Origin: Nitrospirota bacterium
Lineage (GTDB): Bacteria > Nitrospirota > Thermodesulfovibrionia > Thermodesulfovibrionales > SM23-35
Length of the DNA: 56,930 bases
Direction of reading: 5' to 3'
Assembly: GCA_013388455.1 (NCBI GenBank)
Contig: JACAFF010000032.1
Coordinates: forward strand, 1 to 56,930
Below are positions 1 to 56,930 of the stretch, one piece after another; positions within the stretch are counted from its first letter, which is position 1, and the number at the start of each line of letters is the position of its first letter. The position numbers and the translations under genes were made by a program. Below the pieces are notes generated by a model. It had not been told where the DNA came from. It worked only from the letters and a program-made list of their open reading frames with translations, and ran no database searches.

Positions 1-575
1 CAATATTTGGTCCCGGACTTAAAGACGGACCATTCCCTGAACATTATGAACCTCTGGAATGTCCTATTGAGAAGAACCTTATGTCTAATCAGAGAATAAA
101 TCCTGTAATAAAGATTTTTAAAGGCGGACCAGATACATTTGCAACATGCGATCCACGTTATCCTTTTGTATGCACAACATATCGTGTAACAGAGCACTGG
201 CAGACAGGGGTCTTAACAAGATGGCTTCCATGGCTTGTTGAAGCTGAACCTCAAGTCTTCTGCGAAATTAGTCATGAACTCGCTAAACTTAGAGGCATTG
301 AAAATGGCGAAAAAGTCCTGGTAGAAACTCAAAGAGGCAAACTTGAAGCTACTGCAATAGTAACACACAGACTAAAACCATTTGTAATCGCTGGTCAGAC
401 CGTGCATCAGATTGGATTACCATGGCATTTTGGATGGTTACATCCTAAGGATGGCGGTGACAGCGCAAATCTACTAACTCCAACTATTGGCGATCCAAAT
501 ACGATGATTCCTGAATCAAAGGCATTTATGGCAAACCTTACAAAAATAGCGGCTAAAAAAGCCGGGAAAGCCTAA
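1..575 (+). CDS. Formate dehydrogenase alpha subunit, C-terminal part (5' truncated by window)
   Basis: The reading frame is open from base 3 and runs into the first ATG at 81, so the ATG is internal and the gene begins outside the window. The visible part, about 190 residues, is the C-terminal molybdopterin-dinucleotide-binding domain of a Mo/W-bis-MGD formate dehydrogenase (FdnG/FdhA class). The stretch GDPNTMIPESKAF near the end and the segment around HFGWLHPKDGGDSANLLTP are typical of this family. The enzyme oxidises formate to CO2 (or the reverse) and passes electrons to the Fe-S subunit encoded 15 nt downstream. The active-site Cys or selenocysteine and the N-terminal Fe-S or Tat region are outside the window. 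Family assignment is firm; location and direction of catalysis are inferred. Confidence 0.92.
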   Translation, partial: IFGPGLKDGPFPEHYEPLECPIEKNLMSNQRINPVIKIFKGGPDTFATCDPRYPFVCTTYRVTEHWQTGVLTRWLPWLVEAEPQVFCEISHELAKLRGIENGEKVLVETQRGKLEATAIVTHRLKPFVIAGQTVHQIGLPWHFGWLHPKDGGDSANLLTPTIGDPNTMIPESKAFMANLTKIAAKKAGKA

Positions 576-590
576 GGGAGGTGAGAGACC

Positions 591-1313
591 ATGGCAGATA
601 AATCATTTTTCATCGATACGACAAAGTGCACAGCATGCAGGGGTTGCCAGATTGCCTGCAAGCAATGGAACATGAATCCTGCAACAAAGACAAAACAACG
701 CGGAACACATCAGAACCCTGAAGACCTGTCCTTTGTTACTTATAAATTAGTAAGATTTAGCGAGATGGAAGAAAACGGGAAACCTGTATGGTATTTCTTT
801 CCTGACCAGTGCAGGCATTGCACAGAGCCACCTTGTAAAATGATGGCTGAGTCTCTGGGTGTAAAAGCAATTGCAAAAGACGAAGCTACAGGGGCAGTCC
901 TGTATAATCCAAAAGTAAAAGTTAAAGAGGCAGACTATAAGAAGATACGGGAATCCTGTCCATGGGATATTCCGAGATGGGACAGTAAGACACAGGGAAT
1001 GGCTAAATGCACTATGTGTATAGACCGTATCAAAGAAGGGTTACTCCCTGCTTGTGTTAAGACCTGCCCAACAGGTGCTATGAATTTTGGTGACCGTTCA
1101 GAGATACTCAAAATAGCGGAGAAAAGACTAAAACAGGTTAAAGGAAAGTATCCAAAGGCACAACTTCTCAACGCTGATTTTGTTAGAACTATTTTTCTTG
1201 TAGTTGATGATCCTTCGAAATACCATAAGTTTGCTTCTATAGATTTTTCTGGAAAATCGATTATTACAATGGTTAAAAATCTTATTCAACCTGCTGAAGT
1301 TCTTACGGGTTAA
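591..1313 (+). CDS. fdhB: Formate dehydrogenase beta (iron-sulfur) subunit
   Basis: Electron-transfer subunit of 240 residues with ferredoxin-type cysteine motifs: C13/C16/C19/C23, C74/C77/C82 with C123, and C140/C143/C155/C159, enough for several 4Fe-4S clusters. It would take electrons from the alpha subunit encoded just upstream. A strong ribosome site (GGGAGGTGAG) precedes the ATG. Unlike FdnH/FdoH there is no clear C-terminal membrane anchor, and no cytochrome b gamma gene follows. The downstream gene is the accessory fdhE behind a hairpin. The electron acceptor therefore cannot be read from this window. Confidence 0.92.
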   Translation: MADKSFFIDTTKCTACRGCQIACKQWNMNPATKTKQRGTHQNPEDLSFVTYKLVRFSEMEENGKPVWYFFPDQCRHCTEPPCKMMAESLGVKAIAKDEATGAVLYNPKVKVKEADYKKIRESCPWDIPRWDSKTQGMAKCTMCIDRIKEGLLPACVKTCPTGAMNFGDRSEILKIAEKRLKQVKGKYPKAQLLNADFVRTIFLVVDDPSKYHKFASIDFSGKSIITMVKNLIQPAEVLTG

Positions 1314-1336
1314 ATAATCATTAAATTAACTTGCAG

Positions 1337-1378
1337 AACGGCTTGTTTCGAATTATTTCGAAACAAGCCGTTTCTTTA
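1337..1378 (+). terminator. Rho-independent terminator or attenuator between fdhB and fdhE
   Basis: A perfect 16-bp inverted repeat (arms 1337-1352 and 1357-1372, loop TTAT) follows the fdhB stop and is trailed by TTTCTTTAAG. It would form a very stable hairpin. fdhE starts only about 15 nt further on the same strand, so the hairpin probably tapers expression between structural subunits and the maturation factor. Confidence 0.8.
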
Positions 1379-1392
1379 AGAAAGGTTAATAA

Positions 1393-2256
1393 TTGAAAAA
1401 ATCTTTAGAACAGAAAAAAGAACAAATTGCATTTTATCGGGAGAAGAATCCTGCATACAATGAGATTCTTGAATTCTACGAAAAAGTGCTAACCGAACAG
1501 GAACTCATCAAGACAATGCTCAATATTGCACCACCAGAGCTTAAGAAAGAGTTGAAAAACTTTCATGAAAAAGAAGGGTTTTCTTTACTCAACAAAGAAG
1601 ATTTTTATATCGATTTAATTTCGTCCGCCAGTTTATTTGAATCTCTTTGCCGTATCGGAAAAATTACAAATGAAAAGATGAACAATAGTATTCAGGTTAT
1701 AGAAAATGCAATCAGCAATAAAAATTTAGTCATAGAAGAATTGTTAAAAAGACATTTCGATGAATCGTATATGGAAAGAATTTCATTGGATAATGATATT
1801 GATAAAACAATTTTGAAATTTTTGATTTATATGAGCATATTGCCATCAATTAATACACAGGTTGAAATGCTCGAAAAAAATCTTAATACAAAAAACTGGC
1901 TTAAAGGATATTGTCCCATCTGTGGTGAATTACCCTTCATTTCCGAACTAAAAGGGGAAGGACAGAGATATCTTTTGTGTTCTTTTTGTAACTTAGAATG
2001 GCAAAGTGAACGATTGAAATGTCCTTTCTGTGGAAACAATGATCATAACAAACTGCACTTTTTTTATGTCGAGGGGATTGAAACGCACCGTGTAGATTTA
2101 TGTGATAATTGTCAACAGTATATAAAGACGGTTGATTCAAGGAAACTAAATTATGAGCCTGATTTAAATCTGGAAGATATTACAACAATGCATTTCGATA
2201 TCCTGGCTTCTGAAAAAGGGTTCAAAAGACCAGTAACCTCCCCCTTCGGACTCTGA
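1393..2256 (+). CDS. fdhE: Formate dehydrogenase accessory protein FdhE
   Basis: A 287-residue cytoplasmic protein with four CxxC pairs in its C-terminal half (C174/C177, C196/C199, C210/C213, C237/C240), the rubredoxin-like metal-binding fold of FdhE. FdhE is needed for assembly or activation of respiratory formate dehydrogenases and binds the catalytic subunit. The start is a TTG at 1393 with AAAGG 7 nt upstream; no in-frame ATG gives a better fit. It sits directly downstream of the formate dehydrogenase subunits, which supports the role. Confidence 0.88.
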   Translation: MKKSLEQKKEQIAFYREKNPAYNEILEFYEKVLTEQELIKTMLNIAPPELKKELKNFHEKEGFSLLNKEDFYIDLISSASLFESLCRIGKITNEKMNNSIQVIENAISNKNLVIEELLKRHFDESYMERISLDNDIDKTILKFLIYMSILPSINTQVEMLEKNLNTKNWLKGYCPICGELPFISELKGEGQRYLLCSFCNLEWQSERLKCPFCGNNDHNKLHFFYVEGIETHRVDLCDNCQQYIKTVDSRKLNYEPDLNLEDITTMHFDILASEKGFKRPVTSPFGL

Positions 2257-2307
2257 GTATTATCAAGAATCAAGTATTGGTCATGAACGACAAACACAAG
2301 TAACGTT

Positions 2308-2339
2308 ATATCGATCACTGTCTGTATTATTCGGGTTAA
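2308..2339 (-). repeat. R1 repeat arm at the 3' end of the bactofilin gene
   Basis: On the minus strand this reads TTTAACCCGAATAATACAGACAG, matching within a few mismatches the TTAACCCGAATAATGCAGA end of the R1 elements at 24864 and 54430. Its TTAA overlaps the stop codon of the bactofilin gene. Only one arm is recognisable. Confidence 0.6.
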
Positions 2340-2710
2340 ATAGAATTTTTAGCCTGAAACTCTACAATCTTTGAATCTTCTTTTGACATTATTGACATGC
2401 CTTCAAAAATACCACCTTCGGCAATAGTAAGTTTAATTGTTGATATATCTCCAATAATATGACCTTTTGATTTTAATTCAACTATTTCTTTTGCTTTCAG
2501 ATTACCTTCAACTTTACCACCTATAATAATACCCCTTGCTGTAATATTGCCTTTCAATAGAGCTTTTTCACCAAGTATTACCCAATCAGCATTAATATTT
2601 CCTGTCATTGTGCCATCAATTCTGAGAGTACCTTTCGTATCAATATCACCTTTAAAATTTGAATTTGTTCCAACAAACGATTCGAGCTTCTCAGTATTTT
2701 TCGAAAACAT
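2336..2710 (-). CDS. Bactofilin (polymer-forming cytoskeletal protein)
   Basis: 124 residues. The central region (about 17-105) consists of short glycine-spaced beta repeats (GTLRIDGTMTGNI, GEKALLKGNI, GGKVEGNLKAKEIVEL), the right-handed beta-helix of bactofilins (DUF583). These proteins polymerise without nucleotide at the membrane and commonly act with M23 peptidases in cell-shape control. Here the M23 gene lies immediately upstream, and its TAA overlaps the bactofilin ATG by one base, so the two are translationally coupled. The stop codon lies in an R1 repeat arm, so the last residues may be a repeat-derived tail. Confidence 0.9.
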   Translation of the reverse strand: MFSKNTEKLESFVGTNSNFKGDIDTKGTLRIDGTMTGNINADWVILGEKALLKGNITARGIIIGGKVEGNLKAKEIVELKSKGHIIGDISTIKLTIAEGGIFEGMSIMSKEDSKIVEFQAKNSI

Positions 2711-3558
2711 TATGAACCCTCCTTTTTTAAATATTCAGATGGGTTTACATGCACGCCATCCTTCCATATTTCATAATGGACATGAGGCCCGGTTGAATTG
2801 CCTGTTGAACCTACATAGGCAATTATTTCCCCTCTTTTAACTTTTTGCCCTATCTTCACAGTATTCATACTATTATGAGCATAAAATGTAGAAAATCCAT
2901 GACCATGCTCAATCACAACGAGATTTCCATTACTACCACTCCAACCAGAATAACTCACTATTCCGTCAGCCGTAGCCTTTATCGGAACTCCAGCATCAGA
3001 TGAGATATCTATTCCAGAATGGAAATCTGTCTGCCCACTCATAGGATGTTTCCTTATCCCATACGGAGAAGATATATTCACAACAGCTGGAAGTCCCTTC
3101 GGTGTTGCAATATAAATATCTCTTTGAATATGCAAATAATCTTTTATTTCCCCTACTGTTTCAATTGTTTTTCTAATCTGTTGCTTTAAGTTTTCCATAT
3201 CAATAGAGCCACTATCTAAAGTATTAATATTCTCGAGAACTTTTTCCTTTGAATTTAGTGAAAATAATCTTCTGAACTCATCTTCAACTTTTTTTAATGT
3301 TGATATAGTTGTATTAAGTTCAGCAAATTGCTGAGAATAGTAATTTAATGTGTCTTTCATCTTATAGTACTCGAATGTATTAACTGCAATTGAAAATACA
3401 TAAATGACTCCTAAAAAAGTAAATAAAAATGAAGAAAGGAGTATTATAAGAGGAACCTTTAAATTTAAAGGTTTATTTTTTGCATGAGGGATAAGCATAA
3501 TCGTTATTGGCGTAAATGCCTTTTTGAGCAAAATTTTTATACTATGAATACCTAACAC
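2710..3558 (-). CDS. M23 family (LytM) metallopeptidase, membrane anchored
   Basis: Peptidoglycan endopeptidase of the LytM/M23 type. From a GTG at 3558 it has 282 residues. A further 11 in-frame codons upstream are open, but AGGAGG lies 5 nt before this GTG. It has one N-terminal transmembrane helix, then a coiled coil (roughly residues 60-140), then the M23 domain with the zinc motif HSGIDISSDAG and the second motif HVHYE. This architecture matches the MepM and bactofilin-associated M23 proteins. It overlaps the 3' end of purM by 17 nt and is coupled to the bactofilin gene, suggesting a shape-determining peptidoglycan module. Confidence 0.88.
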   Translation of the reverse strand: MLGIHSIKILLKKAFTPITIMLIPHAKNKPLNLKVPLIILLSSFLFTFLGVIYVFSIAVNTFEYYKMKDTLNYYSQQFAELNTTISTLKKVEDEFRRLFSLNSKEKVLENINTLDSGSIDMENLKQQIRKTIETVGEIKDYLHIQRDIYIATPKGLPAVVNISSPYGIRKHPMSGQTDFHSGIDISSDAGVPIKATADGIVSYSGWSGSNGNLVVIEHGHGFSTFYAHNSMNTVKIGQKVKRGEIIAYVGSTGNSTGPHVHYEIWKDGVHVNPSEYLKKEGS

Positions 3559-4618
3559 CCTTACCTCCTTTCTCAATTGCTCCAATAACAAAAGCTGGGT
3601 ATCCTGAATTATTCAAGATACTTAATGTTTCTTCTATAGAACTTTTTGAAACTATAATTGTAAAACCTATGCCCATATTAAATGTTCTGTTCATTTCAAC
3701 TTTTGATATTTTTCCAGAGCTTTCTATTATTTGAAAAATTTCAGGAACAGGCCATGAATCCCTTCTAATATTTGCCTGAAGACCATGTGGAAATACCCTT
3801 GGAAGGTTTCCAGGTATCCCACCTCCTGTAATATGAGCCATACCTTTAATTTTTATCTTATCTTTTAATCTCAATATTGCATCTACATAAATTCTTGTTG
3901 GTTTAAGAAGCTCTTCTCCAAGCGTACAGTTGATTTGATTTATATACTTTTTAACTGATATCTTTTTAATATCAAAAAAAAGTCTCCTGACGAGTGAAAA
4001 CCCATTGCTATGCAATCCACTTGAAGCAATACCTATAATTACATCTCCGGCTTTAATTCGTGAACCATCTACTATCTTTCCTTTTTCTACAACACCAACA
4101 GCAAAACCGGAAAGATCATATTCTCCATTTTTATAGAAGCCGGGCATTTCTGCTGTTTCACCACCAATAAGTGAACAACGAGCTTCAATACATCCTTTAA
4201 TGATTCCTCTAATAATATCTGAAGCTTTGTCTGAATTGAGTCTTCCTGTTGCTAAATAATCAAGGAAGAATAAAGGCTCAGCCCCACTGGTAATAATATC
4301 ATTCACACACATTGCAACAAGATCTATTCCGACTGTATCATGCTTGTCCATCAAAAAAGCTATCTTTAGTTTTGTTCCAACCCCATCTGTCCCACTTACG
4401 AGCACAGGGTTTTTATATTTTTTAAGATTAAGCTTAAAAAGTGCACTGAACGAACCAATTTCTGTTAAAACTTCAGGTCTGAATGTTTTTCTGACAAGTG
4501 GAGAGATACTCTTTATGAATCTCTCTCCCTCATCAATATCAACTCCGGCTTTCCTATAAGTAAGACGAGTCCCCATTTTCATAATTTGGTAGGTTTTAAA
4601 ATCATATATTTTTAGCAT
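3542..4618 (-). CDS. purM: Phosphoribosylformylglycinamidine cyclo-ligase (PurM)
   Basis: Catalyses ATP-dependent ring closure of FGAM to AIR, the fifth step of purine synthesis. The family signature TYRKAGVDIDEGERF lies near the N-terminus, followed by SGTDGVGTKLKIA, GGETAEMPGFY and HITGGGIPGNLPR. The annotated frame gives 358 residues. The conserved region begins at residue 19, so an internal ATG (4582 or 4576) may be the true start; no start has a clear ribosome site. It is divergent from surE with 54 nt between them. Confidence 0.95.
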   Translation of the reverse strand: MLKIYDFKTYQIMKMGTRLTYRKAGVDIDEGERFIKSISPLVRKTFRPEVLTEIGSFSALFKLNLKKYKNPVLVSGTDGVGTKLKIAFLMDKHDTVGIDLVAMCVNDIITSGAEPLFFLDYLATGRLNSDKASDIIRGIIKGCIEARCSLIGGETAEMPGFYKNGEYDLSGFAVGVVEKGKIVDGSRIKAGDVIIGIASSGLHSNGFSLVRRLFFDIKKISVKKYINQINCTLGEELLKPTRIYVDAILRLKDKIKIKGMAHITGGGIPGNLPRVFPHGLQANIRRDSWPVPEIFQIIESSGKISKVEMNRTFNMGIGFTIIVSKSSIEETLSILNNSGYPAFVIGAIEKGGKGVRYS

Positions 4619-4672
4619 AAAGACTCATAAAAGAGCAAGTTTTTAATCTTATAATTTGATAAAATATTTTTA

Positions 4673-5440
4673 ATGCCTATTATTCTTGTTACAAATGATG
4701 ATGGAGTAAATTCCTCTGGGATTATTGCTTTGTTTCATGCAATGAAGGAACTCGGAGATACATATATCGTTGCGCCTGACAGAGAGAGAAGTGCTGTAAG
4801 TCACTCCCTAACAATGCATAGACCTCTAAAAGTAGAAAATTTGAAGGAACGTGTTTATTGTGTAAATGGCACACCCACTGACTGTGTGGCTATAGCACTC
4901 AACAAGATTTTACCTGAACGGCCTGTCTTCGTTGTCTCAGGAATTAATAAAGGTGCTAATCTTGGAGATGACATAACATACTCTGGGACAGTATCAGCTG
5001 CAATAGAGAGTACAATTATGGGAATTCCAGCATTTGCTATCTCTTTAGTCATAAAAAATAATCCACCTCAACATTTTCATTTTGATACAGCATCAAAGGT
5101 TGCTATTGAAATAGGTAAATATATTCTCAATCATTCTTTGCCTTACGACACTTTGCTAAATGTGAATGTGCCAAATGATGATATTAAAAAGATTAGAGGT
5201 ATAAAATTCACCAGACAGGGAAAAAGGATTTATGATGGTGCAATTCATGAAACACTTTCACCTAACGGAGAAAAATATTACTGGATAGGTGGAGGAAGAC
5301 CTTTTTGGGAACATGGTGAAGATACTGATATTCAAGCTATTGAAGACAATTACATCTCTGTCACCCCATTACATCTTGATCTCACAAATTATGAAGCTCT
5401 GAATTTTTTTAAAAAACTACCTTTCGATATAATTTTTTAG
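4673..5440 (+). CDS. surE: 5'/3'-nucleotidase SurE
   Basis: Metal-dependent nucleoside monophosphate phosphatase, 255 residues. The N-terminal NDDGV motif (residues 8-12) supplies metal ligands, followed by APDRERSAVSHSLTMHRP and SGINKGANLGDDITYSGTVSAA, all diagnostic of SurE. The gene opens a same-strand run with an FAD oxidoreductase and pcm. The surE-pcm association is common in bacteria and linked to stress survival. There is no clear Shine-Dalgarno site before the ATG; a TAAAAT hexamer lies 7 nt upstream. Confidence 0.95.
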   Translation: MPIILVTNDDGVNSSGIIALFHAMKELGDTYIVAPDRERSAVSHSLTMHRPLKVENLKERVYCVNGTPTDCVAIALNKILPERPVFVVSGINKGANLGDDITYSGTVSAAIESTIMGIPAFAISLVIKNNPPQHFHFDTASKVAIEIGKYILNHSLPYDTLLNVNVPNDDIKKIRGIKFTRQGKRIYDGAIHETLSPNGEKYYWIGGGRPFWEHGEDTDIQAIEDNYISVTPLHLDLTNYEALNFFKKLPFDIIF

Positions 5441-5442
5441 TC

Positions 5443-6822
5443 ATGAAAACTTATGATGTAATAATTATTGGAGCAGGACCAGCAGGAATATTCAGTGCAC
5501 TTGAATTGCTAACGGTAAATAAGAACATAAGGATACTTATGATCGAAAAAGGAAAGGATATAGACCAGAGGATTTGTCCGATGAAAATACATGAGATTTC
5601 ATGCAGGGAATGTCCTGAATGTGCTCTTCTAAGTGGCTGGGGAGGAGCAGGTGCATACAGTGACGGGAAATTGAATCTTTCACCGGATATAGGGGGATCA
5701 CTCTTGCGGTATATTCATATAGACGATTTAAAAGCTTTAATTTCTTATGTTGATGATACTTATATTAAGTTCGGAGCACCAAAGATCGCCTATGGAGAAG
5801 ACACTGACGAGATTATAAAACTGAAGAGACTTGCATCAGAACATAATCTTTCACTCATACCTTCAAAGATCAGACATATAGGCACTGACAGATGCAAAAC
5901 AGTGCTAAAAAAAATTAAGGAATTTCTCCAGCACGATATTGACATTATTTTCGGTTCAGAGACTGAAAATATCATTGTAAGAAAGGGAAATGTACAGGGA
6001 ATAAAACTTAAGGACAAAACAAAACTCTTTGCTGATTTCGTTGTTCTTGCACCAGGTCGGGAGGGATCAAGATGGCTCGAAAAAGAATCCAAGAGATTAG
6101 GTCTGACATTGTTACAAAATCCTGTCGATATAGGTGTCAGGGTAGAAATACCCGCATCAGTTTTTGAACCCATCACAAAAATAACTTATGAGCCGAAACT
6201 TATATTCAATTCCAAGAAATTCAAAGACAGGGTCAGAACCTTCTGTGTTAATCCATATGGAGAAGTAGTAAAAGAATATCTAAAAGGTATCTGGACAGTT
6301 AATGGACATAGTTACTCTCATTCCAGGTCAAATAATACAAATTTTGCACTTCTTGTTGATACAATTTTTACAGAACCTTTTGATGAACCAATACGATATG
6401 GTCGATATATTGCCGAACTTGCAAATATTTTAGGCAAAGGTGTTTTAATTCAACGACTTGGCGATTTGCATAATGGCAGGCGTTCAACATATAAACGTAT
6501 TCAAGAAGGTAAAGTTGAGCCAACTCTTAAAGATGCCACGCCCGGAGATTTAAGCTTTGCAATACCTTACCGCTATCTATCTGATATACTTGAAATGATC
6601 GAAGCTCTCGATAAGATTGCCCCTGGTGTCAATTCAGAGCATACTTTGCTCTATGGTGTTGAGGTTAAATTTTATTCTGTATTACTTAAATTGAATGAAA
6701 ATCTTGAAACCGAAATAAAAAATCTTTTTGCAATAGGGGATGGTGCAGGTGTAAGTAGAGGGCTGATACAGGCATCTGTTTCGGGAATAATAGCTGCACG
6801 AGAAATCAGCAGGAGGCTTTAG
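5443..6822 (+). CDS. FAD-dependent oxidoreductase (COG2509-type dehydrogenase)
   Basis: 459 residues. An N-terminal Rossmann motif GAGPAGIFSALEL binds FAD. A Cys-containing segment (residues about 45-60) is followed by SGWGGAGAYSDGKLNLS, characteristic of the uncharacterised COG2509 dehydrogenases. The C-terminus has the second FAD motif FAIGDGAGVSRGLIQA. The substrate is unknown. The start is 2 nt after the surE stop and the end is 2 nt before pcm, so the three genes are clearly co-transcribed. Confidence 0.85.
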   Translation: MKTYDVIIIGAGPAGIFSALELLTVNKNIRILMIEKGKDIDQRICPMKIHEISCRECPECALLSGWGGAGAYSDGKLNLSPDIGGSLLRYIHIDDLKALISYVDDTYIKFGAPKIAYGEDTDEIIKLKRLASEHNLSLIPSKIRHIGTDRCKTVLKKIKEFLQHDIDIIFGSETENIIVRKGNVQGIKLKDKTKLFADFVVLAPGREGSRWLEKESKRLGLTLLQNPVDIGVRVEIPASVFEPITKITYEPKLIFNSKKFKDRVRTFCVNPYGEVVKEYLKGIWTVNGHSYSHSRSNNTNFALLVDTIFTEPFDEPIRYGRYIAELANILGKGVLIQRLGDLHNGRRSTYKRIQEGKVEPTLKDATPGDLSFAIPYRYLSDILEMIEALDKIAPGVNSEHTLLYGVEVKFYSVLLKLNENLETEIKNLFAIGDGAGVSRGLIQASVSGIIAAREISRRL

Positions 6823-6824
6823 CA

Positions 6825-7493
6825 ATGGACTTTAAAGAATTAAGAGAATTAATGGTAAAAACACAACTCATCCCGAGGGGTATTAGAGACGAGCGCGTCC
6901 TGAGAGCAATGAAAAAAGTCCCGAGACATCTCTTTGTTGATGAACATATTCAACATAAAGCCTATGATGATATGGCACTTTCAATTGGAGAAGGTCAGAC
7001 AATCTCTCAACCATACATGGTAGCAGTAATGACTGAACTACTTGAGTTAAAAGGTAATGAAAAAGTTCTGGAGATAGGTTCAGGTTCAGGTTATCAAGCA
7101 GCTATCCTTGCTGAATTGTCTAAAGAAGTATACACTGTTGAACGCATTGCTGTGCTTGCAGAAAAAGCAAAAAACAAACTTAATTCAATGGGATATACAA
7201 ACATTCATATTAAAGTTAGCAATGGGACATTAGGATGGCCTGAACAGGCACCTTTTGATAGGATTATACTAACTGCAGGAACCCCTAAAGTTCCTGAACC
7301 CTTAATCAACCAGTTATCAGATGAAGGAATTCTAATAGGTCCAGTTGGGGATAGATTTTCTCAGCAACTGTTGAAGATTAAAAAATCAAAAGGTAAACTT
7401 TCAGAACAGTATCATACCCCATGTGTCTTTGTCCCGCTTATCGGCAAGTATGGGTGGCAGGAAGATAAAGATAACCCACAGTATATTTTTTAA
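6825..7493 (+). CDS. pcm: Protein-L-isoaspartate O-methyltransferase
   Basis: Repairs isoaspartyl residues in aged proteins using SAM, 222 residues. Key motifs are VPRHLFV, the active-site stretch GEGQTISQPYMVA, and SAM motif I VLEIGSGSGYQAA. AGGAGG lies 8 nt before the ATG, inside the end of the preceding gene. It forms a tight operon with surE and the FAD oxidoreductase. Confidence 0.95.
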   Translation: MDFKELRELMVKTQLIPRGIRDERVLRAMKKVPRHLFVDEHIQHKAYDDMALSIGEGQTISQPYMVAVMTELLELKGNEKVLEIGSGSGYQAAILAELSKEVYTVERIAVLAEKAKNKLNSMGYTNIHIKVSNGTLGWPEQAPFDRIILTAGTPKVPEPLINQLSDEGILIGPVGDRFSQQLLKIKKSKGKLSEQYHTPCVFVPLIGKYGWQEDKDNPQYIF

Positions 7494-7517
7494 CTCAAGG
7501 CTTAACCCGCAATTCTC

Positions 7518-7546
7518 TTGACAGGCATTATTCTGATTTTTATGAT
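7518..7546 (+). promoter_or_regulatory. Predicted sigma70-type promoter of argH
   Basis: TTGACA at 7518-7523, a 17-nt spacer, and TATGAT at 7541-7546. Predicted transcription start is near 7553, giving a leader of about 60 nt before argH. The fit to consensus is close; no experimental evidence. Confidence 0.6.
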
Positions 7547-7611
7547 AGAATTCATCTTTAATGTAATGAGAATAAATTTGGAAAAAGATAATTAGGATTA
7601 AGGAAACAGTT

Positions 7612-8985
7612 ATGAAAAAACTATGGGGAGGAAGATTCAAAGTCAGAACATCTAATATTGTAGAATCCTTTACAGAATCCATATCATTTGATCACCGTCT
7701 CTGGAAATATGATATTCAGGGAAGTATTGCACATGCTAAAATGCTCGCAAAACAGGGTATTATCTCAAAAGAAGATAGTATAAAAATCATAGAAGGACTT
7801 CAGGAAATAGAAAAAGATATAGAAATGGGAGTTTTCAAGTTCAGAGAAGATCTTGAAGATATACATATGAACATTGAATATGCCCTTATTGATAAAATAG
7901 GCGATACAGGTAAAAAATTACATACAGCTCGTTCAAGAAATGATCAAATTTCTCTTGACCTTAGATTATATTTAAGAAAAGAAACAGAGGAGATCATTTC
8001 ACTCATCCAACAATTACAAAAGACTTTTATTAAAATTGCAGAAAAAAATATCAATTCATTAATGCCAGGTTATACACATCTTCAAAGGGCTCAGCCCGTA
8101 CTTCTCTCTCATCACCTGATTGCTTATGTTGAGATGCTACAGAGGGATAAAGAACGATTCAAAGATTCACTGAAGAGAATAAACATTCTACCCTTAGGTG
8201 CTTGCGCACTTGCAGGGACTTCTCTGCCAATAGACAGAAAATACGTTGCAAAATTACTCGGTTTTGACAATATTTCTCAGAACAGTATCGATGCTGTCTC
8301 TGATAGGGATTTTGCAATTGAGTTTCTTTCTGTTTCTGCTATTCTTATTATGCACCTGTCGAGACTTTCAGAAGAACTCATACTATGGTCAACCGAGGAA
8401 TTTAAATTTATAGAATTGCCTGATGATTTTGCGACAGGCTCAAGTATCATGCCACAGAAAAAAAATCCAGATGTTGCTGAACTCGTAAGAGGTAAAACAG
8501 GCAGAGTATATGGGAATCTTCTATCTCTACTGACAATAATGAAAGGACTACCGCTATCATATAATAGAGATTTACAGGAAGACAAAATACCTGTCTTTGA
8601 TACAGTTGATACCATTAAATCTTCTCTCCTTATCCTTAATGGAATGCTTTCAGCCATAAAATTCAACATAGAGATAATGCACAGAATAGCCGGCAGTTCT
8701 TTCTCTACAGCAACCGATATGGCAGAATATCTTGTAAAAAAGGGTATGCCTTTCAGAACAGCTCATGAAATAACAGGAAAAATTATTCTTAAATGTATCA
8801 AACAACAAAAACAAATAAAGGATCTTACACTGAAAGAATTAAATTATTTTTCATCTTTGTTTAAAGATGATATTTATTCATGCCTTAATGCTGAAGATTC
8901 AGTAAAAAATAAAAAATCAGAGGGTAGCACATCTCCAGTAGAAGTGAAAAAAGAGATAACAAGACTCAAGAAATTAGTAAAATGA
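7612..8985 (+). CDS. argH: Argininosuccinate lyase
   Basis: Cleaves argininosuccinate to arginine and fumarate, the last step of arginine synthesis. At 457 residues it has the normal length. It starts with KLWGGRF, contains LHTARSRNDQ, and carries the fumarase/aspartase signature GSSIMPQKKNPD with the catalytic Ser loop. The downstream lipoprotein gene overlaps its stop by 4 nt (ATGA). It lies in its own unit behind the promoter at 7518. Confidence 0.97.
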   Translation: MKKLWGGRFKVRTSNIVESFTESISFDHRLWKYDIQGSIAHAKMLAKQGIISKEDSIKIIEGLQEIEKDIEMGVFKFREDLEDIHMNIEYALIDKIGDTGKKLHTARSRNDQISLDLRLYLRKETEEIISLIQQLQKTFIKIAEKNINSLMPGYTHLQRAQPVLLSHHLIAYVEMLQRDKERFKDSLKRINILPLGACALAGTSLPIDRKYVAKLLGFDNISQNSIDAVSDRDFAIEFLSVSAILIMHLSRLSEELILWSTEEFKFIELPDDFATGSSIMPQKKNPDVAELVRGKTGRVYGNLLSLLTIMKGLPLSYNRDLQEDKIPVFDTVDTIKSSLLILNGMLSAIKFNIEIMHRIAGSSFSTATDMAEYLVKKGMPFRTAHEITGKIILKCIKQQKQIKDLTLKELNYFSSLFKDDIYSCLNAEDSVKNKKSEGSTSPVEVKKEITRLKKLVK

Positions 8986-9935
8986 AAATACCATTTCTCG
9001 TTTCTCTTTTGTTTTATTGTTTGGTACTCTGTGCTTACAGTTTAGTTTCTGGTTGTGGTAAAAAAGGCGAACCAACTCTTAAGTTATATGAAAAACCACC
9101 ACAACCATCAGGCCTCAATGCTATACATAGAGAGTCTGAAATAATACTCCTGTGGGATTTCCCTGATGATAAAGAAGAAATAATAAAAGGTTTTTATATT
9201 TTTAAGTCCTCTGGAAAAGATTTTGAAAAGATTGCATTTGTTGAGCGCAACATTCGTTCTTTTAGAGATTCTGATTTTTCTATTGGCTCAGAATACCAAT
9301 ATAAAATTGTTTCAAATAGCCTGAGAAATATTTATAGCATTGATTCAAACATTATAAAAGTTATTCCACAAGCAATACCATTACCACCTCAAGAAATCAA
9401 ATTCAGGATAGAGCCGGATTCCTTAACTTTAGAATGGGGGAAAAGTAATGGGGAAAACTTCTATAACATCTATAGAACTTACAAACAGGGTGAATATGGT
9501 TTATTTCCTATTAATAAAGAACCTCTAAGACAAAATTCATTTACAGACAATCTCAATGTTCAAAAAAAAGTATATTATACAATACGCAGTTTAACTGCAA
9601 GCTCTTCAAGGGATGAAGGTCCTGCTTCAGAAGAACTTGAGATAGATCCTGAGAAATTTATACCATCTAAAATTCAGGATATTCAGGTGGTTATTACAGA
9701 AAATTATATTTATTTATTATGGAAGGAGTCTCCAGAAAGGTGGATTGAAGGCTATAATATTTATAGGAAAAAAGATGGTGATAAATTTTATACATTTATA
9801 GGTAATACACAAATTCCTGCTTTCATAGACAGAGATAAAACTTCAATTAAAAGAAATTACAGGATAACCGCTGTCGGGCCGGGGGAAGAAAGCCCACCTG
9901 CTGATATTCAAGATATTATGTTTGTAAAGGATTAA
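8982..9935 (+). CDS. Lipoprotein with fibronectin type III-like domains
   Basis: 317 residues. An N-terminal hydrophobic signal ends in LVSGCGKKGEP, a lipobox with the Cys at about residue 25 and a tail resembling LptM-type small lipoproteins. The rest contains two or three FN3-like units with WDFP, FRDSD and YKIV-type patterns. It probably sits in the periplasm or outer membrane; a binding role is only inferred. It is translationally coupled to argH. Its TAA stop lies inside the TTAACCCG start of an R1 repeat arm. Confidence 0.75.
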   Translation: MKIPFLVSLLFYCLVLCAYSLVSGCGKKGEPTLKLYEKPPQPSGLNAIHRESEIILLWDFPDDKEEIIKGFYIFKSSGKDFEKIAFVERNIRSFRDSDFSIGSEYQYKIVSNSLRNIYSIDSNIIKVIPQAIPLPPQEIKFRIEPDSLTLEWGKSNGENFYNIYRTYKQGEYGLFPINKEPLRQNSFTDNLNVQKKVYYTIRSLTASSSRDEGPASEELEIDPEKFIPSKIQDIQVVITENYIYLLWKESPERWIEGYNIYRKKDGDKFYTFIGNTQIPAFIDRDKTSIKRNYRITAVGPGEESPPADIQDIMFVKD

Positions 9936-9963
9936 CCCGAAAAATGCCATTAGAATAACGCAC
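9932..9963 (+). repeat. R1 repeat arm after the FN3 lipoprotein gene
   Basis: TTAACCCGAAAAATGCCATT then AGAATAACGCA matches the 5' end of the R1 elements at 54430 and 24864. It begins at the TTAA that holds the stop codon of the upstream gene. The second arm is not recognisable. Confidence 0.6.
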
Positions 9964-9996
9964 CGATAATTTCGGGCTCGATACCTAAGTGCACGT

Positions 9997-10515
9997 CTAA
10001 AGATGATTCACCATTCCAGAATAGTTCAAATATGTTATGAATTCATTTTCAAAATTATCGCTAAAAATCTTTTTGCCTAAATTTTCCATAATTTCTTCTA
10101 ATTTCCAGAATCTTACCTCATCAATTTCTCTCTCATTGAATGATATAGTTCCATCGTAAACACATCGATATGTTGTTACAAGCTCTGTTTCATAATGATT
10201 ACCATGAATATATGAATAAATAAATTCAGGTTCACATCCAACGATTCCAAGTTCTTCTTGCATCTCTCTTTTAGATGAAAATATTAAATCTTCACCAATA
10301 CCCACATGTCCGCCCACAGACGTATCCCATTTCCCTGGTGCAACATCTTTGTTCTTAGAACGTTTTTGCAAAAGAAGATTTCCCTCTTTATTGAAAACAA
10401 GCACGTGAACCACTCTGTGTATAAGTGACGGATTGCCATGAATTTCAGACCTTTTTGCATGACCAACAATCTCACCTTTTTGATTCACTATTTCCAGGAA
10501 TTCCTCTTGTTCCAT
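9997..10515 (-). CDS. NUDIX hydrolase (Idi/YfcD-like)
   Basis: 172 residues with a complete Nudix box, GHVGIGED followed by REMQEELGI, which matches the G-x5-E-x7-REUxEExGU consensus. The N-terminal LEIVNQKGEIVG and the phrase LIHRVVHVLVFN are typical of the YfcD / isopentenyl-diphosphate isomerase-like subgroup. It hydrolyses a nucleoside diphosphate linked to another moiety; the substrate cannot be told from sequence. It is a single gene with a short spacer to the cold-shock gene. Confidence 0.85.
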   Translation of the reverse strand: MEQEEFLEIVNQKGEIVGHAKRSEIHGNPSLIHRVVHVLVFNKEGNLLLQKRSKNKDVAPGKWDTSVGGHVGIGEDLIFSSKREMQEELGIVGCEPEFIYSYIHGNHYETELVTTYRCVYDGTISFNEREIDEVRFWKLEEIMENLGKKIFSDNFENEFITYLNYSGMVNHL

Positions 10516-10572
10516 TATAAAATCCTACTTCAGAAATAATTGATTTTTAATTTTGAAAGGAAAATTTTTGAT

Positions 10573-10603
10573 AATGCAGGTTCCTGAAATCGGAACCTGC
10601 ATT
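10573..10603 (-). terminator. Hairpin after the cold-shock gene
   Basis: A 12-bp perfect stem (10573-10584 with 10592-10603, arm AATGCAGGTTCC, loop of 7) lies just after the csp stop codon. The T tract is better on the plus strand (TTTTTGTTT) than on the minus strand, but only a minus-strand gene ends here. Confidence 0.6.
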
Positions 10604-10608
10604 TTTGT

Positions 10609-10809
10609 TTAGATTTTTTTTACGTTTTCAGCCTTTGGACCTTTTGGGCCTTCAACAACTTCAAAACTGACCGTCTGTCCTTCAGTCAGAGTTTTGAAAC
10701 CGTTACCCTGAATGGCAGTATAATGGACAAATACATCTCCTCCATCTTCTTTGGTGATGAATCCAAAGCCTTTGGACTCGTTGAACCATTTAACGGTTCC
10801 TTTTACCAT
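10609..10809 (-). CDS. Cold-shock protein (CspA family)
   Basis: A 66-residue OB-fold nucleic-acid-binding protein. RNP1 (KGFGFI, residues 13-18) and RNP2 (VFVHY) are intact. CspA-type proteins melt RNA structure and assist translation. AAGGAGGTG precedes the ATG. A predicted promoter at 10925-10953 implies a leader of about 108 nt with strong secondary structure, as expected for thermoregulated csp genes. Confidence 0.95.
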
Positions 10810-10918
10810 ACTGCTAACACCTCCTTACTTCAAAAAATAGAAAATATCCGAAGTAATGCTATAGAGAGCTACAAAGTCCAAAGTCTTTGAAGCTATACAA
10901 CAATACTTCCGAAACTTC
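10810..10918 (-). promoter_or_regulatory. Structured 5' leader of the cold-shock gene
   Basis: The transcript would carry an inner stem of AGCTTCAAAG paired to CTTTGTAGCT (10885-10894 with 10867-10876, 9 of 10 pairs, 8-nt loop). An outer GAAGTA/TACTTC pairing (10904-10909 with 10850-10855) encloses it. A long folded leader is typical of csp mRNAs that sense temperature. The function here is inferred. Confidence 0.5.
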
Positions 10919-10924
10919 CTGAAT

Positions 10925-10953
10925 AGTATCGCACACAGATTTAAAAAGGTCAA
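10925..10953 (-). promoter_or_regulatory. Predicted sigma70-type promoter of the cold-shock gene
   Basis: On the minus strand TTGACC (10948-10953), a 17-nt spacer and GATACT (10925-10930). It gives a start near 10918 and a leader of about 108 nt. Confidence 0.5.
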
Positions 10954-11000
10954 GGCTAAATATGCTGGAATTCTTTAAAAATCCAATATCCGCATCTTTA

Positions 11001-11927
11001 TTACATCGCTTTTTCTATATTCATTATTGCCTCCACCACTAACTTTCTCACCTCTTCATCAAACAGTATCTCAGCGTGATTTAGCTCAAAATTATGGTGC
11101 TCACGAGTCCCTGGAATGATAGAACTTTCAGCAGTGACAAGTCCATCACCTATGCCTTTCTTCATCTCATCAGGATAAAGACTTTCAGGTATAATTTTTT
11201 CAAATATATCAGGAAATAATAAATTGTTAATACAAAAAAGTGTCGGGTTTGTTCCTCCTATAGACATGTAATATATTCCATTTAGTTGCGAATAGTTTAA
11301 TGATTTGAAAATTTTTGATTCTGGAAGAAGTTCCCTTAAGGCTCTACTCTGTAAGAATTCAAAAATTTTCTTTATAGCAAATCTAATAGTTCCCTTTTCA
11401 CCAGGGGGAATGAATGGATTAATAATTTTTACAAGGGCAGTGGTATATTTAGCAACTTTCGCGATAGAACTTCCTTTATGAGGAGTTGATATCGTAATGA
11501 TACCTTTTATCAATTTATCCTGTCTCATCAAATATTTTCTTCCAACAAGCCCCCCCCTGCTGTGTCCAATCAAAATAATACCATTTTTTGTTAAAGACTT
11601 AGCGATTTTCAAAATTTCTAAAAGTTCATTGACAACAGAATTGATTAACCCTGTTGGTCTGCGATGACTCCATGTGATAACTGGATAACCTCTTACTTTA
11701 AGGTCTTCAAAAGATGTTTGAAGATTACCAGAAAGTCTCTCCAAAAGGCTTTTATTCAATAAAACTGATAATGGGAATTTACCACCGAGAATTCTTGATT
11801 CAGTCGGAGCAATCCATATGTTTTTATCCATACCCATTCCATGGATAAAGACGACAGCAGGCTTTTTCTCATCACCTCTGTATATACTCGTATCTAATTT
11901 CACATCATAATCCAGAAATTGAGCCAT
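11001..11927 (-). CDS. Alpha/beta hydrolase (lipase-like)
   Basis: 308 residues. The oxyanion region FIHGMG lies at residues 27-32, and the nucleophile elbow GHSRGG has Ser123. A late HHNFELNHAEIL could supply the catalytic His. The GHSRGGL elbow and general layout resemble triacylglycerol lipase / PGAP1-like esterases. No signal peptide is visible, so it is probably cytoplasmic. The substrate is unknown. It is followed upstream on the same strand by the nagZ-like gene with a 47-nt gap. Confidence 0.78.
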   Translation of the reverse strand: MAQFLDYDVKLDTSIYRGDEKKPAVVFIHGMGMDKNIWIAPTESRILGGKFPLSVLLNKSLLERLSGNLQTSFEDLKVRGYPVITWSHRRPTGLINSVVNELLEILKIAKSLTKNGIILIGHSRGGLVGRKYLMRQDKLIKGIITISTPHKGSSIAKVAKYTTALVKIINPFIPPGEKGTIRFAIKKIFEFLQSRALRELLPESKIFKSLNYSQLNGIYYMSIGGTNPTLFCINNLLFPDIFEKIIPESLYPDEMKKGIGDGLVTAESSIIPGTREHHNFELNHAEILFDEEVRKLVVEAIMNIEKAM

Positions 11928-11974
11928 ATCTTCATTTCAAAATTTATATTATGGATAGCTTTTTGTAAAAAAAT

Positions 11975-13525
11975 TTATACATTAATGTTCACAGGCAGTC
12001 GCCCTTGAAATTCCCGTTTTCCTACAAGACAATTCTTCACAGCTATCTGTGCCTGTTCAGAAATATCATAGGCAGCAATTAATATATCAGCTTTCTGGAA
12101 ATAATTTAAAATGTATGGATTGCCAAAAGAGACAACAACGCTCTTTTTTGCCTTTTTGATAAGTCTCTGGATAATTTTCTTTTCATCTTCCAACAATCCT
12201 GAGCTACCCTTCCATGCAGAAATGCTCGAAAAGATGATTAAAATTATAATATCACTCAAACTTCCTGACCCAACCTCTTTTACTATTTCTAAATTAAATC
12301 CACCTTGACGCCTTAAACTAAAAATATTTTTATAAGAGTCATATAAAGGAACGAAAGAGAAGAATGTCTCATCTCCTGCAAATATAATTGAGATATTCTG
12401 TTCATCAGTGAGTGGTAAAATTTTAGGAGTATTCTTTACAAGAGTAATTGATTTCTCTATTATTAATGAAGAAAGTTTCAGGTGATTTTCGTAATCAAAA
12501 CCAATGGTTTTAGATGTTCGGATTTTTTGTTTTATTTTTAATATTCGTTTAACTGCTCGATCTATATCTTTTTCAGTAATCATTTTTGTATCTAAAGCAA
12601 CCATAATCTCTTTAACCGTGAGATCAGGATCAACAGGGTGTAGCAATATATCATTTCCTGCCTTGATACATTTTCCTGATATGTCTTTTATACCTTTTAA
12701 TGCGTTCATAGTAAGGGCATCTGTTATAACAAGTCCCTGAAATCCAAGTCTATATCTTAAAAGTCCTTTTATTATCTTCTCGGATAAGCTTGCCGGCTTT
12801 TTATCAATTGAGGGGATACTTAGATGTCCAACCATAATACTGCTGACTCCTGCATGAATAGCTGCTTTGAATGGAATAATATCATTGGTTATCAAATCAT
12901 TATAAGTTTTTCGAATGACTGGAAGTGCAATATGCGAGTCAATTGATGTATCTCCATGTCCAGGGAAATGCTTTGCACAGCTTATAAGACCAGATTTTTC
13001 AATCGACTTAATATACTCTCTTCCCAACCATGAAACATTTTCTGCGTTATCAGAGAAAGCTCTCGTACATATAATTGGATTATCAGGCACCTGATTAATA
13101 TCCATTACTGGAATGAGTGGCATATTTATTCCCACAGCTTTCGCCTCATTAATAATAGCTTTAAGCACTCTATGCAGTAATAAAATATCTTTGTTTTTTT
13201 CTCTCTTGATTGCGGCTGATACAGCCATTTGACATGGAAATATTGTAGTGCCATTGATTTGCTGTCCTACCCCACGCTCAATATCAGATGCGATTAGAAG
13301 TGTAAGCTCAGAAATTGATTGTATCTTTTTAATAAAATTTTCTATACCATTTCGCAAACCTCCAAAAAGTATGAAGCCACCAATTCCTTTTCTAATAAGT
13401 TTCTCAATTTTTTTACAATAAGATTTATTGGTTATATTGTTTCCGTTAAGTCTGGTAACAATTAATTGATAAAGTTTTTTCTCAAAAGGTATATTTTTTA
13501 TATAAGACATAAAGAAGTTTATCAA
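11975..13525 (-). CDS. nagZ: Glycoside hydrolase family 3, beta-N-acetylhexosaminidase (NagZ-like)
   Basis: 516 residues. The GH3 domain carries the NagZ loop KHFPGHGDTSIDSH (residues 185-198, with the catalytic His of the Asp-His dyad) and the nucleophile Asp in LVITDALTM. NagZ releases GlcNAc from muropeptides during peptidoglycan recycling. It is longer than the roughly 340-residue E. coli NagZ because a C-terminal second domain is present (about 370-516), as in Bacillus-type NagZ. The first residues are poorly supported, and an internal ATG 18 nt downstream is possible. Confidence 0.85.
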   Translation of the reverse strand: MINFFMSYIKNIPFEKKLYQLIVTRLNGNNITNKSYCKKIEKLIRKGIGGFILFGGLRNGIENFIKKIQSISELTLLIASDIERGVGQQINGTTIFPCQMAVSAAIKREKNKDILLLHRVLKAIINEAKAVGINMPLIPVMDINQVPDNPIICTRAFSDNAENVSWLGREYIKSIEKSGLISCAKHFPGHGDTSIDSHIALPVIRKTYNDLITNDIIPFKAAIHAGVSSIMVGHLSIPSIDKKPASLSEKIIKGLLRYRLGFQGLVITDALTMNALKGIKDISGKCIKAGNDILLHPVDPDLTVKEIMVALDTKMITEKDIDRAVKRILKIKQKIRTSKTIGFDYENHLKLSSLIIEKSITLVKNTPKILPLTDEQNISIIFAGDETFFSFVPLYDSYKNIFSLRRQGGFNLEIVKEVGSGSLSDIIILIIFSSISAWKGSSGLLEDEKKIIQRLIKKAKKSVVVSFGNPYILNYFQKADILIAAYDISEQAQIAVKNCLVGKREFQGRLPVNINV

Positions 13526-13631
13526 ACTTTCGTTTATCGAAACAATACAGTTATTTATTATTTTAGATTTTTTAAAAAATATTGATAAAAAATTTTAAAT
13601 CATTTATCTTTATCATAAAAGGAATTATGTT

Positions 13632-14558
13632 ATGTATAAAGGAAAAATTTTACTTGTAGAAGATGATAAATTGCAGGCACAAACTACCAGAGATTATCTT
13701 GAATCTATTGGATATGATGTTAAATGGGCAGAAAATGGTAAAACCGCATTAAAGATTGCAAAAACACAACCTATCGACATAATATTATTAGATATTATAT
13801 TACCAGACATAAATGGTTATGAGCTATGCAGATGGTTGAAACTTAATCAGGATACTAAATCTATCCCTATTATCATGCTTACGGTCAAAGACTCAACAAT
13901 GAACAAAGTTGAAGGTTTGCAGGCAGGTGCTGATGACTACCTTGCAAAACCTTATCATGAAACAGAACTTAATGCAAGAATATATGCTTCTCTAAGAACA
14001 AAATCCCTGCAGGACGAATTAAAAGAAAAAAATAGACAGCTTGAGGAAATATTAGCAAAAGTTGAAATTCTTGCAATAACTGATCCACTCACGTTAATAC
14101 CAAACAGACGTCATTTTGAGGTTACTATTGAAAAGGAATTTAATAAGACGGTTAGATATAAAACTCCAACCTCCTGTATCATGATTGATATCGATCATTT
14201 TAAAAGTATCAATGATGAATATGGTCATAGAGTAGGAGATATTGTCCTCAAAGAAATGGCAAATCTAATTAAAAATTGTATTAGAAAAGTTGACACCGTT
14301 GCACGATGGGGTGGTGAAGAATTTGTTATACTCTTACCCGGAATAACAAAAGAAAAGGCTTATAATGCAGCTTTAAGAATTAGAGAATCCTTACAAAAAT
14401 ATAAATTTTCAGATATTCATAAACCTATCACTATCAGTATCGGGATATCCAGCATCCCGAACCCTTCCATAGATTCATCAGAAAAGCTCATTGATGCTGC
14501 CGATAATGCTCTCTATGAAGCGAAAGCTAAGGGTAGAGATAGAATAGAAACTATATAA
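13632..14558 (+). CDS. Response regulator with GGDEF domain (diguanylate cyclase)
   Basis: 308 residues. The receiver domain (about 5-118) has acidic residues E10/D11/D12, the phosphorylation site D54 in LLDIILPD, and K106. A coiled linker (about 123-145) leads to a GGDEF domain with intact GGEEF at 227-231. An inhibitory I-site RKVD (218-221) lies five residues before it. It should make c-di-GMP when phosphorylated and be product-inhibited. No histidine kinase is adjacent. The layout is single receiver plus GGDEF, unlike double-receiver PleD. Confidence 0.92.
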   Translation: MYKGKILLVEDDKLQAQTTRDYLESIGYDVKWAENGKTALKIAKTQPIDIILLDIILPDINGYELCRWLKLNQDTKSIPIIMLTVKDSTMNKVEGLQAGADDYLAKPYHETELNARIYASLRTKSLQDELKEKNRQLEEILAKVEILAITDPLTLIPNRRHFEVTIEKEFNKTVRYKTPTSCIMIDIDHFKSINDEYGHRVGDIVLKEMANLIKNCIRKVDTVARWGGEEFVILLPGITKEKAYNAALRIRESLQKYKFSDIHKPITISIGISSIPNPSIDSSEKLIDAADNALYEAKAKGRDRIETI

Positions 14559-14624
14559 TAGCAAATTTAAGCAAAAAGTAAATTAATATTTTTTATTTTA
14601 AATTATTTACAAAAGTTATTATTT

Positions 14625-15284
14625 ATGGTATTTTTTATTATGTTCTCGATGGTGAATGAAAATCCAACACGTGAAAAAATTATTATGCTTCTAAAAAAAG
14701 CCGGACCTATGTCCATTGACGATCTTAGCAGGGAATTGAACATTACTTCGATGGGAATACGTCAACACCTTATCTCACTCGAACGTAAAGGTATTATCAA
14801 TTATGTTACAAAAAGAAGTGGCATAGGAAGACCAGCATTTTATTACAAGCTGACTGATAAAGCTGATGATTTGTTTCCCAAACTATATCATGATTTTATA
14901 CTTCAAGTTTTTAAAGATATTGAAAAGAATGACAGTCGTGAGATGATAGACAACATATTCAAATGGCGCAAGAACAGAATCCTCAAGGAAACTAAAGAAG
15001 CCCTCTCAGAAAAAAAGACTCTAAATGAAAAAATTGAATCTTTCAAAAATATACTTGAATCAAAAGGATATCTTGCAGAAATAGAAAATGAAAATAATCA
15101 CTATATTCTTAACCAATACAACTGCCCAATATATAGATTAGCTCAGCAATACAATGATGCTTGCAGATATGAATTACAGATGTATCGTGAAATTTTTGGT
15201 AAAGAAATAACACGTGAAAAATGTATGGCAGAAGGTGACATCTCTTGTACTTATATTATACCTAAGACAAGCTTTAAACATTAA
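14625..15284 (+). CDS. SufR/ArsR-like winged-helix regulator with C-terminal Cys cluster
   Basis: 219 residues. The N-terminal winged helix (about 12-75, MSIDDLSRELNITSMGIRQH and RSGIGRPAFYYKLT) matches the SufR/DeoR-like group. The C-terminal half carries C167, C180, C200 and C208, a spacing suited to an Fe-S cluster sensor as in SufR, where the cluster controls DNA binding. No suf or isc genes are adjacent, so the regulon is unknown. The start could also be the ATG at 14640 or 14649; none has a clear ribosome site. Confidence 0.72.
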   Translation: MVFFIMFSMVNENPTREKIIMLLKKAGPMSIDDLSRELNITSMGIRQHLISLERKGIINYVTKRSGIGRPAFYYKLTDKADDLFPKLYHDFILQVFKDIEKNDSREMIDNIFKWRKNRILKETKEALSEKKTLNEKIESFKNILESKGYLAEIENENNHYILNQYNCPIYRLAQQYNDACRYELQMYREIFGKEITREKCMAEGDISCTYIIPKTSFKH

Positions 15285-15450
15285 AGTTTTCTATTATATA
15301 AACAAACTAACCAATTATTATAAATATATTTTTTCTACAACTCAAAACAATTTTTCCACCATTTAAATCCGAATAAATTCTTCTTGCTATAAAATATAAT
15401 TTTATTTTATTCTAATAAAAAGTCGACAGGAGGTTAAATTTCGATTTAAC

Positions 15451-15641
15451 ATCTTTGCCTACCCTGTTGGTGATAAGGAGAACATGTTGATCCGGCAAAT
15501 TAGATCTTATGGGAGCCTGCGTAAAGAGCTGGTGTGCATGCCCTCTTTTATATGGAGAGGGAAGCCTAAAGGTAATTTCAGGGCACCCACTTATATTATA
15601 GGCGGATCTAATTTCTTCTTACACGGCAGGGTGGGTTTATT
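15451..15641 (+). ncRNA. ssrS: Probable 6S RNA
   Basis: A roughly 190-nt region folds into a long rod. A closing stem joins 15457-15469 (GCCTACCCTGTTG) to 15624-15636, allowing G-U pairs. An internal stem joins AAATTAGATC (15497-15506) to GATCTAATTT (15605-15614). The next stem joins TGGGAGCCT to GGGCACCCA, and the tip hairpin is CCCTCT/AGAGGG (15541-15560). A rod with internal bubbles just upstream of rny is how 6S RNA looks in related phyla. 6S RNA binds sigma70 RNA polymerase in stationary phase. An open frame across it (15484-15780) has no coding character. A covariance-model search was not possible. Confidence 0.7.
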
Positions 15642-15876
15642 ACATAACAGGCTGACTTTTATGACTCGTATATTTATTCGGAGGAAAATAAATAAAATTT
15701 TTAATATGATAGAGAATAAAAAACTTATTATTTTAAGACATATTTTTTACTCACCTCCAAAACTTTCTTCAAAGTCATAATTCAGCCACAGGATAATCTG
15801 TTTAAAAAGAAGCTCTGTAGCTTCATTTAATGATCCCTCTACTTATAGGGAAAAAGAGGAAGGGGGTTTAGTATAT
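15642..15876 (+). other. Leader region between the probable 6S RNA and rny
   Basis: About 235 nt with no credible gene. It probably holds the end of the 6S transcript and the rny promoter. A GAGGAAGGGGG ribosome site lies before the rny start. Confidence 0.35.
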
Positions 15877-17445
15877 ATGAGTCAAATTCAGTTGGTATAT
15901 TTATTGGTTGCAATTGTTATAGGATTTGCTGTTGGTTTAATATTCATCCTCATCTCTCGGACAAAGTTAAAGAGCCAAAAAATTGCTTATGACAAAGAAA
16001 GAAATAAGATAATTGAAGAAGCACAGAAAGAAGCAGAGAGATTAAAAAAGGAAGCTCAAATTGAGGCAAAGGACTTTGTCTATCAGGCTAAAGCAGAAGC
16101 AGAGAAAGAGATCAGGGAGCGACGCTCAGAGATTACCCATCTTGATAAACGCCTCCGCCAAAAAGAAGAAATAATTGAAAGAAAATTCGAACAAATAGAA
16201 AAAAGAGAGCAGGAACTTTCTAAAAGAGAAAAAGAATATTCTTTCAAGGAAAAGGCAATTCAGGAAAAAGAAAATACTTTGAACAAATTGTTGAAAGAAC
16301 AGACAGAGGTGCTCGAAAGAATTTCAAATTTAAGCACTGAAGATGCTAAAAATGAATTTTTAAAAAGAATCGAGGAAAATTCACAGTTAGAGGCTGCAAA
16401 ACTAATAAAAAGGATCGAGGATGAGGCCAAAGAAAATGCAGAGAAAAAGGCAAAAGAAATAATCGGTCTTGCAATCCAGAGATATGCAAGCGACTACGTA
16501 ATGGATGCAACGGTGACGTCTGTCTCTCTCCCGAATGATGAAATGAAAGGAAGAATTATCGGTAGAGAAGGTAGAAATATTCGGGCATTGGAGGCTGCAA
16601 CAGGGGTAGACCTGATAGTTGATGATACACCTGAAACAGTTACACTGTCTGCTTTTGACCCTGTCAGACGTGAAATTGCGAGATTATCTCTTGAACGTCT
16701 TATTACAGATGGCAGAATACATCCTACAAGAATTGAAGAAATAGTCGAAAAAGTAAAAAAAGAGGTAGATGCGCATATAAGGGAAGAAGGCGAAAAGGCT
16801 GTCTTTGATTTCGGCCTTTCCGGCATACATCCAGAATTGATAAAACTTATTGGCAGATTAAAATACAGAACTTCATACGGACAAAATGTTCTTCAGCATT
16901 CTCGTGAGGTAGCATATCTTGCTGGTATAATGGCAGCAGAATTAAAGGTAGACACAAAACTTTCAAAAAGAGCTGGTATACTGCATGATATTGGCAAGGC
17001 AGTTGACCACGAACTGGATGGTTCACATCAGGAGATTGGTGCAAACCTTGCAAAAAAATATGGTGAAAATCAAAAGGTTATAAATGCCATCCTGGTCCAT
17101 CATGGAGAGGGCGATCCTGCAACAGTCGAAGCAGCACTGATTGCTGCTGCTGATGCACTTTCTGCTGCACGTCCAGGGGTAAGAAAGGAAAGTATAGAAC
17201 ATTATCTCAAACGTCTTGAGAAACTTGAGCAAATGGCTCTCTCATACAGAGGAGTTGAAAAATGTTATGCAATACAGGCAGGAAGGGAAATAAGGATTAT
17301 AGTCAAACCTGAAGATGTTAGCGATGAAATGTCATCAATGATATCAAGAGAACTTGCAAAGAAGATTGAATCAGAGATGACTTATCCTGGACAGATAAAA
17401 GTTACTGTTATAAGGGAATCAAGATATGTTGAATATGCAAAATAG
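15877..17445 (+). CDS. rny: Ribonuclease Y
   Basis: Membrane-anchored endoribonuclease that initiates mRNA decay, 522 residues. Its parts in order are an N-terminal transmembrane helix (about 5-27), a long Glu/Lys-rich coiled coil (about 30-200), a KH domain with [12 protein letters not shown], and an HD domain with [10 protein letters not shown] and [10 protein letters not shown]. Length and order are those of the family. ymdB follows after 6 nt, the common rny-ymdB pair. Confidence 0.97.
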
Positions 17446-17451
17446 CTTCAA

Positions 17452-18234
17452 ATGAAAGTTCTGTTTATTGGCGATATCGTTGGAAAAGTTGGTAGAAATG
17501 CGACTAAAGCATTACTTCCAGCGATTATTGACAGATATAAAATTAACTTTGTTATTGCAAATGGTGAGAATGCTGCAGGTGGCTTCGGTCTTACAGAAAA
17601 AACTGTCTCGGAAATTCTGTTATCCGGGGTTCATATAATAACAACAGGAAACCATGTATGGGACAAAAAGGAATTCATACCCAAAATCTCTAAACAAGAC
17701 AGGGTAATCAGACCAGTTAACTATCCTCCCGGAGTCCCTGGATATGGAAGTATTATTTATACTCTGCCAAATGAACAGAAAGTCGCAGTAATCAATATAT
17801 CTGGCCGTGTATTTATGTCAAATATAGACTGTCCTTTCAGAACAGGAAAGGCAGAGGTCGAGCGACTCAAGGCATCAACAAACATTATTATTATTGATTT
17901 TCATGCAGAAGCAACCTCTGAAAAGATTGCATTCGGTTATTTCATGGATGGCAAAGTTAGCGCAGTAATAGGTACCCATACTCACGTTCAGACTGCTGAT
18001 GAAAAAATTCTACCTAATGGAACAGCTTATATTACAGATGTTGGTATGACAGGACCAGTTAATTCTGTTATAGGTATTGAAATTAAGCAAATTATTGATA
18101 AATTTCTGACAAATATGCCTATGCGATTTGAGACTGCCAAAGGTGAGGGATGTTTTTCTGCTGTTGTTTTTGAAATTGATGAACATACTGGCAAATCAAT
18201 TGCTATCCAACGACTTCAGCTTAAATATCCCTAA
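17452..18234 (+). CDS. YmdB family metallophosphoesterase (TIGR00282)
   Basis: 260 residues. Metal-binding motifs are all present: GDIVGKVGR (residues 7-15), NGENAAGGFGLT, TGNHVWDKKE, DFHAEATSEK and GTHTHVQTAD. Family members hydrolyse 2',3'-cyclic nucleotides and bind RNase Y in Bacillus. Its position directly behind rny supports a role in RNA turnover. Confidence 0.93.
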   Translation: MKVLFIGDIVGKVGRNATKALLPAIIDRYKINFVIANGENAAGGFGLTEKTVSEILLSGVHIITTGNHVWDKKEFIPKISKQDRVIRPVNYPPGVPGYGSIIYTLPNEQKVAVINISGRVFMSNIDCPFRTGKAEVERLKASTNIIIIDFHAEATSEKIAFGYFMDGKVSAVIGTHTHVQTADEKILPNGTAYITDVGMTGPVNSVIGIEIKQIIDKFLTNMPMRFETAKGEGCFSAVVFEIDEHTGKSIAIQRLQLKYP

Positions 18235-18246
18235 CGAAATTCTATA

Positions 18247-18627
18247 TTATTTTTGAGGACTACCAGATGACTGAGGTGTTTGCTGTGTTGACTGACCCGG
18301 CTGTAAAGGTTGTGTACCTGTTCCCTTTATAGGTCCGGCGGGCGCAACGGGTATTTGTTTTTGCTCTTGTGAAACAGGCGCCTTCTTAACTACTGAACTA
18401 CCTTTCGTTGTTAATATTGCAAGAGAAAAAGAAGTTAACATAAAAATAATTGCTGAAACTGTAGTCATTTTACTTAGAAATGTTGCAGCACCCCTACTTC
18501 CAAATAGTGTCTGACTTGAACCACCAAATGCAGCACCCATTTCAGCACCTTTGCCGCTTTGCAGAAGAACAACAGCAATAAGGAAAAAACAAACTAAAAT
18601 ATGAATAATAACCAAGAATATTGTCAT
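18247..18627 (-). CDS. secG: Preprotein translocase subunit SecG
   Basis: 126 residues with two transmembrane helices (about 3-22 and 52-72). The conserved loop LLQSGKGAEMGAAFGGSSQT carries the SecG signature. A Gln/Pro-rich C-terminal tail is low complexity. SecG assists SecYEG-dependent export. Its start overlaps the end of tpiA by 4 nt, the widespread tpiA-secG pair. Confidence 0.95.
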   Translation of the reverse strand: MTIFLVIIHILVCFFLIAVVLLQSGKGAEMGAAFGGSSQTLFGSRGAATFLSKMTTVSAIIFMLTSFSLAILTTKGSSVVKKAPVSQEQKQIPVAPAGPIKGTGTQPLQPGQSTQQTPQSSGSPQK

Positions 18628-19373
18628 TGCAATCTTCTAAATTTCACTATTCTTATGAAACTTTCTACCTTCAGACTTGCTCCTCCAACAAGAGCACCAT
18701 CTACATCTTTACAAGACATAAGAAAATCAATATTATCAGGTATTACACTACCGCCATATATTATACATAAATCATCTGATTTTTTGCCATATAAAATTTT
18801 CAATCTTTCTCTTATATATTCATGTGATTCCTGAGCCTGTTCAGGTGTAGCGGTTTTGCCGGTTCCTATTGCCCATATTGGTTCGTATGCAACAACTAAA
18901 TTATCAGGTATTACTCCATCAAGTCCTTTATCTATTTCTCTTTTTAAAATTTCAAAAGTTTTTCCTTCCTCCCTCTCTTTCAACGATTCACCTATACAAA
19001 AAATAACTCCAATTCCACATTTTTGAGATGCTTTTATCTTTTTATTTACTATATCATCATTTTCTTTGAAAATTTGTCTTCTTTCAGAATGCCCTATTAT
19101 CACATATCTACATCCCAGGTCTGAAAGCATAACCGGGGATATTTCACCTGTATAGGCACCTTTTTCTTCATAAAAAACATCCTGCGCTGCAAGGATAATA
19201 TTTGTATTTTTTATTTTCTCTGATGCTATTGGAATTGATGTAAAGGGAGGAGCTATAACTATATTTACATTTAGAACACCTCTCACCTCGGGAATGAACT
19301 TAGAAAGAAATTCTACTGTTTCTGAAATAGTCTTGTTCATTTTCCAGTTTGCTGCTATAAACGGTTTCCGCAT
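18624..19373 (-). CDS. tpiA: Triosephosphate isomerase
   Basis: Interconverts dihydroxyacetone phosphate and glyceraldehyde 3-phosphate, 249 residues, the usual size. The catalytic Lys in NWKMN, the His in GHSERR, the Glu in AYEPIWAIGTG and the loop GGASLK are all intact. It heads the tpiA-secG unit. Confidence 0.97.
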   Translation of the reverse strand: MRKPFIAANWKMNKTISETVEFLSKFIPEVRGVLNVNIVIAPPFTSIPIASEKIKNTNIILAAQDVFYEEKGAYTGEISPVMLSDLGCRYVIIGHSERRQIFKENDDIVNKKIKASQKCGIGVIFCIGESLKEREEGKTFEILKREIDKGLDGVIPDNLVVAYEPIWAIGTGKTATPEQAQESHEYIRERLKILYGKKSDDLCIIYGGSVIPDNIDFLMSCKDVDGALVGGASLKVESFIRIVKFRRLQ

Positions 19374-19497
19374 TAGCTTAATTTAATGTATTCATGTTTC
19401 AAAGTCAAGCTACAACAAATAACTACACTTTAAAAAAATTTGCGTTATGAGTAAAATACCATCTATTATTTATCTTAAAAAATATGAGGAGGTTAAC

Positions 19498-20856
19498 GTG
19501 AATAGGCGCATTGATTTAAATGGAAAAGATATTCCAAAACAATGGTATAACATTCAGGCTGATATGCCGACTCCTATCCCTCCACCACTTAATCCTGCAA
19601 CAGGTCAGCCAATCACACCTGATATGCTTGCCCCTGTCTTTCCAATGAATTTGATCGAACAAGAAGTAAGTAATGAGAGATGGATTACCATACCAGATGA
19701 AGTAATTGAAAAATATCTAATCTGGAGACCAACACCTCTATACAGAGCTATCTATCTCGAAAAATTCCTGGATACACCTGCTCGTATATATTTTAAAAAC
19801 GAAGGTGTAAGCCCTCCGGGAAGTCATAAACCAAATACAGCCATAGCTCAAGCCTACTATAACAAAACATTTGGAATTAAGCGACTTGCTACAGAGACAG
19901 GAGCAGGCCAATGGGGAAGCGCTCTGGCATTCGCATGCAACCAGTTTGGCTTAGAATTAAAAGTCTATATGGTAAGAATAAGTTACAATCAAAAGCCTTA
20001 TAGAAGGATACTAATGGAAACGTGGGGTGCTAAATGTGTTCCAAGCCCAAGTCCTGATACGAATGCAGGAAGAAAGTTTCTCGAACAGAATCCAGAACAT
20101 CCCGGTAGCCTTGGTATATCGATTAGTGAAGCAATAGAAGATGCAGTAACTTCAAAAGATTCAAGATATTCACTCGGTAGTGTTTTAAATCATGTAATAT
20201 TGCACCAGACTATATTGGGACTTGAAGCACATAAACAACTTGAAATGATAGGTGAATATCCTGACATAGTTATTGGTTGTGCAGGAGGAGGAAGTAATTT
20301 TTCCGGCCTTTCAATGCCTTTTGTTAGAGATAAAATTCACGGGAAAAAAGTCCAAATAATAGCAAGCGAACCGTCTTCTTGTCCAACAATGACTAAAGGA
20401 CCATATGTCTATGATTTCGGAGATACAGCCGAGACAACACCACTTTTACCCATGCATTCTTTAGGACATGGTTTTGTGCCAGCCCCCATTCATGCTGGTG
20501 GTCTCAGATACCACGGGATGGCTCCAATTGTAAGCAGACTGCTTATGGATAATCTAATCGAAGCACGTGCATATGGTCAACTTGAAACCTTTGCTGCTGG
20601 CATTACTTTTGCTCGAACTGAAGGTTTTGTTCCTGCTCCGGAAACTAATCATGCTATCGCATGTGTTATAGAAGAGGCTAAGAAGGCTAAAGAGGAAGGT
20701 AAAGAAAAAGTTATTCTTATGAACTGGAGTGGACATGGTATCATAGACCTTGCAGCTTACGATGCATACTTATCTGGTAAACTTGAAGACTATAAGCTAC
20801 CTGATGATGACATACAAAAGCTTTTGCGAGATCTTGAGAAATTTCCAAAACCTTAA
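19498..20856 (+). CDS. TrpB2-type tryptophan synthase beta-like PLP enzyme
   Basis: From GTG 19498 the protein has 452 residues; an ATG at 19447 extends it by 17. The GTG is preferred because AGGAGG lies 5 nt before it. The PLP lysine is in the motif [10 protein letters not shown]. Phosphate-binding GCAGGGSNF and the long N-terminal extension mark the TrpB2 branch rather than TrpB1. TrpB2 converts indole and serine to tryptophan, and some members may use O-phosphoserine. No trpA is nearby, so it is a stand-alone copy. Confidence 0.9.
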
Positions 20857-20874
20857 AGTTCATAAAAATATAAA

Positions 20875-20900
20875 GGAGCTCCGAGAACTTTCGGGGCTCC
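20875..20900 (+). terminator. Hairpin after the TrpB2 gene
   Basis: A 10-bp stem (GGAGCTCCGA with TCGGGGCTCC, one G-U pair, loop GAACTT) sits 18 nt after the stop codon. It lacks a T tract on the plus strand. The minus-strand side has T-rich sequence. Confidence 0.45.
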
Positions 20901-20912
20901 TGAAAAACACAA

Positions 20913-21146
20913 ATGACAATATATTGCAATCAATTAGGCATGCTTGTTAATTTTTCTTATTGTTCATCAATGAATGAAGGTCTTCCATGCAGAAATATTG
21001 TAGGATGCTGGGAAAACAGGATTAACATAATAGCATTTTTAAGACAAACGTATACTGCTGAACAATTAGAAAAAATTTTCAAAGGACTTCCTAAAACAAG
21101 AATACAAAGAATTTTTGAATCTCTGAAAAAAGAGACCTCCGATTGA
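20913..21146 (+). CDS. Small conserved four-cysteine protein, unknown function
   Basis: 77 residues. The N-terminal half has C5, C17, C26 and C32 in the pattern LGMLVNFSYC then GLPC then CW. I recall this arrangement from short uncharacterised proteins of anaerobic Deltaproteobacteria and Nitrospirota, though I could not check it. The spacing suggests a metal or Fe-S site. The C-terminal half is helical and charged. No ribosome site is evident, and the start could be the ATG at residue 10, though that would lose C5. There is no operon context: TrpB2 lies behind a hairpin upstream and tsaC follows. Confidence 0.6.
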   Translation: MTIYCNQLGMLVNFSYCSSMNEGLPCRNIVGCWENRINIIAFLRQTYTAEQLEKIFKGLPKTRIQRIFESLKKETSD

Positions 21147-21272
21147 AATAAGAGAATAATTTATTTATTAGTAATATTACTTTCGCTTATTCCAGGCAGA
21201 AATCAATTCAATAATATTGAGAACGATATAAGCAAACTGAAAATTGTATTCATTCTGTGTTAGTATTCAACC

Positions 21273-21923
21273 ATGGAATTGATTAAGCTCAATAAAAATA
21301 ATCTAAAGGAGATCTTGTTCTATACAATAGAAATCCTGAAAAAAGGAGGAATGATTGCATACCCTACAGAGACTTTTTACGGACTCGGAGTAAAATATGA
21401 TCAAGAAGATTCGTTAAAGAAGCTTTATGAAATCAAGAAGAGACCTTCATACAAGGCTATGCCGTTAATTATCGGAAGTAAAAACCTGCTTCCTCTTCTA
21501 ACAAAAGGAGTTAATGAACATACTATTTATCTCATGGAAAAATACTGGCCAGGCCCTTTGACAATTATATTGCCTGCAAAAAAAATTCTATCAGATTATA
21601 TTACGTCAGGCACTCATAAAGTTGCTGTCAGAATACCGGGTGAATCTTTTGCTCTCGACCTTGCTCAAAAAGCTAATTTTCCTATTACAGCGACCAGCGC
21701 TAATCCTTCCAGAATGAAACCTGCTCAGGATGCCCATGGTGTAATCAAGTATTTTCGAGATAAGCTTGATCTTATCATTGATGGAGGAAAGACTCCCGGC
21801 GGACTGCCATCAACAATTGTGGAGGTAACTGGAGACAAAATCAAAATACTGAGAGAAGGTGTAATAAAAAAAGAGCAGCTACTGCGTCTTTTTAGCATGA
21901 GGTTTCAGTCGCAGGAGCGATAA
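21273..21923 (+). CDS. tsaC: L-threonylcarbamoyladenylate synthase (Sua5/YrdC family)
   Basis: Makes threonylcarbamoyl-AMP for the t6A37 modification of tRNAs. At 216 residues it is the short form without the C-terminal Sua5 domain. Motifs are AYPTETFYGLG near residue 30, KKRPSYKAMPLI, PGPLTIILPA and ITATSANPSR. The 3' end overlaps the convergent LapA-like gene by 45 nt. Confidence 0.94.
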   Translation: MELIKLNKNNLKEILFYTIEILKKGGMIAYPTETFYGLGVKYDQEDSLKKLYEIKKRPSYKAMPLIIGSKNLLPLLTKGVNEHTIYLMEKYWPGPLTIILPAKKILSDYITSGTHKVAVRIPGESFALDLAQKANFPITATSANPSRMKPAQDAHGVIKYFRDKLDLIIDGGKTPGGLPSTIVEVTGDKIKILREGVIKKEQLLRLFSMRFQSQER

Positions 21924-22097
21924 AATAAGCGCTCCTGCGACCATTCCACCAAGCACAGATAGAAATATTATTATTGCAAGTGATGCCTCAAATCTCCAGA
22001 AGAAAAAAGTAATCCCAACTGGCATGGCATTCTGAATTGAAAATACAGCTACAAAAAACACAATAATTAGTAAAACTATAATGGTTGCCATGTTCAT
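21879..22097 (-). CDS. LapA-like (DUF1049) small membrane protein
   Basis: 72 residues with two transmembrane helices (about 4-24 and 38-60) and the family phrase FSIQNAMPVGITFFFWRFEA. LapA-domain proteins take part in lipopolysaccharide assembly in Gram-negatives. The gene runs 4 nt downstream of a coiled-coil protein gene. It converges with tsaC with a 45-nt coding overlap. Confidence 0.8.
   Translation of the reverse strand: MNMATIIVLLIIVFFVAVFSIQNAMPVGITFFFWRFEASLAIIIFLSVLGGMVAGALILSLLRLKPHAKKTQ
21908..21941. terminator. Strong hairpin inside the tsaC/LapA convergent overlap
   Basis: A perfect 12-bp inverted repeat, GTCGCAGGAGCG with CGCTCCTGCGAC, and a 10-nt AT loop. It spans the tsaC stop and codons of the LapA-like gene, so it could end transcription from tsaC while being translated on the other strand. 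No T tract follows. Confidence 0.45.
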
Positions 22098-22101
22098 ATT
22101 A

Positions 22102-22473
22102 TTAGCGCGGAAATTTCTTTTGCTTTGTTTTTGCAGAAGGCTTCTTTACCACTTTTTTTGATTTTTCTTTAACTTTACCTTCGAGCTTTGCTATTTGCAT
22201 TTCAAGCTTTTTGATACGACCTATTACAGGTTTAATTTTATTGTGAAGCATTGGATTCTTTACCTTTGCACTCAGGTCATATATCTTTCCACCAAGGTCT
22301 GCAAATTCTCGTTGGACTTTTGCTTTCAGTTCAAAAATTTTGAGTCTCCTCTTCCCCTCCTCAGTAAGTTCCTCAGCTTTTTCTCTAACTACTGTAACAC
22401 CCTCTTTCACCATTCCGATACCTTCTTGAATTCCCTTCTGAACATCCTTTTTGATTTTTTCCCAGAAGTTCAT
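22102..22473 (-). CDS. Coiled-coil basic protein, unknown function
   Basis: About 123 residues from ATG 22473, which has GGGAG 7 nt upstream; a start 21 nt earlier is possible. The N-terminal part (KKDVQKGIQEGIGMVKEG) is amphipathic. A Lys/Glu coiled coil runs from about 30 to 105, and the tail is very Lys-rich. No known domain was recognised. Its placement 4 nt upstream of the LapA-like gene suggests one transcript and possibly an envelope-linked role. Confidence 0.65.
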   Translation of the reverse strand: MNFWEKIKKDVQKGIQEGIGMVKEGVTVVREKAEELTEEGKRRLKIFELKAKVQREFADLGGKIYDLSAKVKNPMLHNKIKPVIGRIKKLEMQIAKLEGKVKEKSKKVVKKPSAKTKQKKFPR

Positions 22474-22576
22474 TTCAATTCTCCCTTCATGCATCTATAA
22501 TTCCAAAATCAAGCGATAAATAGCGTAACCCCTTTAGTTGTATTTGTTATTCCGATTAAAATAAATCCGATAATTC

Positions 22577-22623
22577 ATCGAGTTAAAAAAATTTTTGAGC
22601 AATGTCTGCATTATTCGGGTTAA
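22577..22623 (+). repeat. R1 repeat, 3' half
   Basis: TCATCGAGTTAAAAAAA through GTCTGCATTATTCGGGTTAA matches the 3' half of the R1 copies at 24864 and 54430 almost exactly. The 5' half is absent or degraded. Confidence 0.7.
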
Positions 22624-22674
22624 TATTTATAGAAATTTTAACAAATATTGTAAGGAGTGTAAACCCCAATCCTG

Positions 22675-24606
22675 TTAACCTTCCTTTTTGAAAAATAACA
22701 CACCAAGTGGTGGAAGTGTAAGAGATAGAGAATAATATCTACCATGAGAAGGGATAGAAAATGCTTCAACCCCTCCTGAATTTCCATGTCCGCTCCCACG
22801 ATATATTGTAGCATCACTATTCAAAATCTCTTTCCAGAAACCACCTACAGGAACTCCAATCCTATAGTTATAACGGGGGATTGGCGTGAAATTATATATC
22901 ACAAGGATCTGATCTTTTGTGCTTTTGCCTTTTCTTATAAAACTGAAAACACTATTTTCCCAATCTGCACAATCTATCCATTCAAAGCCTTCATCACTGA
23001 AATCCAATTCGTAAAGAGCAATTTCATTTTTATAAAGATAATTAAGATCTCTAACCCATCTCAATATTCCTTTATGATAAGGATATTCAAGAACATGCCA
23101 TTCAAGACTTTCTTCATGATTCCATTCTTTCCATTGTGCAAATTCTCCTCCCATAAAAAGGAGTTTCTTTCCAGGATGCCCAAACATATATCCTAAAAGC
23201 AGTCTCAGGTTCGCATATTTCTGCCACTCATCTCCTGACATCTTCCCGTAGAGTGATCCTTTACCATGCACCACTTCATCGTGTGATAAAGGAAGCACAA
23301 AGTTTTCAGAAAATACATATAAGATACTGAAGGTAAGTTCATTATGGTGATATTTTCTGAAAATTGGATCTTTCGAAAAATATTTAAGTGTATCATGCAT
23401 CCATCCCATATTCCATTTCATGCCAAACCCAAGTCCACCTAAATACGATGGTCTTGAAACCATTGGCCATGCAGTTGATTCCTCTGCAATTGTCTGAACA
23501 TCAGGAAAATGAGAATATACCATCTCATTAAATCTTTTTAAAAAAGCAATTGCCTCAATGTTTTCTTTTCCTCCGTAATAATTTGGTATCCACTCGCCTT
23601 CTTTCCTTGCATAGTCTAAATAAAGCATTGACGCAACTGCATCAACTCTTATTCCATCAATATGATATTTTTCTAACCAAAAAAGCGCACTGCTGATTAA
23701 AAAATTTCTTACTTCATTTCTACCGTAATTAAATATGTAACTATTCCATTCAGGATGGAATCCCTTCTTTGGATCCTCATGTTCATAAAGATGTGTTCCA
23801 TCAAAATAAACAAGGCCATGTTGATCATCAGGGAAGTGAGAAGGCACCCAGTCAAGAATTACACCTATTCCGTTCTGATGAAGATAATCAATTAGATACA
23901 TGAAATCCTGTGGAGTTCCGTATCTGCTCGTTGGAGCAAAGTAGCCTGTTATCTGATACCCCCATGATCCATAGAAAGGGTGTTCCATAATTGGTAAAAA
24001 TTCTACGTGTGTAAATCCCAGCTCTTTTACATAATGTGAAAGGTAATGTGCCATCTCTCGATAAGAAAGATACCTATTTCCCTCTTCAGGAACTCTTCTC
24101 CACGAACCCAGATGTACTTCATAAATTGACAAAGGTGCATTTAGTGCATTCTTGCTTTTCCTCTGACTCATCCAATCAAAGTCCCTCCATTCATATTCTA
24201 TATTCCAAACGATTGAAGCAGTTTTTGGTGGGGATTCGTAATAAAATGCAAACGGATCACTTTTTTCAACCTTATAATTGTTATATTTTGACTTGATATA
24301 ATATTTATAAACAGTACCGTGTCCTATATCAGGTATGAAACCTTCCCATATGCCGGAACCATCCCATCTTGCAGCTAAAGGATGTGTCTTTTTGTTCCAT
24401 CCATTAAAATCTCCGATAACAGATACTTTTTCAGCATTAGGTGCCCATACGGCAAAATAAGTTCCCTCTCTTTGATGATCTATCATTATATGAGACCCGA
24501 GTTTCTCATACAGCTTGAAATGATTTCCTTCTTTGAACAAATATATATCATGACCTGTAAAAGGACTTACTGTGTGAAGAATTGTGTCTCTTTTTTTACC
24601 ATCCAT
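22675..24606 (-). CDS. glgB: 1,4-alpha-glucan branching enzyme
   Basis: Introduces alpha-1,6 branches in glycogen, 643 residues. The N-terminal CBM48-like domain ([20 protein letters not shown]) precedes the GH13 barrel with the nucleophile in [15 protein letters not shown], the acid in TIAEEST, and [11 protein letters not shown]. Length is typical of the form without the extra N1 module. With glgC and malQ nearby on the same strand it forms a glycogen synthesis and turnover block. Confidence 0.96.
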
Positions 24607-24772
24607 TATTTAAACCTCCGAATGTTGTTAGATGTTTTTCAAATTGAATAATAACACAATTCAGGCATTACTTTATTGGCCATACAATTGTATAATAATA
24701 AACCACTTCTCATGAAGGTTTTCGGGTTGGTGTATCCTAAAATCTTCCCTCCCTTGAAGGGTGGAGAGAAGC

Positions 24773-24868
24773 GGATTTATTCTGACGATATTTATACAGT
24801 GTGTGTATTAATAATCAAGAGGTAAATATCTTTCTTATTAACCATAGTTTATGAATAATCAGGTTTAA
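24773..24868 (+). repeat. R2 repeat copy
   Basis: An inner block GCGGATTTATT through AATAATCAAGAGG (24776-24825) is followed by CTTATTAACCATAGTTTATG and AATAATCAGGTTTAA. The same blocks occur at 52611-52803 and 29008-29125. It shares its final TTAACC with the adjoining R1 copy. The 24607-24772 stretch in front holds the glgB upstream region and no gene. Confidence 0.7.
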
Positions 24869-24965
24869 CCAAAAAATGCAATTGAATAATGCAGATGTTG
24901 TGAGAAATAAAGGAGGGTGTATCGAGTTAAAGAAATTTTTGAGCAATGTCTGCATTATTCGGGTA
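24864..24965 (+). repeat. R1 repeat, full-length copy
   Basis: About 100 nt, from TTAACC to CGGGTAA. Subterminal inverted repeats GAATAATGCAGA and TCTGCATTATTC flank a core with GTGAGAAATAAAGG. It is about 90 percent identical by eye to the copy at 54430-54533. There is no coding capacity; it looks like a miniature non-autonomous element. Confidence 0.75.
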
Positions 24966-24981
24966 AAAGAATAATCGCAAT

Positions 24982-25218
24982 ATGAATTCATTCATGTTGA
25001 AGACATTTAAACAGGCAAAAAGAGTAATAATCGGCGTAATTGGAACTACAGTGCTCTTAATCGGATTGGCATTAATCGTTTTACCTGGCCCTGCATTCAT
25101 AGTTATTCCCATAGGATTAGCGATCCTTGCAACTGAATTTGCATGGGCAAAAAGACTTCTAAAAAAATTCAGACCTCAGAATTCTAAAAAAACCAATAAT
25201 ACTAAAAAAAGTCGTTAA
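24982..25218 (+). CDS. PGPGW-type small membrane protein
   Basis: 78 residues. Two hydrophobic segments (about 15-37 and 39-55) flank LPGPAFIVIPIGLAILATEF, the PGPGW / TIGR02611 signature in its PGP-A form. The tail is basic. Function is unknown in the family. It follows an R1 element by 16 nt and converges with glgC with a 13-nt gap. Confidence 0.75.
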   Translation: MNSFMLKTFKQAKRVIIGVIGTTVLLIGLALIVLPGPAFIVIPIGLAILATEFAWAKRLLKKFRPQNSKKTNNTKKSR

Positions 25219-25231
25219 ATTATAAGAATGT

Positions 25232-26455
25232 TCAGCGTGAAGTTTTTGTCAAACTTCCACCTCTGGGGATTATTGAAATGCCTGATGAGTCTATATGACA
25301 GCGAAAACGGTCTTTTTTAGGATCAAATCCAATTTCTTCACCTTCTCCGATTACATTCAGTTTATCAACAATCACCCTTTTAAGTTTACTGCCTCTTTTT
25401 AGTATTACGCGGTCCATAATTATCGAGTCCTCCACTATTACATCATTCTCGATCATAACATCACTTCTAATAACAGAATTTATTATTTTTGCCTTATTAA
25501 TCAGACATCCTTCTGCAATGATACTGTTCCTTATATCACCTCTCAATATCTTTGTGGCTGAATTCTCATAACCCGAAGGATGTATTGGCCACGATTTATT
25601 GTTCACTTCAAAAAGTGGTGAACTACCAAGCATATCCATGTGTGCTTCGAAAAAAGCAGATATTATGCCTACATCTCTCCAGTAACCTTTCTCTTCATGT
25701 TCCTTTGTTCCTGGAATTATATTCTCTGCAAAATCATAAGCAAATACTTTACCTGTTTCAACAAGACTGGGTATAACATGTGCACCAAAGTCAGTCTGTT
25801 TTTTTCTTTGAGCATTTGCAAGTGCCTCCAACAATATGTCCTTATTGAATATGTAATTCCCCATTGATACATAGGCACGGGTTGGATCATGGGGCATAGG
25901 TGATGGTTTCTTCGGTTTCTCCTGAAAACCTGTGATTCTTCTGTTGCTATCGGTCATTATAACCCCGAAGGAAGAAGCCAGTTCAACAGGCACTTGTCTT
26001 GCTGCTACGGTTACAAAAGCATCTTTTTCAATATGAAAATCCATCATCTGACGGATATCCATTCTATATATGTGGTCCGCACCGAATATTATTACAAGCT
26101 TAGGGTTGTGATGTTGAATAATAGAATAATTCTGGTATACAGCATCGGCTGTGCCCTGGAACCATTCTGGACCCATACGCATCTGTGGCGGAACGACAGC
26201 AACAAAGTGATCTTTTATGACAGACGACAAATTCCAGTTCAATCTAATATGCTCAATGAGTGACTGTGATTTATATTGTACAAGCAGATAAATAGAATAA
26301 ATATGAGAATTGATAAGATTACTAAGGACAAAGTCAACTATCCTGTATCTGCCACCAAATGGAACTGAAGGTTTAGAACGGAATGCAGTGAGTGGAAATA
26401 GCCTTTCGCCCTTCCCTCCTGCAAGAACAAAAGCAAGTGCCTTTGGATGTGCCAT
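25232..26455 (-). CDS. glgC: Glucose-1-phosphate adenylyltransferase
   Basis: Makes ADP-glucose for glycogen synthesis, 407 residues. The N-terminal nucleotidyltransferase motif LAGGKGERLFPLT is followed by SKPSVPFGGRYRIVDF, the ADP-glucose pyrophosphorylase signature. The C-terminal third has the left-handed beta-helix pattern of repeated I/V hexads. It lies between glgB and malQ on the same strand, although repeats separate the genes, so expression may be separate. Confidence 0.96.
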   Translation of the reverse strand: MAHPKALAFVLAGGKGERLFPLTAFRSKPSVPFGGRYRIVDFVLSNLINSHIYSIYLLVQYKSQSLIEHIRLNWNLSSVIKDHFVAVVPPQMRMGPEWFQGTADAVYQNYSIIQHHNPKLVIIFGADHIYRMDIRQMMDFHIEKDAFVTVAARQVPVELASSFGVIMTDSNRRITGFQEKPKKPSPMPHDPTRAYVSMGNYIFNKDILLEALANAQRKKQTDFGAHVIPSLVETGKVFAYDFAENIIPGTKEHEEKGYWRDVGIISAFFEAHMDMLGSSPLFEVNNKSWPIHPSGYENSATKILRGDIRNSIIAEGCLINKAKIINSVIRSDVMIENDVIVEDSIIMDRVILKRGSKLKRVIVDKLNVIGEGEEIGFDPKKDRFRCHIDSSGISIIPRGGSLTKTSR

Positions 26456-26535
26456 GAGTAATACCTCCAGAAAAGTATTAATGAATACATTTTATATTAT
26501 AGAGTCAAAAATTTAAACTTGAGGGGATATGTCGA

Positions 26536-26625
26536 TTAACCCGCAAAATGTATTAATCCACTTAATTCATAAATTTTTAAGATATAAACAGCACTTACTA
26601 TTAAACCCGAATAATGCAGACATTA
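26536..26625 (+). repeat. Composite R1/R2 repeat remnant
   Basis: TTAACCCGCAAAATGTATTA is an R1-like end. CACTTAATTCATAAATTT matches the left end of the R2 copy at 52617, and TTAAACCCGAATAATGCAGA is an R1 end. It lies between glgC and malQ and has no coding capacity. Confidence 0.55.
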
Positions 26626-26640
26626 AAGACAAAAAACTGG

Positions 26641-26661
26641 ATTCCGCATCAAGTGCGGAAT
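26641..26661 (-). terminator. Hairpin repeat at the malQ 3' end
   Basis: ATTCCGCA/TGCGGAAT, 8-bp stem with a 5-nt loop, followed on the minus strand by CCAGTTTTTTGT. It resembles the common genome repeat reading GTCATTCCGC...GCGGAATCC. It contains the malQ stop codon (26649-26651) and probably ends the malQ transcript. Confidence 0.6.
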
Positions 26662-28874
26662 GACAAAAATTCGGATAAATCTGTGAAACGTCTATCAGAC
26701 ATAATCTTTTCAAGGGTCAATGGTATTTTCTGAATCCAGTTGGGATATGAATCTATAGTGCCCGGCATGTTCTGTTGATCGACTGTGCCGATAATGTCAT
26801 CAAGACTCACAAGTACCAATTTACATGGTGTGCTTGCAAGGTATTTATATATTGCAAGACAGAGCTCGGTATTCATTTCAGGGATAATGTCACTATCTGC
26901 ATAATCAGCAGAGATGAAACCCTGGGATTTGAGTGCTTCAAGCATAAGCTTCCTGTCCCTTTCCCTTTCAGTGATTTTTTCTTTATATTTATTTTCATCT
27001 TTGAATTGACCAATCTTCTTTTTCACTTCAATGTCTCTTGCTTTCCAGTAACCCGTGATTGTAGGTAGGTCATGCGTTGTCAAAGCACACAATGCCATTT
27101 CAGGATATTTATCCGGTGGCAAAAAAGAAGGATCAGGATAATTCCTCTCAAAATAAAAAAGTCTGTAAGACATCATGTTGAATCTTTTGAGTGTTTCTCT
27201 AATATTCTCACCGATTGTGCCAAGATCTTCGGCAATTACTATTGTATTGTTCCTGATGCTTTCGAGTGCAATAATTCTGCATAGATCTTCAGAAGGATAG
27301 GATACATAGGCTCCGTCTTTTGGTTTCATTTCTGGAGGTATCCAGAAGAGTCTGAATAGGCCAAGAGCATGATCTATACGTATAGCACCTCCGTATTTCA
27401 TATTTTTTCTCAGCGTTTTTATAAATAACTTATATCCTGTTTCTTTTAATTTTTCGGGTATCAGTGGAGGAAAACCCCAGTTCTGACCATCAGGACTAAA
27501 ATCGTCTGGAGGTGCCCCTGCATTAGCTTTATTTGCAAACACCTCCTGATAATTCCACGTATCACTACCACCGCCGCTTGAGCCGATAGCAAGATCATGA
27601 TAAAGACCTATCTGCACTTTTAACTTTTTAGCCACTATAGACACAGCCCTGAGTTGTCTTTCAATAAGCCACTGAATATATTGATAAAAAAGAATTTCTT
27701 TCCTGTTTGTTTTTTTGAAAGACTGAACAGCCGGAGATGAATTAATCCGATACTTTGCCTGCCATTCCTGCCAGTTAATTTTCTTAAGTTTCGATGCAAG
27801 TGCCATGTATATTGCAAAATGTTCGATCTCTTCACCTTCATCTAAAATATATTTTTTGAATTCTTCTCCCTTCGGTGTATTCTTTTTATAATGTTTGTTA
27901 TAGAAAACTTCAAAAGCAGCTCTCAATATTCGTTCCTTCAAATCCGCAATTTTTTCATAGTCAATCAGACTGTTATTCCTGAGTTCATCCAATTTTCGGG
28001 AGTTAAGAATATCCCTATACTCTAACTGTTTTACTTCTGGTATTTTCTCAACATCAAGATAAATAAAATTCTTATACAGCCTGCTAATTGGTAAATATGG
28101 ACTGAAACCAAATGGCTTTGTATTAGGGATGGCGTGGAGAGGATTAATTCCAATAAAATCACCTTTAAGCCCAGCAACCCATCTTACAATCTCTTTCAAA
28201 TCAGAGAAATCACCAATACCCCAGTTGTGTTCTGATCGAACTGCATATAGATTAATAGAAAGGCCCCACTTTCTGCTGTTTTGTAAATATTCTGGTATAT
28301 AACAAGCATCAGGAGTTATGATTAGTTTTGATTTTCCCCTGATTGAACTTTTCTGGCCGGAAAATATTTTTTCAGTGTGTTTGCATTGTATATCTACATC
28401 ATAATATCCAATCTTCAGATGTTCCTTGTAACTGAGGTTGATTTTTATGTAGCGTTTATCATTAATCCATTGGATCTCCACAATATCAAACTCATTGCTT
28501 CTAAGAATAAAAGATTTCTTACGACCCTCTTCATCCTTTATAGACCATGAGATGACCAAAGCTGCTTCTTTTTTGGCAGACAACGGGATACACACGGGAA
28601 TATTAACAGGCTGTGCATTAACAGAAACTACATATGCTGGTTCAACAAAGTTTAACCATGATTTCCATTTCCTCTTATAAATTTCTTTTGCGACCTTATC
28701 TTCAGATTCAACCTGAATATTCATTGTTTTTAGAATTGCTTTTTTCGTATCAATAGAAATAATGTGCTTTTTACCTGAAATATCCCAATACTCAGGCAGT
28801 ATCCCGCAAAGGTCTGATAATTCATTTATCAATGCATCGTAATGATAATTATCCATATTTTTATCTGCCATCAT
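26649..28874 (-). CDS. malQ: 4-alpha-glucanotransferase (amylomaltase)
   Basis: Transfers alpha-1,4-glucan segments, 741 residues, the long form with an N-terminal all-beta extension (about 1-190). The GH77 core has NWGIGDFSDL, the nucleophile region GAIRIDHALGLFR, the acid in IAEDLGTI, and TTHDLPT. It probably works with glgB and a phosphorylase in glycogen turnover. The last residues (LSFRT) and the TGA stop come from a hairpin repeat, so the native C-terminus may have been replaced. Confidence 0.95.
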   Translation of the reverse strand: MMADKNMDNYHYDALINELSDLCGILPEYWDISGKKHIISIDTKKAILKTMNIQVESEDKVAKEIYKRKWKSWLNFVEPAYVVSVNAQPVNIPVCIPLSAKKEAALVISWSIKDEEGRKKSFILRSNEFDIVEIQWINDKRYIKINLSYKEHLKIGYYDVDIQCKHTEKIFSGQKSSIRGKSKLIITPDACYIPEYLQNSRKWGLSINLYAVRSEHNWGIGDFSDLKEIVRWVAGLKGDFIGINPLHAIPNTKPFGFSPYLPISRLYKNFIYLDVEKIPEVKQLEYRDILNSRKLDELRNNSLIDYEKIADLKERILRAAFEVFYNKHYKKNTPKGEEFKKYILDEGEEIEHFAIYMALASKLKKINWQEWQAKYRINSSPAVQSFKKTNRKEILFYQYIQWLIERQLRAVSIVAKKLKVQIGLYHDLAIGSSGGGSDTWNYQEVFANKANAGAPPDDFSPDGQNWGFPPLIPEKLKETGYKLFIKTLRKNMKYGGAIRIDHALGLFRLFWIPPEMKPKDGAYVSYPSEDLCRIIALESIRNNTIVIAEDLGTIGENIRETLKRFNMMSYRLFYFERNYPDPSFLPPDKYPEMALCALTTHDLPTITGYWKARDIEVKKKIGQFKDENKYKEKITERERDRKLMLEALKSQGFISADYADSDIIPEMNTELCLAIYKYLASTPCKLVLVSLDDIIGTVDQQNMPGTIDSYPNWIQKIPLTLEKIMSDRRFTDLSEFLSFRT

Positions 28875-29007
28875 TGAATTTAATAAGTATGTTCAATGAT
28901 TTTAGAAAATTTCCTTATTATTTTAAATTATTTCTTCATATAAGTAACATCCACCGTAACCTAACCTCACCAAAGAAACCTCAAAAAAACCTTCAGAAAT
29001 ACTTCAG

Positions 29008-29125
29008 CCCTGATTATTCATAAACTATGGTTAATAAGACAGGTATTTCATCTCACTCCCCCCTTACTAAGGAGGTAACCAAAAGGGGTGTATTTGAATA
29101 TCGGCGAAATAAATCCGCCTTCAAT
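29008..29125 (-). repeat. R2 repeat copy upstream of the ABC permease
   Basis: CCTGATTATTCATAAACTAT, then GGTTAATAAGACAGG, then, after a unique middle, GAATATCGGCGAAATAAATC. These blocks recur at 52611-52803 and 24773-24868. The surrounding 28875-29179 interval has no gene. Confidence 0.65.
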
Positions 29126-29179
29126 AATATGGGCTCAAGAGCAATGTAAAATAAATTACACTATGATAATCTATTTTAC

Positions 29180-30145
29180 ATGTCAAAAATAAAAGTAATT
29201 ATTTTAATTTTTACTTCTTTTGCGATATTTTTAATATCTCTATTTTCAGGACCGACTGTGATTAATCCTTTTGAGATGAACGGCACTGAAAAAGAGATAT
29301 TGTTTTCTATAAGACTCCCGCGTGTTATCGTTGCGTTTCTGATGGGCATGGCGCTCGGGTCATCAGGTGCTGTACTTCAGGGCATATTGAGAAACCCGCT
29401 CGCTGACCCTTATATACTCGGCATATCAAGTGGCTCTGCGCTGACTGCTGCATTAGGACTTCTTTCAGGATTTTATTTAACATCAACAATGAGCATTCCA
29501 CTATTGGCATTGACTGGCGCTACCTTTGTCAGCCTTCTTGTCGGAACACTCGGCTGGAAACAAAAAGGGATCTGGCCAGAAAGATTATTGCTTGCCGGTG
29601 TTGGACTTAGTTTTCTATTTTATGCACTCCTTATGCTCATCATAAGCATAGCACCAGGAGAGAGAATGAGGCGGGCAGTTCTCTGGATATTTGGCGATCT
29701 TTCTATAGCAGACTGGTCATTAATTCCGTATGGTGCTCTATTGATTGTCACAGGCTTTTTTATTGCAATATCCCGTGCAAAAGCTTTAAATGCATTGATG
29801 CTTGGTGATGAGTTTGCACACAGTCTCGGTTTCTCTGTAAATAAAGAAAGACTACTCTTTTTTATGTCTGTTGTGATAATGACCTCAGCATCTGTATCAC
29901 TCGGTGGGACTATAGGTTTTATAGGTCTTCTTATACCTCACATTATTCGGTTCCTTATTGGCGCTGACAACAGAGTATTAATCTTTATGTCTGCATTTTG
30001 CGGTGGAACATTTCTATGCATTGCAGATTTAATAGGAAGGTCTATTATATCCCCTGTAGAAATCCCGTCTGGAATTGTCACAGCTATAATTGGGTCACCA
30101 TATTTTCTTTACCTTTTAAGAAAAAAAGATATGCTAAGTGTATAG
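29180..30145 (+). CDS. FecCD/BtuC family ABC transporter permease
   Basis: 321 residues with about nine or ten hydrophobic helices. RLPRVIVAFLMGMALGSSGA and GILRNPLADPYILGISSGSA are the hallmark of the FecCD family, which imports iron-siderophores, heme or cobalamin. The ATPase gene follows after 12 nt. No substrate-binding protein is encoded here, so the cargo cannot be fixed. The first helix overlaps the start, and no strong ribosome site is seen. Confidence 0.92.
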   Translation: MSKIKVIILIFTSFAIFLISLFSGPTVINPFEMNGTEKEILFSIRLPRVIVAFLMGMALGSSGAVLQGILRNPLADPYILGISSGSALTAALGLLSGFYLTSTMSIPLLALTGATFVSLLVGTLGWKQKGIWPERLLLAGVGLSFLFYALLMLIISIAPGERMRRAVLWIFGDLSIADWSLIPYGALLIVTGFFIAISRAKALNALMLGDEFAHSLGFSVNKERLLFFMSVVIMTSASVSLGGTIGFIGLLIPHIIRFLIGADNRVLIFMSAFCGGTFLCIADLIGRSIISPVEIPSGIVTAIIGSPYFLYLLRKKDMLSV

Positions 30146-30157
30146 AGAGATAATTTT

Positions 30158-30910
30158 ATGACCTTTACAATCCTTGAGCTTGAAAATATTAGCTTTTCCT
30201 ATAATAAGAATAACCCCTTTATACAAAATTTTACTTTATCTATTAAAGATGGAGAATTTATCGGACTTTTAGGTGCAAATGGCTCTGGGAAATCCACTAT
30301 ACTTAAGCTCGCCAGCGGAATTTTAAAGCCGTCTGGCGGTAATATCAGATTATGGGGGAAACCACTCCATTCCTATAAAAATAAAGACCGGGCAAAACTA
30401 TTATGTTACCTTCCTCAGCTTCTCGATATAAATGTCCCATTTAGAGTAAAGGAACTTGTAGCAATGGGGCTTTATCCGTATGACATAATGCCAGAAATAA
30501 CTGTTGATGAAGCACTGGAGCTTGTAGGGCTTAAGGATAAATCCAATTCATATATAACACATCTTAGCGGTGGAGAAAAACGAAGAGTATTTATTGCAAT
30601 GACCCTTCTTCAGGGAGCAGGTATTCTGCTTCTGGATGAACCGCTTGCAAACCTTGACATAAAGTATCAACTTGAAATACAGAAATTACTCAGAGAATTA
30701 AAAGAAAAAAATAACATCTCGATTATAATGGCACTTCACGATATCACTATGGCACTACAATTCGAAAAGGTGATACTGATAAAAAATGGCAGTATCATAA
30801 ATAGTGGGGTACCGGAGACGGTTCTGAAAAAAGAGTTGTTAAAAGAAGCTTTTGATGTAAACATAGACATAAGCAAATGGAAATCTTTATTCGATAAAAT
30901 TTATGAATAA
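30158..30910 (+). CDS. ABC transporter ATP-binding protein (FecE/BtuD type)
   Basis: 250 residues. Walker A is GANGSGKST, the signature is LSGGEKRRV, Walker B is ILLLDEPLANLD, and the H-loop is in ALHDIT. It is the energy-coupling partner of the preceding permease. Its end overlaps the convergent fumarase beta gene by 10 nt. Confidence 0.94.
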   Translation: MTFTILELENISFSYNKNNPFIQNFTLSIKDGEFIGLLGANGSGKSTILKLASGILKPSGGNIRLWGKPLHSYKNKDRAKLLCYLPQLLDINVPFRVKELVAMGLYPYDIMPEITVDEALELVGLKDKSNSYITHLSGGEKRRVFIAMTLLQGAGILLLDEPLANLDIKYQLEIQKLLRELKEKNNISIIMALHDITMALQFEKVILIKNGSIINSGVPETVLKKELLKEAFDVNIDISKWKSLFDKIYE

Positions 30911-31545
30911 TCTGAATCAACAATCTCCTTAAGTTTTCTATAAGAACTATTCTCTATCTCCTGATGAAGATTTCCACCGTGTGCATCCATTGTCACGATT
31001 GCAGGAAATTCCTGAACATTTAAAAACCACATCGCTTCAGTCATTCCGAATTCTTCAAGTTTCCAGACATCAACTACAAATTTCACTTTTTCCGCAAGAT
31101 AGACAGCAGCACCTCCTATTGTCTGAAAATATACACACCCATATTTCTTGAGTGCCTTGAGTGTTTTTTCTCCCATTCCGCCCTTCCCCATAACACCCCG
31201 AAGCCCGTATCTTGAAATTATCTTATATTCATACATTTCAACACGCATGCTTGTTGTTGGTCCTGCTGCAAAGACTCTGTATCTTCCTTTTATCTTCTTT
31301 ATTATAGGACCACAATGATATAAAACTGACCCTTCAAGATTAAAAGGGATTTTTTTCCTGGATGGTTTTTCTTTAAATAAAAATTTATGTAGTTTATCTC
31401 TCCCGGTCACGACTATGCCGTTCAAAAAAACCATGTCTCCGGCTCTGAGGGAAAATGCGACATCCGCTGTAATTGGAAGATCTATAATTTTAGCCTTATG
31501 GTTTTTTAATTCTGTATTCTGTATTCCGAATTTTGAACGTTCCAT
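30901..31545 (-). CDS. Fumarate hydratase class I, beta (C-terminal) subunit
   Basis: 214 residues. Contains SVLYHCGPII, GPTTSMRVEMYE and GKGGMGEKTL, the C-terminal domain motifs of Fe-S (class I) fumarase in the two-subunit form. With the alpha subunit it interconverts fumarate and malate and is oxygen-sensitive. The start overlaps the alpha gene by 40 nt. The first residues before KIIDLPIT are encoded by a short tandem repeat (GAATACA units). Confidence 0.93.
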   Translation of the reverse strand: MERSKFGIQNTELKNHKAKIIDLPITADVAFSLRAGDMVFLNGIVVTGRDKLHKFLFKEKPSRKKIPFNLEGSVLYHCGPIIKKIKGRYRVFAAGPTTSMRVEMYEYKIISRYGLRGVMGKGGMGEKTLKALKKYGCVYFQTIGGAAVYLAEKVKFVVDVWKLEEFGMTEAMWFLNVQEFPAIVTMDAHGGNLHQEIENSSYRKLKEIVDSDYS

Positions 31546-32378
31546 ATCAGTCTTGCCCTTCTATCAGCCCAGCATGCTACGGAAACTTCCACAAAATATG
31601 AAGCAGGATGTCTATGATTAACTCCAATCTTAACACCGATGGCTGTTGTATTCCCACCCAGCCCGAGTGGCCCAATCCCAAGCCAATTTATTTCTCTGAG
31701 AATACGCTCCTCGAGTCTTAACAAGATTTTGTTGTTATTTTTATCCGTCAATTTTTTCATTAGTTGTTCTTTAGCAAGCCTTGTTACCTGATCTCTCGAG
31801 GCACCTACTCCGACTCCTATAATATAGGGTGGGCAACCCCTTCCCTGTGCTCTGTAAACAGCATCAATTACACATTTTCTCACACCATCAAGATCCCTTT
31901 CTGCCCTCAGTTCAGCAGATGGCAACTTATATAATTGACCAATGTTCTCGCTACCAGAACCTTTAAGCATAAGATCTACGATGAGTTTATTTCCTTTGAT
32001 TTCTTCAGTATATATCACGGGGAAGCCAATACCTGTATTGTCCCCAGAATTCTTATCAGTAAGAATATCAACAGCATTTGGTCTGAGAGGGATTACTTTT
32101 GTCGATGTCCTGGTTGCAATCATAATTTTTTTCTTTAATTCAATCTGGCTGAATCCATACGGAATTTTGACAAAAAAAACCGGAACACCTGTATCCTGGC
32201 ATATAGGTATCTGTCTATCCCTTGCAATCAAAATATTCTCAAGGATAACTGATAAAGCTGTTTTAGCATTAGACTTTTCTTTTTTCCGGACAGTTCTTAA
32301 GGCTTGCTCAATATCTGCGGGTAATGATGTCGCTGCACGTCTGTAAAGTTCTATAATGGCATTATCAAGTTTCTGCAT
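31506..32378 (-). CDS. Fumarate hydratase class I, alpha (N-terminal) subunit
   Basis: 290 residues. The Fe-S cysteine motif IPICQDTGVPVF, GCPPYIIGVGVGASRDQV and LGLGGNTTAIGVKI are all present. It forms the catalytic 4Fe-4S half of heterodimeric fumarase. The tail after CWADRRARL is unusual (NVQNSEYRIQN) and comes from the same tandem-repeat DNA that begins the beta subunit. Confidence 0.94.
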   Translation of the reverse strand: MQKLDNAIIELYRRAATSLPADIEQALRTVRKKEKSNAKTALSVILENILIARDRQIPICQDTGVPVFFVKIPYGFSQIELKKKIMIATRTSTKVIPLRPNAVDILTDKNSGDNTGIGFPVIYTEEIKGNKLIVDLMLKGSGSENIGQLYKLPSAELRAERDLDGVRKCVIDAVYRAQGRGCPPYIIGVGVGASRDQVTRLAKEQLMKKLTDKNNNKILLRLEERILREINWLGIGPLGLGGNTTAIGVKIGVNHRHPASYFVEVSVACWADRRARLIWNVQNSEYRIQN

Positions 32379-32459
32379 GCATTAATATATCATTTTTGTT
32401 TTTATTTTTGCATAGCACTTTAAACGCTTATGCTTCGAAAACTTTCAGGGAACAAAGAA

Positions 32460-32560
32460 ACGTGAGAACGTTATTGCGAGGGCTTTAACCCGAAGCAATC
32501 TCAAATACGAGATTCCTCTACCGAAACAAGTTCTGGATCAGAATGACAGACAGATAGATA
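32460..32560. repeat. Remnant of dispersed palindromic repeats
   Basis: TTGCGAGGGCTTTAACCCGA and GCAATCTC, then TCTGGATCAGAATGACA, resemble widespread short genomic repeats built on TTGCGAG/GCAATC and GGAT..TGACA. The 32379-32588 spacer otherwise has no gene. Confidence 0.35.
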
Positions 32561-32588
32561 TTTTGTATAGCATTGACTTTTTTTAGAG

Positions 32589-33287
32589 CTACGAAAATAT
32601 GCTGAAAAGCAAAAAGGTAACAATTGCTCCCATGAGCCCACCAAGTATAACCTCCCATATATTATGGGCTTTAACTATAACTCTACTCTGTGCAATCATA
32701 ATAGCAATTACAAAAGATATAAGAGAAACAGTAAAATTCTCTGTAATATATGTTGTTGCAACCCAGGCTGAAAAGGCAATCGCAGCATGTCCGCTTGGCA
32801 TACCACCACTTAAAGGAAGACCTTTTTTAACATACGATTTTGTTATTACAACAAGAATAACCACTATTATGAATGCAATCAGTGCAATCTCATCATTAGT
32901 ATGTTTAGTTATGTGAATTCCTGTTTTGAAAGACTCAACCAGATAAGGAAATAGGATAATATAACCTATTACAGCAACTCCGAATGCTGTTATAAGAACT
33001 GCGCCAGCAGCAATGTCTTTTGCGATGCGGGCTTTTTCACTCTCTTCGGGTGAAATGATATCAACAACAGTTTCAATAGCAGTGTTAAACATCTCTGCGA
33101 GCAGGACTGCAATAACGGATAATGTAATTATGAGAAATTCAAACCTTGATATCCCGAGAATATAACTTAAAAGAAGAACAAATGCTGCAGTATAAAAATG
33201 ATATCGTAAATGTCGCTGTGTCTTGGCTGCATGTAATATGCCTTCAATCGCAAAGTTAGCACTTTTAAACCATTTTTTTAGTAACAT
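32589..33287 (-). CDS. Fused diacylglycerol/undecaprenol kinase and PAP2 phosphatase
   Basis: 232 residues. The N-terminal half (about 1-115) is a DgkA-type kinase with AAKTQRHLRYHF and the signature LAEMFNTAIETVVD. The C-terminal half is a PAP2 phosphatase with SGGMPSGHAA and SRVIVKAHNIWEV (Glu where Asp is usual). The whole is multi-spanning. Kinase and phosphatase of a lipid such as undecaprenol in one chain could form a phosphorylation switch for lipid-carrier recycling. That function is inferred. Confidence 0.85.
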   Translation of the reverse strand: MLLKKWFKSANFAIEGILHAAKTQRHLRYHFYTAAFVLLLSYILGISRFEFLIITLSVIAVLLAEMFNTAIETVVDIISPEESEKARIAKDIAAGAVLITAFGVAVIGYIILFPYLVESFKTGIHITKHTNDEIALIAFIIVVILVVITKSYVKKGLPLSGGMPSGHAAIAFSAWVATTYITENFTVSLISFVIAIMIAQSRVIVKAHNIWEVILGGLMGAIVTFLLFSIFS

Positions 33288-33300
33288 TATAAATCAAACC

Positions 33301-34449
33301 CTAAGGTAGATTATTCATATTATTCCCACTTTGAAGTTCCGGGCACAGAATCTTTGCAATCTCCTTTATTAATATCGTGTTTTCCCTGTGATTTTTAACT
33401 GCAACCCTTAAATATGTGCTGTCAAGACCTCTAAAGTTAGAACAATCCCTCAAGAGAATACCTTTTTTCAGCAGCCTTTTATAGATTTCAGGTGCATTTT
33501 TAAATCTCAATAAATAGAAATTGGCATCAGATTCAAAGTATTCTATTTTAAGTTTCTTAAAATTCTTTTCAAAAAACTTTTTTTCATCTTTAATAAGTCT
33601 TAATGTTTCCTTCATATATACTTTATCTTTCAGGGAAATAACAGCAGCCCGTTGAGCAAGACTATTTACAGTCCATGGTTGTTTTGCTCTTTTAAGACTT
33701 CCAATCAGACCTGAAGGGAAAATGCCATATCCTATCCTGAGACCAGGTAGTGCGTAGAAAAAAGACATTGACCTTAAAACAATAAGATATGGATTTGATA
33801 TTGTTTCTGATATTATAGAATTATCTGGAATGAAATCAATAAAGGCTTCATCAACTATAAGATAGCATCTGTTTTCTCTTGCAGCATCTGCAATCTTTAT
33901 AACATCATCTTTACTTATCAACTTTCCGGTAGGATTATTCGGATTGCATAAAAATACCATGTCAATCTTTCCCTCTCTACGTTCCATTTCAGCTATAAAT
34001 TCTTCAGGTTCGATCTCAAACCGCTTTTCCTCTTTAAGGAAGTAAAATTCTATCTCTGCTCTTCGCTCCTGGCTCTCTGTTATTGTTACTGCTCTTTCAT
34101 ATTCTGAAAATGTTGGTGCCATAATAAGAACCCTCTGAGGTTTTAATACTTTCACTATCAAGTAAATAAGCTCGGTGCTACCGTTTCCGCAAAGAATATT
34201 CTCAAAACTAATACCGTAATATTGTGCAATTCTCTTTCTTAACCTGTCTGTTTCAGTGTCCGGATAATTATGAAGATATTTAAGATTTTTTCTTATCTCT
34301 GCCTTGACCTTTTTAGAAACACCAAGTGGATTTACTGAAGAGCTGAAATCTATGATTTTACGTTCTTGCATGTTTAGTGCATTTGCAAGATAGTAAATAT
34401 TTCCACCATGTTCAAATGCATGACAGTCAATAGATATTTCCTTTTTCAT
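33301..34449 (-). CDS. CobD-like (threonine-phosphate decarboxylase family) protein lacking the PLP lysine
   Basis: 382 residues of fold-type I aminotransferase. CHAFEHGGNIYYLANALN and DFSSSVNPLG are the CobD/CobC-type N-terminus, with CGNGSTELIYL, LCNPNNPTG and IVDEAFIDF following. CobD decarboxylates threonine phosphate to the aminopropanol phosphate of cobalamin. In this sequence the Schiff-base lysine expected in the LRS-x-[ST]-K motif is Phe230 (LRSMSFFYALPGLRIGYG; codon TTT at 33760-33762). As read, the enzyme cannot bind PLP in the normal way. It could be inactive, repurposed, or affected by a sequencing error. HisC-like enzymes share the same motif, so the family choice rests on the N-terminus. 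Confidence 0.8.
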   Translation of the reverse strand: MKKEISIDCHAFEHGGNIYYLANALNMQERKIIDFSSSVNPLGVSKKVKAEIRKNLKYLHNYPDTETDRLRKRIAQYYGISFENILCGNGSTELIYLIVKVLKPQRVLIMAPTFSEYERAVTITESQERRAEIEFYFLKEEKRFEIEPEEFIAEMERREGKIDMVFLCNPNNPTGKLISKDDVIKIADAARENRCYLIVDEAFIDFIPDNSIISETISNPYLIVLRSMSFFYALPGLRIGYGIFPSGLIGSLKRAKQPWTVNSLAQRAAVISLKDKVYMKETLRLIKDEKKFFEKNFKKLKIEYFESDANFYLLRFKNAPEIYKRLLKKGILLRDCSNFRGLDSTYLRVAVKNHRENTILIKEIAKILCPELQSGNNMNNLP

Positions 34450-34497
34450 TTCCAGTTCCTATATCTAAAAAATTTATAGTATTATATATTTTTTGAT

Positions 34498-35154
34498 ATG
34501 ACGAAAACTTATTATATCTCACAATTAAAAGAAATTTACCGGCTTAAAAAGAGTGCGATTTTCTCTCGCTTGAAGGAATTCAGGAATCTCTGGCTGCATG
34601 GAAGTGATGAAGACATTTTTGCTGAATTAGCTTTCTGCCTATTAACCCCTCAATCAAAAGCAAAATCCTGCTGGGCTGCAACTGAGAGATTGAAAGAATA
34701 TAATCTTTTATTTGATGGTTCTGCTGAACATATTAAGAAATGCCTTCACCATTTTGTTAGGTTTCATAATAAGAAAGCTGAATATCTTGTGAGAGTGCGC
34801 AATCATTTTATGCACGATGGTGTTCTATCAATAAAAAAGCAACTTAATAATTTCAAAAATGTATACGAATGCAGGGACTGGCTGGTGAAAAATATAAAGG
34901 GCTTTGGCTATAAAGAAGCAAGCCATTTTCTGAGAAATATTGGTTTTGGAGATAAAATCGCAATCCTTGATCGACACATATTAAAAAATCTTTATAAGCT
35001 CGGCGTAATACAGGAAATTCCAGAAACCATCAGCAGGTCAAAATATCTCAATATAGAAATAAAAATGGCTGAATTTGGAAAGAAGCATAACATCCCTCTT
35101 TCACACCTTGACATACTGCTCTGGTTCAAAGAAACAGGAGAGATATTCAAGTGA
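34498..35154 (+). CDS. N-glycosylase/DNA lyase, Ogg2 type
   Basis: 218 residues of the HhH-GPD fold. The catalytic lysine is K139 in IKGFGYKEASHFLRNIGF and the aspartate is D158 in AILDRHIL, the spacing of archaeal-type Ogg2. It excises 8-oxoguanine and nicks the strand. It is a single gene between divergent cobD-like and convergent peptidase-like genes. Confidence 0.88.
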   Translation: MTKTYYISQLKEIYRLKKSAIFSRLKEFRNLWLHGSDEDIFAELAFCLLTPQSKAKSCWAATERLKEYNLLFDGSAEHIKKCLHHFVRFHNKKAEYLVRVRNHFMHDGVLSIKKQLNNFKNVYECRDWLVKNIKGFGYKEASHFLRNIGFGDKIAILDRHILKNLYKLGVIQEIPETISRSKYLNIEIKMAEFGKKHNIPLSHLDILLWFKETGEIFK

Positions 35155-35164
35155 TGGCTTATTG

Positions 35165-38146
35165 TCAGAGGCTAACAGCAAATTCATATTCTTTGTAGCC
35201 TGATAAAAAACCTTTCCTTAATATCTTGATCTTAATCTTTTCCCCACGTTTTTTATCAGACATAAAGATGCGAATATCTTCTATCTCCTCAACTTCCCAA
35301 TCATCGAGAGAAACAATTATGTCTCCTTTCTTAAGTCCAGCAGACTTTGCTATGCTTCCTGGAATTACCTTCTCAACCTTGATCCAACTATCTGTCTTTT
35401 TCAAACTTATACCGAGTTTCAATGTAACCGGGGCTTGCTGCTTGGATGGTAAAAAGATGAAATGTCCGATATTTTCGTCAATTGAACCAGTATAGGGTAT
35501 TAGCGTAATATATTCCTTTCCATTCAATCTAAATACTCTTTTTGGAATTCCATAATCGTACATTATGTGTCCAACGCCTGCGAGAACAACCATCTGATAT
35601 CCAGGATTCTTTTCCATAAAATCATGAATGGAATGAGCCATGGTCTCATCCCACAGTATCTGGGACTGGTGGAAAGTGTCAAAACTTTTAATCTCCTTAT
35701 TCGCATGTTGATTAAAAATATCTTTGAGCATCTCCTTGTAATCCTCATCAGACATATCCATATTATTCGGTATCACTATTTTTTCGATATCGCTCAGAGA
35801 ATCAATACCTTCGGTGGCAACCTTCCTCACAATCTCTGACCATTGATTCAATGCTATAACAGGAATATTCTTTGCCTTTGCAAATTCTACAATTTCACGA
35901 TATAGATTATAATCAAACTGCCATCTGCTGAAATATTGAGTTTCTTTTAAAAATTCCTTTTCATTTATGACTCCAGATATATAGTCATCAATAAATTTTT
36001 GAAAAGGTTTTTGAAACATTTCCATCCCGATAGCAAATTTATGCCCTTTTTCGTGCAGGCTCATGATTATCTTAAGTTGCACCTTATGATCTTCATAATT
36101 CGTATGCCTTTCACCCACATAAATAATGGGTTTATCGAGTATATTTTCAATAATTTCATCGAGTGTCTGTCCACTTTTAGGCTGGATTACCTTGATAGGT
36201 TCGTATAAATTTACTACTATGCCGTTTTCGGAATCGTCTGTTCTCTTCTCAACAATAACACCTTTTCCAAATCGAACGAATGAGTAGTCCAAAAAATGGA
36301 CTATTTTCTCTGCTGCAAGATCAACCTCTTCTTTAGAGTCTGCATGCACAACAGCCAGGACATTTGAGGTATTTAAAGGATTCTTCTTAATAGAAAGAAA
36401 GAAACCTGAACCTGTATCTTTTATATTTCCAAAAAGCCTCTGTATAACCTGATTATTAATATTTAAAACAATTAATGATGCTATTGTTTTTATTTCTTCA
36501 TTGGTAATATCATTTTCGTTTATTGAAATAAACCCCTTTTTTTCGAAGATACGTATGAACTCTTCAAATATTTTTGTATTATTATCAGAAACAACAATAT
36601 ATTTTTTCCCTTCTCTAAAAAGGGTTGATATAACAGGATGATTTTCTTTATCAGTAATCTTTCGCATTATATTGTATTCTCTGTCAAAAATTATCTCTTT
36701 AATTGAACCCTGAACAGGAATCTCAAAATATTCTCTTTCTTTTTCAAGATGGAGTGTTTGATATATGACACTTTGATCTGTCTTAATCTCTACCACTATA
36801 TCAAGCGTATAAGGTTCATTTTTCTGTATTATCTCGAATGTTGCTGTAGGAATTCCTTTCAAAACTAATTCCTTCGCTTCACTGATCTCTAAATTGGGGA
36901 ACCCTTTGCGGTTCAGCCATTGATCAAAAAACCAGGAAAGGTCTTTGTCCGCAATTTTTTCAAAGGTCTCACAGATATCATCCCATGATGCATTTTTGAA
37001 TTGGTTATTTTTGATAAACTCTTTGAGTCCACTATAGAAAGCCTCTTTACCGATAAGATTTTTCAGCATATGGAACAGCATAGCAGATTTCCCCTGACCT
37101 ATTGCTTTTGCAGAAAATCCATTGCCAGCTTTAAAATCCCTCAGTGAAATCTCACTCAGCGGGTCAACAAAATTTACGTATTCTGTAAGCAATCTCTTCC
37201 TATATCGCCATCCTTCATTTTTCTCTTCACTTATAAAGTGATCAGATAGGTAAGCAGTTAATCCATCTGCCCAATTGCCTTCTCTGTGATCAATATAAAC
37301 GGAATTTCCAAACCATTGGGATACAATCTGACGGCTGAATAAATTTTCATCTAAAAGAGAGAAAACATCCTCTCCAAAAACTACAAATGTAGGCATTGAA
37401 TAGCTTGCTGGCTGTATTGTTTTGACAATTGAAAATCTTTTATACGGATAAGGATAAAGCAAATCGTTGTATAGTTTCAGATATTTTATAGCATTTCTGA
37501 TATATGTCTCTGCAAAATCTCTATCTTCTGGAAGAAAATAACCATAAACATCTATCTCTTGAAAATTTTTTTTAACTTCATAGTATCTTCCTGCTATAAG
37601 TGTTAAAGCATTTAAAGGATGCGTAAATTCAAATGAGTATTCAGTCCCCTGTTCTTTTTCTGCCATTGTGATCTCATCTGCCTCTGAGATGGCAGTAAAT
37701 CCCTTCGGAAGTATCGCTTTCAAGCGATAATTAGCCAACCCATCAAAAAATGGATACCACTCTCTCAATAATACTACCTCTTTTTCTGTAATAAAGTTAT
37801 GTTTTGCATTCACCGAATGTTGTAAGAGAGAGTTTCGAACCTCAGTATTGAATCTGCCTTCATACGTAATCTCAAAAACCCCTGTCCCTTTGACTTGTAT
37901 GACATTGTCGATTATTTCAGGCTTATACTCATCTCCGTTATGTTTTACTGACAGTATTTCAAGATGCGCTAGCGCGATGTCTTTTTTTACATTTTCATAG
38001 AATTGGATAATAGCCTTTCCTTTTAAGAGTCCATTCTGGACATCAACAGAAACTCTTAAATCATAAAAGGGTATTTTCTCTGCGGCTTCTCCAAAAGATG
38101 CAGAAAACAAACTGAAAAAAAATAAAGATATAGTGAGAAATTTCAT
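35165..38146 (-). CDS. Exported fusion: inactive M1 peptidase-like, ChaN (DUF399) and PDZ
   Basis: 993 residues with a signal peptide (about 1-21). Residues about 25-480 match M1 aminopeptidases in layout, but the HExxH zinc site is replaced by RQIVSQWFGN (274-283), and the second Glu site reads NWADGLTAY (291-299). Both metal-binding His and the catalytic Glu are gone. Residues about 640-900 form a ChaN-like domain with IIYVGERHTNYEDH (675-687), GMEMFQKP and a late GVGHIMYDYG. A PDZ domain closes the protein (about 911-975). ChaN binds heme or iron at the outer membrane in Campylobacter. A role as an envelope scaffold or substrate capture protein is only inference. Confidence 0.8.
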   Translation of the reverse strand: MKFLTISLFFFSLFSASFGEAAEKIPFYDLRVSVDVQNGLLKGKAIIQFYENVKKDIALAHLEILSVKHNGDEYKPEIIDNVIQVKGTGVFEITYEGRFNTEVRNSLLQHSVNAKHNFITEKEVVLLREWYPFFDGLANYRLKAILPKGFTAISEADEITMAEKEQGTEYSFEFTHPLNALTLIAGRYYEVKKNFQEIDVYGYFLPEDRDFAETYIRNAIKYLKLYNDLLYPYPYKRFSIVKTIQPASYSMPTFVVFGEDVFSLLDENLFSRQIVSQWFGNSVYIDHREGNWADGLTAYLSDHFISEEKNEGWRYRKRLLTEYVNFVDPLSEISLRDFKAGNGFSAKAIGQGKSAMLFHMLKNLIGKEAFYSGLKEFIKNNQFKNASWDDICETFEKIADKDLSWFFDQWLNRKGFPNLEISEAKELVLKGIPTATFEIIQKNEPYTLDIVVEIKTDQSVIYQTLHLEKEREYFEIPVQGSIKEIIFDREYNIMRKITDKENHPVISTLFREGKKYIVVSDNNTKIFEEFIRIFEKKGFISINENDITNEEIKTIASLIVLNINNQVIQRLFGNIKDTGSGFFLSIKKNPLNTSNVLAVVHADSKEEVDLAAEKIVHFLDYSFVRFGKGVIVEKRTDDSENGIVVNLYEPIKVIQPKSGQTLDEIIENILDKPIIYVGERHTNYEDHKVQLKIIMSLHEKGHKFAIGMEMFQKPFQKFIDDYISGVINEKEFLKETQYFSRWQFDYNLYREIVEFAKAKNIPVIALNQWSEIVRKVATEGIDSLSDIEKIVIPNNMDMSDEDYKEMLKDIFNQHANKEIKSFDTFHQSQILWDETMAHSIHDFMEKNPGYQMVVLAGVGHIMYDYGIPKRVFRLNGKEYITLIPYTGSIDENIGHFIFLPSKQQAPVTLKLGISLKKTDSWIKVEKVIPGSIAKSAGLKKGDIIVSLDDWEVEEIEDIRIFMSDKKRGEKIKIKILRKGFLSGYKEYEFAVSL

Positions 38147-38268
38147 AAATAATTAATTATATCAGTTTTTTGTCTCTTAATTCAGGCACCTTCTTTATAT
38201 TTACTAAAACCGGATATGATTTCAAAACAATACTTGACAATCTTGACGAAAGTTATAGAAACTAAATT

Positions 38269-38841
38269 ATGAAAATATATAGCTTACGGTTCATAACTTT
38301 TTTTCTATTCATATCTCTCTTTTCCTGTGAACCTGTTCTAAGACACGATATCATGAATACAGCAATCAGGGACATCTCATTTTCTGATATAAACAAAGAT
38401 CCAGCTCAATTTAAGGAAAAACTATTTGTTCTTGGGGGTATTATCGTAGACACAAAAGCTATGCCTGAAGGCTCTTTAATAGAGGCGATTTACATCCCTG
38501 TTGATGCACGTGGATATCTGAAGGGAGTTAGCAAATTACACAATAGATTTTTTGCATTATTTCCAAAGGAAAACGGTTTATTAGATCCTTTGATTTTCAG
38601 TCGTAATAGAGAAATAACCATTGCCGGAGAATTTATGGAACTAAGACAGGGGAAAATAGATGAAATGGATTATCTATATCCACTGTTTATAATAAAAGAA
38701 ATTTATCTTTGGCCAGAAACAAGGGATTATTATTTATACCCTGTCTATTATGAACCATTTCCATACAGATGGTATTATCCTTACTGGTGGAATGGACCAT
38801 ACTGGAGACTTAGATATCCAGGCTTATATTACTGGTGGTAA
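38269..38841 (+). CDS. Slp-family outer membrane lipoprotein
   Basis: 190 residues. A signal sequence ends in LFSCEP, with the lipobox Cys at residue 20. The Slp-like core (FSDINKDPAQFKEKLFVLGG and later EFMELRQG) is followed by a C-terminal tail very rich in Tyr, Trp and Pro (about 150-190). Slp proteins are starvation-induced outer membrane lipoproteins. It is followed in the same frame, 9 nt after its stop, by the DUF2207 gene. Confidence 0.82.
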   Translation: MKIYSLRFITFFLFISLFSCEPVLRHDIMNTAIRDISFSDINKDPAQFKEKLFVLGGIIVDTKAMPEGSLIEAIYIPVDARGYLKGVSKLHNRFFALFPKENGLLDPLIFSRNREITIAGEFMELRQGKIDEMDYLYPLFIIKEIYLWPETRDYYLYPVYYEPFPYRWYYPYWWNGPYWRLRYPGLYYWW

Positions 38842-38850
38842 GGGGCAAAC

Positions 38851-40803
38851 CTGAAAAGAGTATTTTTCCATAAAATCTGCCTTCTCGGCGTTTTCTTTGT
38901 TCTGTTTGCAATATCATCTGCTTCTTCATATGCATCCGAACGTATTCTTAGTTTTCACAGTGACATCACTGTTCATTTAGACTCGTCCATGACTGTAAGA
39001 GAAACAATTACTGTCAGAAGTGAAGGAAACAAAATACTTCATGGTATTTACCGCGATTTCCCTGTTGTCTATAAAGATAGATTCGGAAACAGATATGTTG
39101 TGGGATTTGAAATTATTGAAGTGCTTAAAAATGGTTTTCCAGAGCCATATCATATTAAAAATATATCAAACGGAAAACGAGTATATATAGGCCACAAGGA
39201 TGTTCTTATTCCTCCCGGTGAATATATTTATACATTTAGCTACAAAACAAATCGTCAACTTGGTTTCTTTAAAGATCACGACGAACTTTACTGGAACGTA
39301 ACAGGAAATGGATGGGAGTTCCCTATAGATAAAGCCTCTGCAACTGTTTTTCTACCTTTAGAGGCTTCAAAAAATATTTTATTTACTGAAGGTTATACAG
39401 GCCCATCTGGTTCAATTGCTAAAAATTTCACATATTCCATTGATCCTTCAGGACTTATTACTTTTACTACATCAAAGCCACTGAATGAGTATGAAGGTCT
39501 TACCATTGTAGTTGCGTGGCCTAAAGGTATTGTTAAAGAACCTGACGTTTACACAAAAATAATCTATTTTTTCTCTGATAACAAACGAATACTTTTAGCA
39601 ATTTCAGGACTTTTATTAATCATCCTTTATTATATTGCAGTATGGATAAAAGTTGGCAGGGATCCTGAACAGGGTATTATTGTTACACACTACACCCCTC
39701 CGGGAAATATGTCTCCGGCTGTCATGAGGTATATAACGAATATGGGTTATGATGACAGAACCTTTGCATCAGCAATTATCAATATGGCAGTAAAAGGTCA
39801 TCTAAAAATCTTTGACAATAATGGAGAATATACCATTCAAAAGAATGACAAAGCTGATCAATCCTTAACCCCTGAAGAAGATCTTCTAATGAAAAACCTG
39901 CTCGGCTCTCAAAAAAATCTCGAATTCAAAAAAAGCAATCACCAGAAAATAAGATCTGCAATAAATGCACTCAGAAATTATCTCAGAATAAAATTTGAGA
40001 AGATATATTTCATTACAAATGTTAGATATTTTGTTATTGGACTCTTATTGACTCTTGCATTGCTTATCGTGAATGGAATCTCAGAGTCACAGTCGAAAGA
40101 TAGGCTTCCAGTTTTTCTCTTCATTATTTTCTGGCTAACTATGTGGAGCTTTGCAGTGGCTGCTTTATTGAGTGAAACACTGAAGAGTTGGAAATACGGA
40201 TTTAAAAACAGGGGCAGTAATATTCTGAGAAAAGGCGGAGCTGTTTCAATAACGTTTTTTACCATACCTTTCGTTGCAGGAGAAATTTTTGGTCTTGGCA
40301 TTTTATGGTTTTCAACATCTTTATCTATGATTTTATTACTTGTAATTGCCATAGGGATAAATTATCTTTTTAGCCAACTTCTCAAGGCTCCTACACTTGC
40401 TGGCCGAAAGATACTTGATGCGATTGAAGGTTTTAAAAGATTTCTCTTGGCTACAGAAAAGGACAGACTCAACATACTTAACCCGCCTGAGAAGACTCCG
40501 GCTTTATTCGAAAAATATCTGCCCTATGCACTTGCCCTCAATATAGAACAGGAATGGGCAGAAAAGTTCGCCGACGTTCTCTCGTCTTCTTCAGAGGTAA
40601 CAACTAAAAGAGTATATTCTCCTTCATGGTATTACGGTAATATCTCAGGTCTGTCAGCAGACAGATTAACTTCTTTTGGAAATTCCCTGTCAGATGCGAT
40701 ATCGTCATCATCAACCCCTCCAGGTTCACGTTCTGGTGGAGGTAGCGGCGGTGGCGGTTCATCAGGAGGTGGTGGGGGTGGTGGAGGTGGTGGAGGCTGG
40801 TGA
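38851..40803 (+). CDS. DUF2207 membrane protein with Gly-rich C-terminus
   Basis: About 650 residues if started at CTG 38851. The first ATG (38989) would cut away a good signal peptide ([13 protein letters not shown]) encoded in the same frame. AGGGG lies 5 nt before the CTG, and no ATG, GTG or TTG occurs between. The N-terminal exported DUF2207 domain ([18 protein letters not shown]) is followed by a transmembrane helix near residue 250, a cytoplasmic stretch, and further helices (about 390-480). The tail consists of Gly/Ser runs ending in Trp. The function of DUF2207 is not known. It is co-transcribed with slp. Confidence 0.8.
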
Positions 40804-40818
40804 TTTTATTTCACCAGC
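40796..40818. terminator. Hairpin joining two convergent stop codons
   Basis: GCTGGTGA and TCACCAGC pair perfectly over 8 bp with a 7-nt loop. The stem holds the TGA stops of DUF2207 (40801-40803) and of the sulfotransferase (40811-40813). No T tract; possible bidirectional pause site. Confidence 0.4.
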
Positions 40819-41647
40819 GGAAATCACGTTTTAGATAAGCATACAGTCTCTTATTATATGGTGCAAAATAGCCTTTCAGATAGTCAATTATATGATCAGG
40901 CACCTCCTCAGTATAATTCCCAACATTTTTGGGGCTTAAATCAGGAGGGATAAAATCCGGCTCAATATTCAGATGAATAAATACATTTTTCAATATATTT
41001 TTTGGATCTAAAAAAAAGTCTTCACTTTTCAACACCAGAATCTGTTCAGAAGGAAATTTTTCGAAACAGGCCGTTATTTGATCAATATATATTCCACGTT
41101 TTTTATATGAATAATGCTGATAAACCTGGCTATGATAATATTCATCACTCAGTATCTTCTCGTATTCTGTACCAATCCTTTCCTCTTCATTCCTAAATGC
41201 ATCCTCCATCGATAGTGGTTCTCTATTTCTTCTAACTTCATGAAAATAGTGTGAAATGGCCCTTTTGACAGGGTCTCGCAAAAGTATTATGAGTTTTATA
41301 TCAGGCAGTAGACTGTGCAATCTCTTCATAGCATGAGGATGGAACATATAATATGGTGTGGATTCACCAGTTATGAAAAATTTATTTCTTAATTCAGTAA
41401 TAGAAGGAAAATGACCTCTATACCATGAGATACCTTTCTTATAATACATATCAAAATAATGTATTTCTCTTTTTAGAGATGGAATTACCTGTGGATGTTG
41501 AATAATATATGAGTAAAGAGATGCTGTTCCGCCTTTTTGAGTCCCTGCAATTATAAAATCAGGAAGTGCACATTGATGGCCTTTCATGGTTCTCAGCCAT
41601 TCAGACACTATCCTTAAAGGTTTAGGAATGAGTTTTTTCTTCTTCAT
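40811..41647 (-). CDS. Sulfotransferase (PAPS-dependent, heparan-type)
   Basis: 278 residues. The 5'-phosphosulfate loop is FIIAGTQKGGTASLY (residues 31-45). The 3'-phosphate motif lies in KLIILLRDPVKRAISHYFHE. It transfers sulfate from PAPS to a carbohydrate-like acceptor. Such genes in bacteria often modify surface polysaccharides. An exopolysaccharide cluster lies about 7 kb away, though a link is only inference. Confidence 0.88.
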   Translation of the reverse strand: MKKKKLIPKPLRIVSEWLRTMKGHQCALPDFIIAGTQKGGTASLYSYIIQHPQVIPSLKREIHYFDMYYKKGISWYRGHFPSITELRNKFFITGESTPYYMFHPHAMKRLHSLLPDIKLIILLRDPVKRAISHYFHEVRRNREPLSMEDAFRNEEERIGTEYEKILSDEYYHSQVYQHYSYKKRGIYIDQITACFEKFPSEQILVLKSEDFFLDPKNILKNVFIHLNIEPDFIPPDLSPKNVGNYTEEVPDHIIDYLKGYFAPYNKRLYAYLKRDFRW

Positions 41648-41776
41648 ATCTATTCAATATACTTTCCTGCTCTTCTTTGCCTTGATTTGTTTTTATTATT
41701 TGTATGACATGTATAATGACTACCTGTACTGAGACTTCTTAATATGTAGATATAATAAGGCACTTTTGTAATTTTT

Positions 41777-41852
41777 TGGCTCCTGGGAAGGGATTCGAAC
41801 CCCCGACCAAGTGGTTAACAGCCACCCGCTCTGCCTGCTGAGCTACCCAGGA
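41777..41852 (-). tRNA. tRNA-Asn (GTT)
   Basis: 76 nt including an encoded CCA. The acceptor stem TCCTGGG/CCCAGGA is perfect. D-loop AGCTCAGCAGGCAGAGC and T-loop GGTTCGAATCC are standard. The anticodon loop CTGTTAA has GTT (window positions 41817-41819). A TATACT box at 41879-41884 upstream may be the -10 element. Confidence 0.97.
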
Positions 41853-41945
41853 GCAGTTTTGAAATGAATTAACTCTAAGTATAGAGTTATATAATTTGAA
41901 GAAGAATAGATTTTTTTTATATCAGATGAATGACCATTTTGTCAA

Positions 41946-43016
41946 TCAAGTCACAGATTCTGTTACAATCTTTGCAACTAAATCACCAACTTCTGTTGTA
42001 CTGTATCCCATCTTTCCTGCTGCAAGACTTTTAAGATATCTGGCTGTCACCTCCATTACAGACTTTTCAATAATATCTGCCGCTTTCTTCTCTCCGATTT
42101 GCTCAAGCATCATACCACCTGCGCATATTGCAGCCAGTGGATTAACAACGTTCTTTCCTGTATATTTTGGTGCTGAGCCACCAATCGGCTCGAACATCGA
42201 GACACCCTGAGGGTTAATATTCCCACCTGCGGCAATTCCCATGCCACCCTGAATCATCGCTCCCAGATCAGTGATTATATCTCCGAACATATTATCAGTA
42301 ACAATAACATCAAACCATTCAGGATTTTTAACAAACCACATGGTTACAGCATCCACATGCGCATAGTCTGTCGTTATTTCAGGATACTCCTTTGCCACTT
42401 CACGAAAGGTTCGTTCCCAAAGATCAAAGGCAAAAGTCAGCACATTGGTTTTACCACATAATGTAAGCTTATTCTGCCTGTTTCTCTTTTTACAATATTC
42501 AAATGCAAACCGAATGCAACGTTCAACGCCTTTTCTCGTGTTTATTGACTCCTGTATAGCAACTTCATCAGGAGTGCCTTTTTTAAACACTCCACCAGCT
42601 CCTGCATACAAACCTTCGGTGTTTTCTCTTACAACTACAAAATCTATATCTTCAGGTCCTTTATTCTTTATCGGACAATCTACCCCTGGATATAACTTTA
42701 CAGGTCTTAAATTTATATACTGATCGAGTTCAAATCTTAGCCGCAATAATATTCCTTTTTCCAGTATCCCTGGTTTAACATCAGGATGTCCTATTGCTCC
42801 GAGATATATAGCATCATGCTTTTTAAGTTCACTGATAGCTCCGTCCGGTAATGTTTCACCTGTTTGCAAATAACGGTTACCACCAAAATCATAAAACGTG
42901 AAGTTACATTTAATTCCAACCTTCGAAGAAACTGTCTCGATTACCTTAATTCCTTCTTTGATAACTTCTGGCCCTGTTCCATCACCCGGGATAACTGCTA
43001 TGTTATATGACTTCAT
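41946..43016 (-). CDS. leuB: 3-isopropylmalate dehydrogenase
   Basis: About 356 residues from ATG 43016, which has AGGAG 9 nt upstream; an ATG at 43025 is also in frame. Motifs are [22 protein letters not shown], the catalytic Lys in [10 protein letters not shown] and [13 protein letters not shown]. It oxidatively decarboxylates 3-isopropylmalate in leucine synthesis. The isocitrate dehydrogenase family is related, but the adjacent leuD settles the role. leuD is 12 nt upstream. Confidence 0.9.
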
Positions 43017-43028
43017 TTTTTTCATCTC

Positions 43029-43535
43029 CTATATTAAACCATTCATTTTTAACTTTCTTCGTGTCCATTCAACCAGCCCTCCTGCTGCGATCAGTTCTTG
43101 CATAAACGGTGGTATAGGATTTACTTTGTATTCTTCATTTAATGTCAGATTTTTGATCAGCCCTCTGTCAGCATCAATCTCAATTTCGTCACCCTCTTTA
43201 ATCTTTTCTGAGGCTTCTGCAGATTCAAAAATTGGGAGTCCAATATTAAACGCATTTCTGTAAAATATTCTCGCAAAACTTTTTGCAATCACTGCATTAA
43301 TCCCCGCTGCTTTTATCGCAATTGGAGCATGCTCCCTCGACGAGCCACATCCAAAATTTTTTCCAGCAACAATAATATCACCTGATTTAACCTTATTAGG
43401 AAAATCCCTGTCCGAATCTTCCATAACATGCTTTGCCAGTTCCTGAGGATCAGAAGTGTTCAGATAGCGTGCGGGTATGATCGCATCAGTATCAATATCA
43501 TTCCCAAATCTCCACACTTTTCCCTTAATTAGCAT
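43029..43535 (-). CDS. leuD: 3-isopropylmalate dehydratase small subunit
   Basis: 168 residues, the short LeuD2 class. [11 protein letters not shown] near the N-terminus and [11 protein letters not shown] are the swivelling-domain signatures. It pairs with LeuC, which is not in this window, to isomerise isopropylmalate. GGAGGAG lies just before the ATG. leuB follows on the same strand. Confidence 0.94.
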
Positions 43536-43805
43536 TTCTCCTCCGTTTTAAAAATAATATTGCTTATTGCACAATTTTTTTCCAGAGATCCTGTCATTGT
43601 TTAATTGTCTCTGAAATAGTCTATTTTTTTACCCAAATCAGCGATATAGAGGTATTATGCTTATAATTTTAATAACTTAACTATTCGAATTTCTGTCATC
43701 TTATGCTGGACCTGGGGTATATTATAGCTTAAATTGAGTGGTTTTTATCTCAAAAGCCGATTAGAGACATTTTTAAATCTAACCATAATCTACTATAATT
43801 AATAA

Positions 43806-44444
43806 ATGTTTGACTTACTAAAAATCTATAAGACCCTTCATAATACCTTTGGCCCCCAGCACTGGTGGCCAGGTGAAACACCATTCGAAATAGCAGTCGG
43901 TGCAATTCTCACCCAGAATACAAATTGGGGCAATGTTGAAAAGGCAATAAACAATCTCAAAAAAAATAAATCACTTTCTGCAAAAGCAATATATAAAATG
44001 CCTGTTGATAGGCTTGCCATTCTTATAAAGCCTGCTGGGTATTACAATATAAAAGCGAAGAGACTGAAATCATTTATAAATTTTTTAATGAACAATTATC
44101 TTGGCAGTATGAGTAAAATGAAAAAAGAAGATTTAGATAATCTCAGGGAGAAATTTCTAAGTATAAATGGTATAGGACCGGAAACCGCAGATTCAATCCT
44201 TCTCTATGCGCTCGATAAACCAGTATTCGTCATAGATACTTACACTAAAAGAGTTCTGTCCAGACATAATATAATGGATAATAACAAATCATATGACGAA
44301 TATCAGAAGCTCTTCCATTCTTCCCTGAAAAGAGACTTAAAGCTTTTTAATGAATATCATGCGCTGTTTGTGAAGGTAGGCAAAACATTCTGCAAATCAA
44401 AAAAACCTTTATGTTCAAAATGTGCTTTATATGAATACCTTTAA
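43806..44444 (+). CDS. Endonuclease III-like HhH-GPD DNA glycosylase (MagIII-like)
   Basis: 212 residues. [20 protein letters not shown] and [20 protein letters not shown] with Asp in VIDTYTKR mark the MagIII-type subgroup of the EndoIII family. Glu stands where EndoIII has its catalytic Lys, so it is probably a monofunctional alkylbase glycosylase. The C-terminus has three cysteines ([11 protein letters not shown]) of a 4Fe-4S loop. The position of the fourth is Leu at the very end. It overlaps uvrB by 23 nt, suggesting a repair operon. A TATAAT hexamer ends 6 nt before the ATG. Confidence 0.88.
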
Positions 44445-46425
44445 TCTAACAACATCTTTCATTCCAAAAGGCGATCAGCCAAAAGCTATCCGTCAACTAA
44501 CAGCAGGCATTGAAAAGGGCTTAAAACATCAGGTGCTTCTGGGGGTAACAGGATCGGGCAAAACTTTCACAATAGCGAATGTTATTGCAAATATCAACAG
44601 ACCTACACTTGTTATTGCACATAATAAGACTCTTGCTGCACAGCTTTATGGCGAATTTAAAGAACTCTTTCCGGAAAACGCAGTCGAATTTTTTGTAAGT
44701 TATTATGACTACTATCAGCCTGAAGCTTACATCCCTACAACAGATACCTATATTGAGAAAGACGCTCTTATAAATGACGACATTGACAGGATGAGACACT
44801 CTGCCACAAGGGCTGTTCTTGAAAGAAATGATACAATAGTGGTCGCTTCTGTCTCTTGTATATACGGTATTGGTTCGCCCCAGGACTATATGGAGATGCA
44901 TCTTATAATTGAAGAAGGAATGCACACAGAACGTGATGAAATACTTAGAAGACTTGTTGATATGCAATATAATCGTTCTGATACTGATTTCAGAAGGGGA
45001 ACTTTCAGAGTAAGAGGAGATATAGTAGAGGTTTATCCATCATTCTCACTCGATAAATGCATCCGCTTAGATTTTTTTGGAGACGATATTGATACAATCT
45101 TTGAATTCGACCCTCTTACAGGTGAGAAAATGCGAAGATTAGAAAAGATTGCAATATTTCCAAATAGTCATTGGATAACGCCACGAGAAAGACTTATTCC
45201 TGCATTAAAAAATATAGAGAAGGAGATGATGGAAAGGATTGAATATTTTTTAAAAGAAGGAAAGACACTGGAGGCTAATCGTATAGAGCAAAGAACGAGA
45301 TTCGATTTAGAGATGTTAAGAGAATTCGGTTATTGTCACGGCATAGAAAATTATTCACGTCATTTAAGTGGTCGGGCCCATGGTGAACCTCCATATACTT
45401 TAATCGATTATTTCCCTGAGGATTTTCTAATCATAATTGATGAATCCCATGCCACAATCCCACAGCTTGGAGGAATGTACGAGGGTGATCGTTCAAGAAA
45501 ACAAACTCTTGTTAATTACGGTTTCAGACTACCTTCTGCACTTGACAATCGTCCACTAACTTTTACCGAATTCGAACACAGAGTTAATCAAGCTATTTAT
45601 ATATCTGCAACTCCAGGAACATATGAGATTGAAAAATCAAATCATCGTATTGTCGAACAGATTATAAGGCCTACAGGTCTTATAGACCCGAAAATGACAG
45701 TAAGGCCTGTTTCTAGCCAGGTTGATGACTTACTTGGAGAGATCAGAAAACGTGCTGTTAGAAATGAAAGAGTACTCGTCACCACACTAACAAAAAAGAT
45801 GGCAGAAGATCTTGCAGATTTTTATATAAACCTCGACGTTAGGGCAAAATATCTGCATTCAGATATAGATACACTCGAAAGAGTAGAAATATTACGTGAT
45901 TTACGATTGGGCAATTTTGATGTGTTGATCGGTGTTAATCTTTTGAGAGAAGGACTTGATTTACCGGAAGTTTCACTCGTTGCAATACTTGATGCTGACA
46001 AAGAGGGTTTTCTACGTTCTGAACGTTCTCTGATCCAAACAGCGGGTAGAGCTGCCCGCAATATCAACGGTGAGGTAATTCTTTATGCAGATACGATCAC
46101 CGCTTCGATGCAGAGAGCTATAAAAGAAACAGAACGAAGGAGAAAAATTCAGGAAGAGTATAACAGGAAAAATATGATTACTCCAGAGACAGTGAAATCA
46201 AATATCAAGGATATACTGAGCTCCATATATGAGGCTGATTACTGGACAATTCCTGTAGCAGCGGAAACAGAGATTGAATATGGCTATGATGATGAAACCC
46301 TTCAAAAACTTGAAACTGAAATGAAAGAAGCTGCACATCTGCTCGAATTCGAACGTGCAGCAAAGATACGAGATAAAATTAAAGAAATTAAAAGCAGGAT
46401 GATAGAGACTGGGATAAAACAGTAA
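44422..46425 (+). CDS. uvrB: UvrABC system protein B
   Basis: Damage-recognition helicase of nucleotide excision repair, 667 residues. Walker A GVTGSGKT (41-48), the beta-hairpin [16 protein letters not shown]-like IIDESHAT, helicase motif [11 protein letters not shown], and a C-terminal UVR domain (last 40 residues, [19 protein letters not shown]) are complete. The true start may be the ATG at 44431, as family members begin right there; neither has a ribosome site, and translation may be coupled to the glycosylase gene. Confidence 0.97.
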
Positions 46426-46481
46426 ACTATAAGAAGTAAGCACGATTCATAAATTAAAATGATATAATTAATAAAAAGCCC

Positions 46482-46520
46482 GTTAATCCGAAAAATGCAA
46501 TGAAAATAATGCATTTTTAG
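46482..46520. terminator. R1-derived hairpin between uvrB and the methyltransferase gene
   Basis: GTTAATCCGAAAAATGCAAT resembles the R1 5' end. Within it AAAAATGCA and TGCATTTTT form a 9-bp stem with T and A runs on either side, which would work as a terminator in both directions. Confidence 0.55.
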
Positions 46521-46535
46521 AGTAAGGAGGTAGCC

Positions 46536-47318
46536 ATGATCGCCATTGCAGATAATCTTAATACAAGAAATAAGACATACATGGAATCTTTGAGGATAAA
46601 AGACCGAAAATCAATCGCTGGAATGTTAAAAAAACTTAAAAATGCCGGGGCTGATATGATTAATTTTCAATGTTCCTTAGATGGGACAGGTGATGAAGAT
46701 AATCTTTTATGGATAGCAGAAATTGCGTCTGAGATAACTGATAAGGTATCACTTGATACGCGCAATACAGCAGCACTCAAAAAAGCATTAAAAAAATGTA
46801 AAAAACCTCCTCTAATAAATTATATTTCAGAGAATGAACCTGATGACCAAGAAGAACTTTTGTCAATTGTGTCTGATACAGGATCATCACTTGTCATAAG
46901 AGCATCAAAGGTTACTATACCCACATCTATTGAAGCAAAGCTTCAGATTATCGAAAAACTTCTCGATATGGCAAACAAATTTGATATCCCAAATGAAAAA
47001 ATATTCGCAGATCCATCAATTGTTCATATTGGTAGAGGCATGGGACAGAAACATCTTGCTAACTCCTATGAGTGCATAAGAATACTGAAAGATCTCGTAG
47101 ACCCTCCACTAAAGACTATCGCATGGATTTCTAATATTTCAACAGGTATGCCCAGGAAATTGAGAAAACCTCTGGAAGCATCCTTCCTCCTCTATCTTGC
47201 TGGTGCAGGACTTGACGCTGGTATGGTCGATATACTTGATGAAAATGTTAAGAAGGCAATATATCTGATAAAATCATTCAGGGATGAAATTGTTTTTTCA
47301 CAAACAGATATTGAATGA
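46536..47318 (+). CDS. Pterin-binding (MeTr/DHPS-fold) methyltransferase-like protein
   Basis: 260 residues of TIM-barrel type. LKNAGADMINFQCSLDGTGD, VSLDTRN, and IFADPSIVHIGRGMGQKH follow the pattern of methyltetrahydrofolate:corrinoid methyltransferases (AcsE/MetH pterin domain) and dihydropteroate synthase. It lacks the sequence features expected of a true folate-pathway DHPS. AAGGAGGT precedes the ATG. Its stop overlaps the start of a radical SAM gene by 4 nt, so it may supply methyl groups to that enzyme's corrinoid. The specific reaction is inferred. Confidence 0.75.
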   Translation: MIAIADNLNTRNKTYMESLRIKDRKSIAGMLKKLKNAGADMINFQCSLDGTGDEDNLLWIAEIASEITDKVSLDTRNTAALKKALKKCKKPPLINYISENEPDDQEELLSIVSDTGSSLVIRASKVTIPTSIEAKLQIIEKLLDMANKFDIPNEKIFADPSIVHIGRGMGQKHLANSYECIRILKDLVDPPLKTIAWISNISTGMPRKLRKPLEASFLLYLAGAGLDAGMVDILDENVKKAIYLIKSFRDEIVFSQTDIE

Positions 47319-48565
47319 AAGTCCTTCTTATTAATCCAAACAGGTATAAATTTCCTCCTGTGCCTCCTATAGGTCTTGAGTATGTTGCAGCCTGTCTTGA
47401 AAGAGATGGCCACTATGTTGAAATTCTTGACCTGTGTTTTTCTGAAAATATCTATGGTGAAATTGATTGTGCAATAAAAACCTTCAATCCTGAAATTGTT
47501 GGCATAACAGTGAGGAATGTAGATACAGTGCTTTATCACACCAACGAATTTTTCCTTGATGATATAAAGGATATTATTGAATATATAAAATCAACATACT
47601 GTTTAAAGATAATTATCGGGGGTTCAGGAATAATAACAAACCCTGAAGGAATTCTTGACTATCTTAAAGCTGACATAGCTCTAATTGGTGCAGGTGAAAA
47701 TACTTTAAATAGCATCCTAAAAGATTTAAATATTACAAAAAATACAAAGAGAGTTTATTATGGAAATTTTAATCCTTCTAACACATGCAGAAAACTGTCT
47801 GCTATCAACTATCAGAAATATTATGATTCAGGAGGAATTGCAGGTTTTGAAACACATAAAGGTTGTAGTTCCTCGTGTGTATATTGTATCGAAGCTAACT
47901 CGATGGTATCTTTTAAAGATATCTCTGCTGTCGTCTCAGAAATAAAATCACTTGCTGAAACTGGATACAATCATTTTCATCTTTGTGATTCTGAATTTAA
48001 CGAAAGTCTCGAATACTCAATTGATTTTTGCAATGCATTATTAAAGGAAAAACTGGATATCAGGTGGGCAGTTTATATGAAACCGACTGAATTCAGCAAA
48101 AAATTATTCAAATCGATGAAAGAAGCAGGTGTATATCTTATAACACTTACAGTAGATACCTGGAAAAAGTGTACAGAATACTGGACTGATATAGAGAAAT
48201 TCGTATTTACTGCAAAACCACTTGGTCTTAAAGTAGCGATTGACCTACTCGCAGGTTTTCCTTATGAAACTGAAGATGATACACTTGGGTTCCTGAATAT
48301 TCTCAGAAGAATTCAACCTGATAGTATAAGTGTTAATACATTCATAAGACTTTATAAATCCCTTTCGATAACAAACTTGATTCTTAAAGATCCTGCTTTA
48401 AGAAAGAATCTTTTGGGCGATATAAATAACCCCACTTTTGTTAAACCTATCTTTTATAATCATCTAAGTACCGAGACAATAAAACAGATGATAGGGAGTG
48501 ACCCAATTTTCAGGATCGAAGGATTAGAAAAAAGTGTTAATTATATAAGAGTATTTTCAAATTAA
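47315..48565 (+). CDS. B12-binding-type radical SAM protein
   Basis: 416 residues. An N-terminal Rossmann-like cobalamin-binding domain (MKVLLINPNRYKFPPVPPIG, then GAGENTLNSIL) precedes the radical SAM core with C184, C188 and C191 in GCSSSCVYC. The classic DxHxxG base-off motif is not evident, as in many of this class. Members methylate unactivated carbons or rearrange substrates. The substrate is unknown. Translational coupling to a pterin-binding methyltransferase is the main clue and suggests a methyl-transfer pathway. Confidence 0.82.
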   Translation: MKVLLINPNRYKFPPVPPIGLEYVAACLERDGHYVEILDLCFSENIYGEIDCAIKTFNPEIVGITVRNVDTVLYHTNEFFLDDIKDIIEYIKSTYCLKIIIGGSGIITNPEGILDYLKADIALIGAGENTLNSILKDLNITKNTKRVYYGNFNPSNTCRKLSAINYQKYYDSGGIAGFETHKGCSSSCVYCIEANSMVSFKDISAVVSEIKSLAETGYNHFHLCDSEFNESLEYSIDFCNALLKEKLDIRWAVYMKPTEFSKKLFKSMKEAGVYLITLTVDTWKKCTEYWTDIEKFVFTAKPLGLKVAIDLLAGFPYETEDDTLGFLNILRRIQPDSISVNTFIRLYKSLSITNLILKDPALRKNLLGDINNPTFVKPIFYNHLSTETIKQMIGSDPIFRIEGLEKSVNYIRVFSN

Positions 48566-48569
48566 ACTT

Positions 48570-49001
48570 TCATCTATTATAATTCGCATTCTTAAAAATA
48601 ATAAAACCCAATACAAAAAAAGAGCCTGTGATATCAATTAACCAGTCATAAAACGAACCAGTCCTTGTTGGTAGTAGGGTCTGAACAAATTCATCCATTA
48701 CTCCATATCCTGCTGAAATCAAACCAGAATAAATTATCCATCGCAAACTGAACATCTTACTTTTATTTCGAAAAGCCCTGAACAAAAGAAATGCGAGAAA
48801 TCCATATCCCAAAAAATGTGAAACCTTACGAAGTAATCCATGAATGGCTTCTAATGTAGTCTGATCAGCGGAAGGCATAAGCCATTTAAGTAGAGGAATA
48901 ATAATTAAGGATGTGCTATCTGCAGTCAGACTATCATTTGTAGGAAAAATGAAAGCCATCCACGCAAAAGGCGGAACCCAATAATATAAAAAATTTATCA
49001 T
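48570..49001 (-). CDS. VanZ-like membrane protein
   Basis: 143 residues, four predicted transmembrane helices. LLRKVSHFLGYGFLAFLLFR and GVMDEFVQTLLPTRTGSFYDW are the VanZ family core. VanZ proteins occur with teicoplanin resistance but more often with exopolysaccharide and exosortase loci. Here it ends a minus-strand group of polysaccharide genes. It converges with the radical SAM gene after 4 nt. Confidence 0.8.
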   Translation of the reverse strand: MINFLYYWVPPFAWMAFIFPTNDSLTADSTSLIIIPLLKWLMPSADQTTLEAIHGLLRKVSHFLGYGFLAFLLFRAFRNKSKMFSLRWIIYSGLISAGYGVMDEFVQTLLPTRTGSFYDWLIDITGSFFVLGFIIFKNANYNR

Positions 49002-49014
49002 TTTTAATCTTGAG

Positions 49015-50184
49015 TTAAACCTTTGTTTCTCTACTTTCCCACTTCTCCGGGTTTCTTCTTTTTAAAAAAATTATTAATGGATTCAATAAATAATACATGT
49101 AGACCATTCTTGATTTTTCAGATATACCATATCGTAATCTAATTTCAGAAGATTTAGGGAAAATCCTTCTAATAATGTTAACAAAAAAATCACCAGGAGA
49201 ATCCAGCAGAGAAGTATAAAATAACATCCTGAGATGCGGCCTTTTTACTTCACCGAATAAACCACTGATGACCTGTTTCTTAATGAGTTCATAACCAGTT
49301 AGTTTTCTTTGTAATATGAACTGAGGGATATCTTCATGGAATATATCATTAAGAAGTCTCAGTGTAAAAAAAAGCATCCTCTCCATCTTATATTGCTTTG
49401 AATATAGGAAAAGCTTTTGCCAGTCAATTTCGTTTTTATATTTCCGGAGTAATCCGTAGATAAAAATAAAGAATTTCAGAGGTCTAAAGCCGTGGTCAAA
49501 TAGACGAAATATCGCATACATAAGATATCGCTCATGTGAAAGCACACTGATTGTAATACCAGAGTATTCAATCTGTTCGGTCTCATCCCACCAGAACTCT
49601 GGAGGCACCCGGAAGTAACGTTTCACAAGGTTCCAGTGGAGCTCAAGAAAATAAGAGTCTTTAATATATAGAAAGTGATAGTGTCCTGATAATAGATCTT
49701 CAGACCCGATTATCTCATTTTTCATATACCCTTGTTCATTCAGAATATCTTCAGCTTTTTTGATATCTTCTGGTTTAACAAGTATGTCAATATCTGTTGC
49801 TGGATATATGCCCGGATTATCAAAAATAATATCAGACGCAAAAGAGCCCTTCAGTGGAATAGCCTTTACTCCACACTTTGCAAGTGAAGATAGAATCCTT
49901 AGCATCTCTTCGGAGTTTAGTATATTGTTCCTGAGAGAATGTAGATATGCATTCCTGAACCTTGCAATAATTTCTATCGGCACATTATCAAATGTTCTCA
50001 AGTTTTCATATACAATTGGGGCAACCTCATTAGCCGCAGCATGTTCAAAAACCCTGATGAAATCAACAGTGTGTCTTTTATCTTTTAACAGTTCTCTAAT
50101 CTTACTTACTAATTGGGCAGAGTTTTCCATCACTAACAAGAACAGAATAAGTTTTTCTTCAGTCTTTAATTCCATACACCTCAC
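49015..50184 (-). CDS. Nucleotidyltransferase-like protein of polysaccharide loci (NTP_transf_5)
   Basis: 389 residues. VKAIPLKGSFASDIIFD and YPATDIDILVKPED form the nucleotidyltransferase-like metal site, followed by YLELHWNL-type sequence (FLELHWNLVKRYF). This family is common in exopolysaccharide clusters and its reaction is not known. Start is a GTG at 50184 with AAGGA just upstream; an ATG 9 nt later is possible. It abuts the glycosyltransferase gene by one base. Confidence 0.75.
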   Translation of the reverse strand: MRCMELKTEEKLILFLLVMENSAQLVSKIRELLKDKRHTVDFIRVFEHAAANEVAPIVYENLRTFDNVPIEIIARFRNAYLHSLRNNILNSEEMLRILSSLAKCGVKAIPLKGSFASDIIFDNPGIYPATDIDILVKPEDIKKAEDILNEQGYMKNEIIGSEDLLSGHYHFLYIKDSYFLELHWNLVKRYFRVPPEFWWDETEQIEYSGITISVLSHERYLMYAIFRLFDHGFRPLKFFIFIYGLLRKYKNEIDWQKLFLYSKQYKMERMLFFTLRLLNDIFHEDIPQFILQRKLTGYELIKKQVISGLFGEVKRPHLRMLFYTSLLDSPGDFFVNIIRRIFPKSSEIRLRYGISEKSRMVYMYYLLNPLIIFLKRRNPEKWESRETKV

Positions 50185-50185
50185 T

Positions 50186-51277
50186 TCATCCTTTAATCAT
50201 CTCAAAGAAGAGCCTTTCATATTCATCAGTAATTTTTTCCCATGAGTATTTTTCTTCAACTATCCTTCTTGCAACGTTGCCCCTCTCCTTCACAATTTTT
50301 TCATTATCAATCAGGAATTGTATCATTTCCTTCATCTCTTCCTTCCCTTTGTAGTAAAATCCTGCCTCACCAAGTACTTCCCTGTGCTCAGTGACATCAT
50401 TAGCAAGCACACAATTGCCAGCACCCATCGCCTCGATAAGCGCTGGATGTGTCCCTCCAACCTCTGTTGCCTGAATATAGAAATACGCATTTGATAGCAG
50501 TTCTTTATATTGATCACCGAAAAGATAACCTGTAAATATTATATTTTGGTTTTTTGTATTTCTCACTTTTTTTATATATTTATCTGCGAAAGGAGCATCA
50601 CCTACCATAACAAGTTTTTTTGGCGGGTCTTCAATTTCATCAAAAGCTTCCCTCACTAAAAGAGGATTATTTTCCGGTTCAAATCGGCTAACATAGAGAA
50701 TATAACTGTCTTTTTCAAGTCTTAATTTTCTCAAAATCTCTCCAGCAGAAAATTGAGTCGTTTCAGCACCATACGGTATATATACAGAATCTCTTCCATA
50801 TAGCTTTTTATAGTATTTTTTAATCCATATTGCATCTGTTACTACTCTGTCTGTCACAATCCCTGCCATTCTCTCTGCAAATCTCAAATATGATGATATC
50901 ACCCTCCCCCACTTTTTTCTCTGCCACTCAAGACCGTCAATATTTATAACCACCTTTTTCCCTGAGATACGAGGTATGAAACATAAAAAGGAAACACTCA
51001 CACCCAACATAAGGATAATATCAAAATTCCTCAATGATGCATGAAGGATTGAAAAAAAAGAAAAGATGGCTTTTTCGAGAACTTTTGTTCTTATCGTAGG
51101 AATAATAACTTTTTTCACACCATTATAAATATCTTTATTGTCTGTATATGGTTTGCAGCAATAAACAGTTACATCATGCCCTTTCTTAACAAGTCGTATT
51201 GATATCTCCTCTGCAAGTGTTTCAAAGCCTCCATAATTTACTGGAATACCTCTTGAACCTAAAATAGCAATCTTCAT
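50186..51277 (-). CDS. Glycosyltransferase family 4 with DUF1972 N-domain
   Basis: 363 residues. AILGSRGIPVNYGGFETLAE is the DUF1972 rhamnosyltransferase-like N-terminus. The C-terminal GT4 domain has YVSRFEPENNPLL, FTGYLFGDQY and EVGGTHPALIEAMGAG with the donor-binding Glu. It adds a sugar, perhaps rhamnose or a related one, to a lipid-linked or surface glycan. It sits 27 nt downstream of the initiating sugar transferase in one operon. Confidence 0.88.
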   Translation of the reverse strand: MKIAILGSRGIPVNYGGFETLAEEISIRLVKKGHDVTVYCCKPYTDNKDIYNGVKKVIIPTIRTKVLEKAIFSFFSILHASLRNFDIILMLGVSVSFLCFIPRISGKKVVINIDGLEWQRKKWGRVISSYLRFAERMAGIVTDRVVTDAIWIKKYYKKLYGRDSVYIPYGAETTQFSAGEILRKLRLEKDSYILYVSRFEPENNPLLVREAFDEIEDPPKKLVMVGDAPFADKYIKKVRNTKNQNIIFTGYLFGDQYKELLSNAYFYIQATEVGGTHPALIEAMGAGNCVLANDVTEHREVLGEAGFYYKGKEEMKEMIQFLIDNEKIVKERGNVARRIVEEKYSWEKITDEYERLFFEMIKG

Positions 51278-51304
51278 AGTTCATAATTTATAATAGGTGA
51301 CATT

Positions 51305-51910
51305 TTAAATTTTTCTACCCCTGCTTTCCCATTTACCTCTGAAGGTGATCCAGAAAGAGAGAAGGATGAGTTTCAAATCAAAAAAGAAGGACTGCTTTTT
51401 GATATATTCAAGATCATACTGAAATTTCTCTTTACGAAGCGCATCAGTAGGCAGATAAACCTGTGCCATTCCGGTAAGACCTGGCCTGACAGAAAGACGT
51501 TCATGATAGCCCTCAATTTTCTCTATCTCTGTTTCGTCGGGATTGCCACGAACTTCTTTTTCTTTAGGCCTTAATGCCCTTGGACCAACAAAACTCATAT
51601 CACCTTTAAGGATATTGAGTAACTGCGGAAGTTCGTCCATAGCAGTTCCTCTCAGAATCTTTCCGATTTTTGTTACCCGAGGATCGTTTTCTACTGCCTG
51701 CACAGGACCTGTTTCTTTTTCAGCATCTTTCATCATTGAACGGAACTTGATTGCTTTAAAAATTCTTCCACCTTTACCAACTCTCTCCTGGAGATAAAAC
51801 ACTGGCAATCCGTCCTCAATTATGATTGCAAGAGCAAAAATAATCCAGAGCGGAAATGAGCAGATAATCCCAGCACCTGAAAGGCAGATGTCAAAAAGGC
51901 GCTTTAACAT
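51305..51910 (-). CDS. Undecaprenyl-phosphate sugar phosphotransferase (bac_transf)
   Basis: About 201 residues from ATG 51910, where the conserved MLKRLFDICLSG begins; an upstream TTG at 51949 adds 13 unsupported residues. One N-terminal membrane helix precedes the catalytic domain: RVGKGGRIFKAIKFRSM, DELPQLLNILKGDMSFVGPR and RPGLTGMAQV. It transfers hexose-1-phosphate to undecaprenyl phosphate, the first step of a surface or exo-polysaccharide. The minimal size without extra N-terminal helices is the WcaJ/PglC-like catalytic unit. Confidence 0.9.
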   Translation of the reverse strand: MLKRLFDICLSGAGIICSFPLWIIFALAIIIEDGLPVFYLQERVGKGGRIFKAIKFRSMMKDAEKETGPVQAVENDPRVTKIGKILRGTAMDELPQLLNILKGDMSFVGPRALRPKEKEVRGNPDETEIEKIEGYHERLSVRPGLTGMAQVYLPTDALRKEKFQYDLEYIKKQSFFFDLKLILLSFWITFRGKWESRGRKI

Positions 51911-52187
51911 CAGCAAAATTCCATGCTTCAAAGACCAGACACAGTACAAATTCCAGAATTCTTTTCATTTAGGATAATTATCTTCAGATTTTATTAAAAT
52001 TTTTATTTTTTAAGGTAGTTTAACTTTATTTATTTGTCAAGATAATAGAGGGTTTATTGATTAGAAAAATTATTTATATTTTTTTGATTTGAGCAATTAT
52101 TTTAATCTTCTGTACCGTTTCTTAAATAAAAAAACCTCTTACTATTACATCCTTTACATCCTTCTAATTAATCATTTTTTGAATATC
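51911..52187. other. AT-rich spacer
   Basis: About 277 nt with no credible gene, no repeat copy and no clear hairpin; possible upstream open codons of the sugar transferase (to 51949). It probably holds the exopolysaccharide operon promoter. Confidence 0.35.
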
Positions 52188-52406
52188 TTATATGTTACTT
52201 CTTGGAAAATCGCCTTCCCATGAGTTACAGAGGTCTTTCAAATTAACTTCTTCCATATCTTTTTGACACCATAAACCTTCATATGTCATGACAGACCAAA
52301 AACAATTCCAACAACAGATATCAGACGCTTTTACATCCATCTGGACATTTATCTTTTCGGTAAATTTAATATCTCTTTTTATCGCATTCTTATTATGAAT
52401 TAACAA
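52188..52406 (-). CDS. Small Cys-rich protein, unknown function
   Basis: 72 residues from a TTG with AGGAGGGGG 5 nt upstream, a strong start. C31, C32, C35, C47 and C60 occur with several Trp (CCWNCFW, LWCQKD, LCNSWEGD). The set CxxC-x11-C-x12-C suggests a zinc or iron-sulfur site. No family was recognised. It stands alone upstream of the exopolysaccharide genes. Confidence 0.5.
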   Translation of the reverse strand: MLIHNKNAIKRDIKFTEKINVQMDVKASDICCWNCFWSVMTYEGLWCQKDMEEVNLKDLCNSWEGDFPRSNI

Positions 52407-52610
52407 CCTTGCCCCCTCCTTTCATATTCATTCTCACTCTTTTCACAAGAGATATACTTTATATTTAAAAAAAATTTATATTTATTTAATAAATTTGTCA
52501 TTGATATTTCTAAATATAATAATTGATAATCTTTAATACCTAAATTAACAATTATCAATATTAAATTCATTGATGTTTGTTAAAAGTCGTATGCCTTAAT
52601 TTCTCATCTA

Positions 52611-52803
52611 ACCCACTTAATTCATAAATTTCATTATATATAGACAGGAAATAGTATTTTCGCTCATTCTCGGTCTTCGACCTCCGAGGTATTTTGCCTC
52701 TTGATTATTAATATACACACTGTATGAATATCGGCAAAATAAATCCGCTCAAATACTATGTCCTGTCTTGTTAGCCATAGTTTATTAATAATCTGGGTTA
52801 ATA
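52611..52803 (+). repeat. R2 repeat, full-length copy
   Basis: About 190 nt bounded by TAACCCACTTAATTC and AATAATCTGGGTTAA, imperfect inverted ends. A second inverted pair lies inside, GACAGGAAATAGTATTT (52642) and AAATACTATGTCCTGTC. The middle block (ATTATTAATATACACACTG, AATATCGGCAAAATAAATCC) recurs at 24773 and 29090. There is no open frame. The rest of 52407-52881 is AT-rich and gene-free. Confidence 0.75.
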
Positions 52804-52881
52804 GAATTAAATATTTATGAGTTCCTGAAGTTAAGGGTGACAGAAAAATTAGGTGATAAAATCTTAATAGAGGAAAGTAAA

Positions 52882-53613
52882 CTAATAATTATCTGATTTT
52901 TTAAAATAATTGATATCTAAAAAAATTATCCCATCCTTTTCCCTTTTTATTACTTTTTGTTTTTCAAAGTCTCTTAATAACCTGCATAAATGCTCGGGGG
53001 TAACAGCAATTATTTGTGCAATTTCTCTATATGTTAAAGGGAAATGGATTTTTAAATCACGAAAATTAGTGTTATGTTCAATTTTTTCTATAAAATTACG
53101 CAATAAATTTCTTAAACGATCTTTTGCACCAACACAACCAAATATAACAATCTTCCTACCATGGTTGTATATCTCATGTGAAAGCATTTTTAAAAGATGT
53201 AAAGTAAACTCATAATTATTGTTTATAAGATTTAAAAAATTATCAGTAGAGATACATTTCATTTTACATTCTGTTATTGTCTTAACAGTAAAAGAATACG
53301 GTTTATTCAATAATGCTGATGCAGCACCAATAAACCAATTTTGATGTCTTAATCCTGCGATTAATTCATTACCTTCTTTATCTGACCATAAAAGTTTAAC
53401 TACCCCGGTTTTAATATAATAAACAGCATTGGAAGGACTACCCTGTCTTAGTATTTCTGTATAAGGTTGATATGTTAGTATCGGACCCCATCCATATAAA
53501 TGACAATTCGGCTCTTCGAGAAAAGATTTGATAAAATCATCTGACCATTCATAATCACTTTGCGAGAGAAGAGAGGAAATAATATTAGTAGTAAAACTCT
53601 GCTTTTTTAACAT
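52882..53613 (-). CDS. Crp/Fnr family transcription regulator
   Basis: 243 residues. A cyclic-nucleotide-binding beta-roll (about 45-150, with YIKTGVVKLLWSDKEGNELI) is followed by a winged helix with YREIAQIIAVTPEHLCRLLR (about 195-214). No N-terminal Fnr-type cysteine cluster is present. The effector and regulon are unknown. A CI-like regulator gene ends 22 nt upstream on the same strand, so the two may share a transcript. Confidence 0.85.
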   Translation of the reverse strand: MLKKQSFTTNIISSLLSQSDYEWSDDFIKSFLEEPNCHLYGWGPILTYQPYTEILRQGSPSNAVYYIKTGVVKLLWSDKEGNELIAGLRHQNWFIGAASALLNKPYSFTVKTITECKMKCISTDNFLNLINNNYEFTLHLLKMLSHEIYNHGRKIVIFGCVGAKDRLRNLLRNFIEKIEHNTNFRDLKIHFPLTYREIAQIIAVTPEHLCRLLRDFEKQKVIKREKDGIIFLDINYFKKSDNY

Positions 53614-53634
53614 TTGTAAAAATTAATATTTTAG

Positions 53635-54282
53635 TTAGAATTTTTTTCGTATTTCACTTATCCTGAATATATTTAAACCTGTTTTTTTTCTTTTTTTAAA
53701 AATAATAGGTTTCAGCGATTCTGTGAGGGGCTGAAGAATATTAATATTTTTCTCATAAAACATTCTTCCAACAAAAGTGGTTTTTTCAAAAATATAAACT
53801 GAGAGGTCACTGTCATTAACTTTTTTATCAGGCTCAATAAGGATCAAATCTCCTTCTTTAATACCTGGTGGAGAGGCAAGCGAACCAGATGCTCTTACAA
53901 AGAAAGCGTTCATAGACTTAGTTATAACGGGCTCAAACGACAGGGCTGATTCCTTTAAATCAAATGGGATTTTTTTTGTAATAAATTCTTCCAGACTCAC
54001 AACAGGAATCATTTTAACAGCACTATATTGGTGTGTTTCTTCTGCAATCGTTTCTGGTTTTGCCATCAACTGAGAAAGAGAAACGCCGAGTGCTCTCGAT
54101 AATTTTTCTAAGGTTTCTGTTTTAAGGTTTTTTTGCTGATCGGCTTCTATACGGGCTATACTTGCCTGTGAAACATTACTACGCCTGCATAGTTCAAACT
54201 GCGAAATTCCAAGTTTTTTACGGATATCCTTTAGCTGTTTACCGATATTTGACATTGTAGATAGATTTACATTTATTATCAT
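53635..54282 (-). CDS. XRE-family regulator with S24-like C-terminal domain
   Basis: 215 residues. HTH_3 at about 15-68 (LKDIRKKLGISQFELCRRSN). The C-terminal half resembles the LexA/CI S24 fold (ASGSLASPPGIKEGDLILIEP), but the usual GDSM serine context is altered. Self-cleavage is therefore doubtful, and it may act as a ligand- or dimer-controlled repressor. The start may also be the ATG at 54255. A 43-bp palindrome begins 13 nt upstream of the start and is a probable autoregulatory operator. Confidence 0.78.
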   Translation of the reverse strand: MIINVNLSTMSNIGKQLKDIRKKLGISQFELCRRSNVSQASIARIEADQQKNLKTETLEKLSRALGVSLSQLMAKPETIAEETHQYSAVKMIPVVSLEEFITKKIPFDLKESALSFEPVITKSMNAFFVRASGSLASPPGIKEGDLILIEPDKKVNDSDLSVYIFEKTTFVGRMFYEKNINILQPLTESLKPIIFKKRKKTGLNIFRISEIRKKF

Positions 54283-54294
54283 TACTTATCAATA

Positions 54295-54337
54295 TCATAT
54301 ATGAATATTTAATATCATATTAAATATTCATATATGA
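54295..54337. promoter_or_regulatory. 43-bp perfect palindrome, probable operator
   Basis: Two 21-nt arms (54295-54315 and 54317-54337) are perfect inverted repeats around a single C. Each arm itself contains TCATATATGA and AATATTTAATAT. It lies directly upstream of the CI-like gene. The position and dyad suit binding of that dimeric repressor. It could also extrude as a cruciform. Confidence 0.6.
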
Positions 54338-54429
54338 ATAATATGCAGCTAATGCTTCTAAAGTGCGGGGATAGACGTGATAATTTACAGAGATTATAGA
54401 TGCGTATAAGCAATTGCATTAATCAGTAA

Positions 54430-54533
54430 TTAACCCAAAAATACAATTAGAATAATGCAGATGTTGTGAGAAATAAAGGGAGGTGTATCGAGTTAAAAAA
54501 ATTTTTGAGCAATGTCTGTATTATTTGATTAAT
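54430..54533 (+). repeat. R1 repeat, full-length copy
   Basis: TTAACCCAAAAATACAATTA to GTCTGTATTATTTGATTAA, matching the copy at 24864-24965. Subterminal inverted repeats AATAATGCAGA and TCTGTATTATT remain. It is non-coding and lies in the regulator upstream region. Confidence 0.72.
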
Positions 54534-54614
54534 TATTACTACTTATTGATTGAGTAATTTTGTTTAAAGGTTGCAACCTAATAAATTATTGGATACTTGC
54601 TTTCTTGACTTTCT

Positions 54615-55505
54615 CTATAAGTCTGCCCGCTCCTTGAGCGGTTCAGAGCCTTTTGCATGCTCAACAGCTATCATTTTTACATCAAATTCATAGCCCCTTA
54701 CACTTAACCATTTATGCACTGCCTTATGAACTACTTCATCAGAAAATGGCTCATCAACTACTATACACCAGTCAGGCAATTCATTTTCTTTTTCACCATC
54801 TATTTTTAGCTTCTTCTTACTTATGACCTTCCATGTCCAATTGAATCCACACCTTTCATTTATATCATCCTGATATATGTCAACAGACCAACTTTCTTCA
54901 CCAGCAGTTATTTCCACTTCATAGTAAATTTCAAGGATTTCTTTCCCTTCCAGCCAGACCTCGTTCAATGTCTCAAGCAATTTTTTACAGGTTATGAACC
55001 TTTCTATCGCCTCCACTGGACTTAAGGCCCCTTCAAAATGCCTTCTGTTCCATATACAGAGAAAACGTCGACTCTTCTGATCTTCTGGAATTTCATAAAA
55101 CCTCTTAGAGTACCATTCATGAAGTTCATCCAGAAACCTTCGATAAGAGGCCTTCTCCCTCTGTTCGTCCATATACCTCTGATAAAGTTCATGATACCAG
55201 AGGATAATTCTCTCTAAATTCATTTCGTTCAGAAGCTTCGTTGCTTCATCAAGAGTGTCAGTTATACCGAGCAGGATTCCCCTTCCTATGACAATATATA
55301 TTTTTTTCCCTGTAGATGTTAAACACTTATTACAAAAGAGTACATTTCTCACAATCCTCATATCTTCAGCATGGGCAACACAATCCTTTATACGATACTT
55401 TTTAAGAATGTTTTCGAATTCTTTAACCTGGACTGATTCGATTTTTCCGCCACACAAAGGACATACATAATTTTTATCAAAATATATTGTGTCAAACATT
55501 CCCAT
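54615..55505 (-). CDS. Uncharacterised protein with N-terminal zinc ribbon
   Basis: 296 residues. MGMFDTIYF opens the protein; C15/C18 (CPLCGGK) and C58/C61 (CNKC) form a split zinc ribbon. The middle is rich in aromatic and charged residues with helices (LWYHELYQRYMDEQREK). No catalytic motif was recognised. GMFDTI-type N-termini occur in proteins of unknown function. It has its own intergenic space and neighbours regulators and toxin genes. Confidence 0.6.
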   Translation of the reverse strand: MGMFDTIYFDKNYVCPLCGGKIESVQVKEFENILKKYRIKDCVAHAEDMRIVRNVLFCNKCLTSTGKKIYIVIGRGILLGITDTLDEATKLLNEMNLERIILWYHELYQRYMDEQREKASYRRFLDELHEWYSKRFYEIPEDQKSRRFLCIWNRRHFEGALSPVEAIERFITCKKLLETLNEVWLEGKEILEIYYEVEITAGEESWSVDIYQDDINERCGFNWTWKVISKKKLKIDGEKENELPDWCIVVDEPFSDEVVHKAVHKWLSVRGYEFDVKMIAVEHAKGSEPLKERADL

Positions 55506-55568
55506 AGTTTGCTATTTCTGAATCTACTTTATTGATTTATTATACATATATGTATATTTTAAGTCAAA

Positions 55569-55886
55569 TTAATATTCATTTAGGTAATGTCGATTAGGAG
55601 ACTGTTGCCGAAGTCTTCTCCATATTGCCTCACATAAAAATCTAAACGAAACCTTTCCTGGTTGCCTCATAAAAATTGTAAACGAAATTATCTTTCTTTT
55701 TTTCATTGTTTTTTGATGTAACCAATCTAATAAGTTTATTTTGTAACTTAGTAATGTTTCTTTTAAGCTCTGCAGGATTAAGTTCCTTTCCCTCGAACCA
55801 ACCCATATCTCAGTATCCCTAAAATTTACTTTTAAATACTTGTAATGTTTATCTGCTTCATTTAGATTTTTAATGAGGTGAGGCAA
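55569..55886 (-). pseudogene. Possible gene remnant
   Basis: An open frame of 105 residues starting with TTG and lacking a ribosome site. The stretch IWVGSRERNLILQSLKETLL is protein-like, but no family was recognised. The coding frame continues upstream of the TTG to a stop near 55929, so it may be a decayed gene fragment. Low confidence. Confidence 0.25.
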
Positions 55887-55993
55887 TTCGAATCGTTGAC
55901 AATGCTTAATGTTTTCCTTACAATTCTACCAAATGCAGAATAAAGATAAAAGAGAATGTTATGTGTAAAATCACTAATCAATAATTCTGCGTC

Positions 55994-56022
55994 TTGACGT
56001 CTTGCCTTCATGATGGTATATT
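55994..56022 (+). promoter_or_regulatory. Predicted sigma70-type promoter of the toxin-antitoxin pair
   Basis: TTGACG (55994-55999), a 17-nt spacer, TATATT (56017-56022). The predicted start is at or next to the antitoxin ATG (56029), so the mRNA would be leaderless. Confidence 0.6.
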
Positions 56023-56028
56023 AAAAAT

Positions 56029-56262
56029 ATGAAAAAAATAGTCAAAAAATCAACAATTTATTTTGATCCGCAGATCCATAAGGCTCTTCGTTTAAAAGCC
56101 GCTGAAACTGATAGTTCTGTCTCTGATATTGTCAATGAAGCAATCCGGATCATCTTTGCGGAAGATGCGGAAGACATCGCTGCATTTACAGAAAGGGCGC
56201 ATGAGCCTAACCTTTCATTTGAGCAAGTGCTCAAGGATCTGAAGAGGCGTGGCAAAATATAA
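56029..56262 (+). CDS. Ribbon-helix-helix antitoxin
   Basis: 77 residues. The N-terminal KSTIYFDPQIHKALRLKAAE and SVSDIVNEAIR fit the CopG/RHH DNA-binding fold, followed by an acidic toxin-binding tail. It would neutralise the toxin encoded next and repress the operon. The reading frame overlaps the toxin gene by 14 nt. No ribosome site precedes the ATG. Confidence 0.85.
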   Translation: MKKIVKKSTIYFDPQIHKALRLKAAETDSSVSDIVNEAIRIIFAEDAEDIAAFTERAHEPNLSFEQVLKDLKRRGKI

Positions 56263-56506
56263 TATCTTTGTAAAGCCATCGGCTGTCAAAGAAATTGAGA
56301 GCATTCCACGAAAAGAGCGCATCCGTATAATTCAAAAGATACAGGGATTGGCAAATAACCCACGACCCAAAGGATATGAAAAACTTACGGGAGAAAGCAG
56401 GTACAGAATTCGTCAAGGAGTTTACAGAATAGTCTATTCAGTTTCCGACAAGGAATTGTATATTTTAGTTGTTAAAGTTGGACATAGACGAGATATATAC
56501 AAATGA
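56249..56506 (+). CDS. RelE/ParE-family toxin
   Basis: 85 residues. KYNIFVKPSAVKEIESIPRK, RYRIRQGVYRIVY and the C-terminal VVKVGHRRDIYK are classic RelE features, including the catalytic-like Arg residues and C-terminal Tyr. It is a probable ribosome-dependent mRNA interferase. It overlaps the antitoxin gene by 14 nt, forming a complete type II system. Confidence 0.9.
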   Translation: MAKYNIFVKPSAVKEIESIPRKERIRIIQKIQGLANNPRPKGYEKLTGESRYRIRQGVYRIVYSVSDKELYILVVKVGHRRDIYK

Positions 56507-56779
56507 AGCACATAACGAATCACTCCACTGGACTCCGCTTCGCTCCGCAAAGCGGCTGAACCCGAGCACTAGCCGCCTGTCGAAAATATGTCAAAGAATA
56601 TGAAAAAAATATTTGTAATTCAGCCGATTAGCCCCGAATTTCCTAAATTCCCGCCTTTTTAGGCACTATGATATTTAGTTTTTCGACAATCTCTTTTTGT
56701 TGCCTCATTAATTCCTGAATAAACCTTTAGGGTCAGACTTGTTTATTGCAAATTGATAGATGACATGCTATCTTGATGC
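56507..56779. other. Spacer between toxin gene and transposase fragment
   Basis: Contains CGAATCACTCCACTGGACTC and a CCGCTT/AAGCGG hairpin near 56540, followed by CTGAACCCGAGCACTAG, which vaguely resembles an integron attC site. Near 56732 AGGGTCAGACTTG leads into the transposase. No gene seen. Confidence 0.35.
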
Positions 56780-56930
56780 ATGGCAAGGAAGCCGAGGATA
56801 GAATATGAAGGAGCGTTTTATCATGTCATCACCCGTGGGAATCAACGCCAGAGTGTATTCAAAGGGGCTGATGATTTTCAGAAATATATCAGCCTCTAAA
56901 AATTCCTCAGTGTATAAACCAGAGTTACAC
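56780..56930 (+). pseudogene. REP-associated tyrosine transposase (RAYT), broken and window-truncated
   Basis: MARKPRIEYEGAFYHVITRG is the N-terminal start of the IS200-like RAYT/TnpA-REP family, with the HUH-type nuclease expected later. A stop at 56897-56899 interrupts it. Dropping one base at CTCTAAAA restores LKNSSVYKPELH, so a 1-nt frameshift is likely. The remainder is outside the window. Confidence 0.75.

Follow-up and report, generated by a model that had tools for sequence, protein, structure and literature searches.

A CobD homologue without its PLP lysine in the Thermodesulfovibrionales: a probable pseudoenzyme kept for a lysine-independent role

The DNA discussed here, which we call the window, is the whole stretch of 56,930 nucleotides of contig JACAFF010000032.1 from a Nitrospirota bacterium of the order Thermodesulfovibrionales. 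The gene of interest in it encodes a homologue of CobD in which the codon for the PLP Schiff-base lysine specifies phenylalanine (Table 1). A gene for a fusion of DgkA (diacylglycerol kinase) with a PAP2 domain starts 13 bp downstream, and the two are likely to form one transcript. Two fumarase genes and genes for a BtuCD-like transporter lie further along on this side, while a gene for an 8-oxoguanine DNA glycosylase diverges on the other. Beyond the glycosylase, at positions 35165-38146, is a gene that is kept near the lysine-less cobD in most of the family; it encodes a 993-aa protein that combines a part resembling peptidase M1 with a ChaN haem-binding (Tiki superfamily) domain and, at the C-terminus, a PDZ domain.

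Table 1. Genes and features around the lysine-less cobD homologue in the window
Feature	Position	Strand	Basis
BtuC-like permease (FecCD family)	29180..30145	+	PF01032
BtuD-like ABC ATPase	30158..30910	+	PF00005; synteny
Fumarase C-terminal subunit, syntenic	30901..31545	-	PF05683
Fumarase N-terminal subunit, syntenic	31506..32378	-	PF05681
DgkA (diacylglycerol kinase)-PAP2 fusion	32589..33287	-	Pfam PF01219 + PF01569
Lysine-less CobD homologue, 382 aa	33301..34449	-	TIGR01140; AlphaFold2 model; Foldseek
Codon TTT = Phe230, PLP Schiff-base lysine position (K216 of Salmonella CobD)	33760..33762	-	Sequence; 1lc5 alignment; tblastn columns in relatives
Conserved basic helix, residues 44-59, VSKKVKAEIRKNLKYL (helix 46-58 in model)	codons 34273..34320	-	Conservation windows; model; DNA pattern search
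8-oxoguanine DNA glycosylase (Ogg-HhH), divergent neighbour of the cobD homologue	34498..35154	+	PF22175; synteny

Read on the minus strand, the codons at the site are AGG TCA ATG TCT TTT TTC TAC, where TTT is F230 in the motif LRSMSFFYALPGLRIGYG. When the protein is aligned with Salmonella CobD (PDB 1lc5, E 1.7e-65), F230 falls column for column on the PLP lysine (LRSLTKFYAIPGLRLGY versus LRSMSFFYALPGLRIGY), which bears out an earlier note on this DNA that had placed a phenylalanine there. The same note had described all other fold-type I motifs as intact. Residues H14, E116, Y117, N171, D200, S227, R238, R334 and R348 are indeed present, but T229 is a serine. The protein scores 321.3 bits against the CobD equivalog model TIGR01140 and so passes its cut-off of 290.55, a comparison that applies to the window protein; the 16 lysine-less members scanned with this model all have E values of 0.001 or better. 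An AlphaFold2 model, for which the window protein was aligned with 27 CobD relatives, reaches a mean pLDDT of 91, and its best Foldseek matches are four entries of Salmonella CobD (1lc7, 1lc8, 1lkc and 1lc5; TM 0.88). Set against 1lc7 (TM 0.88, rmsd 1.6), it has the fold of the fold type I PLP enzymes. No internal aldimine is possible in such a protein, and it should therefore not decarboxylate threonine phosphate; the sequence is strong reason to think that the decarboxylase activity has been lost.

All 80 CobD homologues taken from reference genomes across many phyla retain the lysine. The window's own family, sampled by 20 genomes, has 14 homologues from 11 genera (that of the window included) that are without it, having instead F, L (three), Y (four), G (two), N (two), H or S. 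We surveyed 176 genomes of the order with a lysine-less profile, taking matches as far as 1e-60, and eight further lysine-less copies came from four other families, with L (three), N (two), S, A and P. This makes 22 copies with nine different residues (F, L, Y, G, N, H, S, A, P) in the place of the lysine, which is present in all 128 other aligned copies of the order and the outgroups. Since the lysine-less state spans 11 genera of one family, it is not recent. A lysine shifted to another position, which the earlier note had named as a result that would refute its reading, was looked for as well. Lysines 46, 47, 49, 57, 72, 180, 274, 290, 299 and 352 are conserved in the lysine-less copies; none of them lies in the active-site segments, and all are common in lysine-bearing copies too.

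A separate observation concerns GC-rich palindromic repeat-like elements (PSPSRGEGKGGGE and similar in translation), which are inserted in frame in the cobD of five genomes (L127 10091, L134 10122, L138 7235, L140 10047 and L142 6775). They mostly fall in a loop near residues 122-158, and they occur in lysine-less and lysine-bearing genes alike.

The product of CobD is aminopropanol phosphate, which CbiB joins to adenosylcobyric acid (PMC6249242). We found no match to CbiB (PF03186), CobS or CbiC in the window's genome, which is 99.4% complete. The earlier note had also proposed a search for a second cobD in this genome, and no lysine-bearing copy was found; the next best proteins are HisC-like, with 35% and 29% identity. 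The same association is seen across the order: 17 of the 22 lysine-less copies, that of the window included, are in genomes without CbiB, and the remaining five share their genome with a lysine-bearing CobD (G012, G036, G071, G148 and G151). Lysine-bearing copies sit in CbiB-positive genomes in 112 of 114 cases, and the two exceptions, for which no CbiB was found, are genomes that are 71% and 64% complete. Both states meet in G012, where the lysine-bearing copy adjoins cbiB and the lysine-less one stands at a locus of the window's type. In G001 the salvage genes cobU-cobT-cobS remain near the lysine-less cobD, and the cbiP and cbiB of the lysine-bearing genome G005 are missing there. The salvage operon of G001 also contains, between the lysine-less cobD and cobU (L138 5222-5914), a gene for a Diphthami_syn_2 (DUF71-like) protein; this family has been predicted to take part in B12 salvage (PMC3541065).

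How many times was the lysine lost? Loss of the lysine can be contrasted with CbiB status or copy number twice when only well supported branches count, and six times on the best tree. Of these contrasts nearly all have the same direction and none the opposite, at a number where a sign test cannot reach 0.05. The independence of the losses is thus limited, to between two and six events. Monophyly of the 14 lysine-less copies of the family is not rejected (AU p 0.23). A single origin is neither established nor excluded, as the best tree has four changes with 66 proteins and six with 140 (AU p 0.23 and 0.39).

If the catalytic lysine is gone, it is worth asking which parts of the protein are kept. 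A basic helix at residues 44-59 stands out. Its net charge is about +5 in lysine-less copies versus +1.4 in those CobDs of the order that do not have the motif. Over these residues the motif-bearing lysine-less copies have a mean pairwise identity of 0.67, second among 303 windows. The value is 0.65 in motif-bearing lysine-bearing copies and 0.28 in the 81 lysine-bearing copies of the order that are motif-less, where the segment ranks only 284 of 303. Among five divergent lysine-less proteins it outdoes all 301 other windows in conservation. Helices 18-25, 66-80 and 262-280 are likewise better conserved in motif-bearing copies. The motif occurs in 21 of the 22 lysine-less copies, a count to be read with the fact that copies were collected by likeness to a motif-bearing profile, so that very diverged motif-less ones could be missed. 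The exception, in G042 (L326 8917-10059), has a serine at the lysine position and comes from a CbiB-negative genome; it appears to be a separate case.

The helix motif is by no means confined to lysine-less proteins. It is found in 32 lysine-bearing copies of the order and in four more lysine-bearing CobDs of the same class but outside the order, which stand beside other cob genes. Across 396 genomes of the phylum a DNA pattern for the helix core gave 23 matches, and its reversed control gave none; 19 of the matches are in CobD genes of our set, and the four outside the order, when checked, were CobD genes as well. In G036, G071, G148 and G151 a motif-less lysine-bearing CobD coexists with a motif-bearing lysine-less copy. 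Judged from this distribution on a tree that was built with the motif columns left out, the motif predates the loss of the lysine. Normal lysine-bearing CobDs, some of them in cob operons, share the motif, so it could be no more than a trait of the lineage. Two further arrangements may be mentioned. In G105 there are two CobD copies (L195 and L196), both bearing lysine and motif. In family f3 (L018, L020, L267, L276, L286, L293, L295 and L304) a lysine-bearing, motif-bearing cobD directly follows genes for a type II/IV secretion ATPase (T2SSE) and a small receiver-like protein, and stands alone, away from cbiB.

We also considered whether the neighbours could name the function. In ten genomes of the window's family the lysine-less cobD is directly upstream of the DgkA-PAP2 gene, with a gap of 0-78 bp, and all ten DgkA-PAP2 copies of at least 75% identity in the family are directly downstream of such a gene. 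Usually the fumarase genes and BtuCD are close by, and the 8-oxoguanine glycosylase gene flanks the lysine-less cobD on its opposite side. Genera g2 and g5 have btuC-btuD followed directly by the lysine-less cobD. In other families the neighbours are a type II/IV secretion ATPase and a receiver-like protein (f3), a winged-helix regulator (f7) or a SPOR-TPR protein (f6). Only the window's family has DgkA-PAP2 as a constant neighbour, and no partner is common to all families. Since the neighbours differ in this way, the context does not name the role.

Several suggestions can be made regarding what such a protein might do, and the state of its active site bears on most of them. D200 and E201 are retained in all 22 lysine-less copies, N171 in 21, and Y117 mostly, including in the window's family. 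H14, F114, E116, R334 and R348, nearly invariant in lysine-bearing copies, vary in lysine-less ones, and R238, kept in the window's family, is lost in seven of the eight lysine-less copies elsewhere in the order. The window protein itself retains all of these residues. In lysine-less copies the conservation of the active-site windows 86-118 and 222-234 drops. One suggestion is that the protein is a repurposed enzyme with lysine-free cofactor chemistry, in the manner of the PMP-dependent 3-dehydratases of the ColD type (PMC8987622), another residue or the substrate taking over from the lysine. PLP or PMP could still bind through D200, E201 and N171, with Y117 and R238 in the window's family, and the ColD-type enzymes are a precedent. 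We nevertheless regard this as unlikely: the replacing residue is inconstant (Y, L, G, N, F, H, S, A or P), most of these could not act as a base, and R238 is mostly gone outside the window's family. A non-catalytic role is favoured because the substrate-site residues drift in the sister copies and the replacements vary; cofactor binding or unusual chemistry keeps a small share of the probability because D200, N171 and Y117 are mostly kept.

The same residues might serve a ligand sensor, which would bind PLP, PMP or a phosphoamino acid without turnover and signal the state of vitamin B6 or B12. D200 and N171, kept in nearly all copies, are the expected contacts of the PLP ring, and the position of the gene directly after btuD in genera g2 and g5 would suit such a sensor. 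We would give this suggestion, too, only a slight chance. H14, R334 and R348, the residues expected to hold the substrate phosphate, are among those that vary; D200 and N171 may serve folding; and the linkage to btuCD does not extend to all families.

Another suggestion is that the protein does nothing at all. The gene would have become dispensable after loss of CbiB and would be on its way to a pseudogene, the intact frames being no more than a reflection of the time since the loss. The ratio dN/dS (Nei-Gojobori) is 0.22-0.36 between lysine-less species pairs versus 0.08-0.19 between lysine-bearing pairs, about two to three times as high; the active-site segments drift; and 34 other CbiB-negative genomes of the order gave no member of the CobD family at the threshold of the search. 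These observations speak for slow decay. It is improbable all the same, as none of the 22 frames is broken although the copies range widely in divergence, the ratio stays well below 1 between species that already are without the lysine, a helix is what the most diverged copies conserve best, and five lysine-less copies persist next to a lysine-bearing CobD. The lysine-less genes are under purifying selection, which is weaker than in lysine-bearing ones, since their dN/dS is higher. The earlier note had supposed that the frame was either under selection or only recently changed; selection holds and recent change does not, given the spread over 11 genera.

Both CobD and HisC form dimers in which the active sites are shared, and five genomes have a lysine-less and a lysine-bearing copy together. 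This brings to mind an inactive subunit that pairs with another PLP enzyme, the part that LCB1 plays for LCB2 in serine palmitoyltransferase. The suggestion is very improbable, for in 17 genomes with a lysine-less copy, the window's included, there is no lysine-bearing CobD for pairing, and in the latter the nearest paralogues are the two HisC-like proteins. Finally, a sequencing or assembly error at the codon, which the earlier note had listed beside an inactive regulator and a repurposed enzyme, can be dismissed, as three base changes would be required and 21 further lysine-less homologues exist in other genomes.

A homologous fold, a lost catalytic residue and purifying selection on the gene are the marks of a pseudoenzyme, and the window protein has all three. 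The reading that we consider probable, with moderate confidence, is that it is a pseudoenzyme derived from CobD and kept for a lysine-independent binding or scaffolding role that is older than the loss of catalysis; very probably its job is different from that of CobD. The course of events may have been as follows. The CobD of this lineage would have a second, lysine-free feature in the basic surface helix 44-59 together with helices 18-25, 66-80 and 262-280. Where CbiB was lost, or where aminopropanol phosphate came from a second CobD, catalysis would no longer be under selection. The lysine and part of the substrate site would then drift, while the protein would be retained for its other role. 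Non-catalytic binding or scaffolding would be the likeliest mechanism, in which the basic helix may dock an acidic partner. Whether this would be a nucleic acid, a protein or an anionic membrane is conjecture.

A broader form of this proposal can be offered tentatively, with chances that we would put just short of even. The CobD of this lineage would be a moonlighting protein, which makes aminopropanol phosphate for B12 and has a lysine-independent function on its basic helix. Loss of CbiB or duplication would repeatedly have freed the second function, leaving a new family of CobD pseudoenzymes that are annotated as CobD. We found no non-catalytic or moonlighting role of CobD, and no CobD pseudoenzyme, in open papers, most subscription journals being outside the scope of the search.

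Whatever the function is, the protein fails the defining lysine of CobD and hence should not be filed as a functional CobD, despite the curated model. CobD serves to score bacteria as makers or salvagers of B12. Because the protein passes the CobD threshold and yet should be inactive, an entire family of genomes probably carries a mistaken annotation. The lysine has gone where there is no need for aminopropanol phosphate, and the remainder of the protein has stayed; this amounts to a natural separation of function, and it points to an undescribed role of CobD.

The window protein can be compared with several related proteins. SMUL_1544 of Sulfurospirillum multivorans (6oux) is likewise a CobD-family variant; it has a solved structure and is among the Foldseek matches, but it is described as a decarboxylase and, at 23% identity, is more distant from the window protein than Salmonella CobD is. 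In the sugar 3-dehydratases ColD, E1 and SpnQ, which have the aminotransferase fold, the PLP lysine is replaced by a catalytic histidine (PMC8987622). The window protein shares the replacement but has phenylalanine, and its relatives have nine different residues overall, histidine in only one of 22. SPTLC1/LCB1 is the inactive subunit of serine palmitoyltransferase and forms a dimer with its active paralogue (PMC3794620). Like it, the window protein is a homologue of fold type I PLP enzymes that has been kept in evolution without the PLP lysine; unlike it, the protein has no active CobD paralogue in its own genome, and the same is true of most genomes with a lysine-less CobD. The closest comparison is with CobD of Salmonella enterica (L-threonine-O-3-phosphate decarboxylase; 1lc5/1lc7), with which there is full-length homology at 35% identity, a predicted fold that agrees at TM 0.88, and a shared DEAF, NPNNPTG, LRS...LR context and PWTVN. 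The window protein differs from that enzyme in having no PLP lysine and an extra basic helix at residues 44-59, in being encoded next to dgkA-PAP2 and not in a cob operon, and in belonging to a genome without a CbiB to use the product.
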